From an uncultured Candidatus Nemicrothrix sp. (lineage in GTDB: Bacteria > Actinomycetota > Acidimicrobiia > Acidimicrobiales > Acidimicrobilacustridaceae), in assembly GCA_903867185.1 (NCBI GenBank), contig CAIPQK010000145.1:1-36883 (forward strand): DNA of 36,883 nucleotides. Direction: 5' to 3'. Under the pieces are notes generated by a model. It ran no database searches, was not told where the DNA came from, and saw only the letters and a list, made by a program, of their open reading frames with translations. Both the position numbers and the translations under genes were made by a program. Positions 1-36,883 of this stretch are shown piece by piece (within the stretch, counting starts at the first letter, position 1; the number at the start of each line of letters is the position of its first letter).

Positions 1-896
1 GCATTTCGAAGATTCATTCGCCCCGCGCTCGTGAGAATTGTTCCGTGGCGTGCCAATCGGGTCGGCAGTACGCAATCGAACATGTCGACGCCAAGCGCCA
101 CCGCTTCCACGATGCTCACTGGATCTCCAACTCCCATGAGATAGCGGGGTCGATCAGCGGGAAGAACCTTGGTCACGGCAGCAAGCGCCGGCAACATCTC
201 GTCTCGTGTTTCACCCACCGAGAGACCGCCAATGCCGTAGCCATCGAAACCGATGTCGAGAGTGCGTTGTGCGCTTTCGGTTCGCATTGCGACGTTGATG
301 CCGCCTTGCACGATTCCGAATTGCGCTTGTTTGGAACCGTCGGCTCGAGCAGGAGCGTTTGCCGCTTTTGCTCGCCCCGCCCACAACACTGATCGTTCGA
401 GGGCCGCCCGAACAACGGCCTCAGACGATGGAAGCGGCGGGCACACATCGAGAACCATCTGGATGTCGCTGCCCAGCTTCTGCTGAACCTCAACGCTGCC
501 TTCGGGACTCAGATGGTGATAGCTGCCGTCATAGGTCGATTTGAACGTGGCGCCCTCGTCGGTAACTTTCGGCTCAAGCGAAAAAATCTGGAATCCGCCC
601 GAATCAGTAAGTACGTGTCCGTGCCAATCGGCGAAACCATGCAGCCCGCCAAATCGTTCGATGAGATCGGCCCCCGGCTTCAACATCAAGTGGTAGGTGT
701 TGCCGAGGATCACCTCCGCGCCAAGTTGCTCGAGATCGGCCGACGTAAGCGTGCGCACAGCTGCTCGGGTTCCAACCGGCATGAAACAGGGCGTGCGAAA
801 TGCACCACGAGCCGTGTGCACCACGCCAGTTCGGGCCTGACCGTCGGTCGCGTCAATCTGCAGTCGAAGTACAGATTCGGTTTCTTCGTTGCTCAC
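1..896 (-). CDS. tgt: Queuine/preQ1 tRNA-ribosyltransferase (partial, C-terminus outside window)
   Basis: Tgt exchanges guanine 34 of GUN-anticodon tRNAs for preQ1 in queuosine synthesis. About 298 codons are visible, open at the left edge. Family hallmarks are TDSGGFQIFS, which holds the first active-site Asp, the FGIVQGG substrate loop, and GVDMFDCVLPTR near the edge, which holds the nucleophilic Asp. The C-terminal zinc-binding Cys/His cluster lies outside the window. I chose the GTG at 896 because GGAG sits 5 nt upstream and the protein then begins close to the usual Tgt N-terminus. An in-frame ATG at 956 would add 20 unusual residues and reach towards the divergent ppnP start. The gene follows queA on the same strand, the classical ruvCAB-queA-tgt order, but ppnP is wedged between them. 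The product is certain; the start is likely. Confidence 0.95.
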   Translation of the reverse strand, partial: MSNEETESVLRLQIDATDGQARTGVVHTARGAFRTPCFMPVGTRAAVRTLTSADLEQLGAEVILGNTYHLMLKPGADLIERFGGLHGFADWHGHVLTDSGGFQIFSLEPKVTDEGATFKSTYDGSYHHLSPEGSVEVQQKLGSDIQMVLDVCPPLPSSEAVVRAALERSVLWAGRAKAANAPARADGSKQAQFGIVQGGINVAMRTESAQRTLDIGFDGYGIGGLSVGETRDEMLPALAAVTKVLPADRPRYLMGVGDPVSIVEAVALGVDMFDCVLPTRLARHGTILTSAGRMNLRN

Positions 897-984
897 TACT
901 GCTCCAGTGACGTCGATTCGATGATCGAAAGAAAAAAGTTGATGAGAGAGCTCCATGTCACCACAACTCACCCCCTTTGAGCAT

Positions 985-990
985 TATCGT
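985..990 (+). promoter_or_regulatory. Putative -10 element of a leaderless ppnP promoter
   Basis: The hexamer TATCGT fits the actinobacterial TAnnnT -10 pattern and ends 7 nt before the ppnP ATG at 998. No Shine-Dalgarno sequence is present between them, so transcription probably starts at or next to the start codon. No good -35 hexamer is visible. Confidence 0.4.
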
Positions 991-997
991 CGTCGAC

Positions 998-1285
998 ATG
1001 TCAGATACCTCTCACAACACGTACTTCGATGGTGGCGTTCAGAGCCTTGGCTTCGAAAATGCTTCGGGACGGGCCACCGTTGGCGTTATCGCCCCTGGCA
1101 CCTACGACTTCAACACCGATGGCGCCGAACTCATGACCGTCGTTGCTGGTGTTCTTGAGGCGATCGTCGATGGCGAGAGCGATTGGGAGACCTACCCAAA
1201 GGGCTCTCGTTTCGAGGTTCCTGCCTCGAGCCATTTCCAGGTTCGGGCGGAAACTCCTTCGGCCTACCTGTGCGAATTCCTCTGA
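998..1285 (+). CDS. ppnP: Pyrimidine/purine nucleoside phosphorylase PpnP (YaiE/cupin family)
   Basis: The 95-residue product matches the small one-domain cupin PpnP (E. coli YaiE, about 94 aa), which phosphorolyses several nucleosides to free base and pentose-1-phosphate for salvage. The signature segments GRATVGVIAPGTY, DWETYPKGSRFEVP and a C-terminal SAYLCEFL resemble E. coli GRASVGVMVEGEY, DWQVYEAGSVFNVP and TSYLCRYL (recalled from memory). The frame is open to a TTG at 977, but the ATG at 998 gives the family length and has a -10-like hexamer 7 nt upstream. The gene sits on the plus strand between queA and tgt, which are both minus, so it is transcribed against the flanking tRNA-modification genes and converges on queA with an 18-bp gap. 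Confidence 0.85.
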   Translation: MSDTSHNTYFDGGVQSLGFENASGRATVGVIAPGTYDFNTDGAELMTVVAGVLEAIVDGESDWETYPKGSRFEVPASSHFQVRAETPSAYLCEFL

Positions 1286-1303
1286 GAACCGTCAGGGCGC
1301 TGC

Positions 1304-2344
1304 TTATTGACGCGTAAGCAACATCGCGTCGCCGAACGACAGAAACCGATACCCATCATGCAACGCGTCCGCGTAGAGGTTTCGCCATCGTGGCCCGATA
1401 AAAGCGTCGATCATCACAATCAACGAGGATTTCGGCAAGTGAAAGTTGGTCATAAGTCGATCAACAATTGCGAACTCGTAGTCGCCATGAATAAAGAGTT
1501 CGGTTCGACCCTCGGTCGTTCCGAACGCCACTGCGCTTTCTAGCGCCCGCACAGCGGTGGTTCCCACTGCCACGACACGTCCACCATTCGCTTTTGTTCT
1601 GGCACACGCGTCAAGCGTTTCTTGTGGCACTCGGAAAAACTCCCCGTGCATCACATGATCTTCGATCTGATCAGTCGCAATGGGTCGAAATGTGCCGAGG
1701 CCAACAACTAATTCCACATCGGCTCGGACAATCCCCCGATCGGCGCAACGGGCCAGCACCTCGGGCGTGAGATGCAGCCCTGCGGTGGGAGCTGCTGCCG
1801 ATCCGGGGCGTTCGGCGAACACCGTCTGATAGCGCTCTTGCTCGGCGAGCACCTCGGTGATGTACGGCGGCAACGGCATGACGCCAAAGCGTTCGAGCAC
1901 ATCGAGCAATGGCCCATCGACATCGATAGTGACCGCACGCCGACCGTCGCCAAGATCGTCTTCGACAACAACTTCGAGTCCCGTGCCCGCAGCGGGGCGA
2001 ACAACGGTTCCGGGAGGGAGCTTTCGGCCGGGACGAACCAACGCTTCCCACCGTGAGACTCCGCTGTCGGAGAGCGAACCTCCGTCGAGTCGTTCAAGGA
2101 GTAACACCTCAACCGCGGCACCAGTTTCTTTGCACAACGCGAGTCGGGCAGGCAGCACTCGCGTGGTGTTGACTACGAGCAGATCACCTGGTTCAAGAAG
2201 ATCGGGTAGGTCGCGAACGTTTTTGTTCAGCGGCGCTACTTCCGCGCCTTGGTCGACAAGCAGTCGAGCCGCATCTCGCTCAGCGAGTGGGTGCTGCGCA
2301 ATCGCCGATTCCGGCAACTCATAGTCGAAGGCGGAAGTCTCCAT
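1304..2344 (-). CDS. queA: S-adenosylmethionine:tRNA ribosyltransferase-isomerase
   Basis: QueA transfers and isomerises the ribosyl moiety of AdoMet onto preQ1-modified tRNA, giving epoxyqueuosine, the step after Tgt. The 346-aa protein has the normal QueA length. It starts with the typical FDYELPESAIAQHP block and contains LLVVNTTRVLPARL, the glycine-rich SAAAPTAGLHLT segment, VGLGTFRPI and TNFHLPKSSLIVMI, all family hallmarks. It starts 26 bp after the ruvB stop on the same strand and is probably cotranscribed with ruvCAB. In the usual order tgt would follow directly; here the plus-strand ppnP intervenes. Confidence 0.96.
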   Translation of the reverse strand: METSAFDYELPESAIAQHPLAERDAARLLVDQGAEVAPLNKNVRDLPDLLEPGDLLVVNTTRVLPARLALCKETGAAVEVLLLERLDGGSLSDSGVSRWEALVRPGRKLPPGTVVRPAAGTGLEVVVEDDLGDGRRAVTIDVDGPLLDVLERFGVMPLPPYITEVLAEQERYQTVFAERPGSAAAPTAGLHLTPEVLARCADRGIVRADVELVVGLGTFRPIATDQIEDHVMHGEFFRVPQETLDACARTKANGGRVVAVGTTAVRALESAVAFGTTEGRTELFIHGDYEFAIVDRLMTNFHLPKSSLIVMIDAFIGPRWRNLYADALHDGYRFLSFGDAMLLTRQ

Positions 2345-2370
2345 TGCGAGGAGAGGCTAGAGCCGCTTGG

Positions 2371-3456
2371 TCAGCTTTCGAACAGGCCCCGTGATGGGTC
2401 GGCGGTAAGCGGTGCGCTCGCCGGAGCAATCATCCCGAGATGCGCCCAAGCAGCAGGAGTAGCGACGCGCCCACGAGGAGTGCGCATAAGCAGGCCCTGC
2501 TGGATCAGAAATGGTTCGTAGACGTCTTCGACCGTTTCTTCGGCTTCACCGATACTGATCGCCAAGGTGCCTAGGCCCACGGGGCCCCCGCCAAACTTCT
2601 GGCAAAGATTCGAAAGGACAGCGCGGTCGACTTTGTCGAGGCCGAGATCGTCGACTCCGAATACCGCAAGGCCTTCGTTGGCGGTGGCTTCGTCGATTTG
2701 GCCATCGCCGCGGACCTCGGCGAAGTCGCGAACACGGCGAAGAAGACGATTGGCGATTCGGGGCGTGCCGCGCGCTCGACGCGCGATCTCGGAAGCGCCA
2801 CCATCGTCGATTCCGATTCCCAAAATGCCCGCAGCGCGAGAAACGATCGATTGCAGTTCATCGGCGTCGTAGTAGTCGAGGCGAGCAACGAGTCCGAAGC
2901 GATCGCGCAACGGGCCGGTAATGAGGCCGGTGCGTGTGGTGGCACCGACGAGTGTGAATCGGGGAAGGTCGAGGCGAATCGAACGTGCGGCCGGACCTTT
3001 GCCCAACACGATGTCGAGTTGAAAATCTTCCATTGCGGGGTAAAGAACTTCTTCGACATTGCGGCTGAGGCGATGGATTTCGTCGATGAACAAGACATCG
3101 CCTTCACCTAATCGCGTGAGGATTGCGGCGAGATCGCCAGCGCGATCGAGTGCCGGGCCCGAGGTGATGTGCATGCCAACCTGAAGCTCCGCAGCAACAA
3201 TGCCGGCAAGTGTTGTCTTGCCTAGACCCGGCGGACCAGCGAATAACAGATGGTCGACGGCCTGTTCGCGCCGACGAGCGGCTTCAAGAATGATGCCGAG
3301 GTGTTCTTTCAGTTCACGTTGGCCAACGAAGTCGTCGAGATGACGCGGGCGCAGCCCGCCCTCTTCGCCAATGATGTCGGAGCCAGCTCGCATCTCGCCG
3401 ACCTCGAGTTCCGCCTCGTCGGGAGTGGGTTCTGGTGACAGCAGTTCGTCGCGCAT
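2371..3456 (-). CDS. ruvB: Holliday junction branch-migration helicase RuvB
   Basis: RuvB is the AAA+ hexameric motor that drives branch migration of RuvA-bound Holliday junctions. The 361-aa product has Walker [10 protein letters not shown] at residues 74-82, Walker B FIDEIH at 123-128, sensor 1 GATTR at 171-175 and the arginine-finger loop GPLRDRFG at 181-188, followed by the winged-helix domain. The frame is open much further upstream (to 3726), but that part lies within ruvA in another frame. The ATG at 3456 overlaps the ruvA TGA by one base (TGATG), which implies translational coupling. The N-terminus before the conserved [13 protein letters not shown] is about 35 acidic residues. Confidence 0.97.
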
Positions 3457-4058
3457 CAGGCTGCCAATCGTTGCAGAGCGAGGCGTAAGAGTTCTGCCGT
3501 ATCGGAAGAATCGGGAAGTTCCTTCACTGCTTCGGCTACTTCTTCTGGTCCGTAGCCAAGTTCGGTGAGAGCACTGCGGACATCGGCAACCGACGATGAC
3601 CCGCCACCAGTGCCATCGGCCGAAGCAGAACCAGCACTTAGGTCGAGACCAGGAATATCGAGTTTCGACTTGAGTTCGATGAGCAAGCGAGCAGCGGTCT
3701 TCTTGCCGACCCCAGGTACGAGACACAGTGCATCGATGTCGTCGTTGGCCAAGACGCGCACAAGTGCTGATGGCGAATGCACGCTCATAATGCCGAGAGC
3801 CATGGCTGGTCCAACACCATGAGCCGATAACAGTGCCTCAAACACCATCCGCTGTTCCGATGAGATGAACCCGTAGAGCGTTTCGGCATCTTCGCGGCGG
3901 TGATGATGTGTGTGCAGAAAGACGTTGGTTCCGGTTTCGCCTAGCGATGCTGCGGTCGATGGCGCAACGATGACGCGGTAACCGATTCCGGAGACCTCAA
4001 CAAGGACTTCGCCCGAAGGCAGCCGTTCAAGCAATGTGCCGCGGACTGAACCGATCAT
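3456..4058 (-). CDS. ruvA: Holliday junction DNA helicase subunit RuvA
   Basis: RuvA is the tetrameric junction-recognition subunit of the RuvAB resolvasome. The 200-aa protein has the expected length. It starts MIGSVRGTL, carries the two helix-hairpin-helix segments around [15 protein letters not shown] and [21 protein letters not shown], then a Gly/Ser-rich linker at roughly residues 140-157, and ends in the RuvB-binding domain III ([16 protein letters not shown]). The ATG overlaps the ruvC stop codon by one base and its own stop overlaps the ruvB start by one base, so ruvC-ruvA-ruvB form a tight operon. Confidence 0.96.
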
Positions 4059-4573
4059 CAGGCACCCGCTTTCGCTACGGCTCGATTAGCTGCCGCACGC
4101 ATTGGCGCCATGGCGATATGACACAACGCAAGTGCGGCTGCATCGGCGGCGTCGAACGGATGCGGCGGTTCGGAGAGACCAAGCAATGTCTGCACCATCT
4201 GCTGCATCTGGACTTTGTCGGCGTTGCCCCAGCCAGCCACCGCCGACTTCACCTCGTTCGGCGAATACTGGACAACTTCACATCCGGCGTTGACCGCTTC
4301 GACCATTGCGATGCCACTGGCCTGACCCACCGACATAGCGGTGCGGACATTGACTTGAAACAGCACTCGTTCCACTGCCATCGCGGTCACAGGAAATTCG
4401 CCAAGCAGCGCACGCAGTTCGGATTGAAGTTCGGCGAGCCGGTGATGCACTTGATCGTCGGGCGAGGTGCGCATGACACCGAGGGCAACCGCCCGAGGAG
4501 AAGCGCCTTCTCGCGCCTCGACAACGCAATAGCCACAGCGCGTCAGCCCCGGGTCGATTCCCACTACGAACAT
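4058..4573 (-). CDS. ruvC: Crossover junction endodeoxyribonuclease RuvC
   Basis: RuvC cleaves Holliday junctions symmetrically. The 171-aa protein shows the four acidic catalytic residues of the RNase H-like fold: D7 in GIDPG, E68 in VERVLF, and D141 and D144 in PFDAADAAALA. A GTG at 4600 is also in frame, but the ATG at 4573 begins exactly at the conserved MFVVGIDPG. A TACGAT hexamer ends 7 nt before this ATG and no Shine-Dalgarno is visible, so the operon mRNA may be leaderless. It is the first gene of the ruvCAB-queA block and lies just downstream of the terminator of the SDR gene. Confidence 0.96.
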   Translation of the reverse strand: MFVVGIDPGLTRCGYCVVEAREGASPRAVALGVMRTSPDDQVHHRLAELQSELRALLGEFPVTAMAVERVLFQVNVRTAMSVGQASGIAMVEAVNAGCEVVQYSPNEVKSAVAGWGNADKVQMQQMVQTLLGLSEPPHPFDAADAAALALCHIAMAPMRAAANRAVAKAGA

Positions 4574-4580
4574 GCGTACG

Positions 4581-4609
4581 ATCGTAGTCAGTCGGCCCAC
4601 AAAAACAAA
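4581..4609 (-). promoter_or_regulatory. Putative leaderless promoter of the ruvCAB-queA operon
   Basis: Read on the minus strand, TTTGTT (4609-4604) is followed after 17 bp by TACGAT (4586-4581), and the ruvC ATG comes 7 nt later. The -35-like hexamer lies inside the T-rich tail of the upstream intrinsic terminator, so the end of one transcript and the start of the next appear to share the same bases. This is sequence inference only. Confidence 0.4.
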
Positions 4610-4633
4610 GGACCCGGCCCTGAGGCCGAGTCC
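4599..4633 (-). terminator. Rho-independent terminator of the SDR gene
   Basis: On the minus strand an uninterrupted 10-bp stem (GGACTCGGCC with GGCCGGGTCC, one U-G pair in RNA) closes a TCAG tetraloop. It is followed by TTTGTTTTTGT. The arrangement is a textbook intrinsic terminator and lies 20 bp after the SDR stop codon, separating that gene from ruvC. Confidence 0.85.
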
Positions 4634-4653
4634 CTGTTCAGATCAGGTCCAGA

Positions 4654-5433
4654 TCACTTCGGGCCGAAACGGGCTCCGCCGTCGACACGAATGGTCTGAG
4701 CGTTCATATACGAGTTGGTGATGAGCTGCATCACCATCGAGGCGAGTTCGCTGGCATAGCCAAGACGATCAGGGAACAGAACATCTTTCGAAAGCTTGGC
4801 CTTGAATGCCTCGCTGCCTTCGCCCTCACCGTAAATCGGCGTATCGATGAGCCCTGGCGCAACGGTGTTGACCCGGATGCCCACAACGGCGAGATCACGA
4901 GCGATGGGCAGCGTCATTCCCGCAACTCCGCTCTTTGAAGCGGAATAAGCGGCCTGACCGATCTGTCCGTCAAATGCTGCTGTGGAAGCCATGTTTACGA
5001 TCGCACCGCGTTCTCCGTCGGCGGACACGGGTTCGGTGCGGCTCATGGCGGTAGCCACAAGACGGATGCAGTCGAATGTGCCGGTGAGATTCACGTCGAT
5101 GACCTTGCGCCAGTAATCGAGGTTGAACGCCGAGTCATACGAGCCGTCCTTGCCGATCGTGCGACTGGCGGCACCGATGCCTGCAGAGTTCACGAGTGCG
5201 CGGATCGGACCCATTTCTTCGGCCATAGCGATGGCCGCTTTGATGTCATCGCTGTTGCACACATCGACATGGGCAAATGCGCCACCGATTTCCGTGGCAA
5301 GAGCATTTCCTTTTTCGTCGTTGAGGTCGGCGATAACGACCTTTGCGCCCGCAGCGGCGAGCTGACGTGAACATGCTTCACCGATACCGGAAGCGCCTCC
5401 GGTGACGATTGCTGAGATTCCATTGATTTCCAT
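4654..5433 (-). CDS. SDR-family dehydrogenase (3-hydroxyacyl-CoA dehydrogenase type II-like)
   Basis: This is a classical short-chain dehydrogenase/reductase of 259 aa. It has the NAD(P)-binding TGGASGIG at residues 11-18, an Asp after beta-2 (VVIADLN, about residue 36) that favours NAD, VNSAG at 81-85, and the catalytic S150, Y163 and K167 (YSASK). The overall pattern, including RDLAVVGIRVNTVAPGLIDTPI, is closest to the HSD17B10-like 3-hydroxyacyl-CoA dehydrogenases, so oxidation of a beta-hydroxyacyl-CoA or a steroid-like alcohol is plausible, but the substrate cannot be read from sequence. The gene is monocistronic: it has its own terminator at 4599-4633. A TATTCT hexamer lies 8 nt before the ATG. 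Confidence 0.85.
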   Translation of the reverse strand: MEINGISAIVTGGASGIGEACSRQLAAAGAKVVIADLNDEKGNALATEIGGAFAHVDVCNSDDIKAAIAMAEEMGPIRALVNSAGIGAASRTIGKDGSYDSAFNLDYWRKVIDVNLTGTFDCIRLVATAMSRTEPVSADGERGAIVNMASTAAFDGQIGQAAYSASKSGVAGMTLPIARDLAVVGIRVNTVAPGLIDTPIYGEGEGSEAFKAKLSKDVLFPDRLGYASELASMVMQLITNSYMNAQTIRVDGGARFGPK

Positions 5434-5492
5434 GGAGGCAGAGAATACGGGGATCAGACGAGCGACACCGCATTCGGCACGCCGATCTCAGA

Positions 5493-6041
5493 TCAGAACA
5501 ACGAAAGTTGATCGTCATCGGGGTAGGCCCGGGATTCGTCAACGATTCCCTGTGCAGATTCCCCAGTGCCAAAGGTGTCGGCCGGTCCAAGATTGGTGGG
5601 TCGTTCCGACCCCGAGGCTTCGCGTTGCGTGGTTGCTGCCTCGACGGCAAGGCGGTCGACGAGATCATTCATCGGGTCACCGGCATGGCCCTTCACCCAG
5701 CGGAAGGTGACATCGCCACGACCCAAGACGAGGTCGATGAACGGCTCCCAGAGATCACGATTGGCCACGGGCTTGCGCTGTGAGTTCTTCCACCCTCTTC
5801 GTTTCCAGCCATCATGCCAACGATCTCGAAAACAGTGCACGACATAGGTGGAGTCACTCACGACTTCGAGCGGACCCGAATGCGACTTCACTGCTTCGAA
5901 GGCCGCCATGATCTCCATCCGCTGATTCGTCGAGTGGGCCTCGCCGCCACTTGCGAATCCGCCATCGACAACTGCCCACGCCCAGCCACCAGGACCGGGG
6001 TTACCGCTGCACGCACCATCGGTGTACACGACTGTTGTCAC
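5493..6041 (-). CDS. rnhA: Ribonuclease HI with C-terminal clamp-binding-like tail
   Basis: RNase HI hydrolyses the RNA strand of RNA-DNA hybrids. In the 182-aa reading from GTG 6041 the catalytic residues are D8 (YTDGACSGNPGPGGW), E43 (RMEIMAAFEAV), D63 (SDSTYV), the assisting H119 (KGHAGD) and D129 (VDRLA). The nuclease core ends near residue 135. A low-complexity linker of about 40 residues follows, and the protein ends in DDDQLSLF. QLSLF is the canonical bacterial beta-sliding-clamp binding pentapeptide. The frame is open upstream (ATG at 6080 and at 6140), and no start has a strong ribosome site, so the N-terminus is uncertain; GTG 6041 gives a family-like beginning. Confidence 0.9.
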   Translation of the reverse strand: MTTVVYTDGACSGNPGPGGWAWAVVDGGFASGGEAHSTNQRMEIMAAFEAVKSHSGPLEVVSDSTYVVHCFRDRWHDGWKRRGWKNSQRKPVANRDLWEPFIDLVLGRGDVTFRWVKGHAGDPMNDLVDRLAVEAATTQREASGSERPTNLGPADTFGTGESAQGIVDESRAYPDDDQLSLF

Positions 6042-6169
6042 GCATTCAGCGTCGCACAGGTCAGAGCAAAGACCCGACATCCACGATTCACAGAAAATCA
6101 ACGTTCCTACCTGCCGGTAACACGTTGATGTGGGCATCATGGGTAAACGCAGTTTTCGAAAGGCACCTC

Positions 6170-8872
6170 GTGGACCTTGACCAGTTTGTTAGCCAACTAC
6201 CCGATTCCGATCCAAGCGAGACGGTGGAATGGCTCGACTCACTCGACGCTGTCGTCAATAGCGCGGGCAAAACTCGAGCTCGGTATTTGGTGTCCCGGCT
6301 CACCGAGCGGGCGCGAGAACTGCAGATCGGAACGCCGGCCGAGGTATCCACTCCGTACATCAACACCATCCCTGTTGAAGAACAGCCATGGTTCCCCGGC
6401 AACGAAGACATCGAAAAGCGTATTCGTCAGTACTTGCGATGGAACGCTGCAATCTCTGTCACCTACGCAAACAAAGAAGCCGACGGAATCGGTGGGCATC
6501 TGTCTTCCTACGCGTCGTCAGCGATGTTGCTCGAAGTTGGGTTCAATCATTTCTTCCGCGGCAAAGAAGGCGCACTGGTCGGTGATCACGTGTACCTGCA
6601 GGGTCACGCATCGCCTGGCATCTACGCACGCGCCTATCTCGAAGGCCGGCTGAGCGAAGACCAGATGATGCGATTTCGCCGCGAAATCGGCGGAGGCGGG
6701 CTCTCGAGTTACCCGCACCCATGGCTTATGCCCGAGTTCTGGGAGTTCCCCACCGTCTCCATGGGACTCGGCCCACTGAATTCGATCTATCAAGCCCGAT
6801 TCTCCAAATACCTCTATAACCGCCGCATCGATGACACCAGCGCGTCAAAGGTTTGGTGCTTTCTGGGCGATGGCGAAACCGATGAACCAGAAACGCTGGG
6901 TTCGATCTCACTCGCCGGTCGCGAACAGCTCGACAATCTGATTTGGGTCGTGAATTGCAATTTGCAACGCCTCGATGGACCAGTGCGCGGCAACGGAAAA
7001 ATCATCCAAGAGCTTGAATCGGTATTTCGCGGTGCCGGCTGGAATGTGCTCAAGGTCATTTGGGGTGCCGGATGGGATGAGTTGTTAGCGAGAGACGTCG
7101 ACGGCGTCCTCGTCGCCAAAATGAATGCAACGCTCGATGGTGAATGGCAGCGATACGCCATCGAAAGTGGCGCGTACATTCGTGAGCATTTCTTTGGCCC
7201 CGATCCGCGCTTGCGCAAACTCGTTGATCATCTTTCCGACGATCAGTTGCGTGCCCTGCCACGCGGTGGGCACGACTACAAGAAGGTCTACGCCGCGTAC
7301 AAAGCAGCTTCCGAAACAACGGGTGCGCCCACTGTCATTCTGGCCAAGACCGTCAAGGGCTGGGCATTGGGTTCCACCGTCGAAGGCCGCAATGCAACGC
7401 ACTCAATCAAGAAACTCAGCCACGATCAGATCATTGAGTTCCGTGACCGCTTGCAATTGACCGACCAGATTCCCGACGCAGTCATCGATGCGGACGCCCC
7501 TCCGTTTTATCGTCCACCGGCCGAATCGCCCGAAGCGATCTACCTCGCGCAACGTCGTTCTGAACTCGGTGGACCTCTTCCCAGCCGTTCATTGGAAATC
7601 CGACGTCCGCTCACTCTCCCCGACCCAACGGTCTATGACGAGTTTGCCAAGGGTTCTGGGACACAAGCGGTCTCCACCACAATGGCTTTCACTCGCTTGC
7701 TTCGCGGTCTCTGTCGTGCCGAAGAATTCGGCCCTCGAGTTGTGCCCATCATCCCCGATGAAGCGCGCACATTCGGAATGGAAGTTCTGTTCCGCGAACT
7801 TGGGATCTACGCGTCGCAAGGACAGCTCTACGAGCCAGTCGATCACGAACTTCTGATTTCCTATGTCGAATCAAAAAGTGGGCAGCTTCTCGAAGAGGGA
7901 ATTACAGAAGCTGGTTCGCTTGCGAGTTTCACTGCCGCCGGCACGAGTTACGCGACCCGTGGCGTTCCGATGGTTCCGTTCTTCACGCTCTATTCAATGT
8001 TTGGGTTTCAACGTGTTGGCGATCTCATCTGGGCCGCCGCCGATGCACAAGCAAAGGGTTTCATCATCGGTGCCACCGCTGGCCGCACCACGTTGCTGGG
8101 CGAAGGCTTGCAACATCAAGACGGGCACAGTCTTGTTCTGGCCTCCACGGTTCCGACCTGCCAGGCGTACGACCCTGCGTTTGCTTACGAACTGGCCACA
8201 ATCATCGAGTGTGGACTGCGACGCATGTACGGCGGACCAAACGGTGCTGGCGAAAGCGTTTTTTACTACTTAACGGCGTACAATGAGAATCAGATCATGC
8301 CCGTGCGCCCCGAGCACGTCACGAACGACGACATTATGAGCGGTCTCTATAAGTGGGCCGATGCTCCGGCCGACCTCGAAGCAAAAGCGACCATCGTGTT
8401 TTCGGGAACGATGAACCGAGGTGCTCTCGAAGCGCAGACCGCTCTTGCCGCTCGTGGTATCGGCGCGGAACTCTGGAGCGCTACCTCGTACAAGCGACTT
8501 CGTGAAGATGCTCTCACCGTCGAACGATGGAATCGCCTTCATCCAACTCAAACGCCACAAGTTGCGCAGGTCACCGATCAACTCGGCAACGCACCCGGCC
8601 CAATCGTTGCCGTCACCGACTTCATGAAAGCCGTGCCCGACCAAATCGCCCCTTACGTTTCGAAGCGATTCATCTCACTGGGTACCGATGGTTTCGGTCG
8701 CTCCGACACTCGCGAAGCATTGCGCCGATTCTTCGAGGTCGATGCCGCCAACATCGAAATTGCTGTGCTCTCGGCACTTGCGGCCGATGGCGTCATCGAT
8801 GCATCCGTCGTGGCCTCAGCAATTGACGAACACGGGATCGATACCGAATCGCTCGATCCATTCCGGCTCTGA
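6170..8872 (+). CDS. aceE: Pyruvate dehydrogenase E1 component, homodimeric type
   Basis: AceE is the thiamine-diphosphate-dependent decarboxylase of the pyruvate dehydrogenase complex. From GTG 6170 it is 900 aa, as expected for the homodimeric E1 of Proteobacteria and Actinobacteria (about 890-930 aa). The conserved N-terminal LPDSDPSETVEWLDSLDAV is followed by DGIGGHLSSYASSA, the ThDP/Mg motif GDGETDE (about residue 232) through NCNLQRLDGPV (about 262), and the transketolase-like pyrimidine domain with EGITEAGSLASF and GRTTLLGEGLQHQDGHS. The frame is open back to 5951, but GAAAGG ends 6 nt before GTG 6170 and the extra N-terminus resembles nothing in the family. E2 and E3 genes are not in the window. 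It diverges from rnhA and converges on an alpha/beta hydrolase with a 3-bp gap. Confidence 0.96.
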   Translation: MDLDQFVSQLPDSDPSETVEWLDSLDAVVNSAGKTRARYLVSRLTERARELQIGTPAEVSTPYINTIPVEEQPWFPGNEDIEKRIRQYLRWNAAISVTYANKEADGIGGHLSSYASSAMLLEVGFNHFFRGKEGALVGDHVYLQGHASPGIYARAYLEGRLSEDQMMRFRREIGGGGLSSYPHPWLMPEFWEFPTVSMGLGPLNSIYQARFSKYLYNRRIDDTSASKVWCFLGDGETDEPETLGSISLAGREQLDNLIWVVNCNLQRLDGPVRGNGKIIQELESVFRGAGWNVLKVIWGAGWDELLARDVDGVLVAKMNATLDGEWQRYAIESGAYIREHFFGPDPRLRKLVDHLSDDQLRALPRGGHDYKKVYAAYKAASETTGAPTVILAKTVKGWALGSTVEGRNATHSIKKLSHDQIIEFRDRLQLTDQIPDAVIDADAPPFYRPPAESPEAIYLAQRRSELGGPLPSRSLEIRRPLTLPDPTVYDEFAKGSGTQAVSTTMAFTRLLRGLCRAEEFGPRVVPIIPDEARTFGMEVLFRELGIYASQGQLYEPVDHELLISYVESKSGQLLEEGITEAGSLASFTAAGTSYATRGVPMVPFFTLYSMFGFQRVGDLIWAAADAQAKGFIIGATAGRTTLLGEGLQHQDGHSLVLASTVPTCQAYDPAFAYELATIIECGLRRMYGGPNGAGESVFYYLTAYNENQIMPVRPEHVTNDDIMSGLYKWADAPADLEAKATIVFSGTMNRGALEAQTALAARGIGAELWSATSYKRLREDALTVERWNRLHPTQTPQVAQVTDQLGNAPGPIVAVTDFMKAVPDQIAPYVSKRFISLGTDGFGRSDTREALRRFFEVDAANIEIAVLSALAADGVIDASVVASAIDEHGIDTESLDPFRL

Positions 8873-8875
8873 GTT

Positions 8876-9661
8876 TTAGCTCGAACGCTCGGCGGCCGCA
8901 GCTGCGCGCTGTCGATCAAGCCAACCCAACAACACGGCAACCGCTCGTGGGTCATGTCGCAGCTGATGCGCTCCGCCTTCGATGATGCGAAGGTCGGCGC
9001 TTCCGTGTGCATCAGCAAGAACACGAGCGTCGTACACCGGCACAACCTCGTCTTCTGATCCGTGCATAATCAACACGTCTCGTGGCGCAACGGAGCGAAT
9101 CGCCGCTACAGCACGCACATCCCGAATCTCTTTCGACCATGCATCGAAATTTTCAGGGAATGAAGACGCTCGGATGATTCCGGTTTCACGAGCGTGTTGA
9201 AGAAGTCGCCGTGGATGATTGGCCCAATCGTCGAAATCGGCGGGCGAACCCATTGCCGCGACGCCGCGGATTTCTGGGTCAAGTGATGCGGCGACGATCG
9301 AAAGTGAACCACCACTTCCGTACCCCGCAGCCCACACACCGCTAACGCCTTCGACGGTGCGCAGGTACGCAGCTGCAGCGAGAAGGTCGTCGCGCCATCC
9401 GTGCAAGGAAAAATTGCCATCGGAATCGCCGGCGCCGCGAAAGTTGAAGACCAGCACCATCCAACCCATCTCGGTGGCGATGCGTTCGGCAAGTTCCGGG
9501 AAGGATCGAGCAGAGAGTGATCCGCCTTGATTCAGATTCGGAAAGCCATGACAGATCAGCAGCCCTGGAACAGATGTACCCGGTGCAATTCGCGGACGAG
9601 CTAAGTGTCCTGCAAGTTCAATGTCGCCTGACCGAAAGAGTTTCTCCACGGTCGTTATCAA
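8876..9661 (-). CDS. Alpha/beta-hydrolase (serine esterase/peptidase-like)
   Basis: The 261-aa product is a single-domain alpha/beta hydrolase. The oxyanion region ICHGFPN is at residues 37-43, the nucleophile elbow GYGSGG has S116, an Asp lies in HGSEDEVVP (D203), and the catalytic His is H231 in EGGAHQLRHD. The FNFRGAGDSDG stretch is typical of the family that includes CocE-type and dienelactone-hydrolase-like enzymes. There is no signal peptide, so it is cytoplasmic. The reading starts at a TTG directly after the stop of the upstream 73-aa gene; an in-frame GTG four codons later is an alternative. The substrate cannot be assigned. Confidence 0.8.
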   Translation of the reverse strand: MITTVEKLFRSGDIELAGHLARPRIAPGTSVPGLLICHGFPNLNQGGSLSARSFPELAERIATEMGWMVLVFNFRGAGDSDGNFSLHGWRDDLLAAAAYLRTVEGVSGVWAAGYGSGGSLSIVAASLDPEIRGVAAMGSPADFDDWANHPRRLLQHARETGIIRASSFPENFDAWSKEIRDVRAVAAIRSVAPRDVLIMHGSEDEVVPVYDARVLADAHGSADLRIIEGGAHQLRHDPRAVAVLLGWLDRQRAAAAAERSS

Positions 9662-9883
9662 TCAGCTTTCGACGTCGACGAGACCGCTGCCATTGCCCTT
9701 GTAGGGCTTGTAACAACGGTTGCGAGCTTCGTTGACCGTGTCTGGTCCGAAGCAAATGTAGGTCTCGGCTTCCATCAGTTCTTCGATGATGGACGGATCG
9801 TCGATGTTGTCGACGTCGTAGACGACCTGCGTGCGCTTGTCGCCCACCCAACGGTTGTGTTCGAACTTCGTCGGACGATGCAT
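9662..9883 (-). CDS. Small hypothetical protein (73 aa)
   Basis: I do not recognise this 73-residue protein. It is soluble, acidic in the middle (VYDVDNIDDPSIIEELMEAE), with no membrane segment and two Cys (ICFG and NRCYK), and ends in a Gly/Ser-rich acidic tail. Its stop codon touches the start of the alpha/beta hydrolase, so the two are probably cotranscribed and perhaps translationally coupled. The absence of low-complexity sequence and the tight spacing favour a real gene. Confidence 0.6.
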   Translation of the reverse strand: MHRPTKFEHNRWVGDKRTQVVYDVDNIDDPSIIEELMEAETYICFGPDTVNEARNRCYKPYKGNGSGLVDVES

Positions 9884-9932
9884 GGATTTATCGTAGACGG
9901 CGGAGAACCAACGGCCGTTCTTTTGCCGGCGA

Positions 9933-10385
9933 TTACTTGCCGGTTGGATCTTCAGGCATCGACAGTTCCGAGCCGATGGCGCCGATCGCTTCGAGATAGT
10001 TCTCGTTGCCCTGGATCACTTGAACGACCCAAACATCGTCGACCTCAAGGCCCGCTTCGGTCGCCTTTCCGATCACGAAGGCCAGCGCGTCATCTTCGGC
10101 TGCCACCAGCGGACCGCTTGCAACATTGTCAACGCCCTGAGCCCGGGCCACGCCACGCTCTTCGAGATAGTCGAGATGCCACTGCAGCAATTGCGCAAGT
10201 TCGTCGTAGGTCAACTGAGCCGTGACGTCATCGGGAAGAAGGTCAGCCACAAAGTCAACTGCTTCAGCCCGGTCGTAAACCGCGGCACGAGGTTGTCCGG
10301 CGAGTTGGCCCGCGAGGCGGCCAACGGCAAGGAGGCCGATCACGAGCACCGCAAGCGCGGAGAGGATGATGAAAACGACGATCAC
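9933..10385 (-). CDS. Conserved actinobacterial membrane-anchored protein (150 aa)
   Basis: The product has one N-terminal transmembrane helix (about residues 2-22) followed by a soluble domain. The segment QPRAAVYDRAEAVDFVADLL, then a conserved-looking LTYDELAQLLQWHLDYLEERG helix pair, resembles an uncharacterised protein that I recall from other actinobacteria. Function is unknown. It starts with GTG 27 bp after the acyl-CoA dehydrogenase stop on the same strand and may share its transcript. Confidence 0.7.
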   Translation of the reverse strand: MIVVFIILSALAVLVIGLLAVGRLAGQLAGQPRAAVYDRAEAVDFVADLLPDDVTAQLTYDELAQLLQWHLDYLEERGVARAQGVDNVASGPLVAAEDDALAFVIGKATEAGLEVDDVWVVQVIQGNENYLEAIGAIGSELSMPEDPTGK

Positions 10386-10412
10386 GATGTTCTCGTCGCA
10401 GATGTCAGCGGA

Positions 10413-11528
10413 TCAGATGCCGATGCGCTGAGCAAGAAGCTCACGGTGATAGGTGGGATCACCGAAGAGAAGTTCCGAGGACTTCGCACGCTTGAAGTAC
10501 ATGTGTGCGGGGTGTTCCCATGTGAAGCCGATACCACCATGAATCTGGATGTTTTCGGCCGACGCATGGAAATACGCATCGGAGCAATAGGCCTTGGCCA
10601 GCGACGCAACTGCAGGCAGTTCGTCATTGAGTTCTGATGCACACCAGCCGGCGTAATACGCAGCGGACTTGGCCGATTCAACCTCGAGGAGGATGTCGGC
10701 GCACTTGTGCTTGATGGCCTGGAACGAACCAATCGGACGACCGAACTGCACGCGATCCTTGGCGTACTGAACTGCCATGTCGAGACACATCTGGGCTCCA
10801 CCAACCTGCTCGGCGGCAAGGCCAACAGCGGCAAGGTCAAGGACGGTGGAAAGAACATCCCAGCCAGCGCCATCGGTGCCGATGAGCGTTCCTTCAACGT
10901 TGGAGAATTCGAGCTTGGCCTGCTTGCGGGTCTGATCCATGGTGGCCAGCGCCGTGCGGGTGAGACCAGCAGCATCGCCATCAACCGAGAAGAGGCTTAC
11001 GCCAGCGGCGGTGCGAGCAGCAACGATGATCACGTTCGCGGTGTGACCGTCGATGACATAGGACTTCGTTCCGTTGATCTTCCAGGTTCCGCCATCGTTC
11101 TTCGCAGTTGCTTCGATACCGGATTCGTCCCAGCGACCATTCGGTTCGGTGAACGCAACCGTGGCGATGGTTTCGCCAGATGCGATGCCCGGAAGGATTG
11201 CGGCCTTGGCCGCGTCGTCACCGGACTGCATCACGGTGTTCGCAGCAAGAACCACAGAGGAGAAGTACGGCGCGCACAGAAGAGAGCGGCCCATCTCTTC
11301 AAGAACAACGATGAGTTCGACATAGCCATAACCCTGGCCACCGAACTCTTCGGGAATGGTGAGACTTTGCAGACCGAGTTGCTCAGCCATCTGCGCCCAT
11401 ACGACCGGGTCGTACCCGCGCTCGGTGTCCATCTGCTCACGAACATCGGCCTCTGAGGACTTTGCTTCAAGGAACTGACGAACGATATTGCGGAGCTCTT
11501 CCTGCTCTTCAGAGAAGGCGAAGTTCAT
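10413..11528 (-). CDS. Acyl-CoA dehydrogenase (FadE family)
   Basis: A flavoprotein of 371 aa that should oxidise an acyl-CoA at the alpha-beta bond or form half of a heteromeric FadE. It shows the N-terminal helical domain from MNFAFSEEQEELR, the FAD-binding AFTEPNGRWD, the KDRVQFGRPIGSFQAIKHKCAD helix and NIQIHGGIGFTWEHPAHMY near the end. The YEG-type loop that carries the catalytic Glu in many acyl-CoA dehydrogenases is not recognisable; the equivalent place reads YFKRAKSSELLFGD. Such sequences are common in actinobacterial FadE pairs acting on sterol-like or branched substrates. The frame extends to 11588, but ATG 11528 has GGAGG 8 nt upstream. Confidence 0.88.
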   Translation of the reverse strand: MNFAFSEEQEELRNIVRQFLEAKSSEADVREQMDTERGYDPVVWAQMAEQLGLQSLTIPEEFGGQGYGYVELIVVLEEMGRSLLCAPYFSSVVLAANTVMQSGDDAAKAAILPGIASGETIATVAFTEPNGRWDESGIEATAKNDGGTWKINGTKSYVIDGHTANVIIVAARTAAGVSLFSVDGDAAGLTRTALATMDQTRKQAKLEFSNVEGTLIGTDGAGWDVLSTVLDLAAVGLAAEQVGGAQMCLDMAVQYAKDRVQFGRPIGSFQAIKHKCADILLEVESAKSAAYYAGWCASELNDELPAVASLAKAYCSDAYFHASAENIQIHGGIGFTWEHPAHMYFKRAKSSELLFGDPTYHRELLAQRIGI

Positions 11529-11550
11529 GGCGGTGGCCTCCGGTAGCGAA

Positions 11551-11567
11551 CGGGGGTGGATCCCCCG
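11551..11567. other. GC-rich hairpin in the leader of the acyl-CoA dehydrogenase gene
   Basis: CGGGGG-TGGAT-CCCCCG forms a perfect 6-bp stem with a 5-nt loop, 23 bp upstream of the acyl-CoA dehydrogenase ATG on the minus strand. It has no U tract, so it is not an intrinsic terminator. It may affect translation or be an operator. The rest of the 231-bp divergent gap (11529-11759) shows nothing else that I can name with confidence. Confidence 0.35.
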
Positions 11568-11759
11568 CCGGTTAGGTCGTTGCAGCATTTGCCGCAGGTG
11601 GTAGTTCTAGCCGAACCAGCCCAGAGGCGGCACATCTTCGGGCCAAGGACTCAGGTATCGGGAACGGGGATGGCCTGGCCGGCCCAAACCGCTCGGAAAC
11701 GGTCGCTCCCACGACCAAGCGGTGCCCCTCAGCAACCACTCCCCTGCGAGACTGTTGAA

Positions 11760-12365
11760 ATGACGCTGCTCCTTGCCGAAACCGGATACGAAGTCCATGC
11801 CGTCGTCGTCGGACCCATGGACAACAACGTGTTCGTCGTCCGCTGCACCGAGACCGGCGATGGAGTGCTCATCGATGCGGCCAATGAGCATGAACGGCTC
11901 TTGGAATTATGTTCGGCCCTTGGCGTTCGCCGCGTCATTGAAACGCACGGACACTGGGATCACATTCAAGCCGTACCCGCAGTTCGCGATGCCGGATACG
12001 ACGTTGCTGTTACTGCTGCCGATTCAGAAATGCTCGAGGCCTACGACAGCATTTTGGAAGATGACAACATCATCGAAGTTGGCCGACTTCGTCTTCGCAC
12101 GATCGCCACGCCCGGACACACTCGCGGATCAATGTGTTTCGCTCTTGAGGGAAGCCCACTGATGTTCTCGGGCGACACCCTTTTCCCAGGTGGTCCCGGA
12201 AACACCTCGTTCGAGGGCGGCGACTTCGCCACCATCATCGATTCACTCGACCAACGCCTCTTCACCTACAGCGCCGACACCATCGTGCTTCCGGGCCACG
12301 GCAACTGGACCACCATTGGCCATGAACGACCCCATCTGCAGGAGTGGGTCGATCGGGGCTGGTGA
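11760..12365 (+). CDS. Metallo-beta-lactamase-fold hydrolase (glyoxalase II-like)
   Basis: The 201-aa protein is a compact MBL-fold hydrolase. The metal ligands are THGHWDH (HxHxDH) around residues 62-68, GHTRGS, SGDTLF and the terminal LPGHG. This motif set is that of hydroxyacylglutathione hydrolase-like enzymes, but the C-terminal glutathione-binding domain of true glyoxalase II is missing, so the thioester or other substrate is unknown. The frame is open back to 11556 through sequence with no family resemblance; ATG 11760 gives the normal N-terminus. It is followed after 72 bp by the suf operon with its own promoter. Confidence 0.82.
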   Translation: MTLLLAETGYEVHAVVVGPMDNNVFVVRCTETGDGVLIDAANEHERLLELCSALGVRRVIETHGHWDHIQAVPAVRDAGYDVAVTAADSEMLEAYDSILEDDNIIEVGRLRLRTIATPGHTRGSMCFALEGSPLMFSGDTLFPGGPGNTSFEGGDFATIIDSLDQRLFTYSADTIVLPGHGNWTTIGHERPHLQEWVDRGW

Positions 12366-12384
12366 CCCTCTTCACAGGCCCCGC

Positions 12385-12405
12385 AATTTCTCCTACGGCG
12401 GTAGT
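12385..12405 (+). promoter_or_regulatory. Putative suf operator, copy 1 (upstream of sufC1)
   Basis: The 21-mer starts with AATTTCTCCTA and contains the palindrome CTAC-GGCG-GTAG at 12393-12404. The first 11 bases are identical to those upstream of sufD and sufB. The palindrome covers the expected -35 region of the sufC1 promoter, whose -10 is TAGACT at 12425, which would suit repression. Confidence 0.65.
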
Positions 12406-12424
12406 GCGAATCCCCCAGAGGTTC

Positions 12425-12430
12425 TAGACT
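12425..12430 (+). promoter_or_regulatory. Putative -10 element of the leaderless sufC1-sufS-sufU promoter
   Basis: TAGACT matches TAnnnT and ends 7 nt before the sufC1 ATG at 12438. There is no ribosome binding site between them, so the mRNA is probably leaderless. Confidence 0.5.
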
Positions 12431-12437
12431 GCTGCCC

Positions 12438-13187
12438 ATGTCCCCCCTCTTTGCTATCGAGGATCTCCACGTCGCCACGGCCGGCGAGAACCCTGTCGAG
12501 ATCCTGCGCGGCGTTGACCTCGCCATCGGCACCGGAGAAGTCCACGCCCTGATGGGCCCAAATGGCTCTGGCAAGTCGACCCTCGCTTCTGCACTCCTCG
12601 GTAGCCCCGAGTACCAAGTCACCTCGGGCCGCATTCTGTTCAAGGGCGACGACGTCACCGCATGGCCCACCGATGTTCGTGCCAAGGCCGGCATGTTCCT
12701 CGCCTTTCAATACCCACAAGAAATTCAGGGCGTCTCCGTTCTGAACTTCCTGCGCCAAGCGTGGTCAGCACGACGCGGCATCGATCTTTCGATGCTCGAG
12801 CTTCGGCTTGAAATCATGGACTGGATGACGCGTCTCGATATGGACCCATCGTTCGCCGATCGCTACCTCAACGAGGGTTTCTCCGGCGGCGAAAAGAAGC
12901 GCAACGAGATTCTTCAGATGGCGATTCTTCAACCCGAAATCGCAATCCTCGACGAAACCGACTCAGGTCTCGATATCGACGCGTTGCGTGTTGTCGCTAA
13001 GGGCGTGCGCGAAGTTCTCGCGGCCCGTCCCGAACTCGGCATTCTCGCCATCACCCATTACCAACGTTTGCTCGACGAACTCAATCCGTCGTTTGTGCAC
13101 GTTCTTATCGACGGCCGAATCGTCGAATCAGGTGGTCCAGAACTTTCTCGCAAACTCGAAGCCGAGGGATACGACGCATGGCTGTAA
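12438..13187 (+). CDS. sufC: SUF iron-sulfur assembly ATPase SufC, paralogue 1
   Basis: SufC is the ABC-type ATPase of the SufBCD scaffold complex. In this 249-aa copy Walker A GPNGSGKST is at residues 40-48, the Q-loop AFQYPQEIQGVSV at 89-101, the signature FSGGEKKRNE at 148-157, and Walker B runs into LDETDSGLDID at 171-180, the SufC hallmark. The H-loop is AITHYQRLL. It differs clearly from the second SufC at 16485-17261. Its stop overlaps the sufS start by 10 bp, so it heads a sufC-sufS-sufU operon. A suf operator lies upstream. Confidence 0.93.
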   Translation: MSPLFAIEDLHVATAGENPVEILRGVDLAIGTGEVHALMGPNGSGKSTLASALLGSPEYQVTSGRILFKGDDVTAWPTDVRAKAGMFLAFQYPQEIQGVSVLNFLRQAWSARRGIDLSMLELRLEIMDWMTRLDMDPSFADRYLNEGFSGGEKKRNEILQMAILQPEIAILDETDSGLDIDALRVVAKGVREVLAARPELGILAITHYQRLLDELNPSFVHVLIDGRIVESGGPELSRKLEAEGYDAWL

Positions 13188-14425
13188 GCGTCGACCCCAT
13201 CGACGGAACCGCAATGAAGGCGCAGTTCCCGCTCCTTTCTCGCGAAGTACATGGCAAGCCGATCGTTTATCTCGACTCGGCCGCAACTTCGCAGAAGCCG
13301 ATTGCGGTTCTGGATGCGATGGACGACTACTACCGCACGATTAATTCGAACGTGCACCGTGGTGTCTACATGATCGCCGAAGAAGCCACGAACCGCATGG
13401 AAATTGCTCGAGCACTTGTTCGAGATTTCATCGGTGCTCGTTCATCATCAGAAATCATCTTCACCAAGAACGCAACCGAGGCACTCAACCTTGTTGCTCA
13501 AGGTTGGGGCCGAGCAAACCTTGTGGCTGGCGACGTTGTCGTACTGAGTCACATGGAGCATCACGCCAACATCGTTCCGTGGCACATGCTTGTCGCTGAA
13601 ATTGGCATTGAACTTCGCTGGATCCCACTCGATAGCGAAGGTCGCCTCGATCTCACCGAACTCGACACGTTGCTTAACGGGGCCAAGGTGCTTTCCGTAA
13701 CAGCGATGTCGAACGTTCTCGGAACCATGAACCCTGTTCGCACCCTTACAGACGCCGCTCGCAAAGCCGGCGCGATCAGCATCATCGATGGCTGCCAGTC
13801 AGTTCCTCACAGCGCCACCAACGTTCAAGAACTTGGGGCCGACTTCGTTGCCTTCTCCGGCCACAAGATGTGCGGCCCAACCGGCATCGGCGTTCTTTAC
13901 GGTCGCGAGGAACTCCTCGAAGCAATGCCTCCGTTCCTCGGTGGCGGCGAAATGATTCGCGATGTTCGTCTCGACGGATTCACCACCAACGATCTTCCTT
14001 GGAAGTTCGAAGCCGGCACTCCCCCCATCGCCGAGATCATCGGGCTCGGTGCCGCGGTTGAATGGCTTAATGGTGTGGGCATGGACAACATTCGAGCTCA
14101 CGAAATCGCTCTCACCGAATACACAATCTCGACACTCCACGGACGGTTCGGTGATCGCATCCGCATCCACGGGCCATCGAGCCCGGCCGAACGCGGCGGA
14201 GTCTTCAGTTTCGATTTCGATGGCCTGCACCCCCACGACATTTCACAGGTGCTCGATCAGCATGCGGTCTGCGTTCGTGCTGGCCACCATTGCGCCAAGC
14301 CCCTCATGAAACTCCTCGGTATCGGCGCCACCGCCCGCGCTTCGGTCTACGTCTACAACGACACGACCGATATCGATGCCCTCGCCGACGCCCTCGATGC
14401 AACTGGCGCGTTCTTCACCCTCTAG
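13178..14425 (+). CDS. sufS: Cysteine desulfurase SufS
   Basis: SufS is a PLP-dependent group II desulfurase that takes sulfur from cysteine for cluster assembly. In the 415-aa protein, YLDSAATSQKP lies at residues 31-41, the PLP-anchoring Lys is K230 in AFSGHKMCGPTGIG, and the persulfide-carrying Cys is C372 in VRAGHHCAKP, as in group II enzymes. The ATG lies inside the end of sufC1 (10-bp overlap), implying coupling. The sufU partner follows 43 bp later. Confidence 0.96.
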   Translation: MAVSVDPIDGTAMKAQFPLLSREVHGKPIVYLDSAATSQKPIAVLDAMDDYYRTINSNVHRGVYMIAEEATNRMEIARALVRDFIGARSSSEIIFTKNATEALNLVAQGWGRANLVAGDVVVLSHMEHHANIVPWHMLVAEIGIELRWIPLDSEGRLDLTELDTLLNGAKVLSVTAMSNVLGTMNPVRTLTDAARKAGAISIIDGCQSVPHSATNVQELGADFVAFSGHKMCGPTGIGVLYGREELLEAMPPFLGGGEMIRDVRLDGFTTNDLPWKFEAGTPPIAEIIGLGAAVEWLNGVGMDNIRAHEIALTEYTISTLHGRFGDRIRIHGPSSPAERGGVFSFDFDGLHPHDISQVLDQHAVCVRAGHHCAKPLMKLLGIGATARASVYVYNDTTDIDALADALDATGAFFTL

Positions 14426-14468
14426 TCCCCTACGCTCACAACAACCCCACGCACAGGGAGTGCCGCCA

Positions 14469-14942
14469 ATGCCCGGCCTCGAAGACCTCTACCGAGAGAT
14501 CATCCTCGACCACTACCGCAACCCGCGTAACCGCGGCGAGCTTGAAACCCCCCCGGCGCTTCGCGTCGAGGGTTTTAATCCGCTGTGCGGCGATGAAATC
14601 GTGCTGTATCTCGACTTCGATGCCAACGGTGGCGTGGCCGACATTCGTATCTCGGGTCAGGGCTGCTCAATCAGCCAGTCGTCAGCCTCAATGATGTCTG
14701 CCGCAGTCAAGGGAAAGTCCGTTGCCGAAATCGACGAACTCACGCGCGCATTCAAAGCGATGATGTCGATTCACGAAAACACCCTCGAAGGCGCCGAGAC
14801 CGCCGAACCAATCGATGCCCCCGACGTGAAACTCGGCGACCTCGAAGCACTCCGTGGCGTCGTGAAGTTCCCGGTTCGCATCAAGTGCGCAACGCTTGCC
14901 TGGAACACGCTCGCTCAAGGCATCGAAGAAGCTTCCGCCTGA
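14469..14942 (+). CDS. sufU: SufU zinc-dependent sulfurtransferase
   Basis: SufU accepts sulfur from SufS via a zinc-bound Cys. The 157-aa protein has the ligand set C40 and D42 (FNPLCGDE), C66 (GQGCSIS) and C140 (RIKCATLAW), the SufU-type pattern, with the 18-20 residue insertion that separates SufU from IscU. The frame is open upstream to 14376, but GGGAG 8 nt before ATG 14469 and the family-typical MPGLEDLYREIILDHYRNPR set the start. It ends the plus-strand suf operon and converges on the P450 gene. Confidence 0.94.
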   Translation: MPGLEDLYREIILDHYRNPRNRGELETPPALRVEGFNPLCGDEIVLYLDFDANGGVADIRISGQGCSISQSSASMMSAAVKGKSVAEIDELTRAFKAMMSIHENTLEGAETAEPIDAPDVKLGDLEALRGVVKFPVRIKCATLAWNTLAQGIEEASA

Positions 14943-14966
14943 GCAGTTTCTGGTGCTTTAACTCGT

Positions 14967-16178
14967 TTACGGAACGAACTCGTAACGAATAGGGCACGTG
15001 TCAACATGATTGACCATTACTCGCGGTAACCACTTCGACTCACCAGTGAGTTCAAGGTTGCGAGTGTGCGCGGCAATCGCTAGGGCTGTTTCTTGCAGTT
15101 CGGCGCGAGCCAATGCCTGACCAAGGCAGAAGTGCGGGCCCATGCTGAACGTAAATGACCACATCGTTGGGTCACGAGTGATGTCGAAGCGATTCGGGTC
15201 CTCGTAGCGAAGTGGATCGCGATTTGGACCACCGATAATCGTGGTGACCGCTTCACCTGCGTCAAATTGCAGCCCAGCCAGTTCGGTGGCCTTTGTCGTC
15301 TTATTCCCCGACGCATAGAACCCAGGTCGAAACCGCAAAACCTCTTCCACCGCGCCACGAACTAACTCTTCGGGATTCGATCGGAGAAGTTCGAGTTGGT
15401 CCGGGTGTCGAGCGAACTCGAGGAACATCGAGGTCATCACGCTCGAGGTCGTTTCGATCGCGCCAGCGAAGATATTGGTGAAGAGGACAATGAGTTCTTC
15501 ATTGCTAAGTCGGTCGCCATTCTCTTCGACTTCGATCAGACGAGTCAGAAGATCATCTCGAGGTTCTGCTCTTCGACTTTCAACGAGTTGGCCTACGAAC
15601 TCCATCGCTACAGCAAATGTTGCATTGGCACGATCGCGAATCTCCTGAGTGACGTTCGGGCCAAATGCGTCACCAGCACCGCCTTGCATCTTCTGACCAA
15701 CCTCTGCCGCTTCAGCCGGAGAGATTTCAAGGAACGAGGCGATTGAAAGAAACGGAACGATTCGAATGTGTTCGCGCACATCGAATTCACCTGTATCGGC
15801 ATGACGTTCAAGAAGGTCCCGCACATGTTGGCGAACCACTGGACGAACTATGTCGGCCGACTTCGGGGTGAGGGCCCGATTCACTAAGCCACGCAAACGG
15901 CGGTGGTCCTCGCCGTTCAGCGCTCCAATCGAATAGCGCCGCCATTCATAGAGCGGATCTCCCGGCTTGAAGCCACGAGCCTCGATGTACTCGAGTCCCT
16001 CGTTGATGAACTCGGGTCGCTTCTTAATTTCTTCGGCGTCGTCCCAACGCAGGATCGCTTTGATCCCCTCTGGCGTAACTGCCGTGCGATGGTTCTCCCG
16101 CAGCTCAGCAAGAATCGGATACGGATCCGCCCAATAGACATCCTCATCGAGTGGAACGACGGGAAGGTTGGAGGCCAT
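14967..16178 (-). CDS. Cytochrome P450
   Basis: A soluble bacterial class I P450 of 403 aa. The heme-binding loop FSMGPHFCLGQALAR has the axial Cys at C351. The I-helix oxygen-activation motif reads AGAIETTSS at 238-246, with Glu in place of the usual Asp. The K-helix ExxR is E279-R282. It lacks any membrane anchor and needs an external ferredoxin and reductase; no dedicated partner other than the Rieske gene two genes upstream is in the window. The substrate is unknown. It is the last gene of the sufD-Rieske-sufC2-PCD run, 13 bp after the PCD stop. Confidence 0.93.
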   Translation of the reverse strand: MASNLPVVPLDEDVYWADPYPILAELRENHRTAVTPEGIKAILRWDDAEEIKKRPEFINEGLEYIEARGFKPGDPLYEWRRYSIGALNGEDHRRLRGLVNRALTPKSADIVRPVVRQHVRDLLERHADTGEFDVREHIRIVPFLSIASFLEISPAEAAEVGQKMQGGAGDAFGPNVTQEIRDRANATFAVAMEFVGQLVESRRAEPRDDLLTRLIEVEENGDRLSNEELIVLFTNIFAGAIETTSSVMTSMFLEFARHPDQLELLRSNPEELVRGAVEEVLRFRPGFYASGNKTTKATELAGLQFDAGEAVTTIIGGPNRDPLRYEDPNRFDITRDPTMWSFTFSMGPHFCLGQALARAELQETALAIAAHTRNLELTGESKWLPRVMVNHVDTCPIRYEFVP

Positions 16179-16191
16179 TACGACGATCCTG

Positions 16192-16488
16192 TCAGATGCT
16201 GATGACTCCGTCGATGCCCTTTGCTAAAGCGAAGCATCGTTCGGTTGGTCCACCACTGTCATGACTGGTGATATCGATCACGACGCTGTTCCAAACATTG
16301 GACCAATTCGGGTGATGATCGAGTTCTTCGGCAACCGGAGCAACCCGATTCATGAACGCCCAGGCTTCAGCGAAGTTGGCGTAGGTGAACTCGCGATGCA
16401 GATGCCCATCGACCATTTCCCATTCGGGAACGCTCACCAATCGATCGGCGACTTCTTCAGCAGAGAGGACGCGATCCCGAGGGCTCAT
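16192..16488 (-). CDS. Pterin-4a-carbinolamine dehydratase family protein
   Basis: The 98-aa protein matches the PCD/PhhB family, which dehydrates 4a-hydroxytetrahydropterin or acts as a molybdopterin-related accessory. The motif with EELDHHPNWSNVW followed by the third His (ITSHDSGG) is intact. The Asp that normally follows eight residues later is a Cys here (PTERC), so the last element of the signature is altered. The ATG overlaps the sufC2 stop by 4 bp (ATGA), which makes coupling likely. No aromatic amino acid hydroxylase is visible nearby. Confidence 0.85.
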   Translation of the reverse strand: MSPRDRVLSAEEVADRLVSVPEWEMVDGHLHREFTYANFAEAWAFMNRVAPVAEELDHHPNWSNVWNSVVIDITSHDSGGPTERCFALAKGIDGVISI

Positions 16489-17261
16489 GCGAATGGATCG
16501 GCGAAGGGGTCAGCAGCAGCCGGCGGCGCTTCGTCTTCGGCCCACTCGGCATAGCCAGTGCGCTCGAGTTCGTCGGCGAGATCGGGGCCGCCAGCGGCAA
16601 CGATGCGACCTTGGGCCAGCACATGCACGACATCGGGCTTCAATTCTTCGAGAAGACGTGAGTAATGCGTAATGGCAAGAACGCCGAGATTGAATTCGGT
16701 TGTTGCCGCTTCAACGCGGCGCGAGCACGCACGAAGGGCGTCGACATCGAGACCAGAGTCGAGTTCATCGAGAATGGCGAACTTCGGACGAAGGACGGCG
16801 AGTTGCATGGTTTCGTTGCGCTTCTTTTCGCCACCGGAAAGGTCGACGTTCACGGGACGATCAAGAAGTCGGGTGGCCAAACCAATGCGTTCAGCTTCGG
16901 CAGCAACGGTTGTGTGAACAACCGAGGAGTCGCGACCAAGCGCCGAGAGGGCTTCAGTGAGGAGCTCTTCAAGACTGACGCCAGGGACCTCGACCGGATA
17001 CTGCATTGCCAGGAAGAGTCCGGCTTTCGCTCGTTCGTAGGTGGGAAGCCCGAGGAGATCAACACCGTCGATCGATACCGAACCACCGGTGACGGTGTAG
17101 CCGGGCTTGCCCATCAGTACATGCGAAAGCGTTGACTTACCTGCGCCGTTCGGGCCCATGACGGCATGAACCTCGCCCGACTTCACGACAAGATCGACAC
17201 CATTCAGGATCTGGCGACCAGCAACCTCGGCCGTAAGTCCTTGAATTCGAAGTTCACCCAT
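16485..17261 (-). CDS. sufC: SUF iron-sulfur assembly ATPase SufC, paralogue 2
   Basis: This second SufC has 258 aa, Walker A GPNGAGKST at residues 36-44, AMQYPVEVPGVSL at the Q-loop, signature LSGGEKKRNE at 141-150 and Walker B into LDELDSGLDVDAL. It ends in an acidic Pro/Ala-rich tail with DPFADPFA. It sits in the normal actinobacterial context sufD-Rieske-sufC, so it is probably the orthologue of the usual SufC, whereas paralogue 1 belongs to the sufS-sufU operon. The frame is open upstream to 17564 inside the Rieske gene; ATG 17261 starts 1 bp after the Rieske stop and gives the family N-terminus. Confidence 0.94.
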   Translation of the reverse strand: MGELRIQGLTAEVAGRQILNGVDLVVKSGEVHAVMGPNGAGKSTLSHVLMGKPGYTVTGGSVSIDGVDLLGLPTYERAKAGLFLAMQYPVEVPGVSLEELLTEALSALGRDSSVVHTTVAAEAERIGLATRLLDRPVNVDLSGGEKKRNETMQLAVLRPKFAILDELDSGLDVDALRACSRRVEAATTEFNLGVLAITHYSRLLEELKPDVVHVLAQGRIVAAGGPDLADELERTGYAEWAEDEAPPAAADPFADPFA

Positions 17262-17262
17262 G

Positions 17263-17577
17263 TCAGTCGATCTCCACGTACACGTCGGCATCGTCGATGC
17301 GCACGACATAGGTCGGAACAGCTTTGGTCGCGGGAAGAGAATTCGGGATGCCAGTTTCGAGCGAGAAGCAACTGCCGTGTTTCGGGCATTCGAGTTCACA
17401 GGACTTCGGGTGCACTTCACCCTCGGAGAGCGAGACATCGAGATGGGTGCAGCGATCACCAATTGCGTAGAACGCGCCGCCGATATGGGCGAGAGCGATA
17501 CGCACAGACCCAAAATCGAATCGTCGAACCTCGCCAACGGGAACATCCTGGACAGAACAAACACGTTCGAGCGTCAT
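17263..17577 (-). CDS. Rieske [2Fe-2S] ferredoxin-type protein
   Basis: A 104-aa single-domain Rieske ferredoxin. The ligands are C43 and H45 (CTHLD) and C64 and H67 (CPKHG). It resembles the ferredoxin subunits of ring-hydroxylating dioxygenases, but no oxygenase is present; a Rieske gene between sufD and sufC is common in actinobacterial suf operons. It may donate electrons during cluster assembly or to the downstream P450; that is inference. Its ATG overlaps the sufD stop by 4 bp. Confidence 0.92.
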   Translation of the reverse strand: MTLERVCSVQDVPVGEVRRFDFGSVRIALAHIGGAFYAIGDRCTHLDVSLSEGEVHPKSCELECPKHGSCFSLETGIPNSLPATKAVPTYVVRIDDADVYVEID

Positions 17578-18809
17578 GAGTTCACTCCTGCATCAAGTCG
17601 TTCATCGATTGCGGCCGCAATCAACGGCACTGCAGCAGCGACCGGGAACTCTTCAAGGACTTCGTCGAAGAATCCGGCAACAATCAATCGCTCAGCGATT
17701 TCGGTCGGCACGCCACGACTTTCCAGGTAGAAGACCTGTTCTTCGTCCACCGGACCAACAGTTGATGCGTGGCTGCACTTCACATCGTTCGTTTCAATTT
17801 CCAGATTCGGCACCGACTCCGCCCACGCAGTGTCGGAAAGCTTCAGATTGCGATTGGTCTGGAAGGCGTTCGTGCCCCGTGCGTCTTTTTCAACACGAAT
17901 GAGGCCGGTATAAATCGAGCGGGAATGCCCGCCAACGGCACCCTTGAACAAAAGGTTGGAGTTCGTATCGGGCGCCGCATGATGCTGAAAGGTGCGGAAA
18001 TCAAGCGTTTGCGAACCAGTGCCGAAGTACACGGCGCTGAGGTTGCCCGTTGCCCCACGGCCAATGAGTTCGCAATCGGTACGCATGCGGCCGTAGTCGC
18101 AACCGAGGCCAGCATGCGACGAGGTCAGTGTGCCGTCGTTGAGCACACGACTCACCTGTGAAGCGATCTGCCACACACGCGGACCACGCATTTGCACATT
18201 GCCGTACGACAAGCGTCCGGCGCGATCGACGTCGAGTTCGACAAGCGGAGAAACGAGTGCAGTGATATCGGCTGAACCATGCCAGTCGAGAATGCGCACA
18301 TCGGCATCGGCGCCGACCCGCACAACAAGGCGAGGGTAAACAGCCGAACCATCGATATCGATCCAATCGATAATGGCGATCGGTGCGTCGACCGTGACAC
18401 CGGCGGGCACATGCACGAGCACGCCATCGAGGAAGTGGGCATCGTTGAGGCGACCGAACACATCGGGCCCGCCATCGGCCACAACGCCGAGCGAGGTCTG
18501 CGCATCGGGGCCATCGACTAACGAGCCGACGTAGACACCCTTCGCCACAAGCGCTTCGTCGAGTCGTGCCGCAACCACGGAACCGTTTCGAACCACGACA
18601 CTGCCGGCGAGATGACCCAGGGAGTCGAGAAGCGCAGCCGCTCCAGCGGGAACACCCTCGGATCGATCGCTGACAATGGCCCATTGGCTCAGATCGACAT
18701 CGGCAACGCGGCTGTAACGCCAGACCTCTTCTTCGGAGGAAGGCATGGCGAACTGGTCCGTTTGGACGGCCGCGGAACGTCGATCAACAAGCCACTGGGG
18801 GGAAGACAC
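17574..18809 (-). CDS. sufD: SUF scaffold protein SufD
   Basis: SufD pairs with SufB and SufC as the cluster assembly scaffold. The 411-aa protein has the right-handed beta-helix core of the SufB/SufD family, with TLTSSHAGLGCDYGRMR, DFRTFQHHAAPDTNSNLLFKG and KCSHASTVGPVDEEQVFYL SRG-type C-terminal motifs. The start is a GTG. It lies 7 nt after a TAGGAT -10 hexamer with no Shine-Dalgarno, so the transcript is probably leaderless. The shared suf operator overlaps this -10. Confidence 0.93.
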   Translation of the reverse strand: MSSPQWLVDRRSAAVQTDQFAMPSSEEEVWRYSRVADVDLSQWAIVSDRSEGVPAGAAALLDSLGHLAGSVVVRNGSVVAARLDEALVAKGVYVGSLVDGPDAQTSLGVVADGGPDVFGRLNDAHFLDGVLVHVPAGVTVDAPIAIIDWIDIDGSAVYPRLVVRVGADADVRILDWHGSADITALVSPLVELDVDRAGRLSYGNVQMRGPRVWQIASQVSRVLNDGTLTSSHAGLGCDYGRMRTDCELIGRGATGNLSAVYFGTGSQTLDFRTFQHHAAPDTNSNLLFKGAVGGHSRSIYTGLIRVEKDARGTNAFQTNRNLKLSDTAWAESVPNLEIETNDVKCSHASTVGPVDEEQVFYLESRGVPTEIAERLIVAGFFDEVLEEFPVAAAVPLIAAAIDERLDAGVNS

Positions 18810-18816
18810 GGGAATA

Positions 18817-18822
18817 ATCCTA
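18817..18822 (-). promoter_or_regulatory. Putative -10 element of the leaderless sufD promoter
   Basis: On the minus strand TAGGAT ends 7 nt before the sufD GTG at 18809. Its first three bases are also the last bases of the operator palindrome, so a bound regulator would block RNA polymerase directly. Confidence 0.5.
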
Positions 18823-18839
18823 CCCGCATAGGAGAAATT
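18819..18839 (-). promoter_or_regulatory. Putative suf operator, copy 2 (upstream of sufD)
   Basis: Read on the minus strand, the 21-mer starts with AATTTCTCCTA and contains CTAT-GCGG-GTAG, with an outer C-G pair (CCTA...TAGG). The left 12 bases equal those of the sufB copy. It overlaps the -10 of the sufD promoter. Confidence 0.65.
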
Positions 18840-18848
18840 ACGGCCAGT

Positions 18849-19193
18849 TTAGGAACGCCCGAATCTCCGCTTCAGTCGACCCATCCGGCTATTGGCTTTC
18901 TTCTGCTCGGCTTCGAGTTCAGCGAGGATCTGCGGACCAATGGCGTTCACAATGTCTTCGGCCTCATCGAGGACTTCGGCAATGCCTTCGCCTTCGGGTT
19001 CAGGGGGAACGGGTGGAGCAATGAGCGACCCATGGCTCCAGTCGACATCAACAAGGCGCAGTTCGAACTTGGAACAGTTCTCGGGGCATCGCCAAGGAGC
19101 TTCGGGAGCCAGGTCGAGATTGCACTTCCGCACGGTCTCACCGTTGGCGTAGCTGCGACTTTCGTACTGCTTACATTCCTCACGCATCGACAT
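18849..19193 (-). CDS. Conserved hypothetical protein with N-terminal Cys cluster
   Basis: The 114-aa protein has four Cys in its first 40 residues (C7, C24, C36, C40), with the segment APWRCPENCSKFE, followed by a Pro/Glu-rich linker and a charged C-terminal helix ending RMGRLKRRFGRS. The Cys spacing is compatible with a zinc or iron-sulfur site, but I do not recognise a named family. Similar short proteins occur in other actinobacteria as far as I recall. It lies 39 bp upstream of sufD on the same strand, and that gap holds the suf operator, so a role in cluster assembly or sensing is possible but unproven. Confidence 0.72.
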   Translation of the reverse strand: MSMREECKQYESRSYANGETVRKCNLDLAPEAPWRCPENCSKFELRLVDVDWSHGSLIAPPVPPEPEGEGIAEVLDEAEDIVNAIGPQILAELEAEQKKANSRMGRLKRRFGRS

Positions 19194-19216
19194 AGTTAAA
19201 GTCTCGCATTCTCAGA

Positions 19217-19999
19217 TCAGGAATCCAACGCGAGCCCAAGATCAGGCGAGCGGGTCAATCGCCAACGAGCTGCGGTGACGACCGCAATTGCTCCCAAGGT
19301 CGCAGCGAGCAGGGTGCACACCAAACTCACCGGTGTAACTGAATCGTTGAGCAACAACACGCCACCAAGCGCCGTGAACAACGCGTTGATCTGCGCACTG
19401 GCCGCAACGGCAGTAACTCCAGCGGCCGGCAGCGCCGCTGTTCGCAATACGCGCCCGACGGTACCGAACAGCGCAACGGCGAGTGCTGCAGCCAATGCAC
19501 CCCAAATTGTCCACGGTTGCTGCAGGGTGCCAAAGATCAGACCGAGGGGAAGGAGAACGATGCTCCCGCTGATCATTGTTGAAGAAACGATTGTCGTTGG
19601 GTTGAGTCCATCTTCCACAGCCAGTTCCGAAGTTCGCAACCCAATCACTTCAACCGCAACAAACCCAACGGCTATCGCGGCACCGGCCCAGGTCACTGAA
19701 TCGACGCCGTCTCCCCCGGCAGCGACCGTAAGCCCGATAATCGCGGCGAGCGAAGACCCCAATGCTGCAAAGGTTGAGAATCGGCCCGAGCGATCGCGCA
19801 CCAACAATGCAACAGCCGGTGTGCACGCGAGCGCGAGTCCGGCAAGAGGTCCATCCAGAGTTCGGAACATCGTTCCGGCCGCAACAAGCCCAACCAACTG
19901 GATGGCGACGGCGATTCGACCCGAACGGACACGCAGTGGATCGAGCCAGGACCCTGCTCCCTGACGACGAGCAATTGCCACCGCAACGAGCGCTCCCAT
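19217..19999 (-). CDS. EamA/DMT-family transporter, start uncertain
   Basis: The product is very hydrophobic with about nine to ten membrane helices and the internal duplication of drug/metabolite transporters (for example MGALVAVAIARRQG near the start, and a late repeat with SAQINALFTALGGVLLLNDS). From ATG 19999 it has 260 aa and lacks the first helix of the family. The same frame stays open upstream to the sufB 3' end and encodes what looks like that helix (DVLISSVLFAGCNIAWRYG), yet contains no ATG, GTG or TTG. A CTG at 20128, an ATT at 20125 or a small frameshift would explain this. It lies just downstream of sufB. The transported substrate is unknown. Confidence 0.75.
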   Translation of the reverse strand: MGALVAVAIARRQGAGSWLDPLRVRSGRIAVAIQLVGLVAAGTMFRTLDGPLAGLALACTPAVALLVRDRSGRFSTFAALGSSLAAIIGLTVAAGGDGVDSVTWAGAAIAVGFVAVEVIGLRTSELAVEDGLNPTTIVSSTMISGSIVLLPLGLIFGTLQQPWTIWGALAAALAVALFGTVGRVLRTAALPAAGVTAVAASAQINALFTALGGVLLLNDSVTPVSLVCTLLAATLGAIAVVTAARWRLTRSPDLGLALDS

Positions 20000-20172
20000 G
20001 GCAACGCGGAAACCGACAATGCCGATTGCCGGGCCGCTGCCATAGCGCCACGCGATATTGCAGCCTGCGAACAGGACCGACGAAATGAGAACGTCGGCAA
20101 CAGCGCGATGCTCGCGCCGTTCAATCAGATGTGTGTCGTTCGCGTCGATGACGTGAGCGTAAGGCAGCCGAA

Positions 20173-21576
20173 CTAGCCGACTGAACCTTCCATCTGCAGT
20201 TCAATGAGACGACTCCACTCCACCGCGTATTCCATTGGCAGTGTGCGAGTGATCGGTTCAATGAAACCGTTGACGACCATGCCCATGGCCTGTTCGGAAG
20301 AAAGACCGCGACTCATGAGATAAAAGAGCTGTTCTTCGGCAACCTTCGAGACCGTTGCCTCGTGGCCGATGACTGCATCGCCCGAACCGATTTCCATATA
20401 CGGGAATGTGTCAGAGATGGATTCATCGTCGAGGATAAGTGCGTCGCACTGCACGTGGCTCTTGCAGCCGTAGGCATCGTCTTCGACGCGGATGAGACCG
20501 CGGTACGAGGTGCGGCCGCCGTCTTTGGAGATCGACTTCGAAACGATCTTCGAGGTGGTCTCGGGCGCGGCGTGAACCATCTTCGAACCAGTGTCTTGAT
20601 GTTGACCAGGGCCGGCATAGGCAACAGACAGAACCTCACCCGATGCCTTGGGGCCAACGAGCCACACCGCTGGGTACTTCATGGTGAGACGAGAACCAAT
20701 GTTTCCGTCGATCCATTCCATGTGGCCTTCGGCTTCAACACGAGCACGCTTGGTGACGAGGTTAAACACGTTGTTCGACCAGTTCTGGATGGTCGTATAC
20801 GTAACGCGAGCACTGGGCTTGACGATGATTTCAACGACTGCTGAATGCAGCGAGTCGGAGGTATACACCGGCGCCGAACATCCTTCGATGTAATGAACCT
20901 GACTGCCTTCGTCGGCGATGATCAGCGTGCGTTCGAACTGACCCATGTTTTCCGCGTTGATGCGGAAGTAGGCCTGCAGCGGCATTTCGACTGAAACGCC
21001 CGGTGGGACATAGATAAACGAGCCACCTGACCACACTGCGGAGTTGAGTGCAGAGAACTTGTTGTCGTTCGACGGAATAACGGTGCCGAAGTAGGCACGA
21101 ACGATTTCGGGATGCTCACGAAGCGCTGTGTCCATATCGGTGAAGATGACGCCTTGTGCTTCAAGATCTTCACGGTTTTTGTGGTACACAACTTCGGATT
21201 CGTACTGCGCGGTAACGCCGGCGAGGTACTTGCGTTCGGCTTCGGGGATTCCGAGCTTCTCGTAGGTTTCCTTCACTGAGTCGGGAAGTTCATCCCACGC
21301 ATCGACCTGATGATCGGTCGGCTTGATGTAATAGAAAATGTCGTCGAAGAAAATCTCTGACATGTCGCCGCCCCAGTTGGGCATCGGACGCTTGAGGAAT
21401 TGTGCGTAGGACTTGAGGCGGTAATCGCGCATCCAGTCGGGCTCGCCCTTCATCCACGACATCTCTTTGATGATGTTTTCGTCGAGGCCGCGCTTGGGCT
21501 TAAAGACGTAATCCTCAGCGTCGCTCCAGCCGAGTTTGTACCGGCCGAGGTCAAGATCAAGTTCGGTGCTGGCCAT
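20173..21576 (-). CDS. sufB: SUF scaffold protein SufB
   Basis: SufB is the main scaffold on which clusters are built. The 467-aa protein has the expected length. It shows the N-terminal [18 protein letters not shown] block, [19 protein letters not shown], the beta-helix core with HYIEGCSAP, and the C-terminal [11 protein letters not shown] segment, whose Cys matches the family's essential scaffold Cys, followed by [21 protein letters not shown]. The ATG has GGAG 7 nt upstream. Unlike most actinobacteria, sufB is not next to sufD: an EamA gene and a Cys-cluster gene lie between. A promoter with the suf operator between -35 and -10 precedes it. Confidence 0.96.
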
Positions 21577-21600
21577 CAGGGGGCTCCAGGAGGATGGTTG

Positions 21601-21630
21601 AGATAATTTCTCCTATGGCGATAGTAACAA
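21601..21630 (-). promoter_or_regulatory. Putative sufB promoter
   Basis: On the minus strand TTGTTA (21630-21625) is followed after 18 bp by TTATCT (21606-21601), and the sufB ATG lies 24 nt further with GGAG in between. The whole suf palindrome fits within the spacer. Confidence 0.5.
21605..21625 (+). promoter_or_regulatory. Putative suf operator, copy 3 (upstream of sufB)
   Basis: The 21-mer reads AATTTCTCCTA followed by TGGCGATAGT, with the palindrome CTAT-GGCG-ATAG at 21613-21624. It lies on the strand opposite to sufB, whereas copies 1 and 2 point along their genes, as expected for a nearly symmetric protein-binding site. It fills the spacer of the sufB promoter. Confidence 0.65.
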
Positions 21631-21668
21631 ATACCCCGGGCCAATCAACCCTCTAAGGGCACATTCCC

Positions 21669-22637
21669 TTAGGACTGACCAGAATCGCCGGAACTGGCGA
21701 ATGCCGCTTTCAGCCGATTGAAGCCTTCATCGAGGCCAACCGATGGCTCCCAACCGAGGATCCTTCTTGTCTCGCGCTGGTCAAACCAGTGGGCGACCGA
21801 TAACTGTCGAGCGGCGAAATGGGTGAGTGGCGGCTCAGAGCCTGGCCACACCCGATCGAGGGCCGAACCGATCCGAGCGGCAATTGGAGCAGGTATCGAC
21901 CTGGGCGAGCGAGTGACTCCTGCAGCCTCAAGAATCGAAGCAACCAGATCGCGTAACGGGCGCGGTTCGCCGCCAGTGACAACCAGTGGCGCCAGCGTCG
22001 CTTCGTCGCCCGCGTTGCAGTGATTGAGCGCGGCGACGATCGCTGTCGCCGCGTCGTCGACATAGGTCGTGTCCACCAGCGCCCGCCCGCCATCGGGCAG
22101 CGCCAATCGACCCGAGCGAGCACGATCAACGATTCGACCGATGAGTTGCGTGTCGCCAGGGCCCCACACCAGATGCGGACGAATCATGACCGTCGGAACG
22201 GTTGTTTCTTTGCGCACGAACGATTCGGCCATGGCTTTTGAGCGCGTGTATCCGTCGCCTCCGTCGTAGTCGGCGGCGAGCGCCGTCGATCCGACACTGG
22301 GAGCGTCGTGAAAGGCCACCGACGGACTCGAAATATGCACAAACCTGCCGCTCGCCGTTGCCGCCGCCAGTGCGTTGCGAGTTCCGTCAACGTTGATGGC
22401 CAGCATCTCGTTCCACGACGCTTTCGGAGCAACAAGGGCAGCAAGGTGAATCACCGCATCGGCATTGCGTGCTGCGTGCAGAACAGCCGAGCGATCGCGA
22501 ATGTCGCCTCGATCATCGATTGCAGTTGAGCCCGATGCGCTGCGTTGAAAACAGACCACATCGTCACCCCGCGCCACAAGGAGATTCGCAACCGTCCTGC
22601 CAAGAAGACTCGAACCGCCCGTGACGAGAACCTTCAT
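21669..22637 (-). CDS. oleD: OleD, NADPH-dependent 2-alkyl-3-ketoalkanoate reductase
   Basis: OleD reduces the beta-keto acid made by OleA to the beta-hydroxy acid in long-chain olefin synthesis. The 322-aa extended SDR of the 3-beta-HSD type has VTGGSSLLG at residues 5-13, a conserved Ser in HISSPSV (about 103-104), and the catalytic Y130 and K134 in YTRSK. On sequence alone it could be any NAD-dependent epimerase-like reductase; the assignment rests on its position directly after oleA and oleBC. Its ATG overlaps the oleBC stop by 4 bp. Confidence 0.85.
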   Translation of the reverse strand: MKVLVTGGSSLLGRTVANLLVARGDDVVCFQRSASGSTAIDDRGDIRDRSAVLHAARNADAVIHLAALVAPKASWNEMLAINVDGTRNALAAATASGRFVHISSPSVAFHDAPSVGSTALAADYDGGDGYTRSKAMAESFVRKETTVPTVMIRPHLVWGPGDTQLIGRIVDRARSGRLALPDGGRALVDTTYVDDAATAIVAALNHCNAGDEATLAPLVVTGGEPRPLRDLVASILEAAGVTRSPRSIPAPIAARIGSALDRVWPGSEPPLTHFAARQLSVAHWFDQRETRRILGWEPSVGLDEGFNRLKAAFASSGDSGQS

Positions 22638-25081
22638 CGTCCCGCCAAAAATGCCGAAGCAGATGCGGCCAAGAGTTCTCGTTTCACCTTCGACTGATGC
22701 CTGATATCGACAGGCAACTCCCCTTCGAGCACTGCAGCGATGGCGAATGCTGAACCAGCGCGGACCAACGCCGTCGTTTCAGGATCAGCAAGCCGCAGTT
22801 TCCCTTCAGCCTGAATCACCACCGCGATTGCTTGGGTTCCCTTGGGGCCAATTCCAACGACCGCGACTTGGCGCCCCAAACTCTTTCCAATCGGATCCTC
22901 AACCAACGCGCACGGGACAACCTGAGTCGCGAGGAAAAGAGCGTGTTGTAAGCGGCCGAGTTGATGAAGATCGCCATTCGCAGCGAATCGCCCGAGATCG
23001 CCAGTGCGATGGAATCGAACACCGTTAAGCAAAACCTCGGAGCGATGTTCGGTTGACCATTCCTGTTCGTAACCCTCGAACATCCATGAAGCATGAACGG
23101 CCAGTTCTCCCCATTCGCCGACTGGTACCGGTTCAGGGTTCGAATCATCGAGCGAAACGACAACAGCCTGAGCCCCGTTGAGAATCTTGCCGGTATTGGT
23201 TCCGTCGCCAATCTGCTGCGTTGCGCCCACGCCGTCGGTCAATGGCATTGCTTCGGTCATGCCCCAAGGCGAACGAATATCGGCATCGGTGACTTCAGCA
23301 ATCGCAGTTGCCAACTCGGTGGAGATCGGAGCACCAGCGAGCATCACGAGACGAAGTTTGGCTTTACGACCCTCAGCGGTGGCGACGATTCGGCGAGCCG
23401 ATGCTGGCGAAAGCCAAGCCACGTCGACCTGCGATGAAGCGAGCACCTTGGCGAACCGATCAAAGTCGAGCTCGGATGGTTTCGTGACATCGATTTCGGG
23501 CAACACACACGGAACCCCGAGCGCGGGCCCGAGGAGAATGAACGGCGCGAACGATGTAACAAATCCGTGTTCGTTCGACATCGCAAACGATTCATGAATC
23601 ACATCGCGTTGCGCCGCTAAGGCCCCATGCGAGTAACGAACAGGTTTGGCGGGACCAGTTGAACCTGAGGTGTGCACAATTGCGGCCTCAAGCTCCGGAG
23701 CGAGCCGCGGCAGTTGCGATTGAGACGTGGACCGATGTGTCGTCAACGAAAGTGCACGTGGGAATCGACTGGTGCAGATCATTCGCGCTCCAGGTGTCCA
23801 GCCCAGGGTTCTCGCTGCCGCCAGAGTTTTTGCCGTACCGAATACCCACTGTGGGTTTGCTCCTCGAAGCACCGTTCGAAGTCCTCGGGCACCGAGTCCG
23901 CTGTCGGCAACCACAAGAGCCCCACCGGCAAGCCATACGCCGTATGCCGCGGCGAGCAGTTCCGCTCCGGGCGGCACGAGCATCGCAACACGGTCGCCGA
24001 CTTCAAGCCCCGCCCCCACCAGCATGCGAGCAATGTCTTGGGCCTCGATCGCTAATGACTCCCACGAAACGGAACCGCTGCGATCAGTAAATGCCGCGGT
24101 CTTGTCTCGGGAACGAGAACCAAGCGCTTCGGTTATCGCGACGAATGATCTGTGATCAGCCGAGACGTGTTTGGAGTTGTCCCGCCCGAGCGATGAGGGA
24201 TCGGGACCAAGCACATCGTCAAGCCACACTGCAGCGACTGCAGCCATTGGCTCGTCGAGTGGCACCAGGTGTGCAGCTTCAGGGAAACGGTGAACATCAC
24301 CATGAGGTGCCCGCCGCAGCAGATCGGCAAGAAAGCGATCGTGGAATACCGGGTCACGACCACCCCAGACGAGCAACAACGGAACCTGAAGGTTCGAAAG
24401 GTTGTCGGCTGACTTCTTCAGCGCCAACCATGACTCGTCCTTTTCACTCAATGGAATGTCGGCCACAAAGTCTGCAACCGCAGCGCGACGATCGGCTTTC
24501 CGGTACGGAGCGCGAAGTGCTTCTCGAAACTGCTTCTTCGTCATAGCTGCAGTGCCGGCAACAAAGACAGAAGTACGACGGCACAGCAGATCAACGAATC
24601 GACGCGCCGTTGAAATGAGTGGCGGCACCTTCGTGTTTTCGGGCAGACCAACTCCGGTATTACCCAGAATTACGGCGCGCACATCGAGCGAGGAAACCGC
24701 ACCGAGCGCTACCGGGCCGCCCCAATCGTGGGCAGCGAGCACAAGCGGACCTGAAGTGTGCTGTTCGCAGAATGCAACAAGTTCTGCGACTCGCTCTTCG
24801 AGTGTTCGACGCATCGAGCGCTGCGACCAACCCATCCCGGTTTGATCAACAGCGATTACTCGCCATTCGGGGCTCAGCGTTTCGAGGAAGTCTTTCCAGA
24901 GATATCCCCACGTGGGATTGCCATGAACGCAGACAATGGTTCCGCGGAGCCCTTCGCCGGTATCGAGAATGCTCCATTCCACATCGGCGAGACCAGTACG
25001 TTCGATACGAACCGTTCGGTGCCAGTGTGGATCAATCCCCCAACGTTCCCAGTCGGCGACAGAGGGAGTTTCAATCTTCAA
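22634..25081 (-). CDS. oleBC: OleBC fusion: beta-lactone decarboxylase (OleB) plus beta-lactone synthetase (OleC)
   Basis: The 815-aa protein joins two enzymes of olefin synthesis. Residues 1 to about 293 are a haloalkane-dehalogenase-like alpha/beta hydrolase: VHGNPTWGYLWKDFL at 52-66, nucleophile D119 in AAHDWGGP, an acid in GGRDPVF (D243) and H271 in EAAHLVP; this is the OleB type that decarboxylates beta-lactones to alkenes. After a linker of about 20 residues, an AMP-forming acyl-adenylate domain starts near 313, with HTSGSTGPAKPV at 470-481 and RFHRTGDLGRF; this is OleC, which closes the beta-lactone. Fused OleBC proteins are known from actinobacteria such as Micrococcus. The start is TTG 25081, 6 bp after oleA. 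Confidence 0.92.
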   Translation of the reverse strand: MKIETPSVADWERWGIDPHWHRTVRIERTGLADVEWSILDTGEGLRGTIVCVHGNPTWGYLWKDFLETLSPEWRVIAVDQTGMGWSQRSMRRTLEERVAELVAFCEQHTSGPLVLAAHDWGGPVALGAVSSLDVRAVILGNTGVGLPENTKVPPLISTARRFVDLLCRRTSVFVAGTAAMTKKQFREALRAPYRKADRRAAVADFVADIPLSEKDESWLALKKSADNLSNLQVPLLLVWGGRDPVFHDRFLADLLRRAPHGDVHRFPEAAHLVPLDEPMAAVAAVWLDDVLGPDPSSLGRDNSKHVSADHRSFVAITEALGSRSRDKTAAFTDRSGSVSWESLAIEAQDIARMLVGAGLEVGDRVAMLVPPGAELLAAAYGVWLAGGALVVADSGLGARGLRTVLRGANPQWVFGTAKTLAAARTLGWTPGARMICTSRFPRALSLTTHRSTSQSQLPRLAPELEAAIVHTSGSTGPAKPVRYSHGALAAQRDVIHESFAMSNEHGFVTSFAPFILLGPALGVPCVLPEIDVTKPSELDFDRFAKVLASSQVDVAWLSPASARRIVATAEGRKAKLRLVMLAGAPISTELATAIAEVTDADIRSPWGMTEAMPLTDGVGATQQIGDGTNTGKILNGAQAVVVSLDDSNPEPVPVGEWGELAVHASWMFEGYEQEWSTEHRSEVLLNGVRFHRTGDLGRFAANGDLHQLGRLQHALFLATQVVPCALVEDPIGKSLGRQVAVVGIGPKGTQAIAVVIQAEGKLRLADPETTALVRAGSAFAIAAVLEGELPVDIRHQSKVKRELLAASASAFLAGR

Positions 25082-25087
25082 CGCGTA

Positions 25088-26101
25088 CTACCAACGCAGT
25101 TCGGCAACCGAACAATTGAGTCCTGATCCGATTCCCATGAGAAGTACGCGGTCGCCGGTCGTCAACTGATCTGCAGTAACCGACAAGGTGTACGGAACTG
25201 CTGCTGGCCCAATGTTTCCAAACTCGGGATAAGTGAGTGGCACACGAGTGGTATCGATCGACAACAACTCACAAAGTTTCGTGGTGTGCACAGCCGAGAC
25301 CTGATGAAGAATGTACGTGTCGCAGTTCGACCACTGCCATCCTTCAGCCAACGCGTCATTGAAGGTGACTTCAGCAAGATCAAGACCTGACTCGAGAAGC
25401 GCCGCTGTGTCGGTGCGCATCTCATCGAGATCGCCAACACAGAGGTCGTGATACTTCGTTGCTGCTCGTGTGACTCCCCCAAGGAACTGATGCGAACCCT
25501 GACGAGGACCGCCCATCACCATCGCTGCTGCACCTGAGCCGAGGGTGAGCGATGCGAACTGATCGAACACATCGGTGAGCGTGGAAGATGGGTCTTGGAG
25601 GCGAGCAATGGTCTGTGTCTGTGGTTGACGGCTCCCTTCACCGTCGACGATGAGCGCAACCCTTGCTTGGCCTGACTCGATCATCGACGACGCGAGCGTC
25701 ATGGCGTTGATGAAACCCAAGCACGCATTGCCGAGGTCAAAGTTCATTGCATTCGGTGAAAGACCCAACCGGTTATGTACGGCGCAAGCGATGCTGGGTT
25801 CCAGGTGGTGCTTGCACACCGAGGTGGAAATCAGCAGATCGACTTCCTCGGGAGCAACACCCGCCTGTTCAAGAGCAAGAGCTCCGGCTCGGGCTGCGGC
25901 GTCATCGAATGTGACGTCTTCAGGCCACCATCGACGCGCTCGGATACCAGCGACTGATTCAAGAAGTCCGGGACGAACACCAACGCGTTCGTAGGTTTCG
26001 GCCAGTTGTTCGTCGATCCACGCCGAGGTGATGACCTCGGGAGCATCCACATGGGAGACCGACCACACATGGGATCGGGTGAACGTAACCGGTGAACTCA
26101 C
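25088..26101 (-). CDS. oleA: OleA, thiolase-fold acyl-CoA condensing enzyme
   Basis: OleA joins two fatty acyl-CoAs in a non-decarboxylative Claisen condensation to a 2-alkyl-3-keto acid. The 337-aa protein has the FabH-like triad C127 (GNACLGFINAM), H266 (ILHQVSA) and N296 (EFGNIGP), plus E101 in HHLEPSIAC, which corresponds to the catalytic Glu reached from the partner subunit that distinguishes OleA from FabH. The start is GTG 26101, preceded by a TAGGCT hexamer 6 nt upstream and no ribosome site. It is the first gene of the oleA-oleBC-oleD operon. Confidence 0.93.
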   Translation of the reverse strand: MSSPVTFTRSHVWSVSHVDAPEVITSAWIDEQLAETYERVGVRPGLLESVAGIRARRWWPEDVTFDDAAARAGALALEQAGVAPEEVDLLISTSVCKHHLEPSIACAVHNRLGLSPNAMNFDLGNACLGFINAMTLASSMIESGQARVALIVDGEGSRQPQTQTIARLQDPSSTLTDVFDQFASLTLGSGAAAMVMGGPRQGSHQFLGGVTRAATKYHDLCVGDLDEMRTDTAALLESGLDLAEVTFNDALAEGWQWSNCDTYILHQVSAVHTTKLCELLSIDTTRVPLTYPEFGNIGPAAVPYTLSVTADQLTTGDRVLLMGIGSGLNCSVAELRW

Positions 26102-26107
26102 CTATGC

Positions 26108-26113
26108 AGCCTA
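26108..26113 (-). promoter_or_regulatory. Putative -10 element of a leaderless oleA promoter
   Basis: On the minus strand TAGGCT ends 6 nt before the oleA GTG, the exact spacing for transcription to begin at the start codon. No convincing -35 is seen. The oxidoreductase upstream ends only 40 bp earlier, so readthrough from it is also possible. Confidence 0.4.
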
Positions 26114-26141
26114 GGGCCCGATCGGCCGGTTCGGAAGATCG

Positions 26142-27023
26142 TCAGCCCAATAGCGCCGGAGCAAGGCGTTGCCACGTCTCCATAGGGATCGAAGTCCCGT
26201 CGGATGGGAGAACCTGGATGCAAACGTGATCGGCACCGGCATCGTGATGGGCCTTGACCCGATCGGCAATCACACCTTCATCGCCCCACGCCACGATGGC
26301 GTCAACAAGGCGATCGGAACCGCCATCGGCAATATCGGCGTCGGTAAATCCGAATCGCTTGAGATTGTTCGTGTAATTCGGAAGCGTGAGGTACATCGAC
26401 ATGTGGCCGCGTGCGATCTCACGAGCTTTCGCTGGATCGGTTTCGAGGACAACAGCTTGTTCGGGGCACAACCAACCACGAGCACCCATGACCTCGCGCG
26501 CAAAAGCAGTGTGTTCGACCGGGATGAAATACGGATGCGCTCCCTGCGTGCGTTCTGCGGCGAGCTCAAGCATCTTTGGCCCAAGCGCGGCCAAAACTTT
26601 TTGTGGCGGAGCGCTCGCCGGTGCAGCTGTGAACAATCCATTGTCCATCCCGTCGAGGTACGACTTCATCGCCGAATACGGCTTTGAATAGTCGTGACCA
26701 CGCAACCCCGACACCATCACTTCGTGACTCACGCCAAGGCCAAGCAGAAAGCGATCAGGGAACGCTTCAGAAACGGTGTTCCACGCCGAGTTGGCGCAAA
26801 GCGCATCTCGGGCGTAAATCGAAGCGATACCCGTGGCGACAACCATCTTCTTTGAAGCGGCCAGCAACAACGTTGAGCTGACGAACGATTCTCGACCGAT
26901 CATTTCCGGGATCCACAAAGCCCCGTATCCCAACTCATCAATTTCAGCGGCAGTCTCCTGCGCCTGAGACGAAGGAACAAGGTCAAGTTGATAGGCCCAC
27001 AGGCCAACGCGTCCAAGATTCAT
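26142..27023 (-). CDS. Luciferase-like F420-type oxidoreductase
   Basis: The 293-aa protein is a TIM-barrel member of the bacterial luciferase-like superfamily. The N-terminal VGLWAYQLDLV, the segment ELGYGALWIPEMIGRESFVSS and PDRFLLGLGVSHEV are typical of the actinobacterial F420-dependent branch. It could oxidise an alcohol or reduce an unsaturated compound with F420; neither cofactor nor substrate is proven. It lies 40 bp upstream of oleA on the same strand, so it may belong to the olefin operon. ATG 27023 has a GAGG 2 nt upstream and also a TATGGT hexamer 6 nt upstream, so a leaderless start is possible. Confidence 0.82.
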   Translation of the reverse strand: MNLGRVGLWAYQLDLVPSSQAQETAAEIDELGYGALWIPEMIGRESFVSSTLLLAASKKMVVATGIASIYARDALCANSAWNTVSEAFPDRFLLGLGVSHEVMVSGLRGHDYSKPYSAMKSYLDGMDNGLFTAAPASAPPQKVLAALGPKMLELAAERTQGAHPYFIPVEHTAFAREVMGARGWLCPEQAVVLETDPAKAREIARGHMSMYLTLPNYTNNLKRFGFTDADIADGGSDRLVDAIVAWGDEGVIADRVKAHHDAGADHVCIQVLPSDGTSIPMETWQRLAPALLG

Positions 27024-27068
27024 GCCCTCACCATAGGCAACGACAGCAGTTCATGACGATGTCGGCTC

Positions 27069-27074
27069 TACACT
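27069..27074 (+). promoter_or_regulatory. Putative -10 element of a leaderless DUF2752 gene
   Basis: TACACT ends 7 nt before GTG 27082, without any ribosome binding site in between. This is the same geometry as at sufC1, sufD, ppnP and ruvC. Confidence 0.4.
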
Positions 27075-27081
27075 TGCCGAC

Positions 27082-27555
27082 GTGCTGACGAACCCCGTCG
27101 ATTCGCCTGATGAGGCAAGTTCCCCGCTAACTACGGAGGAAACGCGCACTCGTCGCATCAACCCTGGCATGGCGATTGCCGGCGGAATCGCGCTTGCTGG
27201 TTGTGTCGCCGTCGGCGTTATCGACCCGAATACAACGCACATATTCCCCGCCTGCGCCTTTAAGGCGATGACCGGGCTTGATTGCCCGGGTTGCGGAATG
27301 ACACGCGGACTCCACGCGCTACTTCACGGAGACGTGATCCGAGCCATGAATCACAATATTTTGCTCGTCGTCATTCTTGCCACAAGTGCGGTGTGGTTCG
27401 GCTGGAATGCGATTTCTCGGCGCATGGGTAAGCGCCAACTTCACTTCGCATTCAAACGCAATACCTGGATCGCTATCGGTCTTGCCGTGTTTGCGTTCTG
27501 GGTTGTGCGCAATCTTCCCTGGGCCCCGTTCAACTGGCTCGGTTCAGGTGCTTAA
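27082..27555 (+). CDS. DUF2752 membrane protein
   Basis: The 157-aa protein has three predicted membrane helices (about residues 29-47, 92-112 and 127-145) and the DUF2752 hallmark: PACAFKAMTGLDCPGCGMTRGLHALLHGD, in two parts with C58, C68 and C71 around residues 57-85. The function of the family is unknown; the CPGCG motif suggests a metal or redox role at the membrane. The N-terminal 25 residues are hydrophilic and Thr/Glu-rich. The gene diverges from the F420-type oxidoreductase and converges on the carbonic anhydrase gene. Confidence 0.85.
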   Translation: MLTNPVDSPDEASSPLTTEETRTRRINPGMAIAGGIALAGCVAVGVIDPNTTHIFPACAFKAMTGLDCPGCGMTRGLHALLHGDVIRAMNHNILLVVILATSAVWFGWNAISRRMGKRQLHFAFKRNTWIAIGLAVFAFWVVRNLPWAPFNWLGSGA

Positions 27556-27571
27556 TTACTTTTGCTGACTG

Positions 27572-28093
27572 TCAGTCGATGCGGCGCATCTGTGCTCGAT
27601 ACATCTTGCCTCGTTCGGCGTAATCGCGAACGGCAATTTCTTGGATGAACGGTTGGTTCGGGCCGACCTCACGCAACTTGGCAGGTACACCCAGCGCCAT
27701 CATGCCGGTCGGCACTTCCATCCGGTTCGGCACTACGGCGTTTGAACCCACGAGCGAACCTGAACGAACGATCGCTTCATGAAGCACAACCGAGCCATTA
27801 CCCACAAGTGAGTTGCTTTCGATCGTGCAGCCTTCAAGGTGAACGATGTGGCCAATTACACAATCGTCACCAACAATTGTTGGCCTTGTCGGGATGCAGT
27901 GGATCACGGTTCCGTCTTGAATCGAGGTTCGCTCACCAATGCGAATGCCGCCGTTATCGCCGCGCAGAACTGCACACGGCCAAATCGTGCTTTCGGCACC
28001 GATCGTGACGTCACCAATAACAACAGCTTCGGGATGCACCCACGCATCGGGATGGATGTCAGGGACCATGTCTCCGAGTGCATAAATCGCCAT
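27572..28093 (-). CDS. Gamma-carbonic-anhydrase-like protein
   Basis: A left-handed beta-helix hexapeptide-repeat protein of 173 aa. The ligand region has H65 in GTVIHC and H82 in GHIVHLEGC, but the place of the third His ligand of canonical members (LHGC) is Glu (E87), with a His two residues earlier (H85). I recall the HxEGC form in other actinobacterial members, so this is a subfamily trait, and carbonic anhydrase activity should not be assumed. It is the last gene of an MBL-flavin reductase-gamma-CA operon, 3 nt after the reductase stop. Confidence 0.88.
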   Translation of the reverse strand: MAIYALGDMVPDIHPDAWVHPEAVVIGDVTIGAESTIWPCAVLRGDNGGIRIGERTSIQDGTVIHCIPTRPTIVGDDCVIGHIVHLEGCTIESNSLVGNGSVVLHEAIVRSGSLVGSNAVVPNRMEVPTGMMALGVPAKLREVGPNQPFIQEIAVRDYAERGKMYRAQMRRID

Positions 28094-28096
28094 GAT

Positions 28097-28594
28097 TTAG
28101 AACGCCACCCGACCGTAGCCACCGCGGAAGAACACGAGTGCTCCGCCTTCATGTTTCACATCAAGATCGGTGACAGCGCCGAGGACGATGTCGTGATCGC
28201 CACCGTCGAGAACTGAGTGCAGATCGCAATCGATGTACGCGAGCACACCGTTAAGGAGCGGCGCACCATTTGCCGATCGCTTCCAACCGATCTCAGAAAA
28301 CTTGTCGTCAGCCTTCGACCCGAACACGCGACTGACGTCTTCTTGGTCGTCAGCGAGGATGTTCACGCAGAACTTGCCGGCTTCACGAAGCTTGGCCCAG
28401 CTCGCCGAAGTCTTCGACGCGCTGAAAAGTACAAGCGCGGGATCGAGCGACACCGACGTAAAGGAGCCGATCGCCATGCCAGCGGGCCCATCATCGGTCA
28501 TTGCGGTAATGACAGTGACGCCAGTGGGGAAATGCCCGAGCACCTGGCGGTACTTGGCACCATCAAACGGAGTTGTCTTCGAATTCTCGCTCAC
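28097..28594 (-). CDS. Flavin reductase-like FMN-binding protein
   Basis: The 165-aa protein belongs to the flavin reductase domain family (HpaC/NtaB type): HFPTGVTVITA, SFTSVSLDPALVLFSASKTSASW, NILADDQEDVS and the terminal DHDIVLGAV are typical. It would reduce FMN or FAD with NAD(P)H for a two-component monooxygenase, but no partner oxygenase is adjacent; the luciferase-like protein at 26142 is on the same strand one gene further. It starts with GTG, 12 bp after the MBL gene. Confidence 0.88.
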   Translation of the reverse strand: MSENSKTTPFDGAKYRQVLGHFPTGVTVITAMTDDGPAGMAIGSFTSVSLDPALVLFSASKTSASWAKLREAGKFCVNILADDQEDVSRVFGSKADDKFSEIGWKRSANGAPLLNGVLAYIDCDLHSVLDGGDHDIVLGAVTDLDVKHEGGALVFFRGGYGRVAF

Positions 28595-28606
28595 AAGGGC
28601 GAGATC

Positions 28607-29440
28607 CTAGGCGAGGGTGATCGTCAATCCCTCGTAGGCGGCGGTAATCGAGCCAACGCCCAATCCCCGTCCGGTTTCCTGTGCTTCGACAAGAAGTCGG
28701 TCAAGCATGTCATCGTCATGGCTCGGATCGTGGTGGAACAGCACCAACTGTCCAACCTCTGTTGCCGCAGCAACACGAACGGCGTAGCCAACTGTGCAGT
28801 GACCCCACGCGGGCTTACGTAAATATTCCTCGGGCGTGTATTGCGCATCGTGGATGAGCACATCGACGCCCTGACAGAGTTCGAGGACGGCCGGCTCGAT
28901 CGAAATGCCATCGGCAGGTTCTTGATGGTCACTCACATATGCCACGGAGAACCCATTGCGCTCGACCCGATAACCGAAGGTGGTGTCGGTGTGAGGAACT
29001 TCAAGCGCGGTGACTTTGGCGCCGGCAATTTCATGAACGCCTTTTTCCAACGTGAAAAAAGAAATCTTGCTTGGAAGGTCCTGACGAGTCACCGGGAAAA
29101 ACGGCGGCCGCATCAACTCGTCGAATGCCTGAGCAAAACCAACACCATCGTGAGACGGTCCATAAACATCGAGCGTTGATCCGGCAAGAAGTAACGGCTG
29201 ACAGAACGGAAGTCCTTGGACGTGGTCCCAGTGCAAATGCGTAACCAGCGCGTGGGCGTGTAGTTCTTCCCCGGGTTTCTGATCTGCACCGAAGTAACGC
29301 ACACCAGTGCCGAGATCGAGGAGGATCGGATCGAAATCGTCGTCGCGAAGAACAATGCTCGCGGTGTTCCCGCCGTAACGCGAGGTGCTTTCGCCGGCGC
29401 ACGGCGTTGAACCTCTCACTCCGTAGAACGTGATTTCCAC
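28607..29440 (-). CDS. Metallo-beta-lactamase-fold phosphodiesterase-like protein
   Basis: The 277-aa protein has the MBL metal motif THLHWDHVQG and the opening FYGVRGSTPCAGESTSRYGGNTAS in parts, then YVSDHQEP, IHDAQYTPEE and FHHDPSHDDD. This pattern is that of the PhnP/RNase Z-like superfamily of cyclic phosphodiesterases, though the substrate is unknown. The frame is open to TTG 29461, but an AGGAGG lies 6 nt before GTG 29440 and the family N-terminus starts there. It leads the operon with the flavin reductase and gamma-CA. Confidence 0.87.
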   Translation of the reverse strand: MEITFYGVRGSTPCAGESTSRYGGNTASIVLRDDDFDPILLDLGTGVRYFGADQKPGEELHAHALVTHLHWDHVQGLPFCQPLLLAGSTLDVYGPSHDGVGFAQAFDELMRPPFFPVTRQDLPSKISFFTLEKGVHEIAGAKVTALEVPHTDTTFGYRVERNGFSVAYVSDHQEPADGISIEPAVLELCQGVDVLIHDAQYTPEEYLRKPAWGHCTVGYAVRVAAATEVGQLVLFHHDPSHDDDMLDRLLVEAQETGRGLGVGSITAAYEGLTITLA

Positions 29441-29540
29441 TCTCCACCTCCTCCCCTGCAAGAACGAACTGCGAACGCTAGGACAAGGGCCAAACGATGT
29501 GAAGGGCGAGTGACATGTCTCACACCACCCTGATTCTCGC

Positions 29541-29546
29541 TACCTT
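29541..29546 (+). promoter_or_regulatory. Putative -10 element of a leaderless alpha/beta-hydrolase gene
   Basis: TACCTT ends 6 nt before ATG 29553 and there is no Shine-Dalgarno. The hexamer lies in the perfect palindrome CTACC-TTC-GGTAG (29540-29552), which could be an operator. Confidence 0.4.
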
Positions 29547-29552
29547 CGGTAG

Positions 29553-30425
29553 ATGGAGATCAACGCCACCACAATCGAAACAAGCGAACTGACCTACGGG
29601 TGCCTCACCGCTGGCGAATCAGGCCCGCTTGCCCTTTGCCTCCACGGGTTTCCTGACACCGCTCATGGATGGCGATATCTCCTTCCCGCCCTCGCCGATG
29701 CCGGCTACCGGGCGGTCGCCCCCTTCATGCGGGGCTATGCGCCGACCTCGATTCCGGCCGATGGCCAGTACCACGTGGCCACGCTTGCTCGTGATGCCAC
29801 CGCACTTCATGAAGCACTCGGCGGTGACAGCGATGCCGTCATCATCGGCCACGACTGGGGAGCGCTCGCGACGTACGGCGCGGCGACGTACGCGTCTGAC
29901 CGGTGGCGGCGCGTTGTCACCGCTGCGGTTCCGCCCCCGGCTTCCATGGCAAACGCCATGACCACCTACGACCAACTCAAGCGATCGTGGTACATGTTCT
30001 TTTTTCAAGTTGGTCTCTCTGATTACGTCGTTTCGGCGAACGACCTTGAGTTCATTGACCGACTCTGGTCTGACTGGTCACCCGGCCACGATGCAACCGT
30101 CGACATGAGCCACATCCGCGCTTCACTTGGGAGTCGCGAAAATCTTGACGCCGCACTTGGCTACTACCGCGCAACTTGGGGCAGCGAACCAGTATCCGCT
30201 GCGTACCAAGACATCCAGGACGTGCTCGGTTCGCCGCCCCCGCAACCGACGCTTTACATCCATGGACGCAACGATGGTTGCGTTGGTGTTGAGTTCGCAG
30301 AAAACGTGGCCGCCAAACTCAGCGCAGGATCACAATCAGTGATTCTTGAAGGAGCCGGGCACTTCACCCAGGTCGAGAAGCCCGAAGAATTCAATCGTCT
30401 GGTATTGGATTTCATTCAGCCCTGA
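29553..30425 (+). CDS. Epoxide-hydrolase-like alpha/beta hydrolase
   Basis: The 290-aa protein has the oxyanion motif LHGFPDTAHGWRYL, the nucleophile Asp in IGHDWGALATY, an acid in IHGRNDGCVG and the His in EGAGHFTQVEKPEEF. Asp nucleophile plus HGFP points to the epoxide hydrolase/haloalkane dehalogenase group, but the cap region (residues about 130-200) decides the substrate and is not diagnostic here. There is no signal peptide. The gene is alone on the plus strand and converges on mutY. Confidence 0.85.
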   Translation: MEINATTIETSELTYGCLTAGESGPLALCLHGFPDTAHGWRYLLPALADAGYRAVAPFMRGYAPTSIPADGQYHVATLARDATALHEALGGDSDAVIIGHDWGALATYGAATYASDRWRRVVTAAVPPPASMANAMTTYDQLKRSWYMFFFQVGLSDYVVSANDLEFIDRLWSDWSPGHDATVDMSHIRASLGSRENLDAALGYYRATWGSEPVSAAYQDIQDVLGSPPPQPTLYIHGRNDGCVGVEFAENVAAKLSAGSQSVILEGAGHFTQVEKPEEFNRLVLDFIQP

Positions 30426-30446
30426 GGGCGACAGCGAGCTTAAAGG

Positions 30447-31328
30447 TCATGGCAACGCGAGAGTGCCGTCGTTGCGTTCAACCGCCAATCCGTCACGGAC
30501 CAAAGAATCGGCGGCACGCACTGCGTCGAGATCGCCGCCATCTCGATCGTTCCAACCGCACGCGGCTCGAAACTCTTCGGGCGAAACCTCGACGCCAGTC
30601 CTCAAGACATCGAGCAATCGCGCGCGACCTTCACGAAACGACCCAACAAATTTTGATTGTCCCTTACTGACTGCGGCTGAACCGATTGCCGGATCGGGCT
30701 CAGCGGAACCTCCTGCAAACCACGAACAGGTCGATGAGGTTGGACACACTTCGCAATTAGGAGAGCGCTTCGTGCAGACGAGTGCCCCCAGATCGAGCAA
30801 CCCCTGATTCCACGACCATCCCATGCCGACGGGTACGACATCGTCGGCGAAGGTTTGAGCGACACGAGCGGTCAGTCGTTCGCCTCGTTGTCGGGCAAGG
30901 ATGCGGCCGACGTTGGTGTCTACGACCGCGACGTCTTGTTCATAGGCGAACGCCAATACCGCGCGAGCGGTGTACGGACCGAGGCCGGGCAACGCGAGTA
31001 ACGCGTCGAGTTCATTCGGAATGACTCCGTCGTGATTCTCGACCACCGCAACTGCCGTTCGATGAAGATTCACGGCCCGGCGGTTGTACCCAAGCCCGGC
31101 CCACTCGGTGACGACGTGACCGACAGGAGCGCGAGCACACGCCGTGACAGTTGGAAACCGTTCAAGGAATTGATGCCACCGAAGAATCACTCGCGAGACC
31201 TGTGTCTGCTGGAGCATTAATTCCGAGACAAGCACGGCCCATGGATCGCGAGTCTGTCTCCACGGCAATTCATCTCGTCGACCTGCCGACCACGCGAGTA
31301 TCGCCTCGACGTCAGGAGAACCAAGCAC
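30447..31328 (-). CDS. mutY: A/G-specific adenine glycosylase MutY
   Basis: MutY removes adenine mispaired with 8-oxoguanine. The 293-aa protein has the helix-hairpin-helix-GPD core with E36 in SELMLQQTQVSRV, LPGLGPYTARAVLAF at 113-127, catalytic D137 in VVDTNVGRIL, and the [4Fe-4S] ligands C185-X6-C192-X2-C195-X5-C201. After the cluster the canonical NUDIX-like 8-oxoG-recognition domain is missing; the last 90 residues form a different short domain, as in other short actinobacterial MutY proteins. It starts with GTG, 3 nt after the MaoC gene. Confidence 0.94.
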   Translation of the reverse strand: MLGSPDVEAILAWSAGRRDELPWRQTRDPWAVLVSELMLQQTQVSRVILRWHQFLERFPTVTACARAPVGHVVTEWAGLGYNRRAVNLHRTAVAVVENHDGVIPNELDALLALPGLGPYTARAVLAFAYEQDVAVVDTNVGRILARQRGERLTARVAQTFADDVVPVGMGWSWNQGLLDLGALVCTKRSPNCEVCPTSSTCSWFAGGSAEPDPAIGSAAVSKGQSKFVGSFREGRARLLDVLRTGVEVSPEEFRAACGWNDRDGGDLDAVRAADSLVRDGLAVERNDGTLALP

Positions 31329-31331
31329 CGA

Positions 31332-31847
31332 TCAGTCTTCGGTGAAAACGTCTTCACCGTATGGAAGTCCACGCTGCGGAGCGAACTCACGCTTCCACAC
31401 CATGACTCGGCGACGAAACTCGCACACCTCTTCGGAACGCTGGTTAATGCCTTTGGTCTCGACGGTCACGATGCCACGCTTGCCGTCAGAGGTTTCCTTC
31501 TTGGCCAGAACCTTGGTGACGGCATAAATCGTGTCGCCATGAAATGTCGGCTTGGCGTGCTTGAGCGATTCCACTTCGAGATTGGCGATTGCTGCGCCAC
31601 TTACATCGGGGACACTCATGCCTAAGACAAGCGAATAAACCAGATTGCCGACGACAAGCGGTTGACCCATCGGCGACTCATTCTCGGCAAACCAATTATT
31701 GGTATGCGTTGGGTGATGGTTCATGGTGATCATGCAGAAAAGGTGGTCGTCGGCTTCGGTAATGGTCTTCCCTGGCCAATGGCGGTAGACGTCGCCAATC
31801 TCAAAGTCTTCAAACTGGCGGCCGAATGGTCGATCATAAACAGTCAC
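31332..31847 (-). CDS. MaoC-like hydratase (probable mesaconyl-CoA hydratase)
   Basis: A single hot-dog-fold enzyme of 171 aa. The segment FEIGDVYRHWPGKTITEADDHLFCMITMNHHPTHTN, in two halves, carries the Asp and His pair of the MaoC hydratase site. GKTITEAD, GQPLVVGNLVYSL and LKHAKPTFHGDTIYA match the MaoC proteins that in Streptomyces lie in the ccr-meaA-mcl neighbourhood (recalled from memory), where mesaconyl-CoA hydratase is the proposed role. The neighbouring mcd and CitE genes support this. GTG 31847 has AGGAGAG 5 nt upstream. It is cotranscribed with mutY. Confidence 0.75.
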   Translation of the reverse strand: MTVYDRPFGRQFEDFEIGDVYRHWPGKTITEADDHLFCMITMNHHPTHTNNWFAENESPMGQPLVVGNLVYSLVLGMSVPDVSGAAIANLEVESLKHAKPTFHGDTIYAVTKVLAKKETSDGKRGIVTVETKGINQRSEEVCEFRRRVMVWKREFAPQRGLPYGEDVFTED

Positions 31848-31925
31848 AACAACTCTCCTCTGCAGATGCCAACAATGAGCCTAGGAGTTTCCGAAGGTAG
31901 ATTCGACCCACACCCAGGGGGAACC

Positions 31926-33611
31926 ATGAACGATCTACTGATCACGGGCGGCACAGTCGTCGACGGCACAGGTGCACCGACCTTTACTGCTGATGTTCGA
32001 GTCCACGACGGCGTCATCACCGAGGTTGGGCCAAACCTCACGCATCAAGGCGAAACGATCATCGATGCGACGGGTTGTCTCGTTGCCCCCGGGATCATCG
32101 ACACCCATACCCACCTCGATGGAGCGATGTGGTGGAACCCCGAACTTGATCCCCTGCCCGCATACGGCAATACCTCAATGGTGTTTGGTAATTGTGGAAA
32201 CTCGATTGCTCCGCTCAAGGGCGAACAACGCGATGAAATTGTCGACCTCCTGTGTTTCCTCGAGGACCTTCCACTGAAGGCGTTCGAACAGGAGATCCCC
32301 TGGTCGTGGCAGTCATGGCCCGAGTACATGGACGCGCTTCGTACGCAACCAACCGCAGTTCATGTCGCCGGATATCTCGGCCACCTTGCACTGCGCACCT
32401 GGGTCATGGGCGCCGATGCGTGGTCGCGCGCTGCGACCACTGATGAAATCGCTCAGATGTGCGCGATCCTCGATGAAGGCCTCGCCGCAGGTGCGCTCGG
32501 GTTGAGCATCAATCACTTCGACAAAGATCGCTCCCTCCGTCTCGTTCCTGGCTTTTTCGCCGAGGACGAGGAAATTCTCGCCCTCTTCCGCGTCGTCGCT
32601 CTCCACAAGCCGGCAACCGTCCAGATGATTACTCGGTTCAACGACACCGAACTATCGATTATCGATGCCAAACGTTTCGGCGCCCTCGTTCGCGAAAGCG
32701 GAGTCCGCGCTCAGTACACCGGCATTCCCTTCAATGAGCGTGACGCAGATCGTCAAGCGGAATGGTGGGAACTTCACGAACGACTCAATGCCGATGGTGC
32801 CGATATGTGGCCAATGGTGAACTGCAAACCACTGGCACCGTTTTTCGGATTTGAGAGTTCACTCGTCTTCCAACGCGTGCCCGCGTGGAACGAAGTCATC
32901 AACGGTCCGACCGATGTGAAACTTTCGACATTGGCCGACCCCACTTGGCGCGACAAGGCTCGCACTGACTGGGATAACCGAACCCGGTCAAGTCTTTCGA
33001 GAATTGATCGGCCTCACGAGATGATTCTGACGATTTCTGAAACAGGGGTAGGTCCGCTCGGAATTTCGTTGCAAGATCTCGCCGATCAAACAGGACTGCA
33101 TGTTTCCGACGCGCTTGCCGATTGGGTTGTCGCCAATGGTCTTGCATCGCAAATGATGGGTATCCCTGAGCGTTTAAGTGAACGCGACGTGGTGCGAGCC
33201 ATTCGTGACCCACACACAGTGTTCAACATCAACGACAGTGGCGCCCACCTCCAACTTTTCTCAGCAGCGGGTGAGCATCTCTACATACTCACCCACTACG
33301 TCCGCGATGCTGGACTCATCAGCATCGAAGAAGCGATCCATGTCCTCACCGGCCGTACAGCCGAATTCTTTGGCCTCACCGACCGCGGCGTGATTGCCCA
33401 AGGAAAGATTGCCGACCTCGTGGTGTTTCGTCTTGACGAACTTGAGCTTCGAGCCGAAGAACGCGCCTACGACGTCCCACACGGAACGTGGCGCTTCACT
33501 CGCGCTCCAGCCGGCTTCCGAGCCACCATCGCTGGGGGAATTCCCACATGGATTGAGGGCGCTTCCACTGGCGCTCACCCCGGACAGGTGCTTCGGCCAA
33601 TTTCTTCGTGA
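31926..33611 (+). CDS. Amidohydrolase, N-acyl-D-amino-acid deacylase family
   Basis: The 561-aa protein belongs to the D-aminoacylase branch of the amidohydrolase superfamily. The beta-sandwich start MNDLLITGGTVVDGTG, IIDTHTHLDGAMWWNP with metal ligands H61 and H63, VFGNCGNSIAPL, and late FNINDSGAHLQLF are typical. The C-terminal part reverts to the sandwich (GKIADLVVFRLDEL). Its substrate may be an N-acyl-amino acid or a cyclic amide; this cannot be read. The frame is open back to 31662 inside the divergent MaoC gene, but AGGGGGAACC just before ATG 31926 and the family start decide. Confidence 0.87.
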   Translation: MNDLLITGGTVVDGTGAPTFTADVRVHDGVITEVGPNLTHQGETIIDATGCLVAPGIIDTHTHLDGAMWWNPELDPLPAYGNTSMVFGNCGNSIAPLKGEQRDEIVDLLCFLEDLPLKAFEQEIPWSWQSWPEYMDALRTQPTAVHVAGYLGHLALRTWVMGADAWSRAATTDEIAQMCAILDEGLAAGALGLSINHFDKDRSLRLVPGFFAEDEEILALFRVVALHKPATVQMITRFNDTELSIIDAKRFGALVRESGVRAQYTGIPFNERDADRQAEWWELHERLNADGADMWPMVNCKPLAPFFGFESSLVFQRVPAWNEVINGPTDVKLSTLADPTWRDKARTDWDNRTRSSLSRIDRPHEMILTISETGVGPLGISLQDLADQTGLHVSDALADWVVANGLASQMMGIPERLSERDVVRAIRDPHTVFNINDSGAHLQLFSAAGEHLYILTHYVRDAGLISIEEAIHVLTGRTAEFFGLTDRGVIAQGKIADLVVFRLDELELRAEERAYDVPHGTWRFTRAPAGFRATIAGGIPTWIEGASTGAHPGQVLRPISS

Positions 33612-33642
33612 TCCTGATGAGAGCAGCGTTGTGACCGCTGGG

Positions 33643-33648
33643 TAACCT
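33643..33648 (+). promoter_or_regulatory. Putative -10 element of a leaderless mcd gene
   Basis: TAACCT ends 6 nt before ATG 33655 and no ribosome binding site is present, so transcription probably starts at the ATG. Confidence 0.4.
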
Positions 33649-33654
33649 TTGTCT

Positions 33655-35259
33655 ATGACCGCTCCGGACCTCACCACTGCCGCTTCCGTCATCGAGACCG
33701 CCCACGGGATCGTCGATGCTGGCATTCGCCACATCGCCGCCAATGGTGGCCCTGATGCCAATCAGGTTGTGGCCTACGACATTGCCCACGCAGCGTCGGC
33801 AGTCGAGACCGGACGAGCGATGCTCACCTACGGCACCAAGGGCGAGCTTGAAGCGAAATTGGCCTGCGCCTTTGTTGCCGACGCCATTGGTGAACTGCTT
33901 CCAAAACTCTTCGGCCGTGAAGCCGAATGGAACATCGCTCCCGGCGTACTCGACAGCACACGCGAGTTCGTCGCCACATACCGAGCACCCGAATTTCTTG
34001 CATCGCTGGCCGACACTCCCGGACCTCGCCACCTCGAGAGCGATTTCGAAATGGTGCAGGACACGTTCCGACGATTCGCGAACGAAAAGATCGCACCCGT
34101 CGCAGAACACATCCATCGCGAAAACTTGGATATTCCCGAAGATCTCATTCAGGGTCTGGCCGAACTTGGTGGCTTCGGCCTCTCGGTTCCGGTGGAATAC
34201 GACGGTTATAGCGAAGGCGGCGAAAGCGAATATATGGGCATGGTCGTAGCCACCGAAGAACTGGCGAAGGTCTCCCTTGGCGCTGGTGGTTCGCTCATTA
34301 CTCGTCCCGAAATTCTCACTCGCGCCCTTCTTGCTGGTGGCACCGAGGAACAACGACGCGAATGGCTTCCAAAGTTGGCATCGGCCGAGGTCATGGCTGC
34401 CGTTGCTGTCACCGAGCCTGATTACGGCTCCGACGTTGCTGGCGTTAAGGCCACTGCTACCCCGACCGATGGTGGCTGGCTCATCAACGGCGTCAAGACC
34501 TGGTGCACATTCGGTGCTCGCGCCGATGCGCTCATGCTGCTGGCCCGCACCAACACCGATAAGTCACTCACCCACAAAGCACTCACAATGTTTGTCGTGC
34601 CAAAACCACGAGGCGAAGGCCACGGTTTTGCATTCGTGCAGGACGCTGGTGTTGATGGCGGCGCACCGGGTGGCGGAAAGATGGAAGGTCGGGCAATCGA
34701 CACCATCGGCTACCGCGGCATGCACTCGTACGAAATCGCGTTCGACAACTGGTTTGTTTCCGAAGCAAATCAGGTTGGCGGCGAGCAAGGTCTCGGCAAG
34801 GGTTTTTATTACCAGATGGCCGGTTTCGAAAACGGTCGCCTACAAACCGCTGCTCGCGCCGTCGGCGTCATGCAGGCCGCATACGAAGATGCTCACCAGT
34901 ACGCGCTCGATCGCGTGGTCTTCGGTCAGCCCATTGCCGAGTATCAATTGACGCAAGCCAAGCTCGGACGCATGGTCGTGCTGACTCAGGCGGCGCGACA
35001 GTTCTCCTACGAGGTCGCCAAGCTGATGGCGAATGGCGGAGGAATTCTTGAGGCCTCAATGGTGAAGGCCTATGTGTGCAAAGCCGCCGAATGGGTATCT
35101 CGCGAAGCTATGCAGATCCATGGTGGCTTTGGTTATGCCGAGGAATACAACGTCAGTCGTTACTTCGTCGATGCACGAGTACTGTCGATTTTCGAAGGCG
35201 CTGATGAAACCTTGTGCTTGAAGGTCATTGCTCGCCGCATGCTCGATGCAGTGAAGTAA
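33655..35259 (+). CDS. mcd: Methylsuccinyl-CoA dehydrogenase-like acyl-CoA dehydrogenase
   Basis: This 534-aa acyl-CoA dehydrogenase is about 150 residues longer than a normal one. The extra N-terminal part (to about residue 125, helical, with VAYDIAHAASAVETGRAM) is the feature that marks (2S)-methylsuccinyl-CoA dehydrogenase of the ethylmalonyl-CoA pathway. The core has AVTEPDYGSDVAGVKATAT, the DRVVFGQPIAEYQLTQAKL helix, MQIHGGFGYAEEYNVSRYF and the FEGADETLC loop, whose Glu near residue 514 is the likely catalytic base. Methylsuccinyl-CoA would be oxidised to mesaconyl-CoA. Two CitE/malyl-CoA lyase genes follow convergently and a MaoC gene lies upstream. An in-frame TTG at 33649 was not used. 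Confidence 0.82.
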   Translation: MTAPDLTTAASVIETAHGIVDAGIRHIAANGGPDANQVVAYDIAHAASAVETGRAMLTYGTKGELEAKLACAFVADAIGELLPKLFGREAEWNIAPGVLDSTREFVATYRAPEFLASLADTPGPRHLESDFEMVQDTFRRFANEKIAPVAEHIHRENLDIPEDLIQGLAELGGFGLSVPVEYDGYSEGGESEYMGMVVATEELAKVSLGAGGSLITRPEILTRALLAGGTEEQRREWLPKLASAEVMAAVAVTEPDYGSDVAGVKATATPTDGGWLINGVKTWCTFGARADALMLLARTNTDKSLTHKALTMFVVPKPRGEGHGFAFVQDAGVDGGAPGGGKMEGRAIDTIGYRGMHSYEIAFDNWFVSEANQVGGEQGLGKGFYYQMAGFENGRLQTAARAVGVMQAAYEDAHQYALDRVVFGQPIAEYQLTQAKLGRMVVLTQAARQFSYEVAKLMANGGGILEASMVKAYVCKAAEWVSREAMQIHGGFGYAEEYNVSRYFVDARVLSIFEGADETLCLKVIARRMLDAVK

Positions 35260-35270
35260 CCGGTCTTCCT

Positions 35271-36143
35271 TTAACCAAGCGCAGCGATTGCGTCGGCAAC
35301 GTCGAGAATTCTCCGAGCGTTGTCAACGTGCAGGTTCTCGATCATTCGGCCTTCGACAGTGACCACGCCACGTCCTTCAGCTTGGGCTTCATCGAATGCG
35401 GCGATCACTTTGCGTGAGTGTTCGATCTCATCGGCTGACGGCGCAAAGACGTCATTGCAAGGTTCGACCTGACTCGGATGGATAAGGGTTCGGCCGTCGA
35501 ATCCGAATTGCTTGCCTTGTACACATTCGGCCCGAAAACCTTCATCGTCTTTGATGTCGTTGTAGACGCCGTCGAGGATGACCTTTCCGGCCAAACGGGC
35601 GGCCATCAGACATTTCTGCAGACCGAACAGCAGAGGGGCCCGGCCGGGCACGTGTTCGGCATACAACTCTTTGGCCAAATCATTCGTACCCATGACGAGG
35701 ACTGTGAGTCGGTCAGAAGCGGTTGCGATTGACTCGGCATTCAAGACGGCAACGGGCGTCTCGAGCATCGCCCACAACTTGGTGCGCGCGGGCGCACCAG
35801 CCGCTTCGAACGCAGCAACGAGTTGCGCGACGTCTTCAGCAGAATTCACCTTCGGAACAACGATTGCGTCGGGCCCAGCAGCGGCTGCCGCAGCGATGTC
35901 ATCCTTGTGCCATTGCGTGCCAATGCCGTTAATTCGAATCGCGATTTCCTTGATTCCGTACTCTCCGCTCGCCGCAGCAGCACAGACCCGGGCTCGCGCC
36001 TCGGGCTTGGCGTCAGGGGCCACAGCGTCTTCAAGGTCGAGAATTAACGCGTCGGCCGGAATTCCTTTGGCTTTTTCCAGCGCACGCTCATTCGCACCAG
36101 GCATATACAGAACAGAACGTCGAGGACGAAGTGCTTCACTCAT
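35271..36143 (-). CDS. CitE/HpcH-family protein, probable malyl-CoA thioesterase (Mcl2-like)
   Basis: A TIM-barrel HpcH/HpaI (CitE-like) protein of 290 aa. The acidic metal ligands lie in LILDLEDAV (about residues 33-41), the Arg motif in RRSVLYMPGANERAL, and the C-terminal FDGRTLIHPSQVEPCNDVFAPS and VEGRMIENLHVDNARRIL. The second part resembles the Mcl2 type that hydrolyses (3S)-malyl-CoA to malate and CoA in the ethylmalonyl-CoA pathway, while the gene upstream resembles the lyase; this division of labour is inferred. ATG 36143 has GAGG upstream and lies 11 bp after the second gene. It converges on mcd. Confidence 0.75.
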   Translation of the reverse strand: MSEALRPRRSVLYMPGANERALEKAKGIPADALILDLEDAVAPDAKPEARARVCAAAASGEYGIKEIAIRINGIGTQWHKDDIAAAAAAGPDAIVVPKVNSAEDVAQLVAAFEAAGAPARTKLWAMLETPVAVLNAESIATASDRLTVLVMGTNDLAKELYAEHVPGRAPLLFGLQKCLMAARLAGKVILDGVYNDIKDDEGFRAECVQGKQFGFDGRTLIHPSQVEPCNDVFAPSADEIEHSRKVIAAFDEAQAEGRGVVTVEGRMIENLHVDNARRILDVADAIAALG

Positions 36144-36154
36144 ATCGGTGATCC

Positions 36155-36883
36155 TCAAAGTCCGTAGGTAGCAGCGAGTTCGGGGTCATCAGCCGCCAGC
36201 GAAGTCGCGAGTTCCACCATGACCCGACACTGCTTGACCGATGCGTCGTCTTCCATCTTTCCGTCAAGCATGAGTGCGCCGGTTCCGTCGCCCATTGCTT
36301 CGATAACACGACGCGCGTGCGCGACATCGGCTGGATCGGGACTGAAGACGCGCTTAGCGATGGCGATTTGTACGGGGTGAAGGCTCCAAGCGCCGACGCA
36401 GCCCAGCAAGAACGCATTGCGGAACTGATCCTCACACGCGACGATGTCGGCGATATCGCCAAACGGTCCGTAGAACGGAAGGATCCCGTTGGCCACGCAC
36501 GCATCGACCATTCGAGAGATCGTGTAGTGCCAAAGATCTTGCTGATAGACGGTGCGATCGCCGTCGATGTTGCCATCGACAGGGTCTTGCCGGACGAGGT
36601 AGCCGGGGTGACCGCCGCCAACTCGCGTGGTCTTCATGCGTCGATTGGCAGCGAGATCGGCGGGGCCCAGCGAAAGACCCTGCATACGCGGACTGGCACC
36701 ACAAATCTCTTCGACATTCGCAACACCGCGAGCGGTTTCGAGAATTGCGTGCACGAGAATCGGCCGCTCGAGTTTCGCCTTGGCTTCAAGTTGTGCCAGA
36801 AGTCGATCGACGTAGTGAATGTCCTCGGGTCCTTCGACCTTCGGAATCATGATGACGTCAAGCTTGTCGCCGATTTCGGAAAC
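36155..36883 (-). CDS. CitE-family L-malyl-CoA/beta-methylmalyl-CoA lyase (partial, N-terminus outside window)
   Basis: The open frame enters from the right edge with 242 codons visible. [20 protein letters not shown] near the edge carries part of the substrate site, [16 protein letters not shown] and [15 protein letters not shown] follow, and [20 protein letters not shown] with the downstream [10 protein letters not shown] resemble Mcl1-type lyases, which cleave beta-methylmalyl-CoA to propionyl-CoA and glyoxylate. The full gene should be about 320 codons, so about 80 are missing. It is followed after 11 bp by the Mcl2-like gene, an arrangement in line with the ethylmalonyl-CoA pathway. Confidence 0.82.

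Follow-up and report, generated by a model that had tools for sequence, protein, structure and literature searches.

A 26-bp palindrome repeated at the suf promoters of an uncultured member of the Acidimicrobiia is probably the operator of a SufR-like autorepressor encoded elsewhere in the genome

The window, by which we mean the whole stretch of 36,883 nucleotides that was analysed, carries genes for Fe-S cluster assembly in three separate suf units. The genes were assigned by their matches to domain models, as follows.

12438..13187, + strand: sufC1, SufC ATPase (TIGR01978, 304.7 bits, cut-off 212.8)
13178..14425, + strand: sufS, cysteine desulfurase (TIGR01979, 550.2 bits, cut-off 475.1)
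14376..14942, + strand: sufU (TIGR01994, 147.8 bits over residues 35-183, cut-off 92.5)
16485..17261, - strand: sufC2 (TIGR01978, 276.8 bits, match from residue 105 of a longer ORF)
17263..17577, - strand: Rieske [2Fe-2S] protein gene, between sufD and sufC2 (PF00355, E 4.7e-17)
17574..18809, - strand: sufD (TIGR01981, 222.8 bits, cut-off 222)
20173..21576, - strand: sufB (TIGR01980, 710.3 bits, cut-off 346.4)

The true start of sufU may lie further in than 14376. A fused N-terminal domain on sufC2 was considered and rejected: the longer reading frame (16485-17564) merely shares DNA with the Rieske gene, which is read in a different frame, and in translation sufC2 begins at residue 102 of the longer frame, which places the start at about 17261.

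A search of the window finds AATTTCTCCTAYNNNNRTAG exactly at 12385-12404 (+), 18820-18839 (-) and 21605-21624 (+), and these remain the only matches when up to three mismatches are allowed. In 100 dinucleotide shuffles of the window the mean number of matches was 0.21 (sd 0.43, maximum 2), and three were never reached. We conclude that the three sites are real; all of them contain AATTTCTCCTA, and their shared bases and Y/R letters, when re-read, are those that the original prediction had listed.

The element is better written as ATT-N4-CTA-N6-TAG-N4-AAT, a 26-bp palindrome. An alignment of 98 sites from relatives shows that the dyad is longer than first described: complementarity at the 11th and 12th positions, counted outwards (TT on one side, AA on the other), reaches 98% and 96%, so that the symmetry spans 26 bp. 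The search pattern contained CTA/TAG but not the AA side of the outer arm; the complementarity of CTA with TAG (97-100%) is therefore partly a product of construction. Of the copies in the window, the one at sufC1 has the full outer arm (ATT/AAT), and those at sufB and sufD each have two of its three bases. It had also been proposed that the outer Y and R bases co-vary. This we reject, since the pairs in the same 98 sites (C-A 42, T-A 27, C-G 20, T-G 9) show no association (Fisher p = 0.50).

The predicted operators, together with the promoter elements that we recognize by reading the sequence, are placed as follows.

12386..12411, + strand: predicted operator of sufC1-sufS-sufU, ATTTCTCCTACGGCGGTAGTGCGAAT
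12423-12428, + strand: probable -10 of sufC1, TAGACT
18813..18838, - strand: predicted operator of sufD-Rieske-sufC2, ATTTCTCCTATGCGGGTAGGATTATT
18822-18817, - strand: probable -10 of sufD, TAGGAT, seven bases before the GTG start
21606..21631, + strand: predicted operator of sufB (gene on the - strand), ATTTCTCCTATGGCGATAGTAACAAA
Within the reverse complement of the sufB operator, - strand: possible extended -10 of sufB, TGTTACTAT

Overlap with the -35 region, spacer and -10 had been claimed for all three promoters. As we read the sequence, it holds for the probable -10 elements of sufD and sufB, while that of sufC1 may lie downstream of its site. A sigma-70 consensus scan of 12000-22000 gave 2 sites against 3.1 expected from shuffles.

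Frequent chance occurrence across the genome would count against a regulatory role. The whole assembly (2.57 Mb, 232 contigs) matches the pattern exactly at 4 places and with 3 mismatches at 10, and nowhere with 1 or 2; the reversed pattern, used as a control, matches at 28 places when up to 3 mismatches are allowed. The exact matches lie on contigs C75 and C145 only, and they are confined to Fe-S assembly genes and a SufR-like gene. The fourth, on C75, falls between mrp, which encodes an Fe-S carrier ATPase, and the gene for a 239-residue winged-helix regulator, downstream of which lies a cysteine desulfurase gene. This regulator gene, hereafter sufR, spans 7725-8444 of locus L015 and is not adjacent to the suf genes of the window. 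The predicted regulon, described at the outset as three suf promoters, thereby gains a fourth promoter region outside the window. There, too, the site probably meets the -10 of sufR, judging from its letters.

The N-terminus of the regulator is an ArsR/DeoR-like winged helix-turn-helix (PF12840 HTH_20, 41.4 bits, cut-off 27, E 1.4e-10). The SufR_cyano model matches residues 37-206 of 239 with 32 bits, far below its cut-off of 178.8; this model is narrow, since in a control set only 1 of 14 genomes exceeds the cut-off while 13 have some match. At the cut-offs used, the regulator is the sole SufR-family match in the genome. Its cysteines C186, C199 and C233 (C-x12-C-x33-C) are invariant in all 19 aligned orthologues. 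Against PDB sequences the best match has E 0.21, and Foldseek returned nothing at E <= 0.001, with ArsR-type structures among the best fold matches. From its sequence we classify the regulator as of the ArsR/SufR type, not Rrf2.

In order to assess conservation, we examined the upstream regions of the genes themselves in 88 loci from relatives. Excluded were L045-L055, which are nearly identical loci of the same genus, and L137-L145, which hold the paralogue; each gene was admitted on the basis of a minimum identity and a near-complete N-terminus. At up to 2 mismatches, 38 of 39 relatives carry the site upstream of sufB, 16 of 16 upstream of sufC1, 30 of 41 upstream of sufR, and 14 of 29 upstream of sufD (15 of 29 are without it). 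None of 100 control starts has the site (sufC2 0/25, sufS 0/18, sufU 0/21, nifS 0/36), and the reversed sequence matches nothing at sufB, sufC1, sufR or sufD, and once, with 2 mismatches, at nifS. The site is therefore conserved at the suf promoters of relatives, most completely at sufB and sufC1.

Upstream of sufR the site was found in 45 of 80 named-record loci (reversed control 0/80) and in 29 of 62 further loci of the class (reversed control 1/62); for the class loci pattern matches were used, a generic dyad finder having proved too noisy. In the complete genome of Aquihabitans sp. G128 (L176), the pattern precedes the regulator gene with no mismatch. The sufR upstream regions without a site at up to 2 mismatches comprise 11 of the 41 relatives, including G011 and G013 from the same genus, 35 of the 80 named loci and 33 of the 62 further loci, and so autoregulation through a CTA-type site is not universal. 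For example, in family f23 (L263-L275) none of 13 sufR loci has an upstream site at up to 2 mismatches; 10 of 12 sufB promoters of this family have one, and the other two do at up to 3. Sites are also missing from 2 of 5 sufR loci in f47 (L283, L284) and from 13 of 22 among L241-L262.

The site and the regulator gene occur together. Among 40 genomes hand-picked from 223 with sufB, 20 per side, a site upstream of sufB is present in 18 of 20 with the regulator versus 3 of 20 without it (p = 3e-6, uncorrected for kinship). All such p-values assume independent genomes, and the genomes are in fact related. Across the class, with matches counted anywhere in the genome rather than at suf genes, 98 genomes have a strong orthologue (E<=1e-85), and 88 of them contain the strict pattern while the other 10 lack it. 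The pattern is present in 43 of 85 genomes whose orthologue is weaker, and in 10 of 64 that have none or one weaker than 1e-30; the bins were set after the E-values had been seen. In this tally at most 11 candidates were scored per genome, and genomes without a row in the orthologue search were scored as lacking the regulator. Four genomes (G040, G123, G259, G277) have the sufB site and no orthologue detected at the cut-offs used.

Since the 26-bp site recurs at the promoter of the regulator and marks the same genes in relatives, we predict that it is very probably the regulator's binding site. We consider it highly probable that a SufR-like repressor, which is encoded at another locus on C75 and would control its own gene, uses the repeated element as its operator. 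This accords with the original prediction, which held that one cluster-sensing repressor of the SufR kind serves all suf units and proposed scanning the genome for the site beside a regulator: a rare and conserved site does adjoin an ArsR/SufR-type gene.

The same prediction named the Rrf2 family as an alternative source of the repressor, and a regulator of the IscR/CymR kind could in principle bind the site and control both suf and the SufR-like gene. IscR controls suf in other bacteria, as an Fe-S-sensing regulator, and two genes here exceed the Pfam cut-off for Rrf2. These genes are, however, on contigs C24 and C165, whereas the four exact sites are on C75 and C145; one of them adjoins an ORF that by eye resembles a sulfate-assimilation gene of the cysN/cysC type. 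Moreover, it is the SufR-like gene that bears the site in many relatives and co-occurs with it, and its product, which reaches 12.9 bits for PF02082 against a cut-off of 30, does not belong to the Rrf2 family. On the basis of these gene locations, domain scores and occurrences of the SufR-like gene, we set aside an Rrf2 protein as the regulator and regard this explanation as quite improbable.

Slightly less probable still, in our judgement, is that the element is recognized by a sigma factor, rather than by a repressor. It does overlap probable parts of the core promoter by our reading (RTAGGTAGAAT at sufR, TGTTACTAT at sufB), and 15 of the 30 sufR sites found at up to 2 mismatches lie 31 bp from the extrapolated start, although the rest, and the sites of other genes, vary more. 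Against this, the site is reversed relative to the gene at sufB, both in the window and in relatives (38/38), and forward at sufC1, sufD and sufR (60/60). Its dyad symmetry over 26 bp and its tracking of the SufR-like gene also speak against this explanation. It is just as improbable that the site is used by a regulator responding to iron (Fur, DtxR/IdeR) or by an RNA element: suf induction in M. tuberculosis is reported to be IdeR-dependent (PMC10848736), but here every exact match belongs either to genes for Fe-S assembly or to the SufR-like gene, Rfam gives 0 matches at gathering scores in 12000-22000, and an RNA element is unsuited to sites just before the probably leaderless starts of sufR and sufD and to a reversed site at sufB.

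The best reading, then, is a SufR-like, Fe-S-sensing autorepressor with a half-site of its own, CTA-N6-TAG instead of the published CAAC-N6-GTTG. The regulator would bind ATT-N4-CTA-N6-TAG-N4-AAT, presumably as a dimer. When Fe-S clusters are sufficient, it would carry a cluster on its three conserved cysteines and occupy the four sites over core promoters, thereby keeping sufC1-sufS-sufU, sufD-Rieske-sufC2, sufB, and mrp together with its own gene at a low level. Upon loss of the cluster, through lack of iron, NO or oxidants, the apo-protein would leave the DNA, and the assembly genes would be switched on together.

The published operator of SufR in cyanobacteria and Streptomyces avermitilis is CAAC-N6-GTTG (PMC8593673, PMC11995493), and the S. 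avermitilis operator extends over the -10 (PMC11995493, a 2025 paper that also covers Corynebacterium glutamicum). The candidate described here shares with those proteins a winged-helix N-terminus and a C-terminal cysteine domain, as well as an operator with short half-sites 6 bp apart that lies both at suf and at the regulator gene itself. It differs in the letters of the half-sites (CTA-N6-TAG, with outer ATT/AAT), in its SufR_cyano score, in the position of its gene beside mrp and outside the suf operon, and in a target set of three separate suf units plus mrp. In M. tuberculosis, SufR (Rv1460) represses suf, requires C203, C216 and C244 for function, and is encoded by the first gene of the suf operon (PMC6034842). 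Our candidate likewise has three C-terminal cysteines starting C-x12-C, but the last spacing is 33 (C199-x33-C233) rather than 27 (C216-x27-C244), and its gene is not within the suf operon. Among open-licence papers we found none on SufR in Acidimicrobiia, which may be in print elsewhere, and the matches listed for the letters of the conserved arm together with suf included no title on suf control. For one class of Actinobacteria the analysis yields a candidate regulator together with a predicted 26-bp operator and a small set of targets, namely the suf units, mrp and the regulator.

A second SufR-like paralogue occurs in the same order, with about 30% identity to the regulator and beside a second copy of mrp; at the cut-offs used, the genome from which the window comes yielded none. 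Its dyad, CGG-N6-CCG, has the same 6-bp spacing and a half-site different from CTA-N6-TAG. It was read from seven loci, themselves among the 23 mrp-linked loci that remained after 6 of 29 had been excluded, five because mrp was missing and one because nothing matched the paralogue. Allowing one mismatch, CGG-N6-CCG is present at 11 of the 16 mrp-linked loci fetched afterwards (reversed control 3/16). The CTA-type site is absent from all 23 loci, with 4-5 mismatches at best.

It is conceivable, though we put this at somewhat below even chances, that the SufR-like family keeps one operator geometry, with 6 bp between half-sites and a position close to the -10, and has diversified in the letters of the half-sites. 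Such a reading assigns CAAC-N6-GTTG to cyanobacteria and Streptomyces, CTA-N6-TAG to the suf regulon of Acidimicrobiia, and CGG-N6-CCG to the mrp-linked paralogue. If true, it would mean two insulated SufR-like circuits in one cell, and the pair of paralogues offers material for learning how half-sites are recognized. A search for CAAC-N6-GTTG covered nine loci of the SufR paralogue and four that carry a second, distant sufB; it gave 1 match in these 13 loci, in L138 at 1674, inside mrp2.

The sequence AATTTCTCCTAYNNNNRTAG occurs exactly at all three places in the window where the original prediction had set an operator, with no further window match at up to three mismatches, and shuffling the window 100 times never produced three matches. 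The prediction had also called for a scan of the whole genome for a copy beside a regulator; the 2.57-Mb assembly holds a fourth exact copy, and it adjoins a SufR-like gene. The four exact sites are placed as follows, with the window genes assigned by NCBIfam and Pfam.

Plus strand: sufC1-sufS-sufU, behind one site
Minus strand: sufD-Rieske-sufC2, behind one site
Minus strand: sufB, behind one site
G000:C75:52691-52710 (contig C75 of the same genome): fourth site, flanked by the gene of an mrp/ApbC-type Fe-S carrier and that of a 239-aa regulator

Besides the four exact matches, the assembly has none at one or two mismatches and ten at three; the reversed pattern has 28 matches at up to three mismatches. 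Thus every exact copy in the assembly lies at Fe-S assembly genes, and one of them at a regulator. A NifS/IscS-like cysteine desulfurase gene comes after the regulator gene, which starts just past the fourth site (TAGAAT, six bases, GTG) and is probably leaderless.

The suf locus of the window contains two sufC copies, at 12438-13187 (in sufC1-sufS-sufU) and 16485-17261 (in sufD-Rieske-sufC2), both above the SufC cut-off, and the pair is retained in many relatives. Within 16485-17577 (minus strand), the Rieske [2Fe-2S] gene between sufD and sufC2 overlaps the open reading frame that precedes sufC2, so a mechanical ORF call overextends sufC2 by about 100 aa.

In 88 loci of same-order relatives, with near-duplicates of the same genus left out, we scored the 150 bp upstream of each gene by their best match to TTTCYCCTAYNNNNRTAG and counted a site at two or fewer mismatches. 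By this gene-first test the site is kept at the suf promoters of relatives, a check that the original prediction had proposed: it stands before sufB in 38/39 genomes, before sufC1 in 16/16 and before sufD in 14/29. It also stands before the regulator gene, sufR, in 30/41, and before mrp, which adjoins sufR and can share its site, in 30/37. Genes inside the units had no site (sufC2 0/25, sufS 0/18, sufU 0/21, nifS 0/36), and upstream stretches read backwards gave none for the target genes and 1/36 for nifS. At the same threshold, 45 of 80 named-record loci (most of them from Acidimicrobiia or unplaced actinobacterial MAGs, with Aquihabitans sp. G128 also included) have the site before sufR, against a reversed control of 0/80 even at three mismatches. 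A further 62 loci of the class gave 29 (reversed control 1/62), divided into 9/22 for L241-L262, 0/13 at up to two mismatches for family f23 (L263-L275), and 20/27 for L276-L302, including 10/10 for L292-L301, which span nine families. The regulator has diverged in family f23 (L263-L275, L346-L357), and most sufB promoters there retain CTA-N6-TAG with changed flanks, for example GTTAGTACTA...TAGG.

The site also tracks the regulator across genomes. Among 247 members of the class, the pattern in its strict form (one mismatch or none, at any place in the genome) is found in 88/98 genomes with a strong regulator orthologue, in 43/85 with a weaker one, and in 10/64 with none or one weaker than 1e-30. 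In 40 genomes hand-picked from the 223 with sufB, a site at up to two mismatches precedes sufB in 18/20 with the regulator versus 3/20 without it (reversed control 0/40). In a set of 61 genomes, G056 lacks both regulator and sufB site. The exceptions are G040, G123, G259 and G277, which keep the sufB site with no regulator orthologue found at the cut-offs used, and, within the window's own genus, G011 and G013, which have the regulator with no site before it. In a single case, G058, whose regulator is 44-46% identical, CAA-N6-TTG replaces CTA-N6-TAG at sufB, a symmetric change.

We aligned 98 sites and measured their symmetry around the centre. The CTA/TAG positions, which the search pattern contained, are complementary in 97-100%, and the TT/AA positions, 11 and 12 bases out, whose AA side lay outside the pattern, in 96-98%. 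At the Y/R position the figure is 48%, with the two bases independent (p = 0.50), so that the covariation of outer bases originally proposed does not hold. The profile therefore defines the operator as ATT-N4-CTA-N6-TAG-N4-AAT. Of its two arms, ATTTCTCC hardly varies; the second is promoter-specific, and its consensus reads TAGTAaCAA at sufB, TAGTGc.AAT at sufC1, TAG.gT.aaT at sufD and TAGGTAgAATAcc at sufR. Orientation is fixed for each class in the gene-first test, reversed at sufB (38/38) and forward elsewhere (60/60). The varying arm is probably the one that overlaps promoter parts, namely TAGAAT at sufR, TAGGAT/TAGTGT at sufD and, on the gene strand, probably TGTTACTAT at sufB; a consensus promoter scan found nothing above chance, and these assignments thus come from reading the sequence. 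A sigma-factor element does not fit the arm pattern and the orientation fixed per promoter class. The shape fits a repressor site whose second half-site has been overwritten by the promoter.

The regulator has an ArsR-type HTH and is the genome's only SufR-family match at the cut-offs used. Its match to the SufR_cyano model is weak but long (32 bits against a cut-off of 178.8, residues 37-206). The protein falls short of SufR in the narrow sense on two counts, this cut-off and the operator CAAC-N6-GTTG, and we therefore term it SufR-like; the half-site letters of that published operator differ from the CTA-N6-TAG found here. C186, C199 and C233 are invariant in 19/19 aligned orthologues. According to PMC6034842, M. 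tuberculosis SufR needs C203, C216 and C244, which begin with the same C-x12-C but are closer together at the end. In an AlphaFold model of moderate confidence (19 sequences, mean pLDDT 70.8, pTM 0.50), the product of the regulator gene (L015:7725-8444) has a winged helix and, at the C-terminus, a further domain. The solved folds closest to this further domain are TRAPP/Bet3 proteins (VIA Z up to 12.9), together with the PoxR, MopR and DmpR sensor domains (Z about 10-11), which are called V4R domains. The C-terminal half is predicted to be a sensor domain resembling TRAPP-Bet3 and the PoxR/DmpR sensors. Foldseek gave no match to the model at E 0.001 or better, and our search of open-licence literature found no publication naming both SufR and V4R.

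PMC10848736 and PMC8593673 describe cluster-loaded SufR as repressing suf and the apo-form as releasing it. The predicted working of the present regulator is that of SufR: with enough clusters, a dimer of the SufR-like protein would most likely sit on the site over the core promoters. The repressor of SufR kind originally proposed agrees with the repressor-like shape of the site, the SufR-like gene at its fourth copy and their co-occurrence; binding, the cluster and the direction of control are inferred by analogy with SufR. Our search of open-licence papers found none treating SufR together with Acidimicrobiia.

Many relatives have another SufR-like gene, with about 30% identity to the first, next to a second mrp copy (mrp2); the window's own genome lacks this paralogue. 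Upstream of this paralogue most mrp2 loci (L137-L140, L142, L144, L145, L306-L325) have a different dyad, GATTYTACCGG-N6-CCGTGTAA. Its core CCGG-N6-CCGTG occurs at up to one mismatch in 18/23 mrp-linked loci (reversed control 4/23), and in 11/16 of those fetched after the motif had been seen (reversed control 3/16); the CTA-type site was not found upstream of the paralogue in the 23 loci. The spacing of six is common to this dyad, to CTA-N6-TAG and to the published CAAC-N6-GTTG (PMC8593673 and PMC11995493).

Some relatives (G024, G055, G036, G027) have a second, distant suf cluster (L111-L114) with SufB 41-42% identical, and neither the CTA-type site nor CAAC-N6-GTTG was found in the stretches fetched there. 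In three others, sufB appears as two tblastn pieces on one strand, 1.1-1.3 kb apart.

L104 (7439-9991): split-match sufB, G023
L106 (6261-9106): split-match sufB, G049
L107 (2073-4679): split-match sufB, G046

Since both pieces share one open frame in G023 (1007 aa) and G046 (886 aa), sufB there may carry an intein or another insertion that keeps the reading frame.
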